The position numbers and the translations under genes were made by a program. Of a stretch of DNA of 47,938 nucleotides, positions 1 to 47,938 are shown piece after piece. Position 1 is the stretch's first letter, and each line of letters begins with the position of its first letter. The stretch covers positions 1 to 47,938 of the forward strand of contig WQWU01000014.1 in NCBI GenBank assembly GCA_009785215.1. The letters run 5' to 3'. Source of the DNA: Treponema sp. Lineage in GTDB: Bacteria; Spirochaetota; Spirochaetia; Treponematales; Breznakiellaceae. The notes under the pieces were generated by a model that saw nothing but the letters and a program-made list of their open reading frames with translations, was not told where the DNA came from and searched no databases.

Positions 1-1
1 G

Positions 2-346
2 TGTATATTTTTAAAGTACAGACACGAACACGGAATGGAGCCATTAATTAAAGAATTATGCTTTAGGGAGGAGGGAATAATGAGAGCGGATAAGGAAGTC
101 AAAAAACACGATCGCAGCTGGCTAAAATATATGCGGAATGTAAGCAGAGAAAAAGACAGAATCGACGAAAGATATAGAAACATAGCTGCTTATAAAAGGG
201 GTTGTGAGGAAGAAAAAATAAGAAGTATGGAAAAAATCCAAGAAAAAACACTCATTATTGCTCGAAAACTTTTAGCAGAGGGTTCTACTCCAGAATTTAT
301 CCAGAAAATAACTGAACTTTCGTACGAGGAAATAAATAAATTATAA
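2..346 (+). CDS. Rpn-family nuclease/transposase, C-terminal part (5' end outside window)
   Basis: The reading frame is open to the left edge of the window, so this is probably the end of a longer gene. It carries the motif REEGIMRA near residue 25 of the visible part, a charged helical stretch, and a closing segment IARKLLAEGSTPEFIQKITE followed by LSYEEINKL. From memory of the family, this layout is typical of the C-terminus of Rpn-type PD-(D/E)XK 'recombination-promoting nuclease/putative transposase' proteins. The catalytic domain would lie upstream. A purine-rich AGGGAGGAGGG sits before the ATG at 80, so an independent 88-residue product is an alternative. I prefer the partial gene, because those bases also encode the conserved REEG. 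Confidence 0.62.
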   Translation, partial: CIFLKYRHEHGMEPLIKELCFREEGIMRADKEVKKHDRSWLKYMRNVSREKDRIDERYRNIAAYKRGCEEEKIRSMEKIQEKTLIIARKLLAEGSTPEFIQKITELSYEEINKL

Positions 347-397
347 CGTAGTATAGTTGTTCGCAGTTTTTACTTGATTAGTTTAGATTGCGAATAG

Positions 398-501
398 CAC
401 TTTGTGCCTCTGTGCCTTTGTGTGAAGTTTATTTAAAAACCTCCGTGTCCTTTGCGCCCCTGTGCCTTTGTGTGAACTCTTCACCCTCGTGTGAACTCTT
501 C
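398..501. repeat. Three degenerate head-to-tail short repeats
   Basis: Three imperfect direct copies of a unit resembling CTCTGTGCCTTTGTGTGAA lie at about 398-430, 441-482 and 485-501. Two of them end in GTGTGAACTCTTC. They are a T-rich variant of the CTGCGTCTCTGCGTGAACTCT repeats found elsewhere in this window (30548-30590). With the putative promoter at 517-545 they fill most of the 220-base gap before the cyclase gene. Confidence 0.6.
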
Positions 502-516
502 ATAAAAAAACGCTAG

Positions 517-545
517 TTGATTATTTTTCTACAATATTGTACATT
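517..545 (+). promoter_or_regulatory. Putative promoter of the cyclase operon
   Basis: TTGATT at 517-522 and TACATT at 540-545 are separated by 17 bases, a reasonable match to sigma-70 consensus boxes. The spacer contains the perfect palindrome ACAATATTGT (531-540). A GAGGTG ribosome-binding site follows at 556-561, five bases before the ATG at 567. The assignment rests only on consensus matching. Confidence 0.4.
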
Positions 546-566
546 TTACTAAAATGAGGTGTAAAA

Positions 567-2492
567 ATGGACAATAATCCCCCTTTTAATACCCAGTTCG
601 ATAAGATAGAGCGGCCAATCGGCGCAAAATTGATAATTATCATAACGGCATTATTATTATTATCGCTGGGAGCAATAACAATACTTGCTTCGGCGCTAAT
701 TTCTAACGATATACGAATCACTGCCGAGGACAACAATTATACAATAAACAGGCGATCTGCCCAGGAAGCCGAAAACTTTTTAACAATGGTGCGCTCAAAT
801 ACCCTGGTTTTACTTGATACCATAAATGCGGCAGGCACAGCTTCGCCGGTTGCGCGCTTGGCATCGGACTTTTTCTTTGAACGAAACCAGCAGATTGCTT
901 TTATCGGCGTGGTTCGCGAAACTGCAAACGGCTATAATTTAATAAGAAGCCTTACAAATGAAAGGTTTTTTCTTTCAAATGAACTCGATTTTTCTGTAAC
1001 TGGCGTTTTTCTTTCTGTTCATTAGGATGAACTAAAACAATCCTGCGCAGGCGAAACCCTCCTTATAAATGCCGCTCCCTTGTTCGGCAGTCCGGTACTG
1101 GCGCTGATTTTCCCATGGCAGGAGACAGGCGAAGAAAACGCGGCTGTCGTTTTCTTTTCGTCAAATTCGCTTACAGAAACATTTGCTACCGGCACAAATC
1201 TTTCCTATATGATAAATAATAACGGCGATTATCTTGTCCACGCCGATTATGAATTAATACGTTCAGTTGTTAATGCTGCAAGCTCTCCGTTTATTATCAG
1301 TATGCTGGAAAGCCCGTCTTCCAATTTACAGACACTCTACAGGGATACAGACGGCCAAAGATACTTTGGCGCATACAGGGAAATTTGGGCAAACGCGGCA
1401 GTTGTTACAATAATACCTTACAATATTGTGTTCGAAGGAATTGCAGCAACAACAAGGCGCAATATCTTTTTAACAGGCGCAGTTCTTTTCCTGTCAATTA
1501 TTTTTATCTGGTTTTTTAGTAAAACAGTAAGTGTTCCTCTTAAAGCTCTTGCGGCAGCAGCAGCGCAGATAGAAGGCGGAAACTTTGAACTGCATTTAAA
1601 ACCAAAAACAAAAGACGAAGTAGGTTATTTAACAAAAAGTTTCCAGAAGATGAGCGGCGCTCTTGGAATATTCGGCAGGTTTACAAACCGCGAAATCGCA
1701 GTACGTGCAATGCGCGGCGAAATAAAACCCGGCGGACTTCCGAAACACGCTACAATTTTCTTTTCTGATATCCGCGGATTTACGGAAAAATCAGAAAACT
1801 TTACAAAAGCATTCGGAGACGGAGCTTCCGACAAAATTGTTTTTTGGCTGAATGAATACTTTACCAGAATGGTAGATTGTGTAGAAAAAACCGGCGGTGT
1901 TGTAGATAAATTTATAGGCGATGCCGTAATGGCGCATTGGGGAACGGCATATTCTGCAGGAAGCCCGGAAGAAGATGCTTTTAACGGAGTGCGAGCTTCT
2001 ATAATGATGCGTGAAGCTCTTTTGGAATTAAACAATAAACGCGAAACAGGCGATATTGGCAGCCCATCGATACAAATCGGATGCGGTCTTAACTCCGGTA
2101 TTGTTACAGCAGGTCAGCTTGGAAGCGAACAGCGCATGGAGTATACGGTTATAGGAGATCCTGTTAATCTTGCAAGCCGTACAGAAGCTTTAAATAAACC
2201 GCTTGGAACAGATATTCTAATTACAGAAGACACATATAATCTTACAGGAGACCGGTTCATAACAGAAGAAATGCCGTCTGTTACTGTAAAAGGAAAAGAA
2301 AAACCTGTACGCATTTTTGCAGTAGTTAATTTAAAAGAAGCGCAGGGCCCGCAGACTTTGGCAGAGCTTAGAAATCTTTTGGGAATACAGCCTCCGGATA
2401 CAAATGTAGATTTAGATTCAGAAGAAAAAAAATATAAAATAGGTAACAGCTCCGCAGGAGATGACAGCTCCGCAGGAGGCGGCAACACATGA
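567..2492 (+). pseudogene. Membrane adenylate cyclase (class III) with in-frame TAG
   Basis: One continuous frame runs from the ATG at 567 to the TGA at 2490-2492, but it is cut by a single TAG at 1023-1025. The upstream piece is 152 residues. The downstream piece continues in the same frame and has no convincing start codon of its own. Read together they form a normal sensor cyclase: TM helix 1 (residues 22-46), an extracytoplasmic sensor region, TM helix 2 (about 298-318), a HAMP linker, then a class III cyclase domain. Numbered from the TTG at 1080, the metal ligand D230 is in FFSDIRGFT, the second metal ligand D281 is in KFIGDAVM, and the purine-selecting pair is K277 and D360, which indicates ATP. 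N363 and R367 (VNLASR) complete the site. The C-terminus is low-complexity SSAGDDSSAGGG. The stop may be a real inactivating mutation, a sequencing error, or a read-through site. Release factor 1, which reads UAG, is encoded at 25350-26438. Confidence 0.8.
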
Positions 2493-5344
2493 AAGAGCCG
2501 CGCTTTGAGTATCAGCTCAGGCAAAGTTTACTTACTGACGTTATTGTAACATTTTTATGCGTCATTGGATTTTTTTTATGTCTTCTTTTTTTCTGGAACG
2601 ATTTAAACATGACGCTTCTAAGGTTAGGTGAAACTCAGATAGGAACAATAACATTCAGATACAATACTGCACAGCGCCGTTTTGTAGACAGAGTATTATG
2701 GGACAGGCTCAGAAACGGTTCTCCTGTTTATAACGGAGACGTTATCCGCACTGCAGATTTATCGGAGGCTGTAATAAGTTTTACAGGCGGTGATATCATC
2801 GAACTATATCCGAACACATTAGTACAAATATTTTTAAATCAAATAGAGTTTACATCGGGCAGTATCAGTATTAATACAGCAGATGATTCAGCAATGCTGA
2901 TAACATCGGGAACCAATACATTAAATATCGATTCCGGGTCAATTGTTCAAATGGCTGCTTTTAATGACGGCGCTTTTGATTTAACAGTAAGCGAAGGAAA
3001 TGCTGTTCTTGGGGCACAGGAAGGAGCATTTTCCGGTACGCTAAATGCTGGTGAAGCCGTCAGTTTGAATGTATCAGGTTTAACAGTGGAGAGATCAAGA
3101 GCTGCTGCAATTTTTCCGCCTCCGGGTGCTCGTTTATTAACTCAAAGTTCAAATTTTATCAATATCGAGTTTGCCTGGAATAAAATCGGCTACCAAAACG
3201 AAGGACAAACTCGCCTGGAAGTAGCTTCAGACAGGAATTTTAACCGTATCTCCTATACTGCAGATACAGAAGCTTCAAGAATATCGCTTAATATCCCGGA
3301 AGGAATCTGGTTTTGGCGTGTTTTTCCGCTTTCTGCACCTGCTGAAACACAAAGGACACAGCAAAACCAGAATAATCAGTATTCAAGGCTTACAGTCGTA
3401 TATAGTGAATTGCCGAATTTAAAAAGCCCGCTACAGGGGCAGGAATTCCGGTACCGCAGCCGCCTGCCGTCTGTTCGTTTTCAGTGGACACCTTCCAGAG
3501 ACGCTTCTTTTTACATACTGGAAGCTGCAAATAACAGTTCTTTCGAAAATCCTGCTATTTATCAGCAGGTGCGCTCAAGTGATACAAGAGATGTATCAGT
3601 TTCTTCTTCGGCTTTGGGCGAAGGTACTTGGTTTTGGCGCGTAACGCCGGTTTACGGACGTGATACTTCAGTAAATTTTCAAGATTCTTCACAGGTAGGT
3701 TCTTTTACTATCCGCCGCGGCGCAGAATTATCAGCTCCCCAGCTTTCAGCTCCTGCAAACGAAGCTATCCTTAATATAGAAACAGGAAGACGCGATATTT
3801 TATTTTCATGGCGAAGAGAAAACGAAGCAGTTTCTTACACACTGTTAATCGCTGCAGACAGAAACATGAGTTCTCCTGTTATAGAATTAACAGTTCCTGA
3901 TACATTTTACCGTTACGGTGTAAATGAAACTGTAATTACGCCCGGCACATGGTACTGGGCAGTTAAACAAACAGGCCCGGACGGCGCCCAATCTCCATTG
4001 TCCGCGCCAAGGTCTTTCACTGCAAGACACGGAGAAATAATACAGCGCAAAATTTTCCCTCCCGATAACTATACAGTTGCAGATAACCTTTTGCCCGATA
4101 TGCGTTTTACCTGGAGAACAAATCTGACAGATAACCGTTTTCAGCTTTCTCTTTCACCGGATTTTTCTTCATTTATAATAAATGATTCTGCAGTTTCAGA
4201 AGCTTTTAACATTTCCAGCCTGCGAAGCGGTTTGTACTATTGGCGTTTAACAGGTGTCAGCGGATCACAGCAGTTCGAAACTGCTGCCCGCAGTTTTACA
4301 GTGGCCGATGCTCTGCCGCCGCCGGATCTGAACCCTCCAGACAGCGGAATATCATCGGGCGACAGCGGAAGGGTAATAATCCAGTACGGCGAACCTGTAA
4401 GTTTTAGCTGGGAAACAACTCCGGATGCAGAATTTTATTCTTTTAGAATGTTTAGGGCGGATGATCCGCAGAATGCAGTAATGGAAACGCTTGTTACTGA
4501 TACATCGTTATATATTGACTTTGATAATATTGCAGAAGGCTCATATATCTGGACTGTTCAGGCATTAGCGCGAGACAGTATTTCTACATCACGTAGAATA
4601 GGGCTTTCTTCGTCACAGACAACAATTTTCAGGCATATTCAGCCTGTCGAGCCGGAGCATCCGGTTTCCGGTTTTACTTATGCAGGTTTGGATGCTTCCA
4701 GAAGGCCAGATACAGCAAGATGGTCATCTCTGGAAACTCCTTATAATATCCAATTGGTAATTGCAAGAGATCCGCGGATGACAAATATAGTTACAGTTAT
4801 AAACGAAGAAAATCGTAACGATATACATCGTAACGATGAACATCGTACGTTTACCCTGCCTCGTCTTGCCGCTGGAGATTACTACTGGATGATACGGGCG
4901 CAAACTATAGAAGGTTTTGATATTTCTTCCCGCACTCCTGCGTTTTTTAGGGTGCTTCCAATTCCGCTGCTTCCGCTTCCGCAGAATCAAACTCCTGTTA
5001 ACGGATATACAGTCGGCGCTGCCGATGTAAGAGTAACGCGAAGTTTAAATTTTTCCTGGAACACTGTGCCCGGAGCAAACGGATACCTCTTTACAATAAG
5101 TCAGGGAAGGGGAGCAGCGCAAAGATCTGTAATTGAATCATCTGTAATCACGCAGAACAGTTATACAGTAGATGACCTGCGCCTTTTAGGACGCGGAGAG
5201 TTTTACTGGCAGGTAGAAGCAGTTTTTGCAGACAGCGGTTTTATAGAACAGCGCGGTCAGACACAGCAGAACAGATTGATTATCGATATACCGCCTCCGC
5301 CGCAGATACAAACAAGAGATTCAGGTGTTTTATATGGTTTATAA
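2489..5344 (+). CDS. FecR-domain envelope protein with repeated Trp-rich modules
   Basis: This 951-residue protein has a short cytoplasmic N-terminus and one TM helix (about 17-37). A FecR-like beta domain follows (about 50-150, including NGDVIRTADLSEAVISF). The rest is a long periplasmic array of fibronectin-like modules. Each module has an F-x-W strand and ends in an aromatic signature: WFWRVFP, WFWRVTP, WYWAVKQ, YYWRLTG, YIWTVQA, YYWMIRA, FYWQVEA. Its ATG overlaps the cyclase stop (ATGA), which implies translational coupling. FecR domains usually relay envelope signals or anchor structures, but no sigma factor lies nearby, so its partner may be the cyclase or the outer-membrane protein that follows. 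A 15-base tandem duplication at about 4814-4843 gives the residues NDIHRNDEHR. Confidence 0.8.
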   Translation: MKEPRFEYQLRQSLLTDVIVTFLCVIGFFLCLLFFWNDLNMTLLRLGETQIGTITFRYNTAQRRFVDRVLWDRLRNGSPVYNGDVIRTADLSEAVISFTGGDIIELYPNTLVQIFLNQIEFTSGSISINTADDSAMLITSGTNTLNIDSGSIVQMAAFNDGAFDLTVSEGNAVLGAQEGAFSGTLNAGEAVSLNVSGLTVERSRAAAIFPPPGARLLTQSSNFINIEFAWNKIGYQNEGQTRLEVASDRNFNRISYTADTEASRISLNIPEGIWFWRVFPLSAPAETQRTQQNQNNQYSRLTVVYSELPNLKSPLQGQEFRYRSRLPSVRFQWTPSRDASFYILEAANNSSFENPAIYQQVRSSDTRDVSVSSSALGEGTWFWRVTPVYGRDTSVNFQDSSQVGSFTIRRGAELSAPQLSAPANEAILNIETGRRDILFSWRRENEAVSYTLLIAADRNMSSPVIELTVPDTFYRYGVNETVITPGTWYWAVKQTGPDGAQSPLSAPRSFTARHGEIIQRKIFPPDNYTVADNLLPDMRFTWRTNLTDNRFQLSLSPDFSSFIINDSAVSEAFNISSLRSGLYYWRLTGVSGSQQFETAARSFTVADALPPPDLNPPDSGISSGDSGRVIIQYGEPVSFSWETTPDAEFYSFRMFRADDPQNAVMETLVTDTSLYIDFDNIAEGSYIWTVQALARDSISTSRRIGLSSSQTTIFRHIQPVEPEHPVSGFTYAGLDASRRPDTARWSSLETPYNIQLVIARDPRMTNIVTVINEENRNDIHRNDEHRTFTLPRLAAGDYYWMIRAQTIEGFDISSRTPAFFRVLPIPLLPLPQNQTPVNGYTVGAADVRVTRSLNFSWNTVPGANGYLFTISQGRGAAQRSVIESSVITQNSYTVDDLRLLGRGEFYWQVEAVFADSGFIEQRGQTQQNRLIIDIPPPPQIQTRDSGVLYGL

Positions 5345-6560
5345 AAAATACTTGTTTTTTATATTGATTTTCTTTACCAGTTTATTTATAACCCATGCCC
5401 AAAACATCAATATTGATTCCGAAACAGATACATATCCGCGTGAAGAAAACGTACCAGTTGATGCAGTAAATTATTATATTGATAGAACCGAAAGAGAACC
5501 GCGTTTTATTCAGCGTCTTGTTTGGGATGATGCAGATCTTGCTCTGCGTTATATGGTTGTTATCCAGCGCAGAGAAGCGAACGGTGTATACAGGGAAATA
5601 GAAAGACGCAGCGTAGAAACCAATTATGCCGAGGTTTCACTGCCCGTAGGTTATTACAGGTATCATGTAGAAGTTTACGATCTTTTTGATGAATATGCTT
5701 ATATTACAAGGTGGCGCGAGTTCGAGATATACCTTGCTTTACAGCCGGTGCTTTCCGGTTTCAGCCCGGGTGCATTTTATCTTGACGAAGATGAAGTGTG
5801 GGAAATTACCGTTCGCGGACGCAATTTTCTGCCGGAATCGGAATTTTACCTTGTTGACGGAAACAGGATGATAAGACCTATAAGGTTTACCTCCGATGGA
5901 ACCTCGGCTTTTTTGGTATTTTCCGGCGTATCTCTTTTTACAGGAAAATTCGAGGTTTATGTGCAGAATCCCGGCGGTCTTGATTACAGTCTTGGAACTT
6001 TTACAATTGCCAACAAAAAGCCCTTTGATATAAACCTTTCCCTGGGATACGCTCCATTGTTTCCAGTTTATGGTTATTTATTTAAAGACGGCGATTTAGA
6101 CGCGCCTTTTCCTTCGGCTGTTTTTCCTCTTGGAATTATAACAAAGGTAAGTTTTGTGCCGTTTAAACGTGTTTGGGGCAATTTGGGTGCAGAAGTTTCG
6201 GCATCTTTTTCATATCTTTCTTCTGAACGGGAGTTTTATTCTACCTCTGCTCTTTTATATAATGGGCACCTATCATGTTTATACCAGGTCTATTTCCTGA
6301 AAAAGAAATTTGCAGTTAATGTAAACCTTGGAGCCGGGATCACAGCGATGCAGGATTTTCATTATCAGTATACTTTAGGCCCCCCGACAGATAAATTTAC
6401 AAATATTTTTCCATCGGGAATTGCAGGAATTTCCGCCAAGGTTTTTGTGCATAAAACGGCATATATCAGCCTGGGAACTGATTTTATCCATTTATTTTCT
6501 GCAGAAAACCCCATGCCAGGTATTATAAGGCCTTTTTTAATGGCTGGTTATCAATTTTAA
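5334..6560 (+). CDS. Outer-membrane beta-barrel protein with IPT-like domain
   Basis: Starting at the ATG at 5334, which overlaps the end of the upstream gene, gives 408 residues. A GTG three codons earlier is possible. The N-terminus is a Sec signal peptide (KKYLFFILIFFTSLFITHAQ) with likely cleavage after THA. Next come a beta-rich region (to about 130) and an IPT/TIG-like immunoglobulin fold (about 138-225, FSPGAFYL and VRGRNFLPESEFYLV). The last 180 residues alternate polar and hydrophobic residues, as membrane strands do, and end in the outer-membrane-type terminus GYQF. It is probably co-expressed with the cyclase and FecR genes. The ligand or function is unknown. Confidence 0.75.
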   Translation: MVYKKYLFFILIFFTSLFITHAQNINIDSETDTYPREENVPVDAVNYYIDRTEREPRFIQRLVWDDADLALRYMVVIQRREANGVYREIERRSVETNYAEVSLPVGYYRYHVEVYDLFDEYAYITRWREFEIYLALQPVLSGFSPGAFYLDEDEVWEITVRGRNFLPESEFYLVDGNRMIRPIRFTSDGTSAFLVFSGVSLFTGKFEVYVQNPGGLDYSLGTFTIANKKPFDINLSLGYAPLFPVYGYLFKDGDLDAPFPSAVFPLGIITKVSFVPFKRVWGNLGAEVSASFSYLSSEREFYSTSALLYNGHLSCLYQVYFLKKKFAVNVNLGAGITAMQDFHYQYTLGPPTDKFTNIFPSGIAGISAKVFVHKTAYISLGTDFIHLFSAENPMPGIIRPFLMAGYQF

Positions 6561-6605
6561 TCATGAATTTTTTCGATATTTTTTTACTTTATTTTACAAA
6601 ACCAC

Positions 6606-6634
6606 TTGACTCTTTTTTCTTATTTTGATAGTTT
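6606..6634 (+). promoter_or_regulatory. Weak candidate promoter for the ribosomal supercluster
   Basis: TTGACT at 6606-6611 is a good -35 box. With a 17-base spacer the -10 position reads TAGTTT, which is weak. The region is T-rich, and an AAGGAG ribosome-binding site lies at about 6668-6673 before rpsL. This is the only AT-rich stretch between the upstream operon and rpsL, so a promoter is expected here, but the exact boxes are uncertain. Confidence 0.35.
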
Positions 6635-6683
6635 TTGATTTCACCCCCTTTTCTTAAGGGAGTTTTTAAGGAGTTGTTGAAGA

Positions 6684-7058
6684 ATGCCTACTATTAACCA
6701 ATTGGTCCGTTTTGGACGGCAACAGGTTACTACCAAGACTAAATCCCCGGCTTTAAAGAATTGCCCGCAAAAAAGGGGAGTTTGCACCCGTGTAATGACG
6801 GTAACACCCAAAAAGCCCAATTCGGCCCTTAGGAAAGTAGCCCGTGTACGTCTTTCTCATGGTACGGAAGTAACAGCTTATATCCCGGGAATCGGACATA
6901 ATTTACAGGAACACTCAGTTGTATTAGTCAGGGGCGGACGTGTAAAAGACCTTCCTGGTGTAAGATATCATATTGTTCGCGGCGCAAAAGATACTTTGGG
7001 TGTTACAGACCGCAAACGCGGCCGGTCAAAATACGGCGCAAAGAAACCCAAGGCTTAG
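6684..7058 (+). CDS. rpsL: 30S ribosomal protein S12
   Basis: This 124-residue protein has the full-length S12 sequence and sits at the decoding centre of the small subunit. The conserved loop [11 protein letters not shown] carries K43, and [12 protein letters not shown] carries K88. Both are the streptomycin-sensitive wild-type residues. D89 is the residue that RimO methylthiolates in other bacteria. It is the first gene of the translation supercluster, with a good ribosome-binding site and a new upstream spacer, and rpsG follows after 7 bases. Confidence 0.98.
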
Positions 7059-7065
7059 GTGAAAT

Positions 7066-7536
7066 ATGGGAAGAAAGAAAAAAACAATAGATCGAGGCAT
7101 TTTACCCGATCCAAAATACAACAGTGTGGTTATTTCCAAGTTTGTTAACAGGATGATGTGGGAAGGCAAAAGGTCACTTGGTCTTCGTATCGTTCATGAC
7201 GCTTTAGAAGTGCTTCAGGCAAAGGTTGATAAAGAACCACTTGAAGTTTTCTTAAAAGCTTTAGATAATGTAAAACCAGTAATAGAAGTTAAGTCACGGC
7301 GTGTAGGTGGTGCGACTTATCAGGTTCCTGTAGAAATCCGGGAAACAAGACGCGAAGCTCTTAGCATGAGATGGATTATAGCTGCAGCGCGTGCACGTTC
7401 AGGAAAAGGCATGGGAGACCGTCTTGCAGCGGAGCTTCTGGATGCTTATAATAATACTGGTACTGCCTTCAAAAAGAAGGAAGATACACATAAGATGGCC
7501 GAAGCCAACAAGGCATTCGCCCATTATCGCTGGTAA
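7066..7536 (+). CDS. rpsG: 30S ribosomal protein S7
   Basis: This 156-residue protein matches the usual S7 length and nucleates assembly of the 30S head. It has the family segments [33 protein letters not shown] and the C-terminal [11 protein letters not shown]. It is closely spaced to rpsL. In the classical str operon fusA would follow; here there is a 190-base gap and then tuf. Confidence 0.98.
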
Positions 7537-7668
7537 TTTAAGGTTTGTGATTCCAAACCGTTCGCCGGCAGCTGGTTTTAGCCGCTGGTGAAACAGGTGG
7601 AACGATGTGGATATTGCGTATTTAAAACCGCTGATTTTCCGCTTTTTATCGTTTCCTCCTCAAAACAG

Positions 7669-7702
7669 TATAAATGTACTTAAAGTACAAAGAAAATATA
7701 TT
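7669..7702 (+). promoter_or_regulatory. Putative tuf promoter region with a perfect 15-base palindrome
   Basis: TATAAA at 7669-7674 is followed directly by TGTACTTAAAGTACA (7675-7689), a palindrome with perfect 7-base arms around one central base. TATATT follows at 7697-7702. Either AT hexamer could be a -10 box, and the palindrome would overlap or abut the promoter, as an operator would. The region belongs to the 190-base rpsG-tuf gap. That gap also holds a small GGTTTG/CAAACC hairpin at 7542-7559 without a T tract. Confidence 0.4.
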
Positions 7703-7726
7703 TAGTGTTCAGTAAGGAGGACACAG

Positions 7727-8920
7727 ATGGCAAAGGATAAATTTAATAGAACCAAACCACACATGAATGTTGGAACAATTGGTCACGTAGATCACGGAAA
7801 GACAACTCTTTCTGCAGCTATTACCCAGCACTGCGCCAGGAAATTCGGCGACAAGGTAATGAGTTACGATCAGATTGATAATGCTCCGGAAGAAAAAGCA
7901 CGCGGTATTACCATTAATACACGTCACCTTGAGTATCAGTCAGACAAGCGCCATTATGCGCACATCGACTGTCCTGGACACGCCGACTATATCAAGAACA
8001 TGATTACAGGCGCTGCTCAGATGGACGGCGCAATTCTTGTAGTATCAGCGCCTGACTCAGTTATGCCCCAGACCCGCGAGCACATTATTCTTGCACGTCA
8101 GGTAGGCGTTCCTAACATGATCGTTTTCTTAAATAAAATCGATCTTCTTGATGATCCAGACCTTGTTGAACTTGTAGAAGAAGAAGTAAAAGATGTTCTT
8201 ACAGCTAATGGTTTCCCTGGCGACAAAATTCCAATTATCAAAGGTTCAGGTTTTAAAGCAATGTCAGAACCCGATAATCCTGATGCTACAAAATGTATCG
8301 ATGAGCTTTTGGAAGCAATGGACACATACTTCCCGAATCCGGAACGTGATCAGGACAAACCGTTTATTATGCCGATAGAAGACGTATTTACAATTCAAGG
8401 ACGCGGTACTGTAGTAACCGGAAAAGTAGAACGCGGTGTTCTTAAGCTTAACGACGAAGTAGAAATTATCGGTATTAAACCAACAAAGAAAACAGTTATT
8501 ACCGGTATCGAAATGTTTAATAAATTACTTGATGACGCACAGGCCGGCGATAACGTTGGTACACTTCTTCGCGGCGTAGACAAAAAAGACGTTGAACGCG
8601 GACAAGTTCTTGCAAAACCAGGTTCAATTAAACCTTTCAGCAAATTCAAAGGTCAGATTTACTGTCTGTCAAAAGAAGAAGGCGGACGTCACAGCCCGTT
8701 CTTTACAGGTTATAGACCTCAGTTCTATTTCCGCACAACAGACATTACAGGTACTGTAAAACTTCCGGAAGGCAAGGAAATGGTAATGCCCGGCGACAAC
8801 TCAGAAGTTATCGGCGAACTTATCTATCCTATCGCAATGGAAAAAGGACTTCGCTTTGCTATCCGCGAAGGCGGAAAAACAGTAGCCTCTGGTCAGGTTA
8901 CAGAGATTATCGAAGAATAG
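7727..8920 (+). CDS. tuf: Elongation factor Tu
   Basis: This 397-residue GTPase delivers aminoacyl-tRNA to the ribosome. G1 is GHVDHGKTT (residues 19-27), switch I includes ARGITINT, G3 is DCPGHADY, G4 is NKIDLLDD, and the later beta-barrel domains are complete ([27 protein letters not shown]). A strong AAGGAGG site lies at 7713-7719. The gene follows a long gap and probably has its own promoter, as suits a very highly expressed protein. A hairpin lies just downstream. Confidence 0.98.
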
Positions 8921-8937
8921 GTATTTTAATTTGATTT

Positions 8938-8964
8938 GCCTGACCGTGTTAAAAACGGTTAGGC
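8938..8964 (+). promoter_or_regulatory. Hairpin between tuf and rpsJ
   Basis: GCCTGACCGT at 8938-8947 pairs with ACGGTTAGGC at 8955-8964 across a 7-base loop, with one G-T pair. No T tract follows, so this is not a classical terminator. A partial attenuator or an RNA-processing site between the abundant tuf message and the ribosomal operon is plausible. Confidence 0.45.
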
Positions 8965-8989
8965 AGTCATTCAGGCTAACGGAGGAATG

Positions 8990-9298
8990 ATGGCCAAGGA
9001 AGGAATACGCGTAAGACTGCGCGGTTTTGATGTTGAATTAATAGATCAGAGCGCGAAATCTATTGCAACGGCAGTTAGAAAAGCCGGAGCAAAAGTAACA
9101 GGTCCAATTCCGCTGCCAACAAGAATTAATAAGGTGACAGTTTTACGTTCACCTCATGTAAACAAGAAAGCCCGCGAACAATTTGAAATGCGGACTCATA
9201 AACGTTTAATCGATATTGTTAATCCGTCTGCAGAAGTTATGGATTCATTAATGAAACTGGAACTTCCTGCCGGTGTAGATGTAGAGATTAAACAATAA
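8990..9298 (+). CDS. rpsJ: 30S ribosomal protein S10
   Basis: S10 belongs to the 30S head and heads the S10 operon. Two ATG codons are adjacent (8987 and 8990). The second gives the usual [10 protein letters not shown] start and better spacing to the GGAGG at 8981-8985, so I chose it (102 residues). The family motif [20 protein letters not shown] is intact. A 118-base spacer with hairpins separates it from rplC. Confidence 0.96.
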
Positions 9299-9303
9299 AT
9301 CTG

Positions 9304-9374
9304 ACCACTTAAAAGCTTGGCTTTGCTAAGCAGTGGTAAGAAAATAATAGCCGTAGACGGTCTGCCTGACTATT
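9304..9374 (+). promoter_or_regulatory. Two hairpins between rpsJ and rplC
   Basis: The first hairpin pairs ACCACT (9304-9309) with AGTGGT (9332-9337) and GCTT (9315-9318) with AAGC (9328-9331), leaving a TAAAA bulge. The second pairs AATAG (9346-9350) with CTATT (9370-9374) around an inner CCGT/ACGG. Such structured spacers often act in ribosomal-protein autoregulation. In Escherichia coli L4 acts on the S10 leader, but no specific homology to that leader can be claimed. Confidence 0.4.
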
Positions 9375-9416
9375 TTATGTAGTTAGATTGGATAGCGTGC
9401 GGGATGGAGCAATACA

Positions 9417-10043
9417 ATGTTAGGGCTATATGCCAGAAAATTGGGAATGACTCAGGTTTTTGACGATTCAGGAAACCTAATGCCGGTAACGGTAATGAGA
9501 GTGGATCCAAATGTAGTTATTGGCACAAAGACAAAAGAAGCTGACGGTTATGCTGCTGTAGTTGTCGGTATAGACGAAGCAAAGAAAAATCGAGTAACAA
9601 AAGCCAGAGCAGGGCAGTTTCCGGAAAATATTACACCAAAGAAAAATATTTGCGAATTGCGCGACTTTGAAAAAGAAGTAGCAGTTGGCGATTCTCTTGG
9701 TTTGGAAGTACTGGAAGGTATCAGATATGTTGATGTTTCCGGTGTAAGCAAAGGTAAAGGTTTTCAGGGTGTTTTTAAACGTTATGGTTTTGGCGGCGGA
9801 CGTAAAACTCACGGCTCCAAATTTCATCGTGAACCTGGTTCTACAGGTCAGAACACTTACCCGCACAGAACCTTTAAGAATAGAAAGTTACCTGGCCGCA
9901 TGGGGCGGGAGAATGTAACTGTATTAAGCCTTAAAGTTGTTAAAACAGATACAGAAAAACAGCTTATTATGGTACACGGCGCAGTTCCCGGTATCAATAA
10001 AGGTCTTGTGTTTGTCCGCACTGCGGTAAAGAAGGGACGGTAA
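9417..10043 (+). CDS. rplC: 50S ribosomal protein L3
   Basis: This 208-residue protein has the start LGLYARKLGMTQVFDDSG and the long loop HREPGSTGQNTYPHRTFKNR, which reaches toward the peptidyl-transferase centre. The glutamine in GSTGQN corresponds to the residue methylated by PrmB in other bacteria. A GGAG site lies at about 9405-9408. The stop is two bases before the rplD start. Confidence 0.97.
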   Translation: MLGLYARKLGMTQVFDDSGNLMPVTVMRVDPNVVIGTKTKEADGYAAVVVGIDEAKKNRVTKARAGQFPENITPKKNICELRDFEKEVAVGDSLGLEVLEGIRYVDVSGVSKGKGFQGVFKRYGFGGGRKTHGSKFHREPGSTGQNTYPHRTFKNRKLPGRMGRENVTVLSLKVVKTDTEKQLIMVHGAVPGINKGLVFVRTAVKKGR

Positions 10044-10045
10044 AT

Positions 10046-10684
10046 ATGAACTGTAAAGTATATTCAAAAGAAGGCAAAGAAGTAAGAACAATGGTTCTTA
10101 ATGATAATGTTTTTGGTCTGCCTGTTAATGAAGATTTAATATGGTATGCCATAAACAATGAGCTTGCAAACAGAAGAATCGGCAGTGCTTCTACAAAAGG
10201 CCGTGCCGAAGTTCATGGTTCAAATGCAAGACCATACAAACAAAAAGGTACGGGGCGTGCACGCCGAGGCGATAAAAAATCCCCAATCCTTGTCGGCGGC
10301 GGAACAATTTTTGGTCCCAAACCAAGAGATTTTTCCTATTCAATGCCGAAAAAAGCAAAAAGACTTGCTCTTAAATCAATTCTTAGCTTAAAAGCACAAA
10401 GCGACATGTTAAAAATAATCGAAGACTTTTCTATAGAATCCGGTAAAACAAAAGATCTTGCAGCGCTTCTAAAAAACTTTGATCCCGGACTTAGGACTGT
10501 AATTATTCTTAAAGATGACGATCCAAAAATCAAACGCGCTGCAGCGAATATTCCATGGGTTAAATACCTTTCCTATAACAGGCTGGAAGCTCATGAACTT
10601 TTTTACGGACGTCAGGTAATTATGCTGGAAACTGCGGCAAAAAATCTTAATGATTTTTACGGAAATGAAGGAGCAGAAAAATGA
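10046..10684 (+). CDS. rplD: 50S ribosomal protein L4
   Basis: This 212-residue protein has the extended tunnel loop [20 protein letters not shown], whose tip lines the nascent-peptide exit tunnel, and the following [15 protein letters not shown]. It has the usual length. L4 represses the S10 operon in enteric bacteria; nothing here shows directly whether it does so in this organism. Its TGA overlaps the ATG of rplW. Confidence 0.97.
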
Positions 10685-10968
10685 TGCAATACGAAGATAT
10701 ATTGATCGAACCTGTACTTTCAGAAAAAGCAAATCAGCTTAGGGAAGAAGGAAAATATGTTTTTAAAGTAGCTCCTTCTGCTACAAAGACGCAAATTAAA
10801 GAAGCAGTAAGAAAACTGTTTAATGTAAATCCTGTTTCTTGTACAACGATGGTGGTAGGCGGTAAACCAAAAAGACTGCGCTACCGGTCTGGTTATACTT
10901 CTACCTGGAAAAAAGCAATTGTGCGGCTTCCCAAGGATGAGAAGATTGCAATCTTCGAGGGAGTTTAA
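10681..10968 (+). CDS. rplW: 50S ribosomal protein L23
   Basis: This 95-residue protein lies at the tunnel exit, where trigger factor and SRP dock. Motifs are ILIEPVLSEKANQL and YVFKVAPSATKTQIKEAV. Two ATGs occur (10681 and 10684). The first overlaps the rplD stop as ATGA, which suggests coupled translation. The ribosome-binding site AAGGAG lies inside the end of rplD. Confidence 0.96.
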   Translation: MMQYEDILIEPVLSEKANQLREEGKYVFKVAPSATKTQIKEAVRKLFNVNPVSCTTMVVGGKPKRLRYRSGYTSTWKKAIVRLPKDEKIAIFEGV

Positions 10969-10979
10969 AGTAGAAAATT

Positions 10980-11810
10980 ATGGCTATTAAAACATATAAA
11001 CCAATAACACCGGGAATGCGTCAGTACACCAGCGTAGATAACTCAAACCTTACTAAAGGCATTAAACCGGAAAAAACCCTTACAAGAGGAAAGAAAACCG
11101 GATCAGGCCGTGATTCAAACGGCCGTATCAGTATGTGGCATAAAGGCGGCGGACATAAACGCAAATACCGTGATATCGATTTTAAACGTGATAAATTCGG
11201 CGTTCCGGGTAAAGTAGCAACATTGGAATACGATCCCAACCGCAGTGCAAACATTGCTCTTATTCATTATAAAGACGGCGAAAAGCGCTACATCATAGCG
11301 CCCAAAGAATTAAAGGTAGGCGCTGCAATTATCAGCGGCCCTGATGCTTCCATTGAGCCCGGTAATGCTCTTCCATTGGAAAATATCCCATTGGGATTTA
11401 GTGTTTACAATATCGAACTTACATTGGGCAAAGGCGGACAGATGGTTCGTTCTGCAGGAGCCAGCGCTCTTATTGCTGCAAAAGAAGGCGAGTATGTAAC
11501 AGTTAAACTTCCTTCCGGCGAAATGCGCATGGTATTTAAAAAATGTTATGCGACAATCGGCAGTGTTGGAAACGAAGACCACATGAATACAAATATGGGT
11601 AAAGCAGGCCGCAAGCGCTGGAAAGGCATTCGCCCGACAGTACGCGGTATGTCAATGAACCCTGTAGATCACCCTCATGGCGGCGGTGAAGGAAGAAGTA
11701 AGGGTAAACACCCTGTAACTCCCTGGGGTCAGCCGACAAAGGGATATAAAACCCGCAAGAAAAATAAACCATCATCAAAGTTTATTGTCAGCCGCGGTAA
11801 GAAGAAGTAG
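10980..11810 (+). CDS. rplB: 50S ribosomal protein L2
   Basis: This 276-residue protein is needed for subunit joining and for peptidyl-transferase centre assembly. It has the OB/SH3 core ([20 protein letters not shown]) and the conserved [13 protein letters not shown], whose histidine is essential in other bacteria. It begins 11 bases after rplW and is followed by rpsS after 9 bases. Confidence 0.98.
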
Positions 11811-11819
11811 AGAGGGATT

Positions 11820-12101
11820 ATGTCAAGATCTGTTAAAAAGGGTCCTTTCATCGAAAAGAGCCTGTATAAAAAAGTACTGGAATTGAGTAAGTCGGGAGAA
11901 AGGAAGATGATAAAAACCTATTCCCGCTGTTCAACAATTATTCCTGAGATGGTAGGCGGAACAATTTCTGTTTACAATGGTAAAACATGGGTTCCCGTAT
12001 ATATTACGGAAAACCTCGTTGGTCATAAACTTGGCGAGTTTGCTCCTACGCGTATTTTCCGCGGGCATGCAGGCTCCGATAAAAAGGCTTCGGCGAAATA
12101 G
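11820..12101 (+). CDS. rpsS: 30S ribosomal protein S19
   Basis: This 93-residue S19 has [15 protein letters not shown] at the start and [18 protein letters not shown] near the end. It pairs with S13 in the 30S head, close to the A site. An AGAGGG site lies just before the ATG. The next gene, rplV, begins 8 bases downstream. Confidence 0.97.
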
Positions 12102-12109
12102 GCAGGATT

Positions 12110-12511
12110 ATGAAAGAAAAAACAGGTTACAGGGCAATTAGTAAATTCTTAATTGGATCGCCCTCTAAAATAAGGCCGGTAGCAGACCTAGTGCGCCGCA
12201 GAACATACCCTGAAGCTATTTCCATTTTGGAAAATATGCCTCACAAGGGAGCAAAGCTTATCCGCAAAACGGTTAAGTCTGCCGCTTCCAATGCGTTATC
12301 CGATAACAAAAAACTTGATGAGGATATGCTTTATGTGCGTGAGATATATATCGATGAAGGCCCCCGTCTTAAAAGAATTTGGTTCCGCGGCAGGGGGCGC
12401 GCGGATATGCAGTTAAAAAGATTATGTCATATAACTGTAGTAATTGATGAAGCTGTTAAAACGGCTTCATTGGGTGATGCAAAGAAACCTTCAAAAAAGG
12501 CGGCTAAATAA
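12110..12511 (+). CDS. rplV: 50S ribosomal protein L22
   Basis: This 133-residue L22 has the motif [20 protein letters not shown] and the tunnel hairpin [20 protein letters not shown], whose tip lines the exit tunnel near the macrolide site. The C-terminus is lysine-rich. Its TAA shares one base with the ATG of rpsC, a tight coupling. Confidence 0.96.
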
Positions 12512-13230
12512 TGGGACAAAAAGTTAATCCGACCGGTTTAAGAATCGGAATTAATAAGACATGGGGTTCCCGCTGGTATGTCGATCCAAAAGAATATGTC
12601 GATGCTCTACATGAAGATTTGCAGCTTCGCAAGATTATTATGGATATGCCCGAAACCAAAGGCGCAGATATTGCAGAATTGGAAATTATCCGTCATCCTC
12701 AGCGTATTACAATTACAATTCACACAGCAAGACCCGGTGTTATCATTGGCGTTAAAGGCGCAAACATAGAAAAAATCGGCAACGATTTACAAAAGAAAGT
12801 AAGCAAAAAAGTTCAGATTAAAATAAAAGAAGTACGCAATGCAGATAATAATGCACAGATTATCGCTCAGAATATTGCCCGCCAATTGCTTGCACGTTCT
12901 TCATTCAGACGCACAATGAAGCAGGCGATTACAAATGCCATTAAAAAAGGCAATGCACAGGGCGTGAAAGTAAGGCTTTCCGGACGTCTTGGCGGAGCAG
13001 AAATGTCGCGCACAGAAGAAGCCAAAGAAGGACGTATTCCTCTTCATACATTAAGAGCAGATATTGATTACGGATTCGCCGAAGCTCATACTCCTTTTGG
13101 TTCAATCGGCGTAAAAGTTTGGGTTTATAACGGCATGAAGTACGGTAAAGAACAGAAAGAAGACGCAGGCGCTCTCGTCAGAAAACGACGCGATAGAGCT
13201 CCTGGCCGGACTGATGGTTCGAGGGGATAG
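12511..13230 (+). CDS. rpsC: 30S ribosomal protein S3
   Basis: This 239-residue S3 begins [20 protein letters not shown]. It has a KH domain ([19 protein letters not shown]) and the C-terminal domain ([19 protein letters not shown]). S3 forms part of the mRNA entry channel and its helicase activity. It overlaps rplV by one base, and rplP follows after 6 bases. Confidence 0.97.
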
Positions 13231-13236
13231 GTAGTT

Positions 13237-13665
13237 ATGCAAAGTCCAAAACGTGTAAAGCGCCGCAAGGTGCAAAGGGGCAATATGCCCGGCAACGCTA
13301 CAAGGTGTAACAGTGTTGTGTTTGGTGATTACGCTCTTGTTGCTTTGGACAGGATGTGGATCACAAACAGGCAGGTAGAAGCAGCCCGTGTTGCAATTAA
13401 CCGTCATGTAAAACGCGGCGGTAAAATGTGGATACGCATTTTCTGTGATAAACCTTTTTCCAAAAAACCTGCGGAAACCCGCATGGGTAAGGGGAAAGGC
13501 GCTCCGGAATACTGGGTAGCAGTAGTAAAACCCGGAACTGTTATGTTCGAACTGGGCGGCGGTATTAACCGCGCTCTTGCAGAAGAAGCAATGGCTTTGG
13601 CAGGTTCTAAACTGCCGATTAAAACAAAGTTTGTCGCACGTTCAGAAATGGAACTTGGGGCTTAA
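13237..13665 (+). CDS. rplP: 50S ribosomal protein L16
   Basis: This 142-residue L16 lies near the A-site tRNA elbow. It begins [19 protein letters not shown]. The family segment [19 protein letters not shown] contains the arginine that is hydroxylated in some bacteria. The end has a GGAGG site that serves rpmC. Confidence 0.97.
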
Positions 13666-13676
13666 GGAGGCGCAGG

Positions 13677-13886
13677 ATGAAAAATTCATTTAAAACCTTG
13701 TCTTATCCCGAGTTAAAAGTCAAACGAGACGAGCTTAAGAAGAAGTATATGGAATTTCGTTTTAAAATGGTTATAGGTCATGTCGATAACCCTTTGCAGA
13801 AACGGAATATGCGAAGGCAGATTGCAAGGCTTAATATGTTAATTCATGCGCATGAAACAGCAGAGCAAAAAAAAGAGGCTAAATAA
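13677..13886 (+). CDS. rpmC: 50S ribosomal protein L29
   Basis: This 69-residue two-helix protein has the motifs [20 protein letters not shown] and [15 protein letters not shown]. It sits by L23 at the tunnel exit. A strong AGGAGG lies at 13664-13669. The TAA overlaps the ATG of rpsQ by one base. Confidence 0.95.
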
Positions 13887-14167
13887 TGGCAGAAACAGCA
13901 ATAGCAAAAGATAAAGCTGCAAGCGGAAAAAAAGAATTTATCGGAACAGTAAAGAGCGATAAAATGGAAAAAACCATTGTTGTTTCTATCGAAACATTAA
14001 AGCTGCATCCTCTTTATAAAAAGTATGTCAAGAGAACCAAAAAAGTTAAGGCTCATGACGAAAAGAACGAAGCAAAGATCGGCGATCGTGTCCGTGTAAT
14101 AGAGTGCAGGCCTATCAGCAAAGAAAAATGCTGGAAGCTTGTAGAAATTATTGAGCGCGCCAAATAA
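13886..14167 (+). CDS. rpsQ: 30S ribosomal protein S17
   Basis: This 93-residue S17 has an OB fold with [38 protein letters not shown] and [19 protein letters not shown]. It has a short N-terminal extension of about 15 residues before the fold. S17 is a primary 16S rRNA binder. It overlaps rpmC by one base. Confidence 0.96.
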
Positions 14168-14180
14168 AGGGAGATAGAAG

Positions 14181-14552
14181 ATGGTTCAAGGTGAAAGCTT
14201 CCTGAATGTGGCAGATAATTCAGGCGCCAAATTAGTTCAGTGCATAAAAGTTCTGGGCGGCAGCAAACGAAGGTATGCTGGAATTGGCGATATTGTTGTT
14301 GTTGCGGTTAAAGAAGCGCTGCCGACATCAACCATAAAAAAAGGCGCTGTAGAAAAAGCGGTTGTAGTGCGTGTGCACAAAGAATATCGCCGCCCGGACG
14401 GAACTTATATCAGGTTCGATGATAACGCCTGCGTTATCATCGATGCTGCATTAAATCCAAAGGGAAAGCGTATCTTTGGACCTGTGGCGCGTGAATTAAG
14501 GGAAAGAAGCGAGTTTATGAAAATCGTTTCTTTAGCCCCAGAGGTTTTATAA
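14181..14552 (+). CDS. rplN: 50S ribosomal protein L14
   Basis: This 123-residue L14 has [20 protein letters not shown] and the RNA-binding segment [20 protein letters not shown]. It lies at the intersubunit face. It heads the classical spc set and follows rpsQ by 13 bases with a GGGAG ribosome-binding site. Confidence 0.97.
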
Positions 14553-14582
14553 CCAAAGGTTATTATAGGAATAGAGGTTATT

Positions 14583-14906
14583 ATGGCAGAAGTTGTACAT
14601 AAATTTAAACTTAGAAAAGAAGATACTGTCGAAGTTATTGCCGGAAAAGACAGAGGCAAGCGCGGCAGAGTTCTTAAGATTATGCGCGATGCGGATAGAA
14701 TTGTCGTAGAAGGCGTAAACATTGTAAAAAAAGCAAAGAAGAAAAGAAAACAGTCAGACCGCGGCGGCATTGTCGAGGTTGAAGCTCCTCTTCATTCTTC
14801 CAATTTAATGGTGGTTTGCAAAAAATGCGGCCCAACAAGGATAGGTTTTAAGTTTGATAATGAAAATAAAATTAGAATTTGCAGAAAATGCGGGGAGGTC
14901 TTGTAA
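14583..14906 (+). CDS. rplX: 50S ribosomal protein L24
   Basis: This 107-residue L24 has a KOW motif ([17 protein letters not shown]). It carries the C-terminal zinc-ribbon-like tail found in many bacterial L24 proteins, with CKKC and CRKC pairs 24 residues apart. It is an assembly initiator of the 50S subunit. Its stop overlaps the rplE start (TAATG). Confidence 0.96.
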
Positions 14907-15460
14907 TGAGTAAGAACTATGTACCCCGGCTTAAAACAATTTATAAAGAGCAGATAGCTCCTGAAATGTTTAAAGAGTTCGGCTACAAATCGAATATGCA
15001 GATTCCCAGGCTGGATAAAATCGTAGTAAGCATGGGCGTTGGCGAAGCTTTGCAGAACAAAAAACTTTTGGATGCCGCTGTAGATACATTAACTCAGATT
15101 ACAGGGCAAAAAGCGGTAAAGACAAAAGCCAAAAAAAGTATTGCAAACTTTAAAATCAGACAGGGTCAGGAAATCGGCGCGAAAGTTACTCTTCGCGGTA
15201 AAATGATGTATGAGTTTTTTGACAGGCTTGTTAATGTCGCTCTTCCGCGTGTTAAGGACTTTCATGGCATTAATCAGAATGCTTTTGACGGCCGCGGAAA
15301 TTATTCAATGGGAATTCAGGAACAGATTATTTTCCCGGAGATTGATTTTGACAAGATAGAAAAAGTTGCCGGATTAAACATTGTAATTGCAACAACGGCA
15401 AAAACAGATGCAGAAGCGAAAGCATTCCTTGCGAAGTTTGGAATGCCTTTCAGGAAATAG
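14906..15460 (+). CDS. rplE: 50S ribosomal protein L5
   Basis: I chose the ATG at 14906, which overlaps the rplX stop and follows GGGGAGG. It gives 184 residues beginning [13 protein letters not shown], the usual L5 length. Core motifs are [33 protein letters not shown] and [17 protein letters not shown]5 binds 5S rRNA and contacts the P-site tRNA. Confidence 0.97.
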
Positions 15461-15475
15461 GGGGAAGCTTAAAGA

Positions 15476-15661
15476 ATGGCAAGAAAAGCAATGATAGTGA
15501 AAGCGCAGCGAACACCTAAGTATAAAACACGAAAGGTAAATCGCTGCAGGATCTGCGGAAGACAAAGGGGTTTTTTGCGGAAATATGAAATGTGCCGCTT
15601 ATGCTTCCGGAAACTCGCAAGCGAAGGGATGATTCCCGGCGTTACAAAATCTAGCTGGTAG
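15476..15661 (+). CDS. rpsZ: 30S ribosomal protein S14, zinc-binding short form
   Basis: This 61-residue S14 is the short, zinc-binding type. It has two CxxC pairs (C24/C27 and C40/C43) in [20 protein letters not shown]. The usual C-terminal SSW is present. It lies between rplE and rpsH, as expected. Confidence 0.97.
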
Positions 15662-15670
15662 GAGAATAGG

Positions 15671-16069
15671 ATGAGTATATCAGATCCAGTTGCAGACATG
15701 CTGACAAAGATTAGGAATGCTGGCATGGCAAAGCATGAAAAAGTTGATATTCCCACCTCCAGGCTTAAGCTTGAAATAGTCAAGATATTGAAGACCGAAG
15801 GGTATATTAAGAATTTTAAAAAGGCAAATCAGGAAGGCGCGAATGTTATCAGAGTTTTCTTAAAGTATGATGACAGCACGGCTCCGATTATTCACGGCAT
15901 AGAAAAGGTTTCAAAGCCAGGACGCCGCGTATACATGGGATATAAAAGCATGCCGAGAGTATTAAACGGCTACGGAACCCTGATTGTTTCTACATCACAG
16001 GGTGTTACAACAGGCAAAAAAGCTGCCGAGAAAAAAGTCGGCGGTGAAATTATTTGCACCGTTTGGTAG
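15671..16069 (+). CDS. rpsH: 30S ribosomal protein S8
   Basis: This 132-residue S8 has [20 protein letters not shown] and the signature [20 protein letters not shown]. In Escherichia coli S8 represses the spc operon by binding mRNA near rplE. Here two hairpins lie directly after rpsH. The end ICTVW is typical. Confidence 0.97.
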
Positions 16070-16088
16070 GTAAGGTTAAGGGGTTTTA

Positions 16089-16134
16089 TGAAACAGGTTT
16101 CATATTCGATTATAATGTGCGGCATTGCCGCACC
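16089..16134 (+). promoter_or_regulatory. Two hairpins and a TATAAT box between rpsH and rplF
   Basis: ATGAAAC and GTTTCAT (16089-16095 and 16098-16104) form perfect 7-base arms. GTGCGGC and GCCGCAC (16118-16124 and 16128-16134) form a second perfect stem with a 3-base loop. Between them, at 16112-16117, is an exact TATAAT, though no good -35 box was found. This 79-base spacer is the most structured one in the spc region and may hold an internal promoter or an RNA control element. Confidence 0.45.
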
Positions 16135-16148
16135 ATATTGAGGTTAAT

Positions 16149-16688
16149 ATGTCAAGGATCGGAAAAATACCGGTGAAGATTCCCGGTGGGGTCAAAGTTA
16201 CATTTCAGAACGAAGAAATGTCCGTAGAAGGCCCAAAGGGAAAATTAAAACAAAAATTTCATCCCATAATAGCTTTTGAAGACAAGGGTACAGAAATCGT
16301 TGTTAGCAGAAAAAATGAAGAAAAGCAATCAAAGGCGTTTCATGGTCTTTACCGCAATCTTCTGAACAATATGATTATTGGCGTTACAACAGGTTTTAAC
16401 AAAACGCTTATAATAAACGGCGTTGGTTACAAGGCAGAAGTTCAGGGAAAACTCCTTTCTATGAGCCTTGGATACTCAAATGATATTTTTGTAGCTATTC
16501 CTGAAGGTTTAACAGTTGCTGTTGACCAGGGCGGAAAACTTACAATATCTGGAGTAGAAAAACAGCGTGTCGGAGAATTTGCGGCGCAGATCCGCAAGTT
16601 AAGAGGACCAGAACCTTATAAAGGTAAAGGTATTCGCTATGAAGATGAAATTATCAGACGTAAAGTCGGTAAATCAGGTGTTAAGTAG
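16149..16688 (+). CDS. rplF: 50S ribosomal protein L6
   Basis: The ATG at 16149 follows a GAGG site and gives the usual [17 protein letters not shown] start, with 179 residues. The two repeated L6 domains are intact, including [20 protein letters not shown] and [18 protein letters not shown]. An in-frame ATG eight codons earlier lies in the hairpin and is rejected. Confidence 0.97.
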
Positions 16689-16696
16689 GATATTTT

Positions 16697-17059
16697 ATGT
16701 TACAGAAAATGCTGGAAAAAGACAGAAAGCGGCTTAGAAGGAAAATTCACATTCGAAAAAGAATTTCCGGAACAGCGGAACGTCCGCGAATGACAATTAC
16801 AAAGAGTAATCGCAGTGTTTCTGTTCAGGTAATAGATGATAGTAAGGGTTTTACTCTTGTTTCAGCTTCGTCTTTGGAAAAGGATTTAGTTAATATTAAA
16901 GCAACTGCAGCGGGAGCCGCTCAGTTAGGTGAAATAATCGGAAAACGTCTGTTGGAAAGAAACATTAAAACTGTCGTCTTTGATCGCAACGGATATTTAT
17001 ATCATGGAGTAGTTAAGGCTTTGGCCGATGGTGCCCGGAAAGCGGGAATCAATTTTTAG
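16697..17059 (+). CDS. rplR: 50S ribosomal protein L18
   Basis: This 120-residue L18 has an arginine-rich N-terminus, then [20 protein letters not shown] and the C-terminal [20 protein letters not shown]. It binds 5S rRNA together with L5. It follows rplF by 8 bases. Confidence 0.96.
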
Positions 17060-17082
17060 CTGAATTGGCAGCAGGGGGAATG

Positions 17083-17754
17083 ATGGCAAAATCGAAAGAT
17101 ATGCTCAACGACAATTTGACAGAAGATAATGTCGATGAAAAGGAAGTTGATACAGATAGTGACTCTATCGTAGCTTCTGCGGAAGTACCTCGTCATGAAG
17201 GCAGAGGCGAAGGCCGCAGGGAAGGCCGCAGAGGACGCGGACGCGATCGTGATCGCGGTGATAGAGAACCTGCCGAAAAAGAATTTGTAGAAAAACTTGT
17301 AAAACTTAACAGAACCGCCAAGGTTGTAAAGGGCGGAAGACGCTTTTCATTCTCTGCGCTTACTGTAATTGGAGATCGCAAGGGAAGAGTAGGTTACGGT
17401 TTTGGAAAAGCCAATGATGTTTCGGAAGCTATCCGCAAAAGTATAGACAAAGCAAAACGCAACATGATTGCTCTTCCGATCAAAAACGGAACTATTCCTC
17501 ATGAAGTAACCGGTCTTTTTAAATCGTCTCATGTTTTATTAAAACCTGCACGTTCCGGAACAGGTATTATTGCAGGCGGTCCTGTTCGGGCAATAATGGA
17601 AGCCGGCGGAGTTACTGATGTACTTTCAAAATCTATCGGTTCTTCCAGCCAGTATAACGTAGTCAAAGCAACATTCGATTGCATCAGCAAGATGATGGAT
17701 GCCAAGACAGTATCAAGAAACAGGGGCAAATCCCTGAATGAGTTGTGGGGTTAG
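17083..17754 (+). CDS. rpsE: 30S ribosomal protein S5 with long N-terminal extension
   Basis: The second of two adjacent ATGs (17080, 17083) has the better distance from AGGGGG and gives 223 residues. The S5 core begins near residue 65 ([20 protein letters not shown]) and includes [20 protein letters not shown] and [16 protein letters not shown]. The first 60 or so residues are extra. They comprise an acidic segment (about 8-37) and an arginine/glycine tract (about 40-62). S5 acts in decoding fidelity and mRNA entry. The role of the extension is unknown. Confidence 0.95.
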
Positions 17755-17764
17755 TGAGGTTGTT

Positions 17765-17947
17765 ATGGCAAAGATAAAGGTTCGTCTTGTACGCAGTACT
17801 ATCGGTCAGATTCCGCAGCATCGCGCCACAGTCCGTTCTTTGGGTCTTCGTAAAATAGGCTCTGTAAAAGAACATGAATCAAACCCCGCAGTTATGGGAA
17901 TGGTAAAAGCTGTTTCTCATTTAGTAACAGTAGAGGATGTAAAATAA
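17765..17947 (+). CDS. rpmD: 50S ribosomal protein L30
   Basis: The ATG at 17765, preceded by GAGGTTGTT, gives a 60-residue L30: [20 protein letters not shown], then [16 protein letters not shown]. The earlier in-frame start inside rpsE is rejected, because this one yields the family's normal length. Its stop overlaps the rplO start. Confidence 0.96.
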
Positions 17948-18468
17948 TGGCGCACGATTTTAATTTACACGCACCGGTTGGCGCGAACAAAAAAAAGCGT
18001 ATTGTCGGACGCGGACAGGGTTCAGGCCGCGGTACTACTGCCGGTAAAGGGCAAAAAGGTCAGCAGGCTCGCTCAGGCGGAGGTAATCCGTATGTTGGTT
18101 TTGAAGGCGGTCAGATGCCTTTATATAGAAGACTCGCGCAAAGAGGCTTTTCCAATCATCCTTTTAAACAGGAATGGCAGATAGTTAATCTTGGCGAAAT
18201 AGATAAACGCTTTGAATCAGGTGAAACTGTAGACATGGCTTCTTTGCATAAAAAAAGACTTATTAAAGGCTCACTGCCTGTTAAGATATTAGCAAATGGC
18301 AATTTGTCAAAGAATCTAAAATTTAAAATAGATTCCATTTCAGCTTCGGCAAAAGAAAAGGTAGAAAAAGCAGGAGGCGAAGTTACTGTTATTCCTGCTC
18401 CGGAGAAAATTCGGCCTAAAAATAAAATGGGCAGTAAAAAAGCCGTAAAAGCGGGCGGTAAAAAGTAA
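17947..18468 (+). CDS. rplO: 50S ribosomal protein L15
   Basis: This 173-residue L15 has the glycine-rich N-terminal region GRGQGSGRGTTAGKGQKGQ and GGNPYVGFEGGQMPLYRRLA, which thread through 23S rRNA. A lysine-rich tail of about 20 residues follows the usual C-terminal domain. It overlaps rpmD by one base and abuts secY without a gap. Confidence 0.96.
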   Translation: MAHDFNLHAPVGANKKKRIVGRGQGSGRGTTAGKGQKGQQARSGGGNPYVGFEGGQMPLYRRLAQRGFSNHPFKQEWQIVNLGEIDKRFESGETVDMASLHKKRLIKGSLPVKILANGNLSKNLKFKIDSISASAKEKVEKAGGEVTVIPAPEKIRPKNKMGSKKAVKAGGKK

Positions 18469-19797
18469 ATGGCTAATCCTATAGTTGGAATGTTTAGAAT
18501 AAAAGAACTGCGCGAGCGCATTCTCTTTACTTTTGGAATGCTTGTAGTATTCCGAATCGGAGCTGTGTTTCCAATACCTGGAATTAATGTAAGGGAATTA
18601 TCACGCTTCTTTATGTCTCAGGGAACAGGCAACCCGATTGTTGATTACCTGGACTTCTTTGCCGGCGGCGCATTTTCTAACTTTTCTGTATTCATGCTTG
18701 GAATTATGCCTTACATTACCATGTCAATTATTATGCAGCTTTTGTTAATTGTTTTCCCGAACTTAAAGAAAATATCGCAAGAGGACGGCGGACGCAAAAA
18801 GATTCAGAAGTGGCAAAGATACGGCACTGTTGTAGTTTGTATTGTTCAGGCTCTCGCTGTAGGTCAGTTTGCAAGATATATCGACAGACAGGTAGAAAAT
18901 CTTTTATATGTAAACATGTTCCAGTTCACGCTTATATCGATACTTACGGTTACGACAGGAACAATGTTTCTTATGTGGATAGGTGAGCAGATTACAAAAC
19001 GCGGTGTCGGAAACGGAATATCGCTTTTAATTTATGCAGGTATTGTTGCGCGTCTTCCCGATGCGCTTTTCCAGCTGTTCAGAATGATGAGAAACGGAGA
19101 AATTAATCCTGTTTTTGTTATTATCGTTCTTGTAATGTTTGTCGGCATCGTTGCTTTGGTTGTGTTTGAACAGCAAGGTCAGCGGAAAATTCCTGTTAAC
19201 TATGCAAAAAGGGTAGTAGGAAGAAAAATGTACGGCGCTCAGAACACATATATACCTTTTAAAATTAACCCGTCTGGCGTTATTCCTGTTATTTTTGCAT
19301 CATCAATTTTGATGTTCCCTATGCAGATTGCGCAGTCTCTTGGCGGCGACGGCACCAGCTGGCTTTCATCGGTGGCAAATGCGCTTAGCCCTCAGAGTCT
19401 TTTATATAATATTTTATATGTATTTTTAATTGTATTTTTTGCTTATTTCTATACACAGGTTACTCTTAACCCGATAGAAATTGCTAAACAAATAAGGGAA
19501 AACGGCGGATCTATTCCAGGTATCAGGAGTGAAAAAATAGAAGAACACTTAACAAGGATACTGAATCGCATCGTTCTTCCAGGTTCGTTGTATCTTGCAT
19601 TTATTGCAGTTACTCCGACTCTTATACAGCTGGCGTTTAGAATACCGTCATCTGTTGCATATCTAATGGGCGGTACTTCACTTCTCATTATGGTTGGCGT
19701 AGGGCTTGATACAATGACCCAGATTGAGGGATTGTTGAAAATGCACCATCACGAAGGATTGGTAAAACGCGGTAAATTACGCGGTAGGAACCTTTAA
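18469..19797 (+). CDS. secY: Protein translocase channel subunit SecY
   Basis: This 442-residue protein has about ten predicted membrane helices. Family motifs include FPIPGINV near the start, LGIMPYITMSIIMQLL, the cytoplasmic loop ISQEDGGRKKIQKWQRYGT, and ALNP-like NPIEIAKQIRENGGSIPGIR. SecY forms the protein-conducting channel of the inner membrane. It starts directly at the rplO stop. The genes adk, map and infA, which often follow it, are absent; rpmJ comes next. Confidence 0.97.
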   Translation: MANPIVGMFRIKELRERILFTFGMLVVFRIGAVFPIPGINVRELSRFFMSQGTGNPIVDYLDFFAGGAFSNFSVFMLGIMPYITMSIIMQLLLIVFPNLKKISQEDGGRKKIQKWQRYGTVVVCIVQALAVGQFARYIDRQVENLLYVNMFQFTLISILTVTTGTMFLMWIGEQITKRGVGNGISLLIYAGIVARLPDALFQLFRMMRNGEINPVFVIIVLVMFVGIVALVVFEQQGQRKIPVNYAKRVVGRKMYGAQNTYIPFKINPSGVIPVIFASSILMFPMQIAQSLGGDGTSWLSSVANALSPQSLLYNILYVFLIVFFAYFYTQVTLNPIEIAKQIRENGGSIPGIRSEKIEEHLTRILNRIVLPGSLYLAFIAVTPTLIQLAFRIPSSVAYLMGGTSLLIMVGVGLDTMTQIEGLLKMHHHEGLVKRGKLRGRNL

Positions 19798-19837
19798 TAA
19801 GGGTTGAAGGATTTAAGGATTTAGGAGATTATTAGAT

Positions 19838-19951
19838 ATGAAAGTTAGAACCAGCGTAAAGCCAATTTGCGATAAGTGCAAAATAATAAAGCGTAATGGG
19901 ATTATTCGTATTATTTGCCAGAATCCCAAGCATAAACAAAAACAAGGCTAG
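19838..19951 (+). CDS. rpmJ: 50S ribosomal protein L36
   Basis: This 37-residue gene is easy to miss. It begins [19 protein letters not shown] and ends in [10 protein letters not shown]. The zinc ligands C11, C14, C27 and H32 are present, so it is the zinc-binding form. A GGAG site lies at 19823-19826. It fits its expected place before rpsM. Confidence 0.96.
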
Positions 19952-19964
19952 GAAAGGAGAGATT

Positions 19965-20330
19965 ATGGCGCGTCTTGTAGGGATTGACCTCCCGAATAAA
20001 CATGTAAATATCGCATTAACTTACATCTTTGGAATTGGAAGATCAAGTGCGGATGAGATTGTTGCAAAAGCAAAACTCGACCCCATGCGTATGATGAATG
20101 ATCTTTCGCAGGAAGAGTTAAACGAACTTAGAAATATAATAGAAAGTGATTATAAAGTAGAAGGCCGCCTGCGCACAGAAGTTGCGCTTAATATAAAGCG
20201 GCTTATGGATATTGGCTGTTATCGCGGCTTGAGACATCGTAAGGGATTGCCGCTTCGTGGTCAGCGCACAAGAACAAATGCACGTACTCGCAAGGGTAAA
20301 AAGAAAACCGTTGCCGGTAAGAAGAAATAG
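19965..20330 (+). CDS. rpsM: 30S ribosomal protein S13
   Basis: The ATG at 19965 follows AAAGGAGA and gives 121 residues beginning [20 protein letters not shown]. The C-terminal [20 protein letters not shown] contacts P-site tRNA and bridges to the large subunit. An earlier in-frame start overlapping rpmJ is rejected. Confidence 0.97.
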
Positions 20331-20345
20331 GGATTGGAGGAATAA

Positions 20346-20738
20346 GTGGCAACAGCTGCAAAGACTACAAAAAAGAAAAAAGAGAAAAAATCAGTATACG
20401 AGGGCAATGTCTATATTCAGGCAACCTTCAACAATACTATTGTTACAATTACCGATCTAATGGGAAATACTGTTTCCTGGGCAAGTTCCGGTATGCTGCA
20501 ATTTAGGGGCGCTAAAAAATCGACTCCTTTTGCCGCTCAGTCTGTAACAGAAACTGCCGCTCAAAAGGCATTACAGGCAGGTTTAAGGGAAGTGCATGTT
20601 TTTATTAAGGGACCGGGTATTGGCAGAGAATCGGCTATCCGGCAGCTTGGAGTTATGGGCATCAAGGTTAAGTCAATAAGTGATGTTACTCCAATTCCGC
20701 ATAACGGTTGCAGACCAAGAAAAACTCGTCGAATATAA
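20346..20738 (+). CDS. rpsK: 30S ribosomal protein S11
   Basis: This gene starts at GTG after GGAGG (20336-20340) and encodes 130 residues. It has a lysine-rich N-terminus, then [20 protein letters not shown] and the closing [18 protein letters not shown]. It lies on the 30S platform by the Shine-Dalgarno helix. Confidence 0.97.
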
Positions 20739-20752
20739 TAGAGGAGAAGCAT

Positions 20753-21388
20753 ATGGCAAGATACACCGGCCCTGTTTGCAGAATGTGCCGTGTAGAACAG
20801 AAAAAATTAATGCTTAAGGGGAACCGCTGCAAAAGCGATAAGTGCCCTATGAATAAAAAGCGTTCAGCTCCGGGAAAGGATCCAAAATCCAGGCCTGGAA
20901 AGAGATCTGATTACGGCGTTCAGCTGCGCGAAAAGCAAAAATTAAAAAGAATTTACGGGATGATGGAAAAGCAGTTCAGGCTTTTCTTTGATCGCGCTCA
21001 GCGTATGTCCGGTATTGCAGGCGAAAACCTTTTTGTATTACTGGAAAGACGGCTTGATAATGTTGTTTACAGAATGCGCTTTGCTTCGTCCAGAAGCCAG
21101 GCAAGACAGCTTGTTTTACATGGTCATATTCTGGTAAACGGCAAGAGGATTACTATACCTTCTTATCTTGTTAATCCGGAAAATGAAGTTAGCGTTGCGG
21201 AAGGAAGCAAGAATTTAACGGTTGTCAAAGATGCGTTAAGAGAATATGGCAAGTCTGGCGTAATGCCCTGGCTCAGTGTCGATCCCGATTCGATGAAGGG
21301 AAAATTTTTAGCGTCTCCGCGAAGAAGCGATATTACCGACCTTGGCGATGTCAAAGAACAGATGATCATCGAATTATATTCTAAATAA
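20753..21388 (+). CDS. rpsD: 30S ribosomal protein S4, zinc-binding type
   Basis: The ATG at 20753 gives 211 residues beginning MARYTGPVCRMCRVEQ. C9, C12, C26 and C31 form the zinc site of the C-plus S4 type. The S4 RNA-binding domain follows (LLERRLDNVVYRMRFASSRS, then QLVLHGHILVNGKRI). S4 initiates 30S assembly. It lies between rpsK and rpoA. Confidence 0.97.
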   Translation: MARYTGPVCRMCRVEQKKLMLKGNRCKSDKCPMNKKRSAPGKDPKSRPGKRSDYGVQLREKQKLKRIYGMMEKQFRLFFDRAQRMSGIAGENLFVLLERRLDNVVYRMRFASSRSQARQLVLHGHILVNGKRITIPSYLVNPENEVSVAEGSKNLTVVKDALREYGKSGVMPWLSVDPDSMKGKFLASPRRSDITDLGDVKEQMIIELYSK

Positions 21389-21390
21389 GG

Positions 21391-22455
21391 ATGGAAAAAA
21401 TGGCTCGTAAGAACCTTATGCAAGGATTCAAGCGCCCGAAAAGCTTTACTTTTGAACATGGAGAGCTTAACCAGAGCTATGGCAAATTTGTTGCTTCTCC
21501 GTTTGAACCGGGCTTTGGTACGACTGTCGGCAATACATTACGAAGAGTTCTCCTTTCTTCTATCCAGGGGTATGCCATTACCGCAGTAAAGATAGAATCG
21601 ATAGATGTTAACGGAACAACTCATAATGTTTCCAGCGAATTTGAAACAATTCCAAGCATTGTCGAAGATACTCTAGAAGTTATTAACAACCTAAAACAAA
21701 TTCGTCTTAGACTGCCGGAAGATTCAGAGCAGGATGTTTTGCTTTATGAATGGTCGGGTAAGCAGGAAATAAAAAGCGATGATTTTGCACGGCCTGGTCA
21801 GGTAGATGTTTTATCTTCAGGTCAGCATATAATGACATTAATGGATAACGCCAGTGTCAGGTTTGAGATTCAGATTGATCTTGGACGCGGTTATGTGCCA
21901 TCAGAGGTTAATGAACGCTACATCGAAGTTATTAATACAATTCCTGTAGATGCAATTTTTTCGCCGGTTAAAAAGGTTAAGTTTAATGTTGAATCTACCC
22001 GTGTAGGCCAGCGCAATGACTATGATAAACTTGTTCTTGAAATCTGGACAGACGGCACAGTAAAACCGGAAGATGCGCTTGCAGAAGCTGCAAAAATTGC
22101 TAAAGATCATTTTTCTGTTTTTATCAATTTTGATGAAAACAATCTGGGAATAGAAGATGATCTGGATGATGAAAACGATCATATAAGAAAGATTTTAAAT
22201 ACACCTGTAGAGGAACTTGAACTGTCTGTGCGTTCTTCCAATTGCCTGAAGAACTCGAACATAAAAACAATAGGTGAACTTACACGCAAGACCGAAGATG
22301 ATATTGCCAGAACGCGTAATTTTGGAAAAAAGTCGCTTCAGGAAATTAAGGAAAAACTTAAAGAATGGAATTTAAGTTTTGGAATAACCGATTTAAATGT
22401 CCTGAAGAATGCCCGTTTTGAAACTAAAGTAAAGGAAACTGAAGATGAAGCATAG
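21391..22455 (+). CDS. rpoA: RNA polymerase alpha subunit
   Basis: This 354-residue protein has the dimerising N-terminal domain ([20 protein letters not shown]), an acidic linker, and the C-terminal domain that binds UP elements and activators ([20 protein letters not shown], then [17 protein letters not shown]). The start at 21391 has an AAGG site. Its 3' end overlaps rplQ by 11 bases. Confidence 0.97.
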
Positions 22456-22870
22456 AAAAGGATTTAACCCGCTGCAGCGGACTGCTGCGCATCGCAAGGC
22501 GCTCAAACGAAGCATGGTAACATCTTTGTTCAGGCAGGAAAGAATAAAAACAACAAAAGCAAAAGCGCTGGAAATTCGCAGAACAGCAGAAAAAATGATT
22601 ACCCGTGCAAAAGAAGATTCTGTTCATAACCGCAGAATTGTTTCCAGCCGGTTATTCGATGAAGGTATTGTTGCAAAATTATTTACAAACATTGCTCCCA
22701 GAATGAAAGACCGCAAAGGCGGTTATACGCGCATAATTAAACTTGGCGAAAGAAAAGGTGATGCGGCAGAAATAGTTATTCTGGAACTTGTAGATTATAA
22801 ATTTGATGCAGAAGAAGGAAAAAAGAAAGCCAAGAAGAGTGAAGCTCAGAAAGGTGAAAAGGGGAAATAG
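22445..22870 (+). CDS. rplQ: 50S ribosomal protein L17
   Basis: This 141-residue L17 has [20 protein letters not shown] and the closing domain [18 protein letters not shown], followed by a lysine-rich tail. It lies near the exit tunnel. It starts inside rpoA and ends directly at the start of the zinc-ribbon gene. Confidence 0.97.
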
Positions 22871-23194
22871 ATGTCAAAAGCACATAGAGGCAAAGGAATA
22901 AGAGATCAATTTGCTCATGGCCGCGGCGAATGCCCGGTTTGTAATAGAAATAATGTAAAAACTTTATATGAACAGGAAGCAGGCGGGCAAAAATTTAAAA
23001 TTTGTAAAGTATGCAAAGCTGCTGTAAAAAACGGCAAAAAAAAGCTGCCGGTTGTTGAAATGCCGCCTGCGGCGGAAGCTCCGGCAGCGTCACCAGCTCC
23101 TGCGCCTGCGGCGGAAGCTCCGGCAGCAGAAACTGTATCTGCAGCAGCGGAACCTGCGGCTGAAACTGAAAGCGCTTCTGAAGCAACAGCTTAA
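22871..23194 (+). CDS. Zinc-ribbon protein at the end of the ribosomal operon (function unknown)
   Basis: This 107-residue protein is not a ribosomal protein I recognise. Residues 1-57 are basic and hold a zinc-ribbon-like site: C21/C24 (GECPVCNRNNVK) and C45/C48 (KICKVCKAAVKNGKKK). The remaining 50 residues are a disordered tail of Ala, Pro and Glu. It begins at the base after the rplQ stop, so it is almost certainly co-transcribed and highly expressed. A ribosome- or polymerase-associated role is an inference from position only. A homologue may sit in the same place in other treponemes, but I cannot confirm it here. Confidence 0.85.
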   Translation: MSKAHRGKGIRDQFAHGRGECPVCNRNNVKTLYEQEAGGQKFKICKVCKAAVKNGKKKLPVVEMPPAAEAPAASPAPAPAAEAPAAETVSAAAEPAAETESASEATA

Positions 23195-23220
23195 GCTGTT
23201 AAAGCTGCAGATTATTTTTC
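23185..23220 (+). terminator. Likely terminator of the ribosomal supercluster
   Basis: The perfect palindrome AACAGCTTAAGCTGTT (23185-23200) spans the stop codon. An alternative stem CAGCTT/AAGCTG (23187-23192 and 23202-23207) is followed by ATTATTTTTC. The site lies between convergent operons. The stem is short, so efficiency is uncertain. Confidence 0.45.
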
Positions 23221-23233
23221 TTAATTAATTTCT

Positions 23234-24352
23234 TTAAAATGGATTTCTCATTAAAATAGTTGTGTTCATTCTTTCCAGAACACCGTAAAAAAAGTTCATT
23301 GTAAGATTATTGTCTGCAGCCCTTAATCCGTGAGCCGCAAGGAGCTCGTCTGAATAAAGGTACAATGGGTATAATTTTGTATTTCTAAAACTGCGGTCGT
23401 AATGAGTTATGACCGGTATCAAACCTATATTATGAATAAATAATTCATCTTTTGGGTTTTTTTCAAAGGTTATTACCATCATTCCGCCGATAATTCTTTC
23501 TCTTTCCCGCTGATGAGATGCAAAGTTGCCAAGCGAATAATAACATAAAGTTTCTTTACCGTCCGGGCGTGCGATTTTTTCGAAACGCTGTAATACATGG
23601 GGATGATGACCGATTATTAAATCTACGTTATGCTGTGCAAGAAACTGAGCAAGGTCTGTCTGTGATCTATCAGGCTGCAGTAAGTATTCTGCGCCCCAAT
23701 GCATGGAAACAATTAAAAAATCGCATAATGGGCGCAATTCATTTATTTCCTGAGTCATTTTGTTTCTGTCAATCATGGAAACAAGGTTTGGATTATCTCT
23801 TGGAAGAGGAATCCCGTTCAAACTGAATGTATATGCCAAAAATCCAAGAGTTATATTGTTTCTTGTAATTATCCGCGCACTTGGCCCTTCTTTGCGCGTT
23901 CCAATCACTAAAAACTGTTCAAAAGTATCCAAAAAATCGAGCGTTGCATAAAGACCGTTTCTTCCCATATCCATTGCATGATTGTTTGCAAGATTTAAAA
24001 CTTCAAATCCTGTATCAGCAATCGCATGTGCCATTGCCTGCGGTGTATTAAATAACGGAAATCCAGAATAACCAAAACTTGTTCCTGCCATAACAGTTTC
24101 TACATTAATAAACGCCAGGTCTGCGTTTTTAACTATACTTTTTATTTCTGAATAAACAGGGGTAAAATCGTATGTGCCGTTTGCTTTTAATCCGTCTCTG
24201 ATAAACGAATCGTGTATTAAATTATCGCCTACTGCAACAAAAGTAAGAGTATGGCTCCGGGGAGAGGAAAGATAGTCTTCCGGCGTACTTGGCCTGGAAT
24301 AGCAGGAAAATAAAAGAAAAGGAATTAAAGTAAATAATAGTTTATTTTTCAT
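23234..24352 (-). CDS. CapA-family metallophosphatase-like lipoprotein
   Basis: The ATG at 24352 follows GGAGG by six bases, so it is preferred to the upstream TTG; it gives 372 residues. A lipoprotein signal peptide ends in LLFSC. The CapA/PGA-synthesis fold follows: FVAVGDNLIHD, ADLAFINVETV, LNLANNHAMDMG, SMHWGAEY, and DLIIGHHPHVLQ. Metal-binding D, N and H residues typical of calcineurin-like enzymes are present. CapA proteins act in poly-gamma-glutamate capsule export, but most family members in non-capsulated bacteria have no known substrate. It overlaps the end of prmC by 11 bases. Confidence 0.85.
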   Translation of the reverse strand: MKNKLLFTLIPFLLFSCYSRPSTPEDYLSSPRSHTLTFVAVGDNLIHDSFIRDGLKANGTYDFTPVYSEIKSIVKNADLAFINVETVMAGTSFGYSGFPLFNTPQAMAHAIADTGFEVLNLANNHAMDMGRNGLYATLDFLDTFEQFLVIGTRKEGPSARIITRNNITLGFLAYTFSLNGIPLPRDNPNLVSMIDRNKMTQEINELRPLCDFLIVSMHWGAEYLLQPDRSQTDLAQFLAQHNVDLIIGHHPHVLQRFEKIARPDGKETLCYYSLGNFASHQRERERIIGGMMVITFEKNPKDELFIHNIGLIPVITHYDRSFRNTKLYPLYLYSDELLAAHGLRAADNNLTMNFFYGVLERMNTTILMRNPF

Positions 24353-25346
24353 ATCTTCCTCCAATTACCCTTTGTAAGCCGGAAAGGTCATTATATAATT
24401 GTATATCCTTAAACCCTTTTTTATCAAGTAAAATTTGTATCTCATGCATTTGCCGCGGATCTGCTTCCAGCAGAAGAAAGCCGTTTTGTTCCAGGTAATT
24501 TGGCACTTTATCTATTATTTGTTTAATTATTTCCAATCCGCAAGCGCCGCCGTCTAATGCAAGCCTAGGTTCATTTTGCACTTCTGCGGAGAGGGTTTCA
24601 ATTTCTGCCGATGGAATATACGGCGGATTAGAGATGATTAATGCGAATTTTTGAGTAGAAGAGTTCTCGCAGACTTCGAACCGGAACCGACACCGAGACC
24701 AAAGGTCGAGGTTCCCCTCTGGCAGGTTCGGCGGAGACACAGAGGGCGCGGAGGCAGGAGAAGGTGAAGAGAAAGCATAAAATAAGTCTCCAAGAAAAAA
24801 TTGAATTTTATTTTTACCTAATAGTCTTTCTGCGTTTTCTTTAGCAGTTTTTAAAGCATTAGGGCAAATGTCTGTTGCATAAACTTCTAATTCAGGTTTT
24901 TCATGTTTTAAAGAAACTGCAATAGCTCCAGAGCCGGTACACAAATCCAAAACCTTTATTTCCTCTCTGCGTCCTTTGCTCTTAATATTGGCTGCGCTAG
25001 CAGCTTGCGTCTCTGCGTGAGATATTAATCCAATCGCTGTTTCTACAAGTGTCTCTGTATCGGGTCTTGGTACAAGTACCGCTTTATTTACTAAAAACTC
25101 TAACCCCCAGAATTCTTTTTTACCTGTTAAATAAGCAATACACTCTCCGCCTGCCCTTCTTTCTATTAATTCGCAGTATACAGCGCAGTATTTATCTGAA
25201 ATTTTTTCATTATTTGCTGTTATAATAAATGTCCGGTCTTTTTTTAAAACAAACGCAAGCAATAAAGATGCATCAAGCTCGTGAGTCTTTATTCCTGCAT
25301 ATTTTAAATCTGCGCTGCCCTGCGCATAAGCTTCGCGGACAAACAT
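24342..25346 (-). CDS. prmC: Release factor glutamine methyltransferase, with repeat-derived insertions
   Basis: PrmC methylates the glutamine of the GGQ motif in release factors, and it lies just after prfA here. Motifs are the N-terminal helix bundle, VPRPDTETLVETAI, the SAM loop DLCTGSGAIAVSLK, the catalytic NPPYIPS, and EPRLALDGGACGLEII. At 334 residues it is about 50 longer than usual. The excess maps to two places. Residues 109-129 (SHAETQAASAANIKSKGRRE) precede motif I. Residues about 192-230 lie just before NPPY and are proline-, serine- and charge-rich. Both coincide with copies of the short repeat family. The catalytic motifs are intact, so the enzyme is probably active. Confidence 0.93.
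   Translation of the reverse strand: MFVREAYAQGSADLKYAGIKTHELDASLLLAFVLKKDRTFIITANNEKISDKYCAVYCELIERRAGGECIAYLTGKKEFWGLEFLVNKAVLVPRPDTETLVETAIGLISHAETQAASAANIKSKGRREEIKVLDLCTGSGAIAVSLKHEKPELEVYATDICPNALKTAKENAERLLGKNKIQFFLGDLFYAFSSPSPASAPSVSPPNLPEGNLDLWSRCRFRFEVCENSSTQKFALIISNPPYIPSAEIETLSAEVQNEPRLALDGGACGLEIIKQIIDKVPNYLEQNGFLLLEADPRQMHEIQILLDKKGFKDIQLYNDLSGLQRVIGGRYEK
24658..24775. repeat. Palindromic repeat inside prmC (copy shared with the helicase gene)
   Basis: Bases 24658-24744 match 30604-30690 in reverse complement over 87 positions, with about seven differences. A central 55-base run is identical (24675-24729). The core starts TCGAACCGGAACC and ends GGCAGGTTCG. It contains GACC-AAA-GGTC at its centre, so it is an imperfect palindrome. 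Flanks resemble TTCTCGCAGA and GAGACACAGAGG, as in the intergenic repeats. Confidence 0.85.
24964..25022. repeat. Second repeat insertion inside prmC
   Basis: CTCTGCGTCCTTTG (near 24964) and GCGTCTCTGCGTGAG (25007-25021) are typical halves of the repeat family. They flank a short stretch containing GCTGCGCTAGCAGC, itself palindromic. The translated product is an extra 20-residue segment in PrmC. Confidence 0.6.
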
Positions 25347-25349
25347 ATC

Positions 25350-26438
25350 TTAATCTTCATTATCTTCTGCAGTTACGCTGCTTTGCAGAAGTTCTTCTTT
25401 TGCAGAAAGTTTAAGCGCGTCAAAAAGTTCCAATGTATCTCCCTGCATTACAAGATCAAGTTTATATAGAGTTAGATTAATGCGGTGATCCGTAAGACGG
25501 TTTTGCGGAAAGTTATATGTTCTTATTCTCTGGGAGCGGTCGCCGGAGCCTACCTGACTTTTTCTTGCTTCTGCTCTTTTTGCCGCTGCTTTTGCTTCTT
25601 CCATCTCGTAAATGCGCGCGCGGAGTATTCGCATTGCTTTTGCTTTGTTTTTTATCTGGCTTTTTTCGTCCTGACAATGAACGGTAAGTCCTGTCGGCAA
25701 GTGAGTTATGCGGACTGCAGAGTCTGTTGTGTTTACGCTCTGCCCTCCAGGGCCGCCTGCGCGCATTACATCGATACGGAGATCATCCTGCTTTATATCA
25801 ATTTCTGTTTCATCTGCTTCCGGCAAAACGGCTACTGTTACTGCCGATGTATGTATCCTGCCCGATGCTTCTGTAGCAGGAACCCTTTGCACTCTGTGTA
25901 CGCCGGATTCATACCGGAGATTCTCGTAAACATTATCGCCGCTTATTGAAAAAACAATTTCTTTTATGCCGCCAAGCTCTGTATCATTAATGTTCATTAT
26001 TTCGAATTTCCAGTTTTTGGTTTCTGCAAAACGGGAATACATCCGGAAAAGGTCTGCAACAAAAAGCGCAGCTTCATCTCCGCCTGTTCCGGCTCTAATT
26101 TCCATAATGATATTTTTTTCGTCCAATGGATCTTTTGGTATTAACAAAAACTTTAATTTTTCTTTGTCAATTTCCAGTTTATTTTCCAGTTCCTTTAGTT
26201 CTTCGCGCGCAAGTTCCTTCATATCGGAATCTTTTTCATCGTGAATTAATATTTTTGTTTCTTCTGTTTGTTTTTCCAGATTTTCTATTGTTTTATGCAG
26301 TTCTGCAATTTCGTAAAGATGTGAATGTTCTTTCATTATTGTGCGGTACCGGTTCTGATCTTTTACAAGATCGGGATCCTGAATAAGTTCATTCAATTCA
26401 TCATATTTTTTTAAAAGGGAAACTAAACGTTCACTCAT
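25350..26438 (-). CDS. prfA: Peptide chain release factor 1
   Basis: This 362-residue factor recognises UAA and UAG. The codon-reading tripeptide PAT lies in [20 protein letters not shown]. The hydrolysis motif GGQ lies in [21 protein letters not shown]1 rather than RF2 is indicated by PAT in place of SPF. It stands three bases before prmC, its modifying enzyme. Its ribosome-binding site AAGG overlaps the stop of the upstream small gene. Confidence 0.97.
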
Positions 26439-26447
26439 GATTCAGCC

Positions 26448-26615
26448 TTACTTCTCATCAAAATAGGGGCAGGAATAAATTACCAATTCCATTGGGTTGT
26501 CTTCACAGGAAAAACTGTCCAGAGTTTCAATAAGTGTTTCCTGAACATGACAATTTCCAGCAAACGAACAAAACGGGCAGGCTCCGTTACCTCGCGCATT
26601 TACTTCTACTTGCAT
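26448..26615 (-). CDS. Small Cys-rich protein upstream of prfA
   Basis: This 55-residue frame begins MQVEVNARGNGACPFCSFAG and ends in VIYSCPYFDEK. Five cysteines (C13, C16, C22, C37, C49) and H23 suggest a metal site or an Fe-S cluster. The stop lies nine bases before the prfA ATG, and the prfA ribosome-binding site is formed at that junction, so the two are probably coupled. No ribosome-binding site precedes its own ATG. A TTGCTT-17-TATCCT promoter ends five bases before the ATG, so the message may be leaderless. Function is unknown. Confidence 0.6.
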   Translation of the reverse strand: MQVEVNARGNGACPFCSFAGNCHVQETLIETLDSFSCEDNPMELVIYSCPYFDEK

Positions 26616-26620
26616 AATTA

Positions 26621-26649
26621 AGGATAGCAGAAAAACCGGCTTTAAGCAA
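26621..26649 (-). promoter_or_regulatory. Candidate promoter of the prfA-prmC operon
   Basis: On the minus strand TTGCTT (26644-26649) and TATCCT (26621-26626) are 17 bases apart. Transcription would begin about at the ATG of the small Cys-rich gene. The match is modest (three and four of six positions). Confidence 0.33.
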
Positions 26650-26685
26650 GCGGAAAAATGACTTTCATTTCCTGATCATTTATGA

Positions 26686-26704
26686 TATAATAATAACGAG
26701 GGGA
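26686..26704 (+). promoter_or_regulatory. TATAAT box and ribosome-binding site before a TTG start
   Basis: An exact TATAAT lies at 26686-26691 and GAGGGGA at 26698-26704, two bases before the TTG start of the next gene. The -35 region (TTTCAT with 17 bases) is weak. The short leader of under 10 bases is unusual. Confidence 0.4.
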
Positions 26705-26706
26705 AA

Positions 26707-27105
26707 TTGGAAAAATTTAATCTATTTATCCAAAAAATTCAGGATATTTTTCTAAATTTAAGCGCAGAACAGAAACGGCGTTTTGCCGTTTTTTGTACAA
26801 TTGCTTTTGCTTCTATTTTAACAATCTCTGTTTTAATGTCCTTGAATATAAATAGGCGCGAAAGGAATGGACTGCCGGGACCTCCTGATAGAATTTCCAT
26901 TTTTTCGCCTGTTCCGGCTCATGAACTGTTTTTCCCCGATGAACCTGATTATATTCCTGGTGTGCTTCTTGAAAGAGAACAGCGGACAAGCTGGACAGAA
27001 GAAGATGCAAAAGAGCATTGGTTGGATCCATTAAGATTCGGAGAAGAGCATTGGCGTGAAATGATAGAGACAGCAATAGATGACTTTTTGGAGCGTGTTC
27101 CATGA
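26707..27105 (+). CDS. Single-pass membrane protein, function unknown
   Basis: This gene starts at TTG, supported by GAGGGGA just upstream and by the lack of a later methionine before the membrane segment; it gives 132 residues. One TM helix spans about residues 25-47 (FAVFCTIAFASILTISVLMS). The rest is a proline-rich, acidic, probably periplasmic part with many Trp and Glu residues. It overlaps the following lipoprotein gene (ATGA), so the two are likely functional partners. No family is recognised. Confidence 0.72.
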   Translation: MEKFNLFIQKIQDIFLNLSAEQKRRFAVFCTIAFASILTISVLMSLNINRRERNGLPGPPDRISIFSPVPAHELFFPDEPDYIPGVLLEREQRTSWTEEDAKEHWLDPLRFGEEHWREMIETAIDDFLERVP

Positions 27106-28670
27106 AAAGATTTAGTTTAATAAGTTTGATAATATTGATAGTTTTCCTTTCCTGCGAAACTATGCCGTATGCTGCTGAAGAAAAGTTATTGGTAATGGAA
27201 GTAAAACCTGAACAAGAACTTGAAACAGAAATAGTACTGGAAACAGAACTATTTTATGAAACCGAAGAAATTCTGCTGGCGGAAGAAGAGCCGATTATTG
27301 ATACCAGTATATTGTTAGCTGAAGCCGATGAAAGATTGGCGGAAATGGAACAGCAATTGGCAGGTATGGAACAATTGCTTGCAGAAATGGAACGGCGTTT
27401 GGCAGATATAGAGATTGCAGCAGAAGAACCTTCTGCGCTGCCAGTGGTTACAACACCGATACAAACACCGCCGCCAGCGGTGACGCCAGCAGTACCGCCA
27501 GCAGTGACGCCAGCGTCGCCGCCAGCGTCGCCGCCAGCGTCGCCGCCAGCGTCGCCGCCAGCGATACCGCAAGTGCCGCCGACAGCGGCGCCGCCTCCTG
27601 TACCTATACCTGTGCCGCTTCCAGCAGAAATAATAGAAGAAACTGCAGAAACGAATGAACCAACGCACACCGGTTTTTCTCGTAATGATCAATCTGTACC
27701 TGCCGCGCGGATAGATAATCTAACTCAAATGGGAATAACTCCCCTTGATACTGAAATAGTTTATTCAAGGATTGTACGCGCTACAGTTGGTCAAGTTTTA
27801 GAAATACCTTTCCGGGGAACGGGCTGGGTTTATTTGGGAGAAATTGCATCAAGGCGCGGCATTGTTTATAGTTCGCGGCGCAATGATGCAGAAGGTCTAA
27901 GTTTTATTTTTGCGCTGGAAGCGGCTGGAACTTATACTTTAAAATTTTACAGACAGGATTTTATCAGAGATTATATACTTAATGATCATGTTCAGGTAAT
28001 TGTTGGAGAAGCTCCGGCAGCTGGTGCAGGATGGTTTAATGCGCCGGTTGACAGGGGCAGGGTAGTTGCTCAGCCTCGCTGGCCTTCACCGCTTGAAGAA
28101 GCGCAAATTCGAAGCGGCGTTATGCCTTCCGGCGAACCTGTTGTTTCCGGTACACCAGCGCCGAATGCTGCAACGCCGAGTCAGGAAAGAGCGCCTGCAC
28201 AAACTGCAAGCGCTCCTCAGGCTCAGCAGTTACCTGTTACACAGCCGCAAACAGTTATATCTCCGTCAGCGGCGGATGCGTCTCAAGCCGCTGCGTCTCA
28301 AGCCGCTGCGTCTAACGCCGTTGTATCTAATGCCGCAACGTCTGAATTAACTGCACAAAATGAAGAAGTTTCCATGCCAAGACTAACACCCGAAGTTATT
28401 ATCCAAAGAGCGCAGGAATCTTTTGATGCAGGAAATGTTTCATCTGCAATTTCATTATTAAATCAATATATGGAATATTATCCCGGCGGCAGTGATGAAA
28501 TTTACTGGCTTTACGGGCAATTTTATGAAGCAAACAGTCCAAGCAGAAATATTCTTCTTTCTTTGGATTATTACCGCCGTTTAACGAACGAGTATCCGCA
28601 AAGCAGACGTTTTAATGAAGCGCGGCGCAGGATTGCATACCTGGAAAGATTTTATATTAACATTCAGTAA
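27102..28670 (+). CDS. TPR lipoprotein with proline/alanine-repeat linker
   Basis: This 522-residue protein has a lipoprotein signal peptide (LIILIVFLSC). A coiled coil spans about residues 70-108 (heptad-like LAEMEQQLAGMEQ). A Pro/Ala tract follows at 118-165, including four exact 12-base DNA repeats. A beta-rich domain lies at about 205-297, then an Ala/Gln/Ser tract, and two or three TPR-like helices at 425-522. The order coiled coil, linker, TPR recalls YbgF/CpoB, an envelope factor, but the extra middle domain is different. It is likely periplasmic and membrane-anchored. The upstream gene overlaps it. Confidence 0.72.
   Translation: MKRFSLISLIILIVFLSCETMPYAAEEKLLVMEVKPEQELETEIVLETELFYETEEILLAEEEPIIDTSILLAEADERLAEMEQQLAGMEQLLAEMERRLADIEIAAEEPSALPVVTTPIQTPPPAVTPAVPPAVTPASPPASPPASPPASPPAIPQVPPTAAPPPVPIPVPLPAEIIEETAETNEPTHTGFSRNDQSVPAARIDNLTQMGITPLDTEIVYSRIVRATVGQVLEIPFRGTGWVYLGEIASRRGIVYSSRRNDAEGLSFIFALEAAGTYTLKFYRQDFIRDYILNDHVQVIVGEAPAAGAGWFNAPVDRGRVVAQPRWPSPLEEAQIRSGVMPSGEPVVSGTPAPNAATPSQERAPAQTASAPQAQQLPVTQPQTVISPSAADASQAAASQAAASNAVVSNAATSELTAQNEEVSMPRLTPEVIIQRAQESFDAGNVSSAISLLNQYMEYYPGGSDEIYWLYGQFYEANSPSRNILLSLDYYRRLTNEYPQSRRFNEARRRIAYLERFYINIQ
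27513..27560 (+). repeat. Four tandem 12-base repeats (GCGTCGCCGCCA)
   Basis: Four exact, in-frame copies encode alternating Ala-Ser-Pro-Pro units. Degenerate copies flank them (GTGACGCCAGCA-like units before, GCGATACCGCAA after). The repeat preserves frame when copies are gained or lost, so length variation would alter linker length only. Confidence 0.9.
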
Positions 28671-28683
28671 TTTAAAGATTTTT

Positions 28684-30327
28684 CTAAAGTCTTAACGTAC
28701 TGTTATAAGCCTCGGCGCGGATTTGTTTTATGTTTGGGTCTTTCAGGTAATCATCAAATAACATCATGCGGTCGATAAACCTGTCTCCCTTTTTTTCCTG
28801 CGGCAGAATTTCTATAATCCGGTTTGCTATCGAATTAATAAATTCATGATCGTGCGAGTTAAAAAGAATTACTCCGGGGAAAGCCGAAAGACCGTCATTA
28901 AGGGCTGTAATTGCTTCAAGGTCTAAATGATTTGTAGGTTCATCCAGTATTAAAACATTAACGCCCGAAAGCATCATTTTAGAAAGCATACAGCGGACTT
29001 TTTCGCCGCCGGACAAAACATTTACAGGTTTAAGAGCTTCTTCGCCTGAAAAAAGCATACGGCCGAGAAAACTGCGTACATATGTTTCATCCTGATCCGG
29101 CGAATACTGGCGCAGCCAGTCTGTAATTGATAAATCTGAATTAAAAAAGTGCGAGTTATCTTTTGGAAAGTAGGAAAAAGATGTTGTCTGCCCCCAATAA
29201 CAATCGCCGCTTTCGGCTTGTTTTTCGTTTGTAATTATATCAAAGAAAGCAGATATTGAAGAATGTTCATTTCCTACAAAAGCAATCTTATCTCCCTTGT
29301 TTACAGTTAAAGAAAAATCTTTTAACAAAGAAGTACCTTCGAATGAATAATTTAATTTTTCTGCTCGTAAAACATTATTGCCTATTTCGCGCTCAGGTTT
29401 AAATCCAACATACGGAAATTTTCTGCTTGTTACAGGAACATTGTCAAGATCAAGTTTTTCCAGAACTTTTTTACGGCTTGTTGCCTGTTTTGCTTTGCTT
29501 GCGTTAGATGAAAACCTTTGAATAAAATCCTTTAATTCTTTTGCCTTTTCTTCGCGCTTTTTAAGCTGATCTCTTGCCTGACGCTGTAATATCTGGCTCA
29601 TTTGATACCAGAAATCGTAGTTGCCGGAATACGGCGTTATTTTTCCAAAGTCAATATCACAGACATTTGTACAAACTGCATTTAAAAAGTGGCGGTCGTG
29701 AGAAACAACAATAACTGTGTTGGGAAAATCAATTAAAAAATCTTCAAGCCATGAGATGGATTCCAGATCCAGGCCGTTTGTCGGTTCGTCCAAAAGTAAA
29801 ATATCAGGATTGCCGAAAAGCGCCTGAGCTAGAAGTACACGCACTTTTTTTGATTCATCAAGTTCTGCCATTAGTCTGCCGTGATCGCTTTCATCTAAGC
29901 CAAGGCCGGATAGTAATTGCCCTGCCTGCGCTTCGGCTTCCCATCCGCCAAGTTCGGCAAAATCGGCTTCAAGTTCGCTTGCCTTTAAACCGTCTTCTTC
30001 CGTAAAATCTTCTTTTGCATAAATTAGTTCGCGTTCTTTCTGCACGGCATAAAGTTTTGGATAACCCATAACAACAGTTTCAACTGCAGGAAATTCTTCG
30101 TAAGCAAAGTGATCCTGCTTTAATACGGCAATTCGATTGTTTTTTGCAATGGAAATTTCACCCTTGTCGTGTTCAATTTCGCCGGAAAGAATTTTTAAAA
30201 AAGTTGATTTTCCCGCTCCGTTTGCGCCTATTATACCGTAGCAATTACCGGGAGTAAATTTTAAATTTACATCTTTAAAAAGTGTCCGCTCGCCGAATAC
30301 AAGACTAACATCTGTAACAGTAATCAT
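28684..30327 (-). CDS. ABC-F family ATPase
   Basis: This 547-residue soluble protein has two ABC domains and no membrane segment. Domain 1 has GANGAGKST (about residues 34-42), Walker B ILLLDEPTNGLDLESI and the switch SHDRHF. A charged linker spans about 240-300. Domain 2 keeps LSGGEKVRCML and LILDEPTNHLDLEAI, but its Walker A is replaced by GNEHSSISAFF. ABC-F proteins act on the ribosome in translation control or antibiotic protection. It most resembles the YbiT/YkpA-type branch, some members of which also show this degenerate P-loop as I recall. Its start overlaps the helicase stop (ATGA). Confidence 0.9.
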   Translation of the reverse strand: MITVTDVSLVFGERTLFKDVNLKFTPGNCYGIIGANGAGKSTFLKILSGEIEHDKGEISIAKNNRIAVLKQDHFAYEEFPAVETVVMGYPKLYAVQKERELIYAKEDFTEEDGLKASELEADFAELGGWEAEAQAGQLLSGLGLDESDHGRLMAELDESKKVRVLLAQALFGNPDILLLDEPTNGLDLESISWLEDFLIDFPNTVIVVSHDRHFLNAVCTNVCDIDFGKITPYSGNYDFWYQMSQILQRQARDQLKKREEKAKELKDFIQRFSSNASKAKQATSRKKVLEKLDLDNVPVTSRKFPYVGFKPEREIGNNVLRAEKLNYSFEGTSLLKDFSLTVNKGDKIAFVGNEHSSISAFFDIITNEKQAESGDCYWGQTTSFSYFPKDNSHFFNSDLSITDWLRQYSPDQDETYVRSFLGRMLFSGEEALKPVNVLSGGEKVRCMLSKMMLSGVNVLILDEPTNHLDLEAITALNDGLSAFPGVILFNSHDHEFINSIANRIIEILPQEKKGDRFIDRMMLFDDYLKDPNIKQIRAEAYNSTLRL

Positions 30328-31988
30328 TTATTTTCCTTCTTTTTAAATATTCCAAAAAGTTTTGATAATATTCCTTTTTTTTCGGGTTTTGGATCTTTTA
30401 AAGAAGAACTCTCGCGGAGGCGCGGAGGCGCGGAGGACGCAGGGGAAGAAGAATGTGATTTAGAATACTTCTTCTTGTATACAGCCATCCTGTCTTCCAT
30501 CGAAAGTTTCGAAAGATCTGTGTTTTGCGTCTCTTTTCTTTTGTATTCTCTCTGCGATCTCTGCGTTTCTGCGTCTCTGCGTGAACTCTTATTCTTAAAA
30601 TCTCTTTGCGTCTCTGTCGAACCTGCCAGAGGGGAACCTCGACCTTTGGTCTCGGTGTCGGTTCCGGTTCGATGTCCGCGAGAGCTCTTCTTTGTAAATT
30701 CTCTCTTCTTATTATCTTTCGGTCTATCCTCATATCTATCAGTCTGTATCCTTAAACCCGCGCTTTTATCATCGGCATAGTTTTCCTGCATTGCAATTTC
30801 CGATGGAATTTTTTTACCAATGTAGCGTTCAATGGCTGGCAGTTCATAAACATCCCGTTCGCTGGATAAAGTTATTGCCTTACCTGTCTTTCCTGCACGC
30901 GCAGTTCTGCCGATTCTGTGGACATAATTTTCCGCTTCTGATGGAACATCGTAATTTATTACCATCGAAAGGCTTTCTATATCTAAACCGCGCGCCGCGA
31001 CATCTGTAGCGACAAGCATTTTAATTTTGCCGGATTTTACATTATCGATAACTTTAAGGCGTTTTACCTGCGGTAAGTCACCGATTATAAATTCGCAGGT
31101 GTAACCGTTCATCTTAAGCCGCTTTGCGACAATTTCTGTATTTTTTTTTGTATTGCAGAAAATAATTGCGCTTTCCGGCTGTTCGCGTTTTAAAATACCG
31201 AGCAAAAGCGGCATCTTTTCTTCTGACGGAACATGGTAAAGTATCTGAGTAATTTCTTCGACTGTTACTACTTCCGGTTCTATTTCGATCTCATGCGGCG
31301 ATTTTGTATATTCCCATGCAAGATTTTTTACCCATGCATTTAATGTTGCGCTGAAAAGCATTGTTTGGCGGCGATCGGCAGCTGGCACTACTTTAATTAG
31401 TTTTCGTAAATCTGGATAAAATCCCATGTCGAACATTCTGTCCGCTTCATCTAAAACCAAAAACGAAATGTCCATTAAGTTCATTTTGCCGGATTTGTTT
31501 AAATCCAAAACCCTGCCTGGAGTGCCCACAAGTATTTGTACGTTATCGCGTAATAATTTCTCCTGAGCCGCATAACCGACACCGCCGTAAAATGCGCCTG
31601 TTTTGAAAGGCAGATATTTACTTAATATTTTTGCTTCTTCTTCGATTTGAACAGCCAATTCCCTTGTGGGAGCCATTATCAGCGCTTTGCGTTTAAAAAG
31701 TGTTTCTTCTGTAAGCATTCTCTCAAAGATAACGATTAAAAAAGCGGCAGTTTTTCCTGTGCCTGTCTGGGATTGAACATATAAATCTTGCGAAGCATGA
31801 TAATCCTGCGAAGGTTTGCTGCCATGACTATCATTATTTATTACACCAAAAACATGTGATATTACCTGTTTCTGAACAGGCATACAGGTTATATATCCGG
31901 CTTCATCAATGCCTTTTTGTAAATCGGAATGCAGGTTAAAATCTGTAAATTTCATATCTGTTATTTTTATTGTATCGATTTTTGGCAT
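30324..31988 (-). CDS. DEAD-box RNA helicase with repeat-rich C-terminal tail
   Basis: This 554-residue protein has the whole helicase core: QSQTGTGKTAAF (motif I), APTRELA, TPGRVLD, LVLDEADRMFDMGF (motif II), FSATL (III), VATDVAARGLDI (V) and YVHRIGRTARAG (VI). An 18-residue insert (NNDSHGSKPSQDYHASQD) precedes motif I. After residue about 405 comes a basic tail of Arg, Lys, Ser and Thr. Two segments of it (about 433-481 and 515-530) are translated copies of the short repeat family. The start could also be the methionine at 31955; neither has a good ribosome-binding site. It is probably involved in RNA or ribosome remodelling, like RhlE or CsdA. Confidence 0.92.
   Translation of the reverse strand: MPKIDTIKITDMKFTDFNLHSDLQKGIDEAGYITCMPVQKQVISHVFGVINNDSHGSKPSQDYHASQDLYVQSQTGTGKTAAFLIVIFERMLTEETLFKRKALIMAPTRELAVQIEEEAKILSKYLPFKTGAFYGGVGYAAQEKLLRDNVQILVGTPGRVLDLNKSGKMNLMDISFLVLDEADRMFDMGFYPDLRKLIKVVPAADRRQTMLFSATLNAWVKNLAWEYTKSPHEIEIEPEVVTVEEITQILYHVPSEEKMPLLLGILKREQPESAIIFCNTKKNTEIVAKRLKMNGYTCEFIIGDLPQVKRLKVIDNVKSGKIKMLVATDVAARGLDIESLSMVINYDVPSEAENYVHRIGRTARAGKTGKAITLSSERDVYELPAIERYIGKKIPSEIAMQENYADDKSAGLRIQTDRYEDRPKDNKKREFTKKSSRGHRTGTDTETKGRGSPLAGSTETQRDFKNKSSRRDAETQRSQREYKRKETQNTDLSKLSMEDRMAVYKKKYSKSHSSSPASSAPPRLRESSSLKDPKPEKKGILSKLFGIFKKKENK
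30400..30445. repeat. Repeat copy near the 3' end of the helicase gene
   Basis: GAACTCTCGCGGAGGCGCGG followed by AGGCGCGGAGGACGCAGG is the same unit as in the lon downstream repeat (AGGTTCTCGCAGAGTCGCAG then GGGCGCAGAGGACGCAGAG). It encodes part of SSPASSAPPRLRESSSL, read on the minus strand. Confidence 0.7.
30522..30690. repeat. Composite repeat block in the helicase gene, including the 87-base element
   Basis: The block begins with CTGCGATCTCTGCGTTTCTG and CGTCTCTGCGTGAACTCT (30548-30590). After a short spacer, 30604-30690 matches prmC 24658-24744 in reverse complement with a 55-base identical core. The same DNA is therefore read from opposite strands and in different frames in the two genes, giving unrelated peptides (here HRTGTDTETKGRGSPLAGST). 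Confidence 0.85.
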
Positions 31989-32029
31989 CCTTGACTAGAT
32001 TGCAAAAATAAAGCAACATTAACATATAA

Positions 32030-33346
<1,317 letters not shown>

Positions 33347-33349
33347 TAA

Positions 33350-33475
33350 GAAGAGTTCACACGGAGGCGCAGAGGCGTAACATTCCTTTGGAATGCAGTG
33401 ATCGCAGAGAGTAAATAGGGGATTTTCTTCTTTTGAATTCTCTGCGTCCTCTGCGTCACTGCGCCTCAGCGAGAG
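33350..33475. repeat. Inverted repeat element between eno and lon
   Basis: GTTCACACGGAGGCGCAGAG (from 33354) at the left end and CTCTGCGTCCTCTGCGTCAC then TGCGCCTCAGCGAGAG at the right end are inverted relative to each other, with about 60 bases between. The transcript could fold into a long imperfect hairpin. It fills almost the whole 143-base gap, so the lon promoter must lie in it or lon must be read from eno. Confidence 0.75.
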
Positions 33476-33489
33476 AAAATACGAAATAA

Positions 33490-35871
33490 ATGTCGGATCA
33501 AATAATACCAATAGATCAGCTTCTTCCCAATAAATTATATCTTGTCGCTCTTATGGGGCGTCCGATATTTCCCGGAATTTTTACGCCCATTATGATAGGT
33601 AACCCTACCGATGTAAAAGTTGTAGAAGATGCAAATGCAGGTGACGGGCTTATCGGCCTTGTAATGATGCAGAATGAAACTGATACGCCTGCAATTACCG
33701 ATTTATATACAGTCGGCACAGTTGCAAAAATTGTAAAAAAGATAAATCTTCCGGACGGCGGCGTTAACATATTTATATCTACATTAAAACGTTTTAAAGT
33801 AAAAAAAACGCTTAATGCTACCAACCCGATTGTTGCCGCTGTAGAATATCTGGAAGAAGAAGAAGATAGTACAAGCGAAGTTAAAGCGCTCACGCGTGCT
33901 TTAATTTCCGAGATGAAGCAGATAAGCGAGAATAATCCATTGTTCTCCGAAGAAATGCGCCTTAATATGATAAATATTGATCATCCCGGAAAAATTGCGG
34001 ATTTTATCGCAAGCATATTAAATATAGACAGAGCTGAACAGCAGAAAATTCTGGAAATTATAAATGTACGCAAGCGAATGGAACAAGTTCTTGTTTTTAT
34101 AAAAAAAGAGCAGGAACTTTTAAGAATACAAAAAAAGATACAAAGGGAAATAAACGAAAAAATAGAAAAGTCGCAGCGGGAATATTTTTTAAAAGAAGAA
34201 TTAAAAGCAATAAAAAGCGAGCTTGGGCAGACTATCGATGCAAAAAGTTCAGATTATCAGCGTTTTAAAGACAAGTTTGACAGCTTTAAATTCGAAGGCG
34301 AAGTTAAAGAAGCTGTTGAGCAGGAAATGGAAAAGTTCAGCATGATGGAGCCTAACTCGGCAGAATTTACCGTTACGCGAAACTATCTTGATGTAATTGC
34401 ATCACTTCCGTGGAGCGAGCCTGCGCCGGAAGAATTTGAATTAAAAAATGCGCAGGAAATTCTGGAAGCGGATCATTACGGTTTAAAAGATGTAAAACTG
34501 CGGATAGTCGAGTTTTTGGCAGTTAGAAAACTTAGAAAAGATACAAAAGGAACAATTGTCTGCCTAGTAGGGCCTCCCGGAGTAGGAAAAACTTCTGTTG
34601 GCAAATCTATCGCCCGCGCTTTGGGAAAACAGTTTTTTAGGTTTTCTGTCGGCGGAATGAGGGATGAAGCGGAAATAAAAGGGCATAGACGCACATATAT
34701 CGGAGCAATGCCCGGGAAAATAATTCAGGGATTAAAAATTGTTAAAACAAAAGATCCTGTTTTTATGATAGACGAAATCGATAAAATGGGTCAAAGTTAC
34801 CACGGCGATCCTGCCAGTGCGCTTCTGGAAGTTTTGGATCCGGAACAGAATAATTCTTTTAGGGATCATTATCTGGATTTGCCATTTGATATTTCTCATG
34901 TATTTTTTATTGTAACAGCAAATACTTTAGATACCATTCCTGTTCCGCTTTTGGATAGAATGGAAATTATTCAGCTTCCCGGTTATATTGACACAGAAAA
35001 ACTGGAAATTGCAAAACGTTATCTTCTGCCGAAAAGCCTGGAAAAAAACGGCCTTAAAAAGAATCAGGTTAAATATACAAAGGATAGTCTTTTACATATA
35101 ACAAACGCTTATGCGCGGGAAGCAGGAGTGCGGAACTTTGAAAAAAACCTGGATAAGATTCACCGCAAGATTGCTAAACAAATAGTTGATACCCAGGAAT
35201 CCACCGCGTCAAGAGGAGAAGAAAAAGGCACTGCAGAACCTGCGCGTTTTAATATTGATAAAAAACTTGTAGAAAAACATTTAGGCAAACCTGTATTCCG
35301 CGAAGATGATATAAAAACTGCTGATAAACCCGGAATGTCTGTTGGTCTTGCATGGACAAGCATGGGCGGCGATACTCTTGTAATAGAAGCTGTATCTGTT
35401 CCCGGAAAGGAAGGATTTAACTTAACGGGAAAAATGGGCGATACCATGAAAGAAAGCGCAGAGATTGCAATGACAATCGCCAAAAAACTTGCAATAACTC
35501 AATACGGAATAAAAAATGAATGGTTCGAAAAAAATCATATTCATCTGCACATTCCGGAAGGCGCAACTCCCAAAGACGGGCCTTCTGCCGGTATTACAAT
35601 GGCAATTGCGCTTCTTTCATTAGTACGCGGAAAAATTATCACGCCAAAAACAGTTATGACAGGAGAGCTTTCGCTTACCGGGCAAGTGCTTCCAATCGGC
35701 GGTTTAAAGGAAAAAACAATTGCAGCGCGGAGAAATAAAGCAAAACATATTATTTTTCCAAAACAAAATGAACGCGATTTGGATGAAATACCGGATCATG
35801 TAAAAAAGGGAATTGAGTTTCATGCTGTTGAACGCTTCGAAGAAGTATTAAACCTCGCCCTGCCGGATTAA
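33490..35871 (+). CDS. lon: ATP-dependent protease Lon
   Basis: This 793-residue protein has the LON substrate-binding domain (about 1-200), the AAA+ module with Walker A GPPGVGKTS (from residue 361) and Walker B DPVFMIDEIDKMG, and the serine protease domain. The catalytic Ser699 is in KDGPSAGIT and Lys742 in GGLKEKTIA, 43 apart as in other Lon proteases. Lon degrades misfolded and regulatory proteins in the cytoplasm. The ribosome-binding site is poor (GAGAG at distance), and the 5' region is made of repeat DNA. Confidence 0.97.
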   Translation: MSDQIIPIDQLLPNKLYLVALMGRPIFPGIFTPIMIGNPTDVKVVEDANAGDGLIGLVMMQNETDTPAITDLYTVGTVAKIVKKINLPDGGVNIFISTLKRFKVKKTLNATNPIVAAVEYLEEEEDSTSEVKALTRALISEMKQISENNPLFSEEMRLNMINIDHPGKIADFIASILNIDRAEQQKILEIINVRKRMEQVLVFIKKEQELLRIQKKIQREINEKIEKSQREYFLKEELKAIKSELGQTIDAKSSDYQRFKDKFDSFKFEGEVKEAVEQEMEKFSMMEPNSAEFTVTRNYLDVIASLPWSEPAPEEFELKNAQEILEADHYGLKDVKLRIVEFLAVRKLRKDTKGTIVCLVGPPGVGKTSVGKSIARALGKQFFRFSVGGMRDEAEIKGHRRTYIGAMPGKIIQGLKIVKTKDPVFMIDEIDKMGQSYHGDPASALLEVLDPEQNNSFRDHYLDLPFDISHVFFIVTANTLDTIPVPLLDRMEIIQLPGYIDTEKLEIAKRYLLPKSLEKNGLKKNQVKYTKDSLLHITNAYAREAGVRNFEKNLDKIHRKIAKQIVDTQESTASRGEEKGTAEPARFNIDKKLVEKHLGKPVFREDDIKTADKPGMSVGLAWTSMGGDTLVIEAVSVPGKEGFNLTGKMGDTMKESAEIAMTIAKKLAITQYGIKNEWFEKNHIHLHIPEGATPKDGPSAGITMAIALLSLVRGKIITPKTVMTGELSLTGQVLPIGGLKEKTIAARRNKAKHIIFPKQNERDLDEIPDHVKKGIEFHAVERFEEVLNLALPD

Positions 35872-35877
35872 TTTATA

Positions 35878-36003
35878 GAAGACCTCTCGCGGAGACGCTG
35901 AGATCGCAGAGAAAAATGAGGGAGAAGGAAAGTATTAATTAATCTTCTGCCATATTCTGCTCTGCGTCCTCTGCGCCCCTGCGACTCTGCGAGAACCTCT
36001 TAT
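35878..36003. repeat. Inverted repeat element downstream of lon
   Basis: The left end AGACCTCTCGCGGAGACGCT pairs with the right end GCGACTCTGCGAGAACCTCT as inverted copies, about 80 bases apart. Between them are CGCAGAG and CTCTGCGTCCTCTGCGCC. It sits between convergent genes, where its stem could act as a bidirectional terminator. It has the best-preserved full-length form of the family in this window. Confidence 0.78.
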
Positions 36004-36004
36004 T

Positions 36005-36301
36005 TCAAGAATTATTCTTATGTTCATGGGTTTGGCAGATTTCCAGAATATCCGGTCTTAAAAACAATACAAAAGCGCAGTAGTAGTCCAGCCATTCCTG
36101 TTTTACATTCTTTTCTTCGATAACACGTAACATTCCGGAGATTATCATATCCAAATTTAAATTTGTTAAGCCGGATTCATCTGTATCGTTTTTTATCAGC
36201 GCCGGAAGCGGAATATCCGGATTTACCGAAAAAGCTCCGCCTATATCATTATGCTGGTTTTTATAACTTTCCGGAACAGGCAAAAAGACTAAGCGATCCA
36301 T
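36005..36301 (-). CDS. Small protein of unknown function, after the PilZ gene
   Basis: This 98-residue protein has no recognised family. It has a segment FSVNPDIPLPALI, then a helical region with DMIISGMLRVIEEK and WLDYYCAFVLFLRPDILEIC. It begins four bases after the PilZ stop without a clear ribosome-binding site, which suggests translational coupling. The helical C-terminal part could mediate protein-protein contact. A partnership with the PilZ protein is inferred from the spacing only. Confidence 0.65.
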   Translation of the reverse strand: MDRLVFLPVPESYKNQHNDIGGAFSVNPDIPLPALIKNDTDESGLTNLNLDMIISGMLRVIEEKNVKQEWLDYYCAFVLFLRPDILEICQTHEHKNNS

Positions 36302-36305
36302 GTAA

Positions 36306-37148
36306 TTAAGCGCCGTTATGCTCTTCGTCTGTTTGATTTACACGATTATCCGCGCGATTAGTTGTAAGCATATCGTTTAGGCGTATTTTAAAACTCATAG
36401 GAACATGAGCTTCATCAAAAGTTAATCCAAGGGCAACCATTTCTTTTTTTCCCTCGACATCTTCTGCGCGGATAAATTTTCCCTTTATCAAATAACTTTC
36501 TCTTGGATCGTTAAAATCAATTCGTATTGCAGCTTCTTTTTCAAGAAGGAACTTTGCAACGCCCATCATTATTACTTTTACGCCGGAAAAAGAAACATCT
36601 CTTAAAATACAGCGGCGGGGAACACCCTGAATATTTACAGATGTTTCAGTTGATAAAATATTTAATTTGCGCATATTATCCGCTGTTAACGGAATGCGAT
36701 CTTCTTTGCGTTTTGCCGAATTTACATTCGCATCCAGAACACGCCCTATAATTTCGATAAAATCGTCCGGCGGGCGGTTGGAAAATGTCAATGTAAACAT
36801 ATTAACATCCTGAGAATTGCCGTAAGGTACAGCAGCCAAAACGCGCGCGGCAACAAAGAATGTTACTGTATTGGATTCTCCGGGAGGCCTGAAGCAAAAA
36901 CGGAGGTTAACAAAGTTATTTGTAGCCTGAAGTTTTGCAAGAAGACCTGTTTTTATGTTGGCGACAACTTTTGCGCCGGAGAAAGATGCGGTATAAACTA
37001 CGCAAGGCCAGAAATCGTTGCCGCACTTTAAATGAACTTGTTGTGTTTGAAGCCCTGTGATCTGAATCATTTCCTTGGTAAAGGTCACATTTATTTCTTT
37101 ATAACGGTCATAATAAACCGTTATCTTTTGGCTTGTTAGTACTCCCAT
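36306..37148 (-). CDS. PilZ-domain protein (c-di-GMP receptor)
   Basis: The ATG at 37148 gives 280 residues beginning MGVLTSQKITVYYDRY. An upstream TTG frame start is rejected. The N-terminal half is a beta-rich domain of unknown type, repeated in style in the second half. The C-terminal PilZ domain has both c-di-GMP motifs: RxxxR in KRKEDRIPL and DxSxxG in RDVSFSGVKV. Such proteins carry c-di-GMP signals to motility or envelope functions. A strong promoter (TAGACA-18-TATAAT) ends seven bases before the ATG. Confidence 0.85.
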   Translation of the reverse strand: MGVLTSQKITVYYDRYKEINVTFTKEMIQITGLQTQQVHLKCGNDFWPCVVYTASFSGAKVVANIKTGLLAKLQATNNFVNLRFCFRPPGESNTVTFFVAARVLAAVPYGNSQDVNMFTLTFSNRPPDDFIEIIGRVLDANVNSAKRKEDRIPLTADNMRKLNILSTETSVNIQGVPRRCILRDVSFSGVKVIMMGVAKFLLEKEAAIRIDFNDPRESYLIKGKFIRAEDVEGKKEMVALGLTFDEAHVPMSFKIRLNDMLTTNRADNRVNQTDEEHNGA

Positions 37149-37155
37149 ATTCCCT

Positions 37156-37185
37156 ATTATAGACAAAAAATATTAATTTTGTCTA
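37156..37185 (-). promoter_or_regulatory. Strong promoter for the PilZ gene, nearly leaderless
   Basis: On the minus strand TAGACA (37180-37185) and an exact TATAAT (37156-37161) are 18 bases apart, matching consensus at 11 of 12 positions. The expected start of transcription is within a base or two of the ATG at 37148, so the message would have almost no leader. Confidence 0.6.
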
Positions 37186-37188
37186 TTC

Positions 37189-38292
37189 CTATAATAATTC
37201 GCCCCTTCCTGCGGCTTTTATATTATCGGTAATATTCCGTACTTTTTGAGTCTGTCCTTTCCTTGTTATCAGGGCAGAGGGCACAGACCCGTCTTTTCCG
37301 CTTCTAATTACTACAATTAAGTCATCAACCCCTGCTAACGCCACAGGGATGTCAGAATCGACATAACAAGCGTTAGAATCAACAGAAAACACCTGTGATT
37401 CATCATTTTTTCCCAGTTTTACATATTCTTCCCAGTTTCCTATATCGATCCAGTCAAAATTAGTGCGAACCATCGCAGTTTTTCTGCATTTTTCGGCTAT
37501 TGCATAATCAAATGAGATGCCTTTTGTATTTTTGTATGCATTATTTAAACCTTTCCAGCCTGTTAAAACTTTTATTCCTTTTTTAGCGGTATAATCTGCA
37601 GCTTTTGGCTCTTTTAATTTGTCAAAAGGCTGAATTACATCCGGAGCAAGCGAACGGAACTGTTCAATCATAAAAGAGCAGTTAAAAGCGAACATTCCGG
37701 AATTCCAGAAAAACTTACCGCTAGCGCCGTATTTTTTTGCTGTTTCGGCGTCAGGTTTTTCATGAAATGCGGCGACATCAAAAACATTGTCTTTTCCGGC
37801 GGAAATTTCTATATAGCCGTAACCTGTTTCCGGGCGTGCCGGCGGTATGCCAAAAACAACAAGCTGATTACCGGCAGCAGCTTTTGCCGCCAAAAGGGAA
37901 TCGGATTTAAAAACTTTTAATGGTTTTATAATATGATCGCTTGTCAGAACAAGCATATTTCTATCCTGATTATTTTTTGCAGAAAGAAGCGAATAAACAA
38001 CGGCGCAGGCAATAGCAGGAGCAGTATTTTTTGCGACAGGTTCTCCAATCACAAAAATACGTTTTCTTTCTGCAGCTTCCAGTTTAGAAGCATCTCTTAT
38101 TACATGAGGAATATGAGAATTCCCTGTAATAATTACTACTCGTTCACCCAGAGCCAAAGCCCGTTCCAAAGCAAGAGTAAAAAAACTCTTATTATCTGCG
38201 GCAGGTAAGAACTGTTTTGGAAGCCGTGAGCTGCTTGCCGGCCATAACCTTGTGCCGGATCCTCCGGCCATTATAATACAATCGTTAAACAT
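37189..38292 (-). CDS. manC: Mannose-1-phosphate guanylyltransferase
   Basis: This 367-residue nucleotidyltransferase makes GDP-mannose for surface polysaccharides and glycoproteins. Motifs are MAGGSGTRLWPASSSRLPKQ, the phosphate-binding VIGEPVAKNTAPAIA, VLTSDHII and FGIPPARPETGYGYIE. It has no fused phosphomannose isomerase domain, so it is the short form. A TATACT box lies immediately before its ATG (38298-38303), followed by AAGG. Confidence 0.92.
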   Translation of the reverse strand: MFNDCIIMAGGSGTRLWPASSSRLPKQFLPAADNKSFFTLALERALALGERVVIITGNSHIPHVIRDASKLEAAERKRIFVIGEPVAKNTAPAIACAVVYSLLSAKNNQDRNMLVLTSDHIIKPLKVFKSDSLLAAKAAAGNQLVVFGIPPARPETGYGYIEISAGKDNVFDVAAFHEKPDAETAKKYGASGKFFWNSGMFAFNCSFMIEQFRSLAPDVIQPFDKLKEPKAADYTAKKGIKVLTGWKGLNNAYKNTKGISFDYAIAEKCRKTAMVRTNFDWIDIGNWEEYVKLGKNDESQVFSVDSNACYVDSDIPVALAGVDDLIVVIRSGKDGSVPSALITRKGQTQKVRNITDNIKAAGRGELL

Positions 38293-38336
38293 ACCTTAGT
38301 ATAGAATAAAAGCATTTTTTTTTGTAGACTGTATTT

Positions 38337-38819
38337 ATGCAAATTATCACTCTTGGCGATGAACTGCTCAGGCAAAAAGCTGAAAAAATCGAATCTATCG
38401 ATGATGAAATTGTTAAAACTGCAAAACAGATGCTTGATGCTGTAAAAAAAAACAAGGGTGTAGGAATAGCCGGGCCGCAAATCGGCATTATGAAGCAAAT
38501 TTTTGTTGTCCATATCGAGGATGATGAAAAGCGCGTATTTATCAATCCATCGATATTAGAGACGTCTCATGAAACATCAAAATATGAAGAAGGCTGTCTT
38601 TCAATTCCCGGGGTTTACGCATCAGTTGTTCGTTCAGAAAAAATAAAAATTCAGGCATGGAATGAAAAAGGGCGTCCTTTTATTCTGGAAGCAGACGGTC
38701 TTCTTGCAAGAGTTATACTTCATGAATACGACCATCTGGAGGGAATTCTTTTTTTAGATCGATTACCGCAGAGAAAGAAAGAAAAATTGATAGAAAAATA
38801 CGAAAAAATCCAGGGCTGA
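38337..38819 (+). CDS. def: Peptide deformylase
   Basis: This 160-residue enzyme removes the formyl group from new proteins. All three motifs are present: GVGIAGPQIG, EGCLSIPG and HEYDHLEG. The cysteine of motif 2 and the two histidines of motif 3 bind the metal. It is followed by fmt two bases after its stop, the usual arrangement of the formylation pair. Confidence 0.97.
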   Translation: MQIITLGDELLRQKAEKIESIDDEIVKTAKQMLDAVKKNKGVGIAGPQIGIMKQIFVVHIEDDEKRVFINPSILETSHETSKYEEGCLSIPGVYASVVRSEKIKIQAWNEKGRPFILEADGLLARVILHEYDHLEGILFLDRLPQRKKEKLIEKYEKIQG

Positions 38820-38821
38820 GA

Positions 38822-39784
38822 ATGAGGGTTTTATTTGCCGGAAGCGCCGGTATTGCTGTTCCTTCGTTAATCGCGGTATCAGAATTAAAAGAGATCGATC
38901 TCTGCGGTGTGCTTACTAACCCTGATACTCCGAAAGGCAGGCATGGTACGCCGGTGCCAACTGAAATCGGCGAGGCCGCAGAGGCGCAGAGGACACAGAG
39001 GGAAGAATTATTATTAATAAAACCAGCGAAACTTGACGCTGCCGCAAGAGAGCAGATTGCCGCATTAAGACCTGATTTGCTTGTTTCGTTTGCGTACGGA
39101 CGGCTTTTTGGACCAAAGTTTATGGCTTTGTTTCCTCTTGGAGGGATCAATATTCATCCAAGTTTACTGCCAAAATACAGAGGGCCGTCGCCCATACAGG
39201 CGGCAATTTTAAACCGCGATACAATTACAGGTGTCAGCATTCAGACTCTGGCACAAGAGATGGATAGCGGGGATATTCTGGCAGTTGAACAGTTTGAACT
39301 TACAGGTTCTGAAACATCGGATTCCTTAAGTAATACTGCAGCCAGAATAGCATCAGAAATGCTGCCGGAGACTCTCTTAAAAATTGCGGCAGGGAAAATT
39401 GAAACAAAGGCGCAGGAACATGAAAATGCCACTTATTGTAAATTGATTCAAAAGAATGATGGAATAATCGACTGGAGTTTAAGCGCTGCTCAGATTGATG
39501 CAAAAATCCGGGCATTTAACCCGTGGCCGCTTTGCAGGACTTTTCATAACGGGAAGGAACTATTAATATTAAAGGCAGATGTGTACAGGGGTTATATGGA
39601 TGCGGCGTTAAGCAGTGAAAGAAAACCCGGAATGGTCTTGGGAATAGATAAACAATGTGGTATACTTATTCAAACAGGAGACGGGGTGCTTATTGTGTCT
39701 GAATTACAATATCAGGCAAAAAAAGCGCTTTTCTGGCGTGATTTTTTAAACGGAGCGCGGGATTTTCCGGGTTCACAATTATAA
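38822..39784 (+). CDS. fmt: Methionyl-tRNA formyltransferase
   Basis: This 320-residue enzyme formylates initiator methionyl-tRNA. The catalytic region has NIHPSLLPKYRGPSPIQAAI with the N and H of the active site, and MDSGDI with the catalytic aspartate. The C-terminal tRNA-binding domain is present. Residues about 51-62 (AAEAQRTQREE) are encoded by a copy of the short repeat, in a region that in other Fmt proteins is a helix before the core strand. Total length is normal, so the repeat seems to have replaced rather than merely added residues. Confidence 0.96.
   Translation: MRVLFAGSAGIAVPSLIAVSELKEIDLCGVLTNPDTPKGRHGTPVPTEIGEAAEAQRTQREELLLIKPAKLDAAAREQIAALRPDLLVSFAYGRLFGPKFMALFPLGGINIHPSLLPKYRGPSPIQAAILNRDTITGVSIQTLAQEMDSGDILAVEQFELTGSETSDSLSNTAARIASEMLPETLLKIAAGKIETKAQEHENATYCKLIQKNDGIIDWSLSAAQIDAKIRAFNPWPLCRTFHNGKELLILKADVYRGYMDAALSSERKPGMVLGIDKQCGILIQTGDGVLIVSELQYQAKKALFWRDFLNGARDFPGSQL
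38971..39007. repeat. Short repeat copy within fmt
   Basis: CGAGGCCGCAGAGGCGCAGA followed by GGACACAGAG matches the GGCGCAGAGGACGCAGAG core of the intergenic repeats, with one change in the core. It stays in frame. Confidence 0.7.
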
Positions 39785-39793
39785 GAGGAAGAT

Positions 39794-40795
39794 ATGGGAT
39801 TTGATTTAAGCTCTATAGAAGATTATGTAGCAGACCACCTTAAAATGTTTATTATGGCAGTAGCAGGTCTTGTTATCTTTGTCGGCATTATTGCAGTTAC
39901 TGTCTTTTTTATCGCTGTTCGCGGCAATGAACAGACCATGGTTCCGGATGTGACAGGAAAGGAATTAACAGAAGCCCTGCTTGAATTACAGGTAAAAGAA
40001 TTGTATCCGCGTATCCAGCTTCGTTATTCACAGACTTCAAGGGATAGAGGTTTTATCCTTGAACAAGATCCAAGACCCGGGCAGATTGTTAAAGCTGGCC
40101 GCAGAATCCGTCTTATAGTAAGCCAGGGAGTCATTGTAAACAGAGTCGAAAATTTTGTCAGCCGTAATGTTGATGAAGTGCGGCTTGATATTCAAACAAT
40201 TAATGCAACAGCAGGGGGAGCTCCTCTGCTTACGATTAGGGAACCGATTATCTACGAGTTTTCATCAGAAAACCCGGGAACTATTCTTCAGCAAAGACCG
40301 GTTCCGGGAACAGATATATCCGGTCCTATGAATCTTGAATTTATTGTAAGCAGGGGAAGAGAGAATCAGACTGTTTCTGTTCCTCAGTTACAGGGAGTTT
40401 CACTATCGCGTGCACTGGAATTAATTTCCAACACCGGTATTAATTTTTATTTTATAATAAGGGAAAGGGGAGACGACAGCGGGGAAACTGTAACTGCGCA
40501 GAATCCATCGGCAGGTACGGCAATCTCCCTGAACACGCCTGTTCAAATTACTGTAACGCGTCCTGAAAGAATAGCAGAAAACGAAGTATTCGGTTTATTC
40601 CGTTACACTATACCGCCAAATCCGTATCCGCTGGCAGTGCGTCTGGATGCGCATCTTCCTGACGGAGAACGTCAAAGACTTTTTACTGTTAATTACATGG
40701 GCGGAGACTTTACAGTTCCCTATAAACTGCCGTCAGGCTCTGTACTTGTACTTTCGATGATGAACAGAGAGTTATTCCGCGAAACTGTTCAGTAA
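39794..40795 (+). CDS. PASTA-domain membrane protein
   Basis: This 333-residue protein has a short N-terminal cytoplasmic part, one TM helix (about 18-42) and a periplasmic array of three PASTA-like modules. The first has VPDVTGKELTEALLEL, the third VPQLQGVSLSRALELIS, and each ends in a QxPxPGTxI-like strand (EQDPRPGQIVKAG, LQQRPVPGTDI, AQNPSAGTAISLN). PASTA modules sense peptidoglycan fragments in kinases and PBPs of Gram-positive bacteria, but no kinase or transpeptidase domain is fused here. It follows fmt by nine bases with a GAGGAAG site, so it may be co-transcribed. Confidence 0.85.
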   Translation: MGFDLSSIEDYVADHLKMFIMAVAGLVIFVGIIAVTVFFIAVRGNEQTMVPDVTGKELTEALLELQVKELYPRIQLRYSQTSRDRGFILEQDPRPGQIVKAGRRIRLIVSQGVIVNRVENFVSRNVDEVRLDIQTINATAGGAPLLTIREPIIYEFSSENPGTILQQRPVPGTDISGPMNLEFIVSRGRENQTVSVPQLQGVSLSRALELISNTGINFYFIIRERGDDSGETVTAQNPSAGTAISLNTPVQITVTRPERIAENEVFGLFRYTIPPNPYPLAVRLDAHLPDGERQRLFTVNYMGGDFTVPYKLPSGSVLVLSMMNRELFRETVQ

Positions 40796-40836
40796 TTAGT
40801 GAAATTATTTATGTGAACTGCATTGGGAAGATAGAC

Positions 40837-41079
40837 TTATTTAACTGGTAAGCTGTTGAAATAGAGTTCATCTGGGCAAATATCCTGCCCATGCAGCCAT
40901 TCAACACTTAACCCTGCTGTTTTTACGGTATTGAATAATGTTAAATTTTTTAATTCCATAAACGGTTTAAAATCAAGGTAAGGTTTTACATCAAAGAGAC
41001 GTTTCTCGTTGTTGCTAAATGTTATTATTAAACAATAATCTGGGTGTGGTTTTACATCTATGGCTCTTGGTCTTATCAT
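40837..41079 (-). CDS. DUF2442 protein
   Basis: This 80-residue protein has the DUF2442 pattern: HPDYCLIITFSNNEKRLFDV, then the YLDFKPFMELKNLTLFNTV segment, and VEWLHGQDICPDELYFNS near the end. It follows the DUF4160 gene by five bases on the same strand. The pair is common and usually found together in mobile or accessory DNA. It is suspected of being toxin-antitoxin-like, but no activity is proven as far as I recall. Confidence 0.88.
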   Translation of the reverse strand: MIRPRAIDVKPHPDYCLIITFSNNEKRLFDVKPYLDFKPFMELKNLTLFNTVKTAGLSVEWLHGQDICPDELYFNSLPVK

Positions 41080-41084
41080 GTAAA

Positions 41085-41351
41085 TTACCTTAATCCATCA
41101 ATTTTAACTATTTCACCATTTTCACTCCAGGCAACCCAAGCAGCATTTAACTCATCTTCATGGAGCAATGCCCAGGCTTCCACAAGCTTTCTTTGCTTAG
41201 TTGGTAAATCACCTTCGATAAGATTAGCTTTAAAATCGAAAACTCCTTCAAATTCAGCATATTTGGCATGAAAATGTGGTGAATGATGTTTACTGTTCAA
41301 CTCTTTATATATATAAATTAATATTCCGTAAAATTGAGATATAAGCGGCAT
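41085..41351 (-). CDS. DUF4160 protein
   Basis: This 88-residue protein has the DUF4160 signature: PLISQFYGILIYIYKE, then HHSPHFHAKYAEFEGVF, and a helical C-terminus with WALLHEDELNAAW. A GGAGA site precedes the ATG, and it has its own promoter. With DUF2442 it forms a two-gene module between the PASTA gene and pckA. Confidence 0.9.
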   Translation of the reverse strand: MPLISQFYGILIYIYKELNSKHHSPHFHAKYAEFEGVFDFKANLIEGDLPTKQRKLVEAWALLHEDELNAAWVAWSENGEIVKIDGLR

Positions 41352-41371
41352 TTTATAGTCTCCTTAATCAG

Positions 41372-41400
41372 AGTATACTATAACTGTTTTTAGATAACAA
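41372..41400 (-). promoter_or_regulatory. Promoter of the DUF4160-DUF2442 pair
   Basis: On the minus strand TTGTTA (41395-41400) and TATACT (41372-41377) are 17 bases apart. A ribosome-binding site AAGGAGA follows before the ATG at 41351. This lets the pair be expressed independently of pckA, whose terminator lies just upstream. Confidence 0.6.
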
Positions 41401-41415
41401 GTGGAATTATTTATC

Positions 41416-41453
41416 CCAAAAAAAATCCGACCACTTGGTTCAAGTGGCCGGAT
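41416..41453 (-). terminator. Rho-independent terminator of pckA
   Basis: The arms ATCCGGCCACTTG and CAAGTGGTCGGAT (minus strand, 13 bases each, one G-T pair) enclose an AAC loop and are followed by a run of eight T. It lies 20 bases after the pckA stop and is a textbook terminator. Confidence 0.92.
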
Positions 41454-41472
41454 CAATATTAAAGGTCTTTTC

Positions 41473-43317
41473 TTACAGACTACTTAAATCTTTTTCCAGT
41501 ACGCTGAGAAGTTCTGTAAGTTCTTTCGGCATTTTGTCGCCAAACTTGGAATAATGATTTTCTCTTACGTCTGCAATTTCTTTTTTCCAGCCGTCTACGT
41601 CCAATTTGATAAGTTCTGCCATTGTAGCATCGCTTACATCTGATGGCTGTGTTATGCTGCCTGGTTTCGGCAGGTTGCCAATTGCAGTTTCAACGAAGTT
41701 AGCGGCGCCGTCGCAGCGGTCAAAAATCCATGCGAGGACACGGCTGTTTTCGCCAAAGCCCGGCCACATAAATTTGCCGTCTGCATCTTTGCGGAACCAG
41801 TTACAGAAGAATATCTGCGGAAGTTTATTGCCATTGCCTTCGTCTTGTGCTTTTTTGCCAAGTTTGAGCCAATGTGCAAAATAATCGCCCATGTGGTAAC
41901 CGCAGAAAGGAACCATCGCGAACGGATCGCGGCGGATAGAACCAGCCTGAAGATCGAGAGCGGCGGCTGTAATTTCTGAACCAGTGATTGATCCCATGAA
42001 TACGCCGTGTACCCAATTTTTTGCCTGATTAATAAGAGGGATTGTTGCAGCTCTTCTGCCGCCAAAGAGGAATGCGCTTATCGGCACGCCTTTTGGATCA
42101 TCCCATTCAGAAGCGATTACCGGACACTGTGAAGCAGGAACTGTGAAACGTGCGTTAACGTGTGCAACTTCCTGACCTGCAACCGGTTTATCAGTTTTTG
42201 GTGAAGGAATCTTTTCGCCTTTCCATGTGGTGATTGTTTCGCCGGGTGCGCCGTAGCCAATCTGTTCCCACCAAACATCGCCGTCTTCTGTAAGACCGCA
42301 GTTTGTAAAGATAGTATTCTTCTTGATTGAATCCATTGCGCTTTTGTTGGAATGATCGCTTGTTCCGGGTAATACGCCGAAAAATCCGCATTCCGGATTA
42401 ATTGCATATAATTGACCGTCTGCGCCGAATTTCATCCATGCGATATCATCGCCGATTGTTTCAACTTTCCAGCCGGGAAGTGTCGGAATCAGCATGGCAA
42501 GGTTTGTTTTTCCGCAAGCTGAAGGAAGAGCGCCGCCGATGTATTTAACTTTGCCCTGCGGGTTTGTAAGTTTTAAAATGAGCATGTGTTCTGCAAGCCA
42601 GCCCTGGTCTCTTCCAAGAACAGAAGCGATGCGAAGCGCAAGACATTTTTTGCCAAGGAGAGCGTTTCCGCCGTAACCTGAGCCGTATGACCAGATTTCG
42701 TATGTGTCCGGGAAATGGCTGATATATTTTTTGTTTACATCCGGTTCACATGGCCAGCCTGTGTCTTTTTCGCCGGCGGCTAATGGTTTTGCGATTGAGT
42801 GGCGGCAGCGTACAAAAAAGCCGTCTGTTCCGAGTACGTCTAAAACCTTGGAACCAACTCTTGTCATTATGTGCATATTAAAAACAACATAAGGGCTGTC
42901 GGAGATTTCTACGCCGATTTTTGCAATGTCAGAACCGATAGGACCCATAGAAAACGGGATAACGTACATTGTGCGCCCTTTCATACAGCCCTTGTAAAGA
43001 TCTTCCATTGTCTTCTTAAGTTCTACAGGGTCTGTCCAGTTGTTGGTAGGACCTGCGTCGTCTTTGTTTTTGCTTGCGATAAAGGTTCTGCTTTCTGCTC
43101 TTGCAACGTCCGAAGGGTCTGAGCGGAACCAGTAGCTGTCCGGTCTTTTATCCTGGTTCAGTTTGACGCCTAATCCGGCATCAACCATAATTTTTAGCAT
43201 TCTGTCGTATTCAGCTTTGCTGCCATCGCAGATTTCTACTGCATCTGGGGTCATGAGAGCTGCAGTTTCTTCTACCCACTGCTTTAACCCTGCATGTTTT
43301 AATTCGTTTAAATTCAT
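41473..43317 (-). CDS. pckA: Phosphoenolpyruvate carboxykinase (GTP)
   Basis: This 614-residue enzyme interconverts oxaloacetate and phosphoenolpyruvate with GTP/GDP. The P-loop region GALPSACGKTNLAMLIP carries the hyper-reactive Cys268 in ACGKTN (267-272), a mark of the GTP-dependent type, and TIGDDIAWMKFG holds metal-binding aspartates. A GAGGAG ribosome-binding site and a good promoter lie upstream, and a strong terminator downstream, so it is a single-gene unit. In anaerobes it may run in the carboxylating direction; the sequence does not show which. Confidence 0.97.
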   Translation of the reverse strand: MNLNELKHAGLKQWVEETAALMTPDAVEICDGSKAEYDRMLKIMVDAGLGVKLNQDKRPDSYWFRSDPSDVARAESRTFIASKNKDDAGPTNNWTDPVELKKTMEDLYKGCMKGRTMYVIPFSMGPIGSDIAKIGVEISDSPYVVFNMHIMTRVGSKVLDVLGTDGFFVRCRHSIAKPLAAGEKDTGWPCEPDVNKKYISHFPDTYEIWSYGSGYGGNALLGKKCLALRIASVLGRDQGWLAEHMLILKLTNPQGKVKYIGGALPSACGKTNLAMLIPTLPGWKVETIGDDIAWMKFGADGQLYAINPECGFFGVLPGTSDHSNKSAMDSIKKNTIFTNCGLTEDGDVWWEQIGYGAPGETITTWKGEKIPSPKTDKPVAGQEVAHVNARFTVPASQCPVIASEWDDPKGVPISAFLFGGRRAATIPLINQAKNWVHGVFMGSITGSEITAAALDLQAGSIRRDPFAMVPFCGYHMGDYFAHWLKLGKKAQDEGNGNKLPQIFFCNWFRKDADGKFMWPGFGENSRVLAWIFDRCDGAANFVETAIGNLPKPGSITQPSDVSDATMAELIKLDVDGWKKEIADVRENHYSKFGDKMPKELTELLSVLEKDLSSL

Positions 43318-43357
43318 GTTTACTCCTCTTTTTTTCGAATTTCCATCTTATGTTATG

Positions 43358-43386
43358 TTTATACAAAAAAAATACATCTTGATCAA
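43358..43386 (-). promoter_or_regulatory. Promoter of pckA
   Basis: On the minus strand TTGATC (43381-43386) and TATAAA (43358-43363) are exactly 17 bases apart. The leader to the ATG is about 35 bases and includes AGAGGAG. The 57 bases beyond this promoter, up to the divergent gene at 43443, are AT-rich and hold nothing else clear. Confidence 0.6.
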
Positions 43387-43442
43387 TAGGGAAAAGCGGC
43401 TATCACTTCCCAATTTTCACAAAATAGCGTATTATTATTAAT

Positions 43443-44549
43443 ATGGATGATAGAAAAAAACGTATAGATGATCTTTTAAAAAACAGCCAGGAAAGCCGTG
43501 TTTCTCTGGATACTCTTTTGGAAAACTTTGGGGAAAACCTCTATGCCCGCACAAATGACATGCAGGCTCAATTTGAAGATATAAATCAATATAATGTTTA
43601 CTTGCAGGAAATAATAGAATCCAATGCTGCAATAGTCAAAATAGAAGAAAAGAACCGCCGTTTTAAAGAACTGGAAGATGCCGTAGAAAGAAAGGAAAGC
43701 GAAGAAAGGGAACGCGGCAGGGAGATGGCATCTATCTACCGCAAGCTTGGAAAGGCGTTACTTGAAAACAGCGCTTATAACGATTTTACTTCTCTTTTTA
43801 AGGAACAGGCTGATGCTCTTTCCAATAAATTGGGATCACTTGAAACCCGCATAGAAGAACTAGACAACAAAGAAGGCGGTAATGTTTTTTCCTGGATTGG
43901 TAAAAGCGCACAGGGGTTAGTTTTAAAATCATTTTTATCCAAAGCGCAGGAAAGCCAGGAACAGCTTTATTTTAACATTGGTGAGCGTTACAGTGCACGC
44001 GAGGCTTTAAACAACGATGACGAAGTTGCCAGAATCCGCACAGATATCGATGTTATCCGCGGTATCTCCAAAGCTGCCATGGAAGAGCTTGCTGTTTTAA
44101 AAGATGAAAAGCGAATTATTTCCGCTTCTTTCGGCATAGAGGGGAATCCGCAGAAGCAGATTCAATCTGTAAAAAATCACATAACTCATGTTAAAGAAGC
44201 TCTTACCGGTTTATACAGAACTTTCGGAGCGCAGGCTGCAGGTATAATGGACGAAGAAATCGATCCAAATAAAAAGTATTTTATTGATACGCTCGTTACT
44301 GCAGAAGACGGCGAAATTATCGGCAGGGCAGTAAGGCTGAATCAATCTCTTGCTGATAATGAAAAAGCCATCAGTAAATTACGCGCATCGCTTGCGATTG
44401 ACGAAGAAAAAATGAAAATTGATAAATACAAAAGATCGATAGAGGATAAAAAAAGCAAGATTATCGAACTGGAAAAAGGTATATCTGATTTACAGGAAAA
44501 TGTACGTGACAGCGAAAACTACATTCAGGAACTGCAAAAACAATTATAG
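43443..44549 (+). CDS. Coiled-coil protein, function unknown
   Basis: This 368-residue protein has no signal peptide and no TM helix. It is mostly alpha-helical and charged, with coiled-coil segments at about 55-95, 105-145 and 310-368. A less charged middle part (about 148-170, VFSWIGKSAQGLVLKSFLSK) and a region around 240-285 may be globular. No family is recognised. It precedes parE by eight bases, so the two may share a transcript, which hints at a role in chromosome handling. This is inferred from position only. Confidence 0.75.
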   Translation: MDDRKKRIDDLLKNSQESRVSLDTLLENFGENLYARTNDMQAQFEDINQYNVYLQEIIESNAAIVKIEEKNRRFKELEDAVERKESEERERGREMASIYRKLGKALLENSAYNDFTSLFKEQADALSNKLGSLETRIEELDNKEGGNVFSWIGKSAQGLVLKSFLSKAQESQEQLYFNIGERYSAREALNNDDEVARIRTDIDVIRGISKAAMEELAVLKDEKRIISASFGIEGNPQKQIQSVKNHITHVKEALTGLYRTFGAQAAGIMDEEIDPNKKYFIDTLVTAEDGEIIGRAVRLNQSLADNEKAISKLRASLAIDEEKMKIDKYKRSIEDKKSKIIELEKGISDLQENVRDSENYIQELQKQL

Positions 44550-44557
44550 GAAATAAA

Positions 44558-46522
44558 ATGCCAGCCAAGAAATCTAAAAATACTGCAGCTAAAGCTGCTG
44601 TGAAAAAAACTGCTGCTAAGAAACAAGTTATTGCAGCTAAACCTGCGGCAGAAAAATCTGCAGCTAAAAGCGCTGTCGCTAAAGGCGCTGTCGCTTACGA
44701 TGAAAAAACAATTAAAACCCTTTCTTCTCTTGAACATATAAGACTTAGAACCGGTATGTATATCGGGCGGTTGGGTGACGGTTCAAACCAGGACGACGGT
44801 ATTTATGTTTTGTTAAAAGAAGTAATCGATAACGGTATTGATGAATTTATTATGGGCAACGGAAAACTTATCGAAACGCAGATAAAAGACATTGATAAAA
44901 CCGGAAAAGCAATGGTTAAAATACGCGACTTTGGGCGCGGAATCCCTCTTGGAAAACTTGTTGAGTGTGTTTCTGTAATTAACACAGGCGCTAAATATAA
45001 TGATGATGTATTCCAGTTTTCTGTAGGGCTTAACGGCGTTGGTACAAAAGCTGTTAATGCGCTTTCTGTTCATTTTAGGGTAGTTGCGATCAGAAACGGC
45101 GAGTTTGCAGAAGCAATTTTTGAAAGAGGGAAATTAAAAAGCGAACGCAAAGGAAAATTAAAAGAAAACTTAAAAGACGGAACAATGGTAGAATTTATAC
45201 CGGATCCGGAAATATTTAAAGATTTTTTATTTAATGCTGAGTTTATAGAAAAGCGCATTCAGAATTATGCGTATTTAAATGCAGGACTTACGCTTGTTTT
45301 TAACGGGAAAAAATTTATTTCAACGCGCGGTCTTTACGATTTACTGCATGAAGAAACCGGAGACGACGGATTATACCCGCTTGGCTACTATAAGGGAAAA
45401 CATTCAGCTAACGGACAGCTAGAGATTGCTTTTACTCATACAAATAATTACGGCGAAGAATATTTTTCGTTTGTTAACGGCCAGTATACATCAGACGGCG
45501 GAACGCATTTATCTGCATTTAAAGAAGGATTTTTAAAAGGGATTCAGACTTTCTATAAAAAAGATTATAGAAGCGAAGATGTGCGCGAAGGAACAACAGC
45601 GGCAATTGCAATTAAGTTAAAAAATCCGATATTCGAAAGCCAGACAAAAAATAAACTTGGAAACTCCGATGTCCGCACATGGGTTGTACAGGAAACAAGG
45701 GATGCAGTAGTTGACTGGCTGCACAGAAACGCAGAAGCAAGCAAAAAACTTGAACATAAAATAATAGCAAACGAATCTTTGCGTACAGAGCTTAATGCTG
45801 TAAAAAAAGAAGCGCGGGATGCCGCAAAAAAAATCGCTCTTAAGATTCCCAAGTTAAAAGACTGCAAGTATCATTTAGAGGACGGCAAGGACGGAGAAGA
45901 ATCTACCATTTTTATAACAGAAGGAGATTCGGCTTCCGGCTCAATGGTGTCAAGCCGCGATGTTATGACACAGGCGATTTATCCGCTCCGCGGAAAAGTA
46001 GAAAACGTGTACGGAAAAAAACGCACAGCCATTTACAAAAACGAAGAACTTTTTAATTTAATGATGGCAATCGGTATAGACAATAATATCGAAGGGCTTA
46101 GATATAAAAAAATTGTAATTGCAACAGACGCAGACTTTGACGGCTTTCATATCCGTAACCTGCTTTTAACTTTTTTCCTTTCTTATTTTGAGGAGCTTGT
46201 TACAGGAGGGCATGTTTTTATACTGGAAACTCCGCTTTTCCGTGTTCGTACCAAAAAAGAAACCCGTTATTGCTACAACGAAAAAGAACGTGATTCAGCC
46301 GCTGCTGCTCTTGGTTCTTCATCGGAAATTACCCGGTTTAAGGGTCTTGGCGAGATTAGCCCCAAGGAATTCGGCCAGTTTATCGGCGAAGATATGCGTA
46401 TAGTGCCGGTATCGGTAAATACCTTAAAGCAGGTTCCGCAGGTACTTAACTTTTATATGGGTAAAAATACCCCGGAAAGACGCGAATATATCATGAAAAA
46501 TTTAATAGAAGATGCAGGCTAA
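44558..46522 (+). CDS. parE: DNA topoisomerase IV subunit B, with lysine/alanine-rich N-terminal tail
   Basis: This 654-residue protein has the GHKL ATPase domain (LRTGMYIGRLGDGSNQDDG, EVIDNGIDEF, FGRGIPLGKL, GLNGVGTKAVNALS), the transducer domain and the TOPRIM domain (TEGDSASGSMVSSRD, TDADFDGFHIR). The DDGIYVLLKEV form of the ATP site is characteristic of ParE rather than GyrB in Bacteroidetes-like and spirochaete sequences, as I recall. The first 46 residues are a basic Lys/Ala tail resembling histone H1 (KNTAAKAAVKKTAAKK). No parC lies next to it in the window. Confidence 0.9.
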   Translation: MPAKKSKNTAAKAAVKKTAAKKQVIAAKPAAEKSAAKSAVAKGAVAYDEKTIKTLSSLEHIRLRTGMYIGRLGDGSNQDDGIYVLLKEVIDNGIDEFIMGNGKLIETQIKDIDKTGKAMVKIRDFGRGIPLGKLVECVSVINTGAKYNDDVFQFSVGLNGVGTKAVNALSVHFRVVAIRNGEFAEAIFERGKLKSERKGKLKENLKDGTMVEFIPDPEIFKDFLFNAEFIEKRIQNYAYLNAGLTLVFNGKKFISTRGLYDLLHEETGDDGLYPLGYYKGKHSANGQLEIAFTHTNNYGEEYFSFVNGQYTSDGGTHLSAFKEGFLKGIQTFYKKDYRSEDVREGTTAAIAIKLKNPIFESQTKNKLGNSDVRTWVVQETRDAVVDWLHRNAEASKKLEHKIIANESLRTELNAVKKEARDAAKKIALKIPKLKDCKYHLEDGKDGEESTIFITEGDSASGSMVSSRDVMTQAIYPLRGKVENVYGKKRTAIYKNEELFNLMMAIGIDNNIEGLRYKKIVIATDADFDGFHIRNLLLTFFLSYFEELVTGGHVFILETPLFRVRTKKETRYCYNEKERDSAAAALGSSSEITRFKGLGEISPKEFGQFIGEDMRIVPVSVNTLKQVPQVLNFYMGKNTPERREYIMKNLIEDAG

Positions 46523-46526
46523 ATAT

Positions 46527-46555
46527 TTGTAATTTAGAAGCGGATATACTATAAT
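46527..46555 (+). promoter_or_regulatory. Promoter of the terminal outer-membrane protein gene
   Basis: TTGTAA (46527-46532) and an exact TATAAT (46550-46555) are separated by 17 bases. The expected leader to the ATG at 46574 is only about 12 bases, and the ribosome-binding site is poor. Confidence 0.55.
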
Positions 46556-46573
46556 TAAGAAAAGAACCGAATT

Positions 46574-47740
46574 ATGAAAAAGGCACTAACTTTAGCAGTT
46601 TTTTTGACTCTGGCGGTGAACTCCTTTGCCTCAGATCCGCCCGGCGGTCAAATTTACCAAACCGGTACCCTCGTCATAGATCTGCCCAATAGGAGTATAT
46701 TTATAGAAGGAACTGCGCCCAACGCAGAACAACGAAACTTTTTTATGACTAACTTCCGCATGGAAGCTTCTGCAATGGGCTTTGCAATAGCCATGAATAG
46801 GGAAGCTGCAGGGTATATTTTCAGGTTCGAAGTACACCCATATGACGATGAATATGACCCTCATATTAAAGCTATTATACTGATAACTCTTACCCATAAC
46901 GAACTAGGCATGGAAATGGTCTCTTTTGGCTGGCCTTACGGCGATTTAGAGGATATGTATGAGCATAACCAGTTCGTTTTTTACCGTGCAGCGGTTCTAA
47001 TTCCAAGTCTCAGCCAAACTGATATTGAAAATATGACAGAATCACTGACTGAAGCGATAACCGAAGCCCTGACTGAATCGATAACAGAGTCTGTAATGGC
47101 AGAGGTTGCAACTACAAGAGCCGGTTCTGGTCCTGTAGATACAAGCTGGCGCAATAAATGGATATATTTAAGGGCTTCTTTTGATTATCCTATTACCTTT
47201 TATGCCATTCAGCCGACAGGTCTTCTTGGCGGACATTCTGCTTATGAAGGAACGCTAAATATACCAAATGCGTACAGCGATCCATATCCTATGGAGCACA
47301 AAATTATGCCTCAGATGGGTGTTACTGTTGGCCTTGAAATACAACCTTTAAACTTGCTTAGTTTGGAGGTTAATTTTCAGATTACAAGGGGAGACCCAAG
47401 AACAAACGACTTTTATAATTATGCGGCAGGAGCAGAATTAAAGTTAAACTTAAAAGTTAGTACTTTTAAAATTCAGCCGTATGGAGCTTTCTTGTATCAT
47501 TTGAATGTCTCTCCGATGTTCAGCGAATTTCCTGATTTTTCTGTTGGCGGCGGTGTTTATATCGGCGTAAGGGGCGGCAATTCCGGCAGTTTATTTTTAA
47601 ATATTAATTATCTTCAGGCATTTTCTGACACTTATATGTTGAATAAAATCGAATCATCTCCCTTCCCAAAAGAATTTCATTACAAAAGGTTTGTCTTAGG
47701 TTTTGGTTTAGGGTATAAGTTCGGATTATTTAACCGTTAA
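46574..47740 (+). CDS. Outer-membrane beta-barrel protein
   Basis: This 388-residue protein has a Sec signal peptide (MKKALTLAVFLTLAVNSFAS). A soluble N-terminal domain spans about 25-150. A linker of repeated LTEA/ITES units follows at about 155-180, predicted as one long helix. A beta-barrel of roughly eight strands makes up the last 190 residues, ending in the aromatic-rich GFGLGYKFGLF. It is of the kind found in many treponemal surface proteins. Ligand unknown. It has its own promoter, so it is separate from parE. Confidence 0.75.
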   Translation: MKKALTLAVFLTLAVNSFASDPPGGQIYQTGTLVIDLPNRSIFIEGTAPNAEQRNFFMTNFRMEASAMGFAIAMNREAAGYIFRFEVHPYDDEYDPHIKAIILITLTHNELGMEMVSFGWPYGDLEDMYEHNQFVFYRAAVLIPSLSQTDIENMTESLTEAITEALTESITESVMAEVATTRAGSGPVDTSWRNKWIYLRASFDYPITFYAIQPTGLLGGHSAYEGTLNIPNAYSDPYPMEHKIMPQMGVTVGLEIQPLNLLSLEVNFQITRGDPRTNDFYNYAAGAELKLNLKVSTFKIQPYGAFLYHLNVSPMFSEFPDFSVGGGVYIGVRGGNSGSLFLNINYLQAFSDTYMLNKIESSPFPKEFHYKRFVLGFGLGYKFGLFNR

Positions 47741-47763
47741 TTATCATATTTTTTAAGACTTTC

Positions 47764-47795
47764 ACGGGAGTTAAGACCTCACACAAAGGCGCCAA
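47764..47795. repeat. Degenerate copy of the short repeat
   Basis: AGACCTCACACAAAGGCGCC then AAGAC resembles the left end of the other repeats (AGACCTCTCGC, AAAGGCGC). It lies in the 139-base gap before the last gene. The match is partial. Confidence 0.4.
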
Positions 47796-47879
47796 GACTT
47801 CCAAAAAATTTATTCTGACTAAAGCGCCGCGCATATTCACGCCATATATAAGCAAATCTTTTTCTTAGGAGTTTTGCTT

Positions 47880-47938
47880 ATGAAAACTAACAGAAATTTT
47901 AAAGACAGCGTTTTCACCACACTGTTCTCTGACCCAGA
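47880..47938 (+). CDS. Rpn-family nuclease/transposase, N-terminal part (3' end outside window)
   Basis: The ATG at 47880 follows AGGAG and opens a frame that runs off the window: MKTNRNFKDSVFTTLFSDP. This matches the well-known start of Rpn-type PD-(D/E)XK transposase-like proteins (FKDSVFxxLFSDP). A C-terminal piece of the same family lies at the left edge of the window. Confidence 0.75.
   Translation, partial: MKTNRNFKDSVFTTLFSDP

Follow-up and report, generated by a model that had tools for sequence, protein, structure and literature searches.

A short hairpin-forming DNA element, very probably mobile, dispersed within one family of spirochaetes

The analysed DNA, hereafter the window, is a stretch of 47,938 nt from Treponema sp. 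(assembly GCA_009785215.1, contig WQWU01000014.1, positions 1 to 47,938, forward strand). It contains two oppositely oriented copies of a hairpin-forming repeat, copy A within the prmC gene and copy B within a gene for a DEAD-box RNA helicase (Table 1). Both host genes lie on the minus strand and both open reading frames (ORFs) stay open, the repeat being read as LPEGNLDLWSRCRFRF in the former and as GTDTETKGRGSPLAG in the latter; an earlier note on this DNA had placed both copies in coding regions without a break of frame, which held. The alignment of the prmC product to E. coli HemK was interrupted at the insert. When the longer stretch around copy A was compared with the reverse complement of that around copy B, exactly seven mismatches were found over 87 nt (positions 24664, 24671, 24675, 24731, 24733, 24739 and 24742), three to the left and four to the right of a 55-nt core that was identical between the copies, in agreement with the roughly seven differences and 55 identical central bases noted previously. 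The inverted ends CGAACC and GGTTCG and the GACC-AAA-GGTC centre, described in the same note, were likewise present in the window copies. A repeat finder run on the window reported the pair as an 88-nt inverted repeat of 92% complementarity, and none of 100 dinucleotide shuffles of the window gave a match such as that of the 55-nt core pair.

Table 1. Coordinates of the repeat copies, their host genes and related features.
Feature	Position (nt, in the window unless stated)	Strand	Basis and remarks
Hairpin element copy A, in prmC	24676-24730	forward (GAGGGGAACC) strand = minus	identical 55-nt core; covariance model, 66.8 bits
Copy A model core	24683-24722	-	covariance model
Hairpin element copy B, in the DEAD-box helicase tail	30618-30672	forward strand = plus	identical 55-nt core; 66.8 bits
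Copy B model core	30626-30665	+	covariance model
Compound stretch, copy A with 9-mer-like flanks	24658-24744	-	7 differences, all in the flanks; 9-mer array without the core in the same loop of L245
Compound stretch, copy B with 9-mer-like flanks	30604-30690	+	window repeat comparison, 7 flank differences
prmC (release factor glutamine methyltransferase)	24342-25346	-	PrmC_N and MTS Pfam matches; element in the loop ahead of the NPPY motif
DEAD-box RNA helicase	30324-31988	-	DEAD and Helicase_C matches; element in the variable C-terminal linker (linker alignment)
Second dispersed repeat, CTCTGCGTC 9-mer arrays	400-476, 25006-25030, 30550-30584, 33440-33474, 35960-35994
Single Y1 (RAYT-like) transposase gene of the window genome	L293 1205-2059 (G000:C2)

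The earlier note had taken the 87-base stretch as the unit, and this part of its description was not sustained: the natural unit is about 39 nt in a phosphoglycerate kinase gene and 55 nt in the window, set within an older 9-mer repeat. The flanks of both window cores resemble this other repeat, which forms arrays of the 9-mer CTCTGCGTC, and the prmC orthologue of genome G165 has an array of this kind at the corresponding loop, with the core absent. For these two reasons the 87-nt stretches are read, from sequence comparison, as compound structures in which the hairpin element is nested in two older 9-mer repeats. The distribution of the differences, seven in 32 flank positions against none in 55 core positions, fits this reading. 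Some of the 9-mer arrays appear to lie in ORFs at variable protein loops, giving 'ISHAETQ' in prmC and 'RRDAETQRSQR' in the helicase, and orthologues of both proteins have peptides similar to the 9-mer-repeat peptides in the same loops. When all loci were scanned with a pattern for the 9-mer repeat, a single locus matched, the pattern being too strict. Tandem repeats of 39 and 12 nt also occur in the window (23064-23141 and 27471-27602), with no visible kinship to the element.

Following the comparison within the window, the distribution of the element across genomes was analysed, many of these genomes being incomplete metagenome-assembled ones. A search with a 69-nt DNA query (E ≤ 0.01) gave matches in 21 of the 195 genomes of the taxonomic family, including the window genome, in which the full query found just two copies, both on the same contig; an exact 48-nt match to the core lay within a different gene of genome G153. 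A covariance model (R1) was then built from a seed alignment of 19 equal-length copies, 17 of them distinct. This model detected nine copies in the window genome (74.7% complete), two near-identical and seven more diverged, so that more than the two copies first noted exist there. It matched at least 73 of the 195 family genomes, the window genome included (E ≤ 0.01, 33 candidates scored per genome), and in a draw across the phylum at least 5 of 392 genomes (E ≤ 0.001, 16 candidates scored per genome), all of the same taxonomic family. Ten chosen carrier genomes held between 2 and 30 copies each, with 15 and 8 in the single-contig genomes G139 and G141. The element is dispersed within one bacterial family.

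Species genomes were also scanned with a pattern, by which the sample of loci was partly selected, and at least 116 stretches matched. Among the matches listed, 102 were labelled Treponema, Spirochaetaceae, Spirochaetia, Spirochaetes or Brevinematales and 14 belonged to other phyla. The model accepted 101 of the 102 spirochaete-labelled stretches (E ≤ 0.01; the exception was L179) and none of the 14 listed from other phyla, and a spread to other phyla was therefore rejected. Six IMG/VR contigs matched the pattern, and four of these also matched the model (L207-L210). Judging by their names, we take the pattern-matched isolates to be of termite-gut origin.

The 19-copy alignment revealed a shared plan that consists of a 3-bp closing stem, a fixed hairpin GAGG-GGAA-CCTC, a second hairpin of 4 bp, and TCGG. 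Standard pairs filled 94.1% of the pair cells and 7 of the 11 pairs were changed on both sides, and neither value was reached by any of 500 shuffles. An alternative fold, in which GGAACC pairs with GGTTCC and the second hairpin is unchanged, was weaker (87.6%, 4 of 10 pairs). The closing triplets were fully complementary in 135 of 150 clear-core copies, compared with a mean of 50.6 and a maximum of 67 for permuted 3' triplets, a contrast that is somewhat inflated because the best-pairing TCGG was chosen among several and the permutation ignores relatedness. The closing types included CAA/TTG, CCG/CGG, CCA/TGG and CAG/CTG, with CGA/TCG, ACG/CGT and GCA/TGC occurring singly. The second hairpin had 110 distinct sequences among 152 copies and eight different forms among the nine copies of the window genome. 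The closing stem and the second hairpin vary, yet they stay complementary. Within the four outer pairs of the second hairpin, G-T and A-C mismatches were equally frequent (13 each), which speaks for a constraint at the level of DNA rather than of one RNA strand.

The coding context was then analysed on 161 unique copies, obtained from 180 model hits after 19 duplicates were dropped. The ORF rule was crude (at least 80 aa, greedy by length, open ends allowed) and would miss short gene halves; by this rule, copies of both kinds were found, 109 inside ORFs, 12 partly inside and 40 outside. Random 40-mers from the same loci lay inside ORFs in 6623 of 7726 cases (86%), and the copies are therefore depleted in genes, though most of them sit there. 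ORFs of at least 200 aa hosted 81 of the 109 in-ORF copies, and in the window genome six of the nine copies were in ORFs and three outside. All six frames were used, with 43, 22 and 4 copies on the strand opposite to the gene and 16, 15 and 9 on the same strand.

A Pfam scan was performed on 40 host proteins chosen by eye from 75 rows. The element lay inside the best Pfam stretch in 15 of the 40 and outside the stretches shown in 19, and six proteins were without a match. The 15 comprised UvrC, a class II tRNA synthetase OB-fold, an ABC ATPase (AAA_21), an alpha/beta hydrolase, phosphoglycerate kinase (PGK), PurH, a histidine kinase, a class V aminotransferase, an ADP-ribosylglycohydrolase, a DEAD helicase, D-Ala ligase, AspRS, UvrD, and WYL and pRiA4b ORF-3-like proteins; several host gene names are presumed from motifs. 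Compared with the sequences of solved structures, the element formed unmatched extra residues in PGK, D-Ala ligase, AspRS, cysteine desulfurase and an ABC ATPase. Copies of the element sit in many protein genes, essential ones included, with the reading frame kept, and the proteins probably carry it as short extra loops. We infer that the insert is translated and that the element is mobile.

An empty site is the same position in an orthologue that lacks the insert, and PGK alone allowed one to be drawn exactly. The PGK gene of the window genome has 1299 nt, as opposed to 1260 nt in the G155 orthologue at 95% protein identity, and the difference is an exact in-frame insert of 39 nt. Each of the 29 aligned orthologue loci of the genus showed a 13-codon gap at the element; orthologues were matched in 34 of 39 genus genomes, and four with partial matches were left outside the 30 aligned loci. 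No target-site duplication was visible at this site. The family is young enough for a 95%-identical orthologue to keep the empty site. When 30 prmC and 30 helicase loci were searched with the model, the element was found solely in the window genome's own locus of each. No exact empty site was obtained at either gene, because both positions vary within the genus. The helicase linker of G148 encodes an element-like peptide, but its locus fails the model and was rejected. Alignments of an MptE-like gene and of the helicase linker did not yield element boundaries, and the region of locus L145, compared in eight relatives, showed no empty hairpin site, its intergenic part being unaligned.

The sequences next to the copies were analysed for a target. 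AT stood directly before the element in 73 of 150 copies, and in the CAA/TTG class the last T before the element reached 1.51 bits. Without a fixed register, inverted arms of at least 6 bp surrounded 14 of 147 copies, where about 2% is expected; four of these 14 are of the window type, and their GAACC/GGTTC arms may belong to the element itself. In a fixed register, picked after this register-free look at the arms, and with four CCA/TGT copies excluded, such arms were found in 9 of 146 copies (permuted mean 0.3, maximum 3). L145 and L150 had arms of 15 and 13 bp. A minority of the copies can be read, on these flanking arms, as inserted in hairpin loops. Insertion sequences of the IS1397 type also target palindrome loops, similarly to the nine copies in the loop of another inverted repeat; unlike the element, which encodes none, they encode a transposase. 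IS1397 itself is described, in the available part of the source, as an insertion sequence that targets REPs (PMC1525189). Direct repeats of at least 5 nt adjoined 13 of 150 copies, against 5.6 after permutation, and six of these 13 adjoin a tandem copy. A 10-nt direct repeat accompanies L040, a copy of the window genome, and could represent either a target duplication or a portion of the repeat hosting the copy.

We consider it very likely that the repeat is a mobile DNA element, short and non-autonomous, which forms hairpins. Its anatomy suggests recognition as a folded strand. A copy would move as a folded single strand or as a cruciform, and a putative enzyme would recognise it through the fixed GAGG-GGAA-CCTC hairpin and the TCGG. 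Landings out of frame or in a structural core would be removed by selection, and frame-keeping copies would persist as translated short inserts in surface loops, as reported for the Rickettsia palindromic elements. Selection is the best explanation for the kept frame of the in-gene copies. A more specific version of this model is offered tentatively and is, as a whole, unlikely. It describes a mobile element of about 40 nt, tied to no transposase of a known class, that would insert after AT in hairpin loops and genes; its second hairpin would be rewritten at or after insertion and still be self-complementary, as though, on a folded strand, one arm had served as template for the other, and in some genes the element may supply a tolerated stop and restart or a change of frame.

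Like the element, the REPs, which carry GTAG or CGTC tags, are short folded palindromes that occur partly within genes, and membership in these families, with movement by a RAYT-type Y1 transposase, was considered. In the available part of the source, some REPs are likewise located in genes (PMC3733652). The window genome has one Y1_Tnp gene, and the AT target, together with the missing clear target duplication at the PGK site, would be compatible with a Y1 enzyme. Against this, the consensus of the element has neither tag at its ends, and 16 of 150 copies had either tag, on either strand, close to an end, a count without a control. Y1_Tnp was rarer in carriers (34 of 73) than in non-carriers (85 of 122); across the 195 genomes both were present in 34, the element only in 39, Y1 only in 85 and neither in 37 (odds ratio 0.38, p 0.002), a negative association, and no transposase could be linked to the element. 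Within the window's own genus the corresponding counts were 14, 17, 3 and 5. Furthermore, single-contig G139, with its 15 copies, is missing from the Y1-positive genomes, and no element was found in the 5-kb stretch around the window genome's own Y1 gene. With the absent tags, the negative association and the element-free surroundings of that gene, REP membership is improbable and was rejected.

The mitochondrial byp elements provide a model for skipping at the RNA or ribosome level, and a structured RNA that is perhaps skipped or cut out, so that its residues never reach the protein, would also show a conserved covarying fold. A case in its favour is one gene in L106, L177 and L178, in which the element is out of frame and the upstream and downstream halves lie in different frames, both at low dN/dS (dN of 0.01-0.09, dS of 0.24-0.74); all 44 bases of the element region are identical across the three. 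At the end of the element in this gene, a TTG is preceded by GAAGG, and on this sequence evidence translation could restart there. Frameshift, skipping, recombination or decay may also underlie the gene's structure. Two of the three have further upstream stops, and L177 has an additional small palindromic insert with an in-frame stop upstream.

In-gene byp elements need not keep the frame, a feature that the present family does not share: 109 copies are in ORFs that stay open through the element, and one gene in three genomes has it out of frame. Only 4 of the 52 copies outside or partly in ORFs had at least 80 open codons on both sides, namely L106, L177, L178 and L148, the last at a gene end; L053 and L202 were intermediate. 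The window copies folded no better than shuffles, the equal mismatch counts gave no bias towards an RNA strand, and no Rfam match was found at the element in 10 loci scanned. The out-of-frame gene could restart at its TTG or be decaying. An RNA function or bypass is very improbable and was rejected on the folding, the lack of strand bias and the Rfam scan.

A local inverted duplication of 87 nt, without any mobile family, agrees with the two full-length matches on a single contig of the assembled genome. It does not account for the restriction of all seven differences to the flanks, the exact core match in a gene of G153, the further seven copies, more diverged, of the window genome or the carriers, at least 73 among the 195 genomes, and on these grounds it was rejected as scarcely credible. 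The residues do belong to open reading frames, but the reading of the same DNA in six frames across unrelated proteins and the element-free orthologues of PGK, prmC and the helicase leave a conserved protein motif of the host genes with a negligible probability, and it was rejected.

Protein-coding palindromic elements are reportedly known from the work of Ogata, Claverie and colleagues on the Rickettsia palindromic elements (RPE) and the Wolbachia palindromic repeats. As in this class, the element is a repeat dispersed both inside and outside genes, and an in-frame insert missing from orthologues was found in PGK. The available text describes RPE and Wolbachia repeats as dispersed palindromic DNA that lies between genes and in frame in conserved genes, and RPE as 105-146 bp long, restricted to Rickettsia and with a 12-bp terminal repeat (PMC2229807). 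Compared with these descriptions, the present element differs in its length (39 nt in PGK, about 55 nt in the window), in its spirochaete host, presumably in sequence, and in its combination of a fixed hairpin with a variable second one. Intragenic REPs with GTAG or CGTC tags are similar in being short palindromes of which some lie within ORFs, and they differ from the tagless element, which has no association with a Y1 transposase; in the available part of the paper, the host genes include those of an excinuclease, a UvrD-type helicase and a tRNA synthetase, RPE-4 and RPE-6 are counted among the elements, Treponema goes unmentioned and spirochaetes appear once (PMC3733652). A 2025 survey of REPs includes some spirochaetes; Treponema is not named in the part available (PMC12306157). 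PARCEL is likewise protein-encoding palindromic DNA, in the form of tandem 75-nt (25-aa) domains of membrane-associated proteins, unlike the single inserts in housekeeping genes observed here; the same text, as far as available, cites coding palindromes of Methanocaldococcus jannaschii (PMC2996958). A search of the open-licence literature found no spirochaete description of this hairpin family. The suggestion of the earlier note, a new RPE-like family of protein-coding mobile palindromes, is supported: the dispersal and the absence from orthologues (29 of 29 for PGK) bear it out. Two corrections apply, since the unit is not the 87-nt stretch and short in-gene palindromes of bacteria beyond Rickettsia are already in print, as the available part of PMC3733652 indicates.

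Selfish DNA that adds residues to proteins is best known from Rickettsia and Wolbachia, and the present element is an independent and smaller family, in another phylum and in many genomes. It allows direct tests of the tolerance of essential proteins to new loops. The three-helix design, the copies in hairpin loops and the missing enzyme bear on the way in which elements of this small size move.

Tandem copies of the element were also observed inside ORFs, at L198, L022, L130, L110, L133 and L184. The period was 39 nt in several of these, which corresponds to repeats of about 13 residues.
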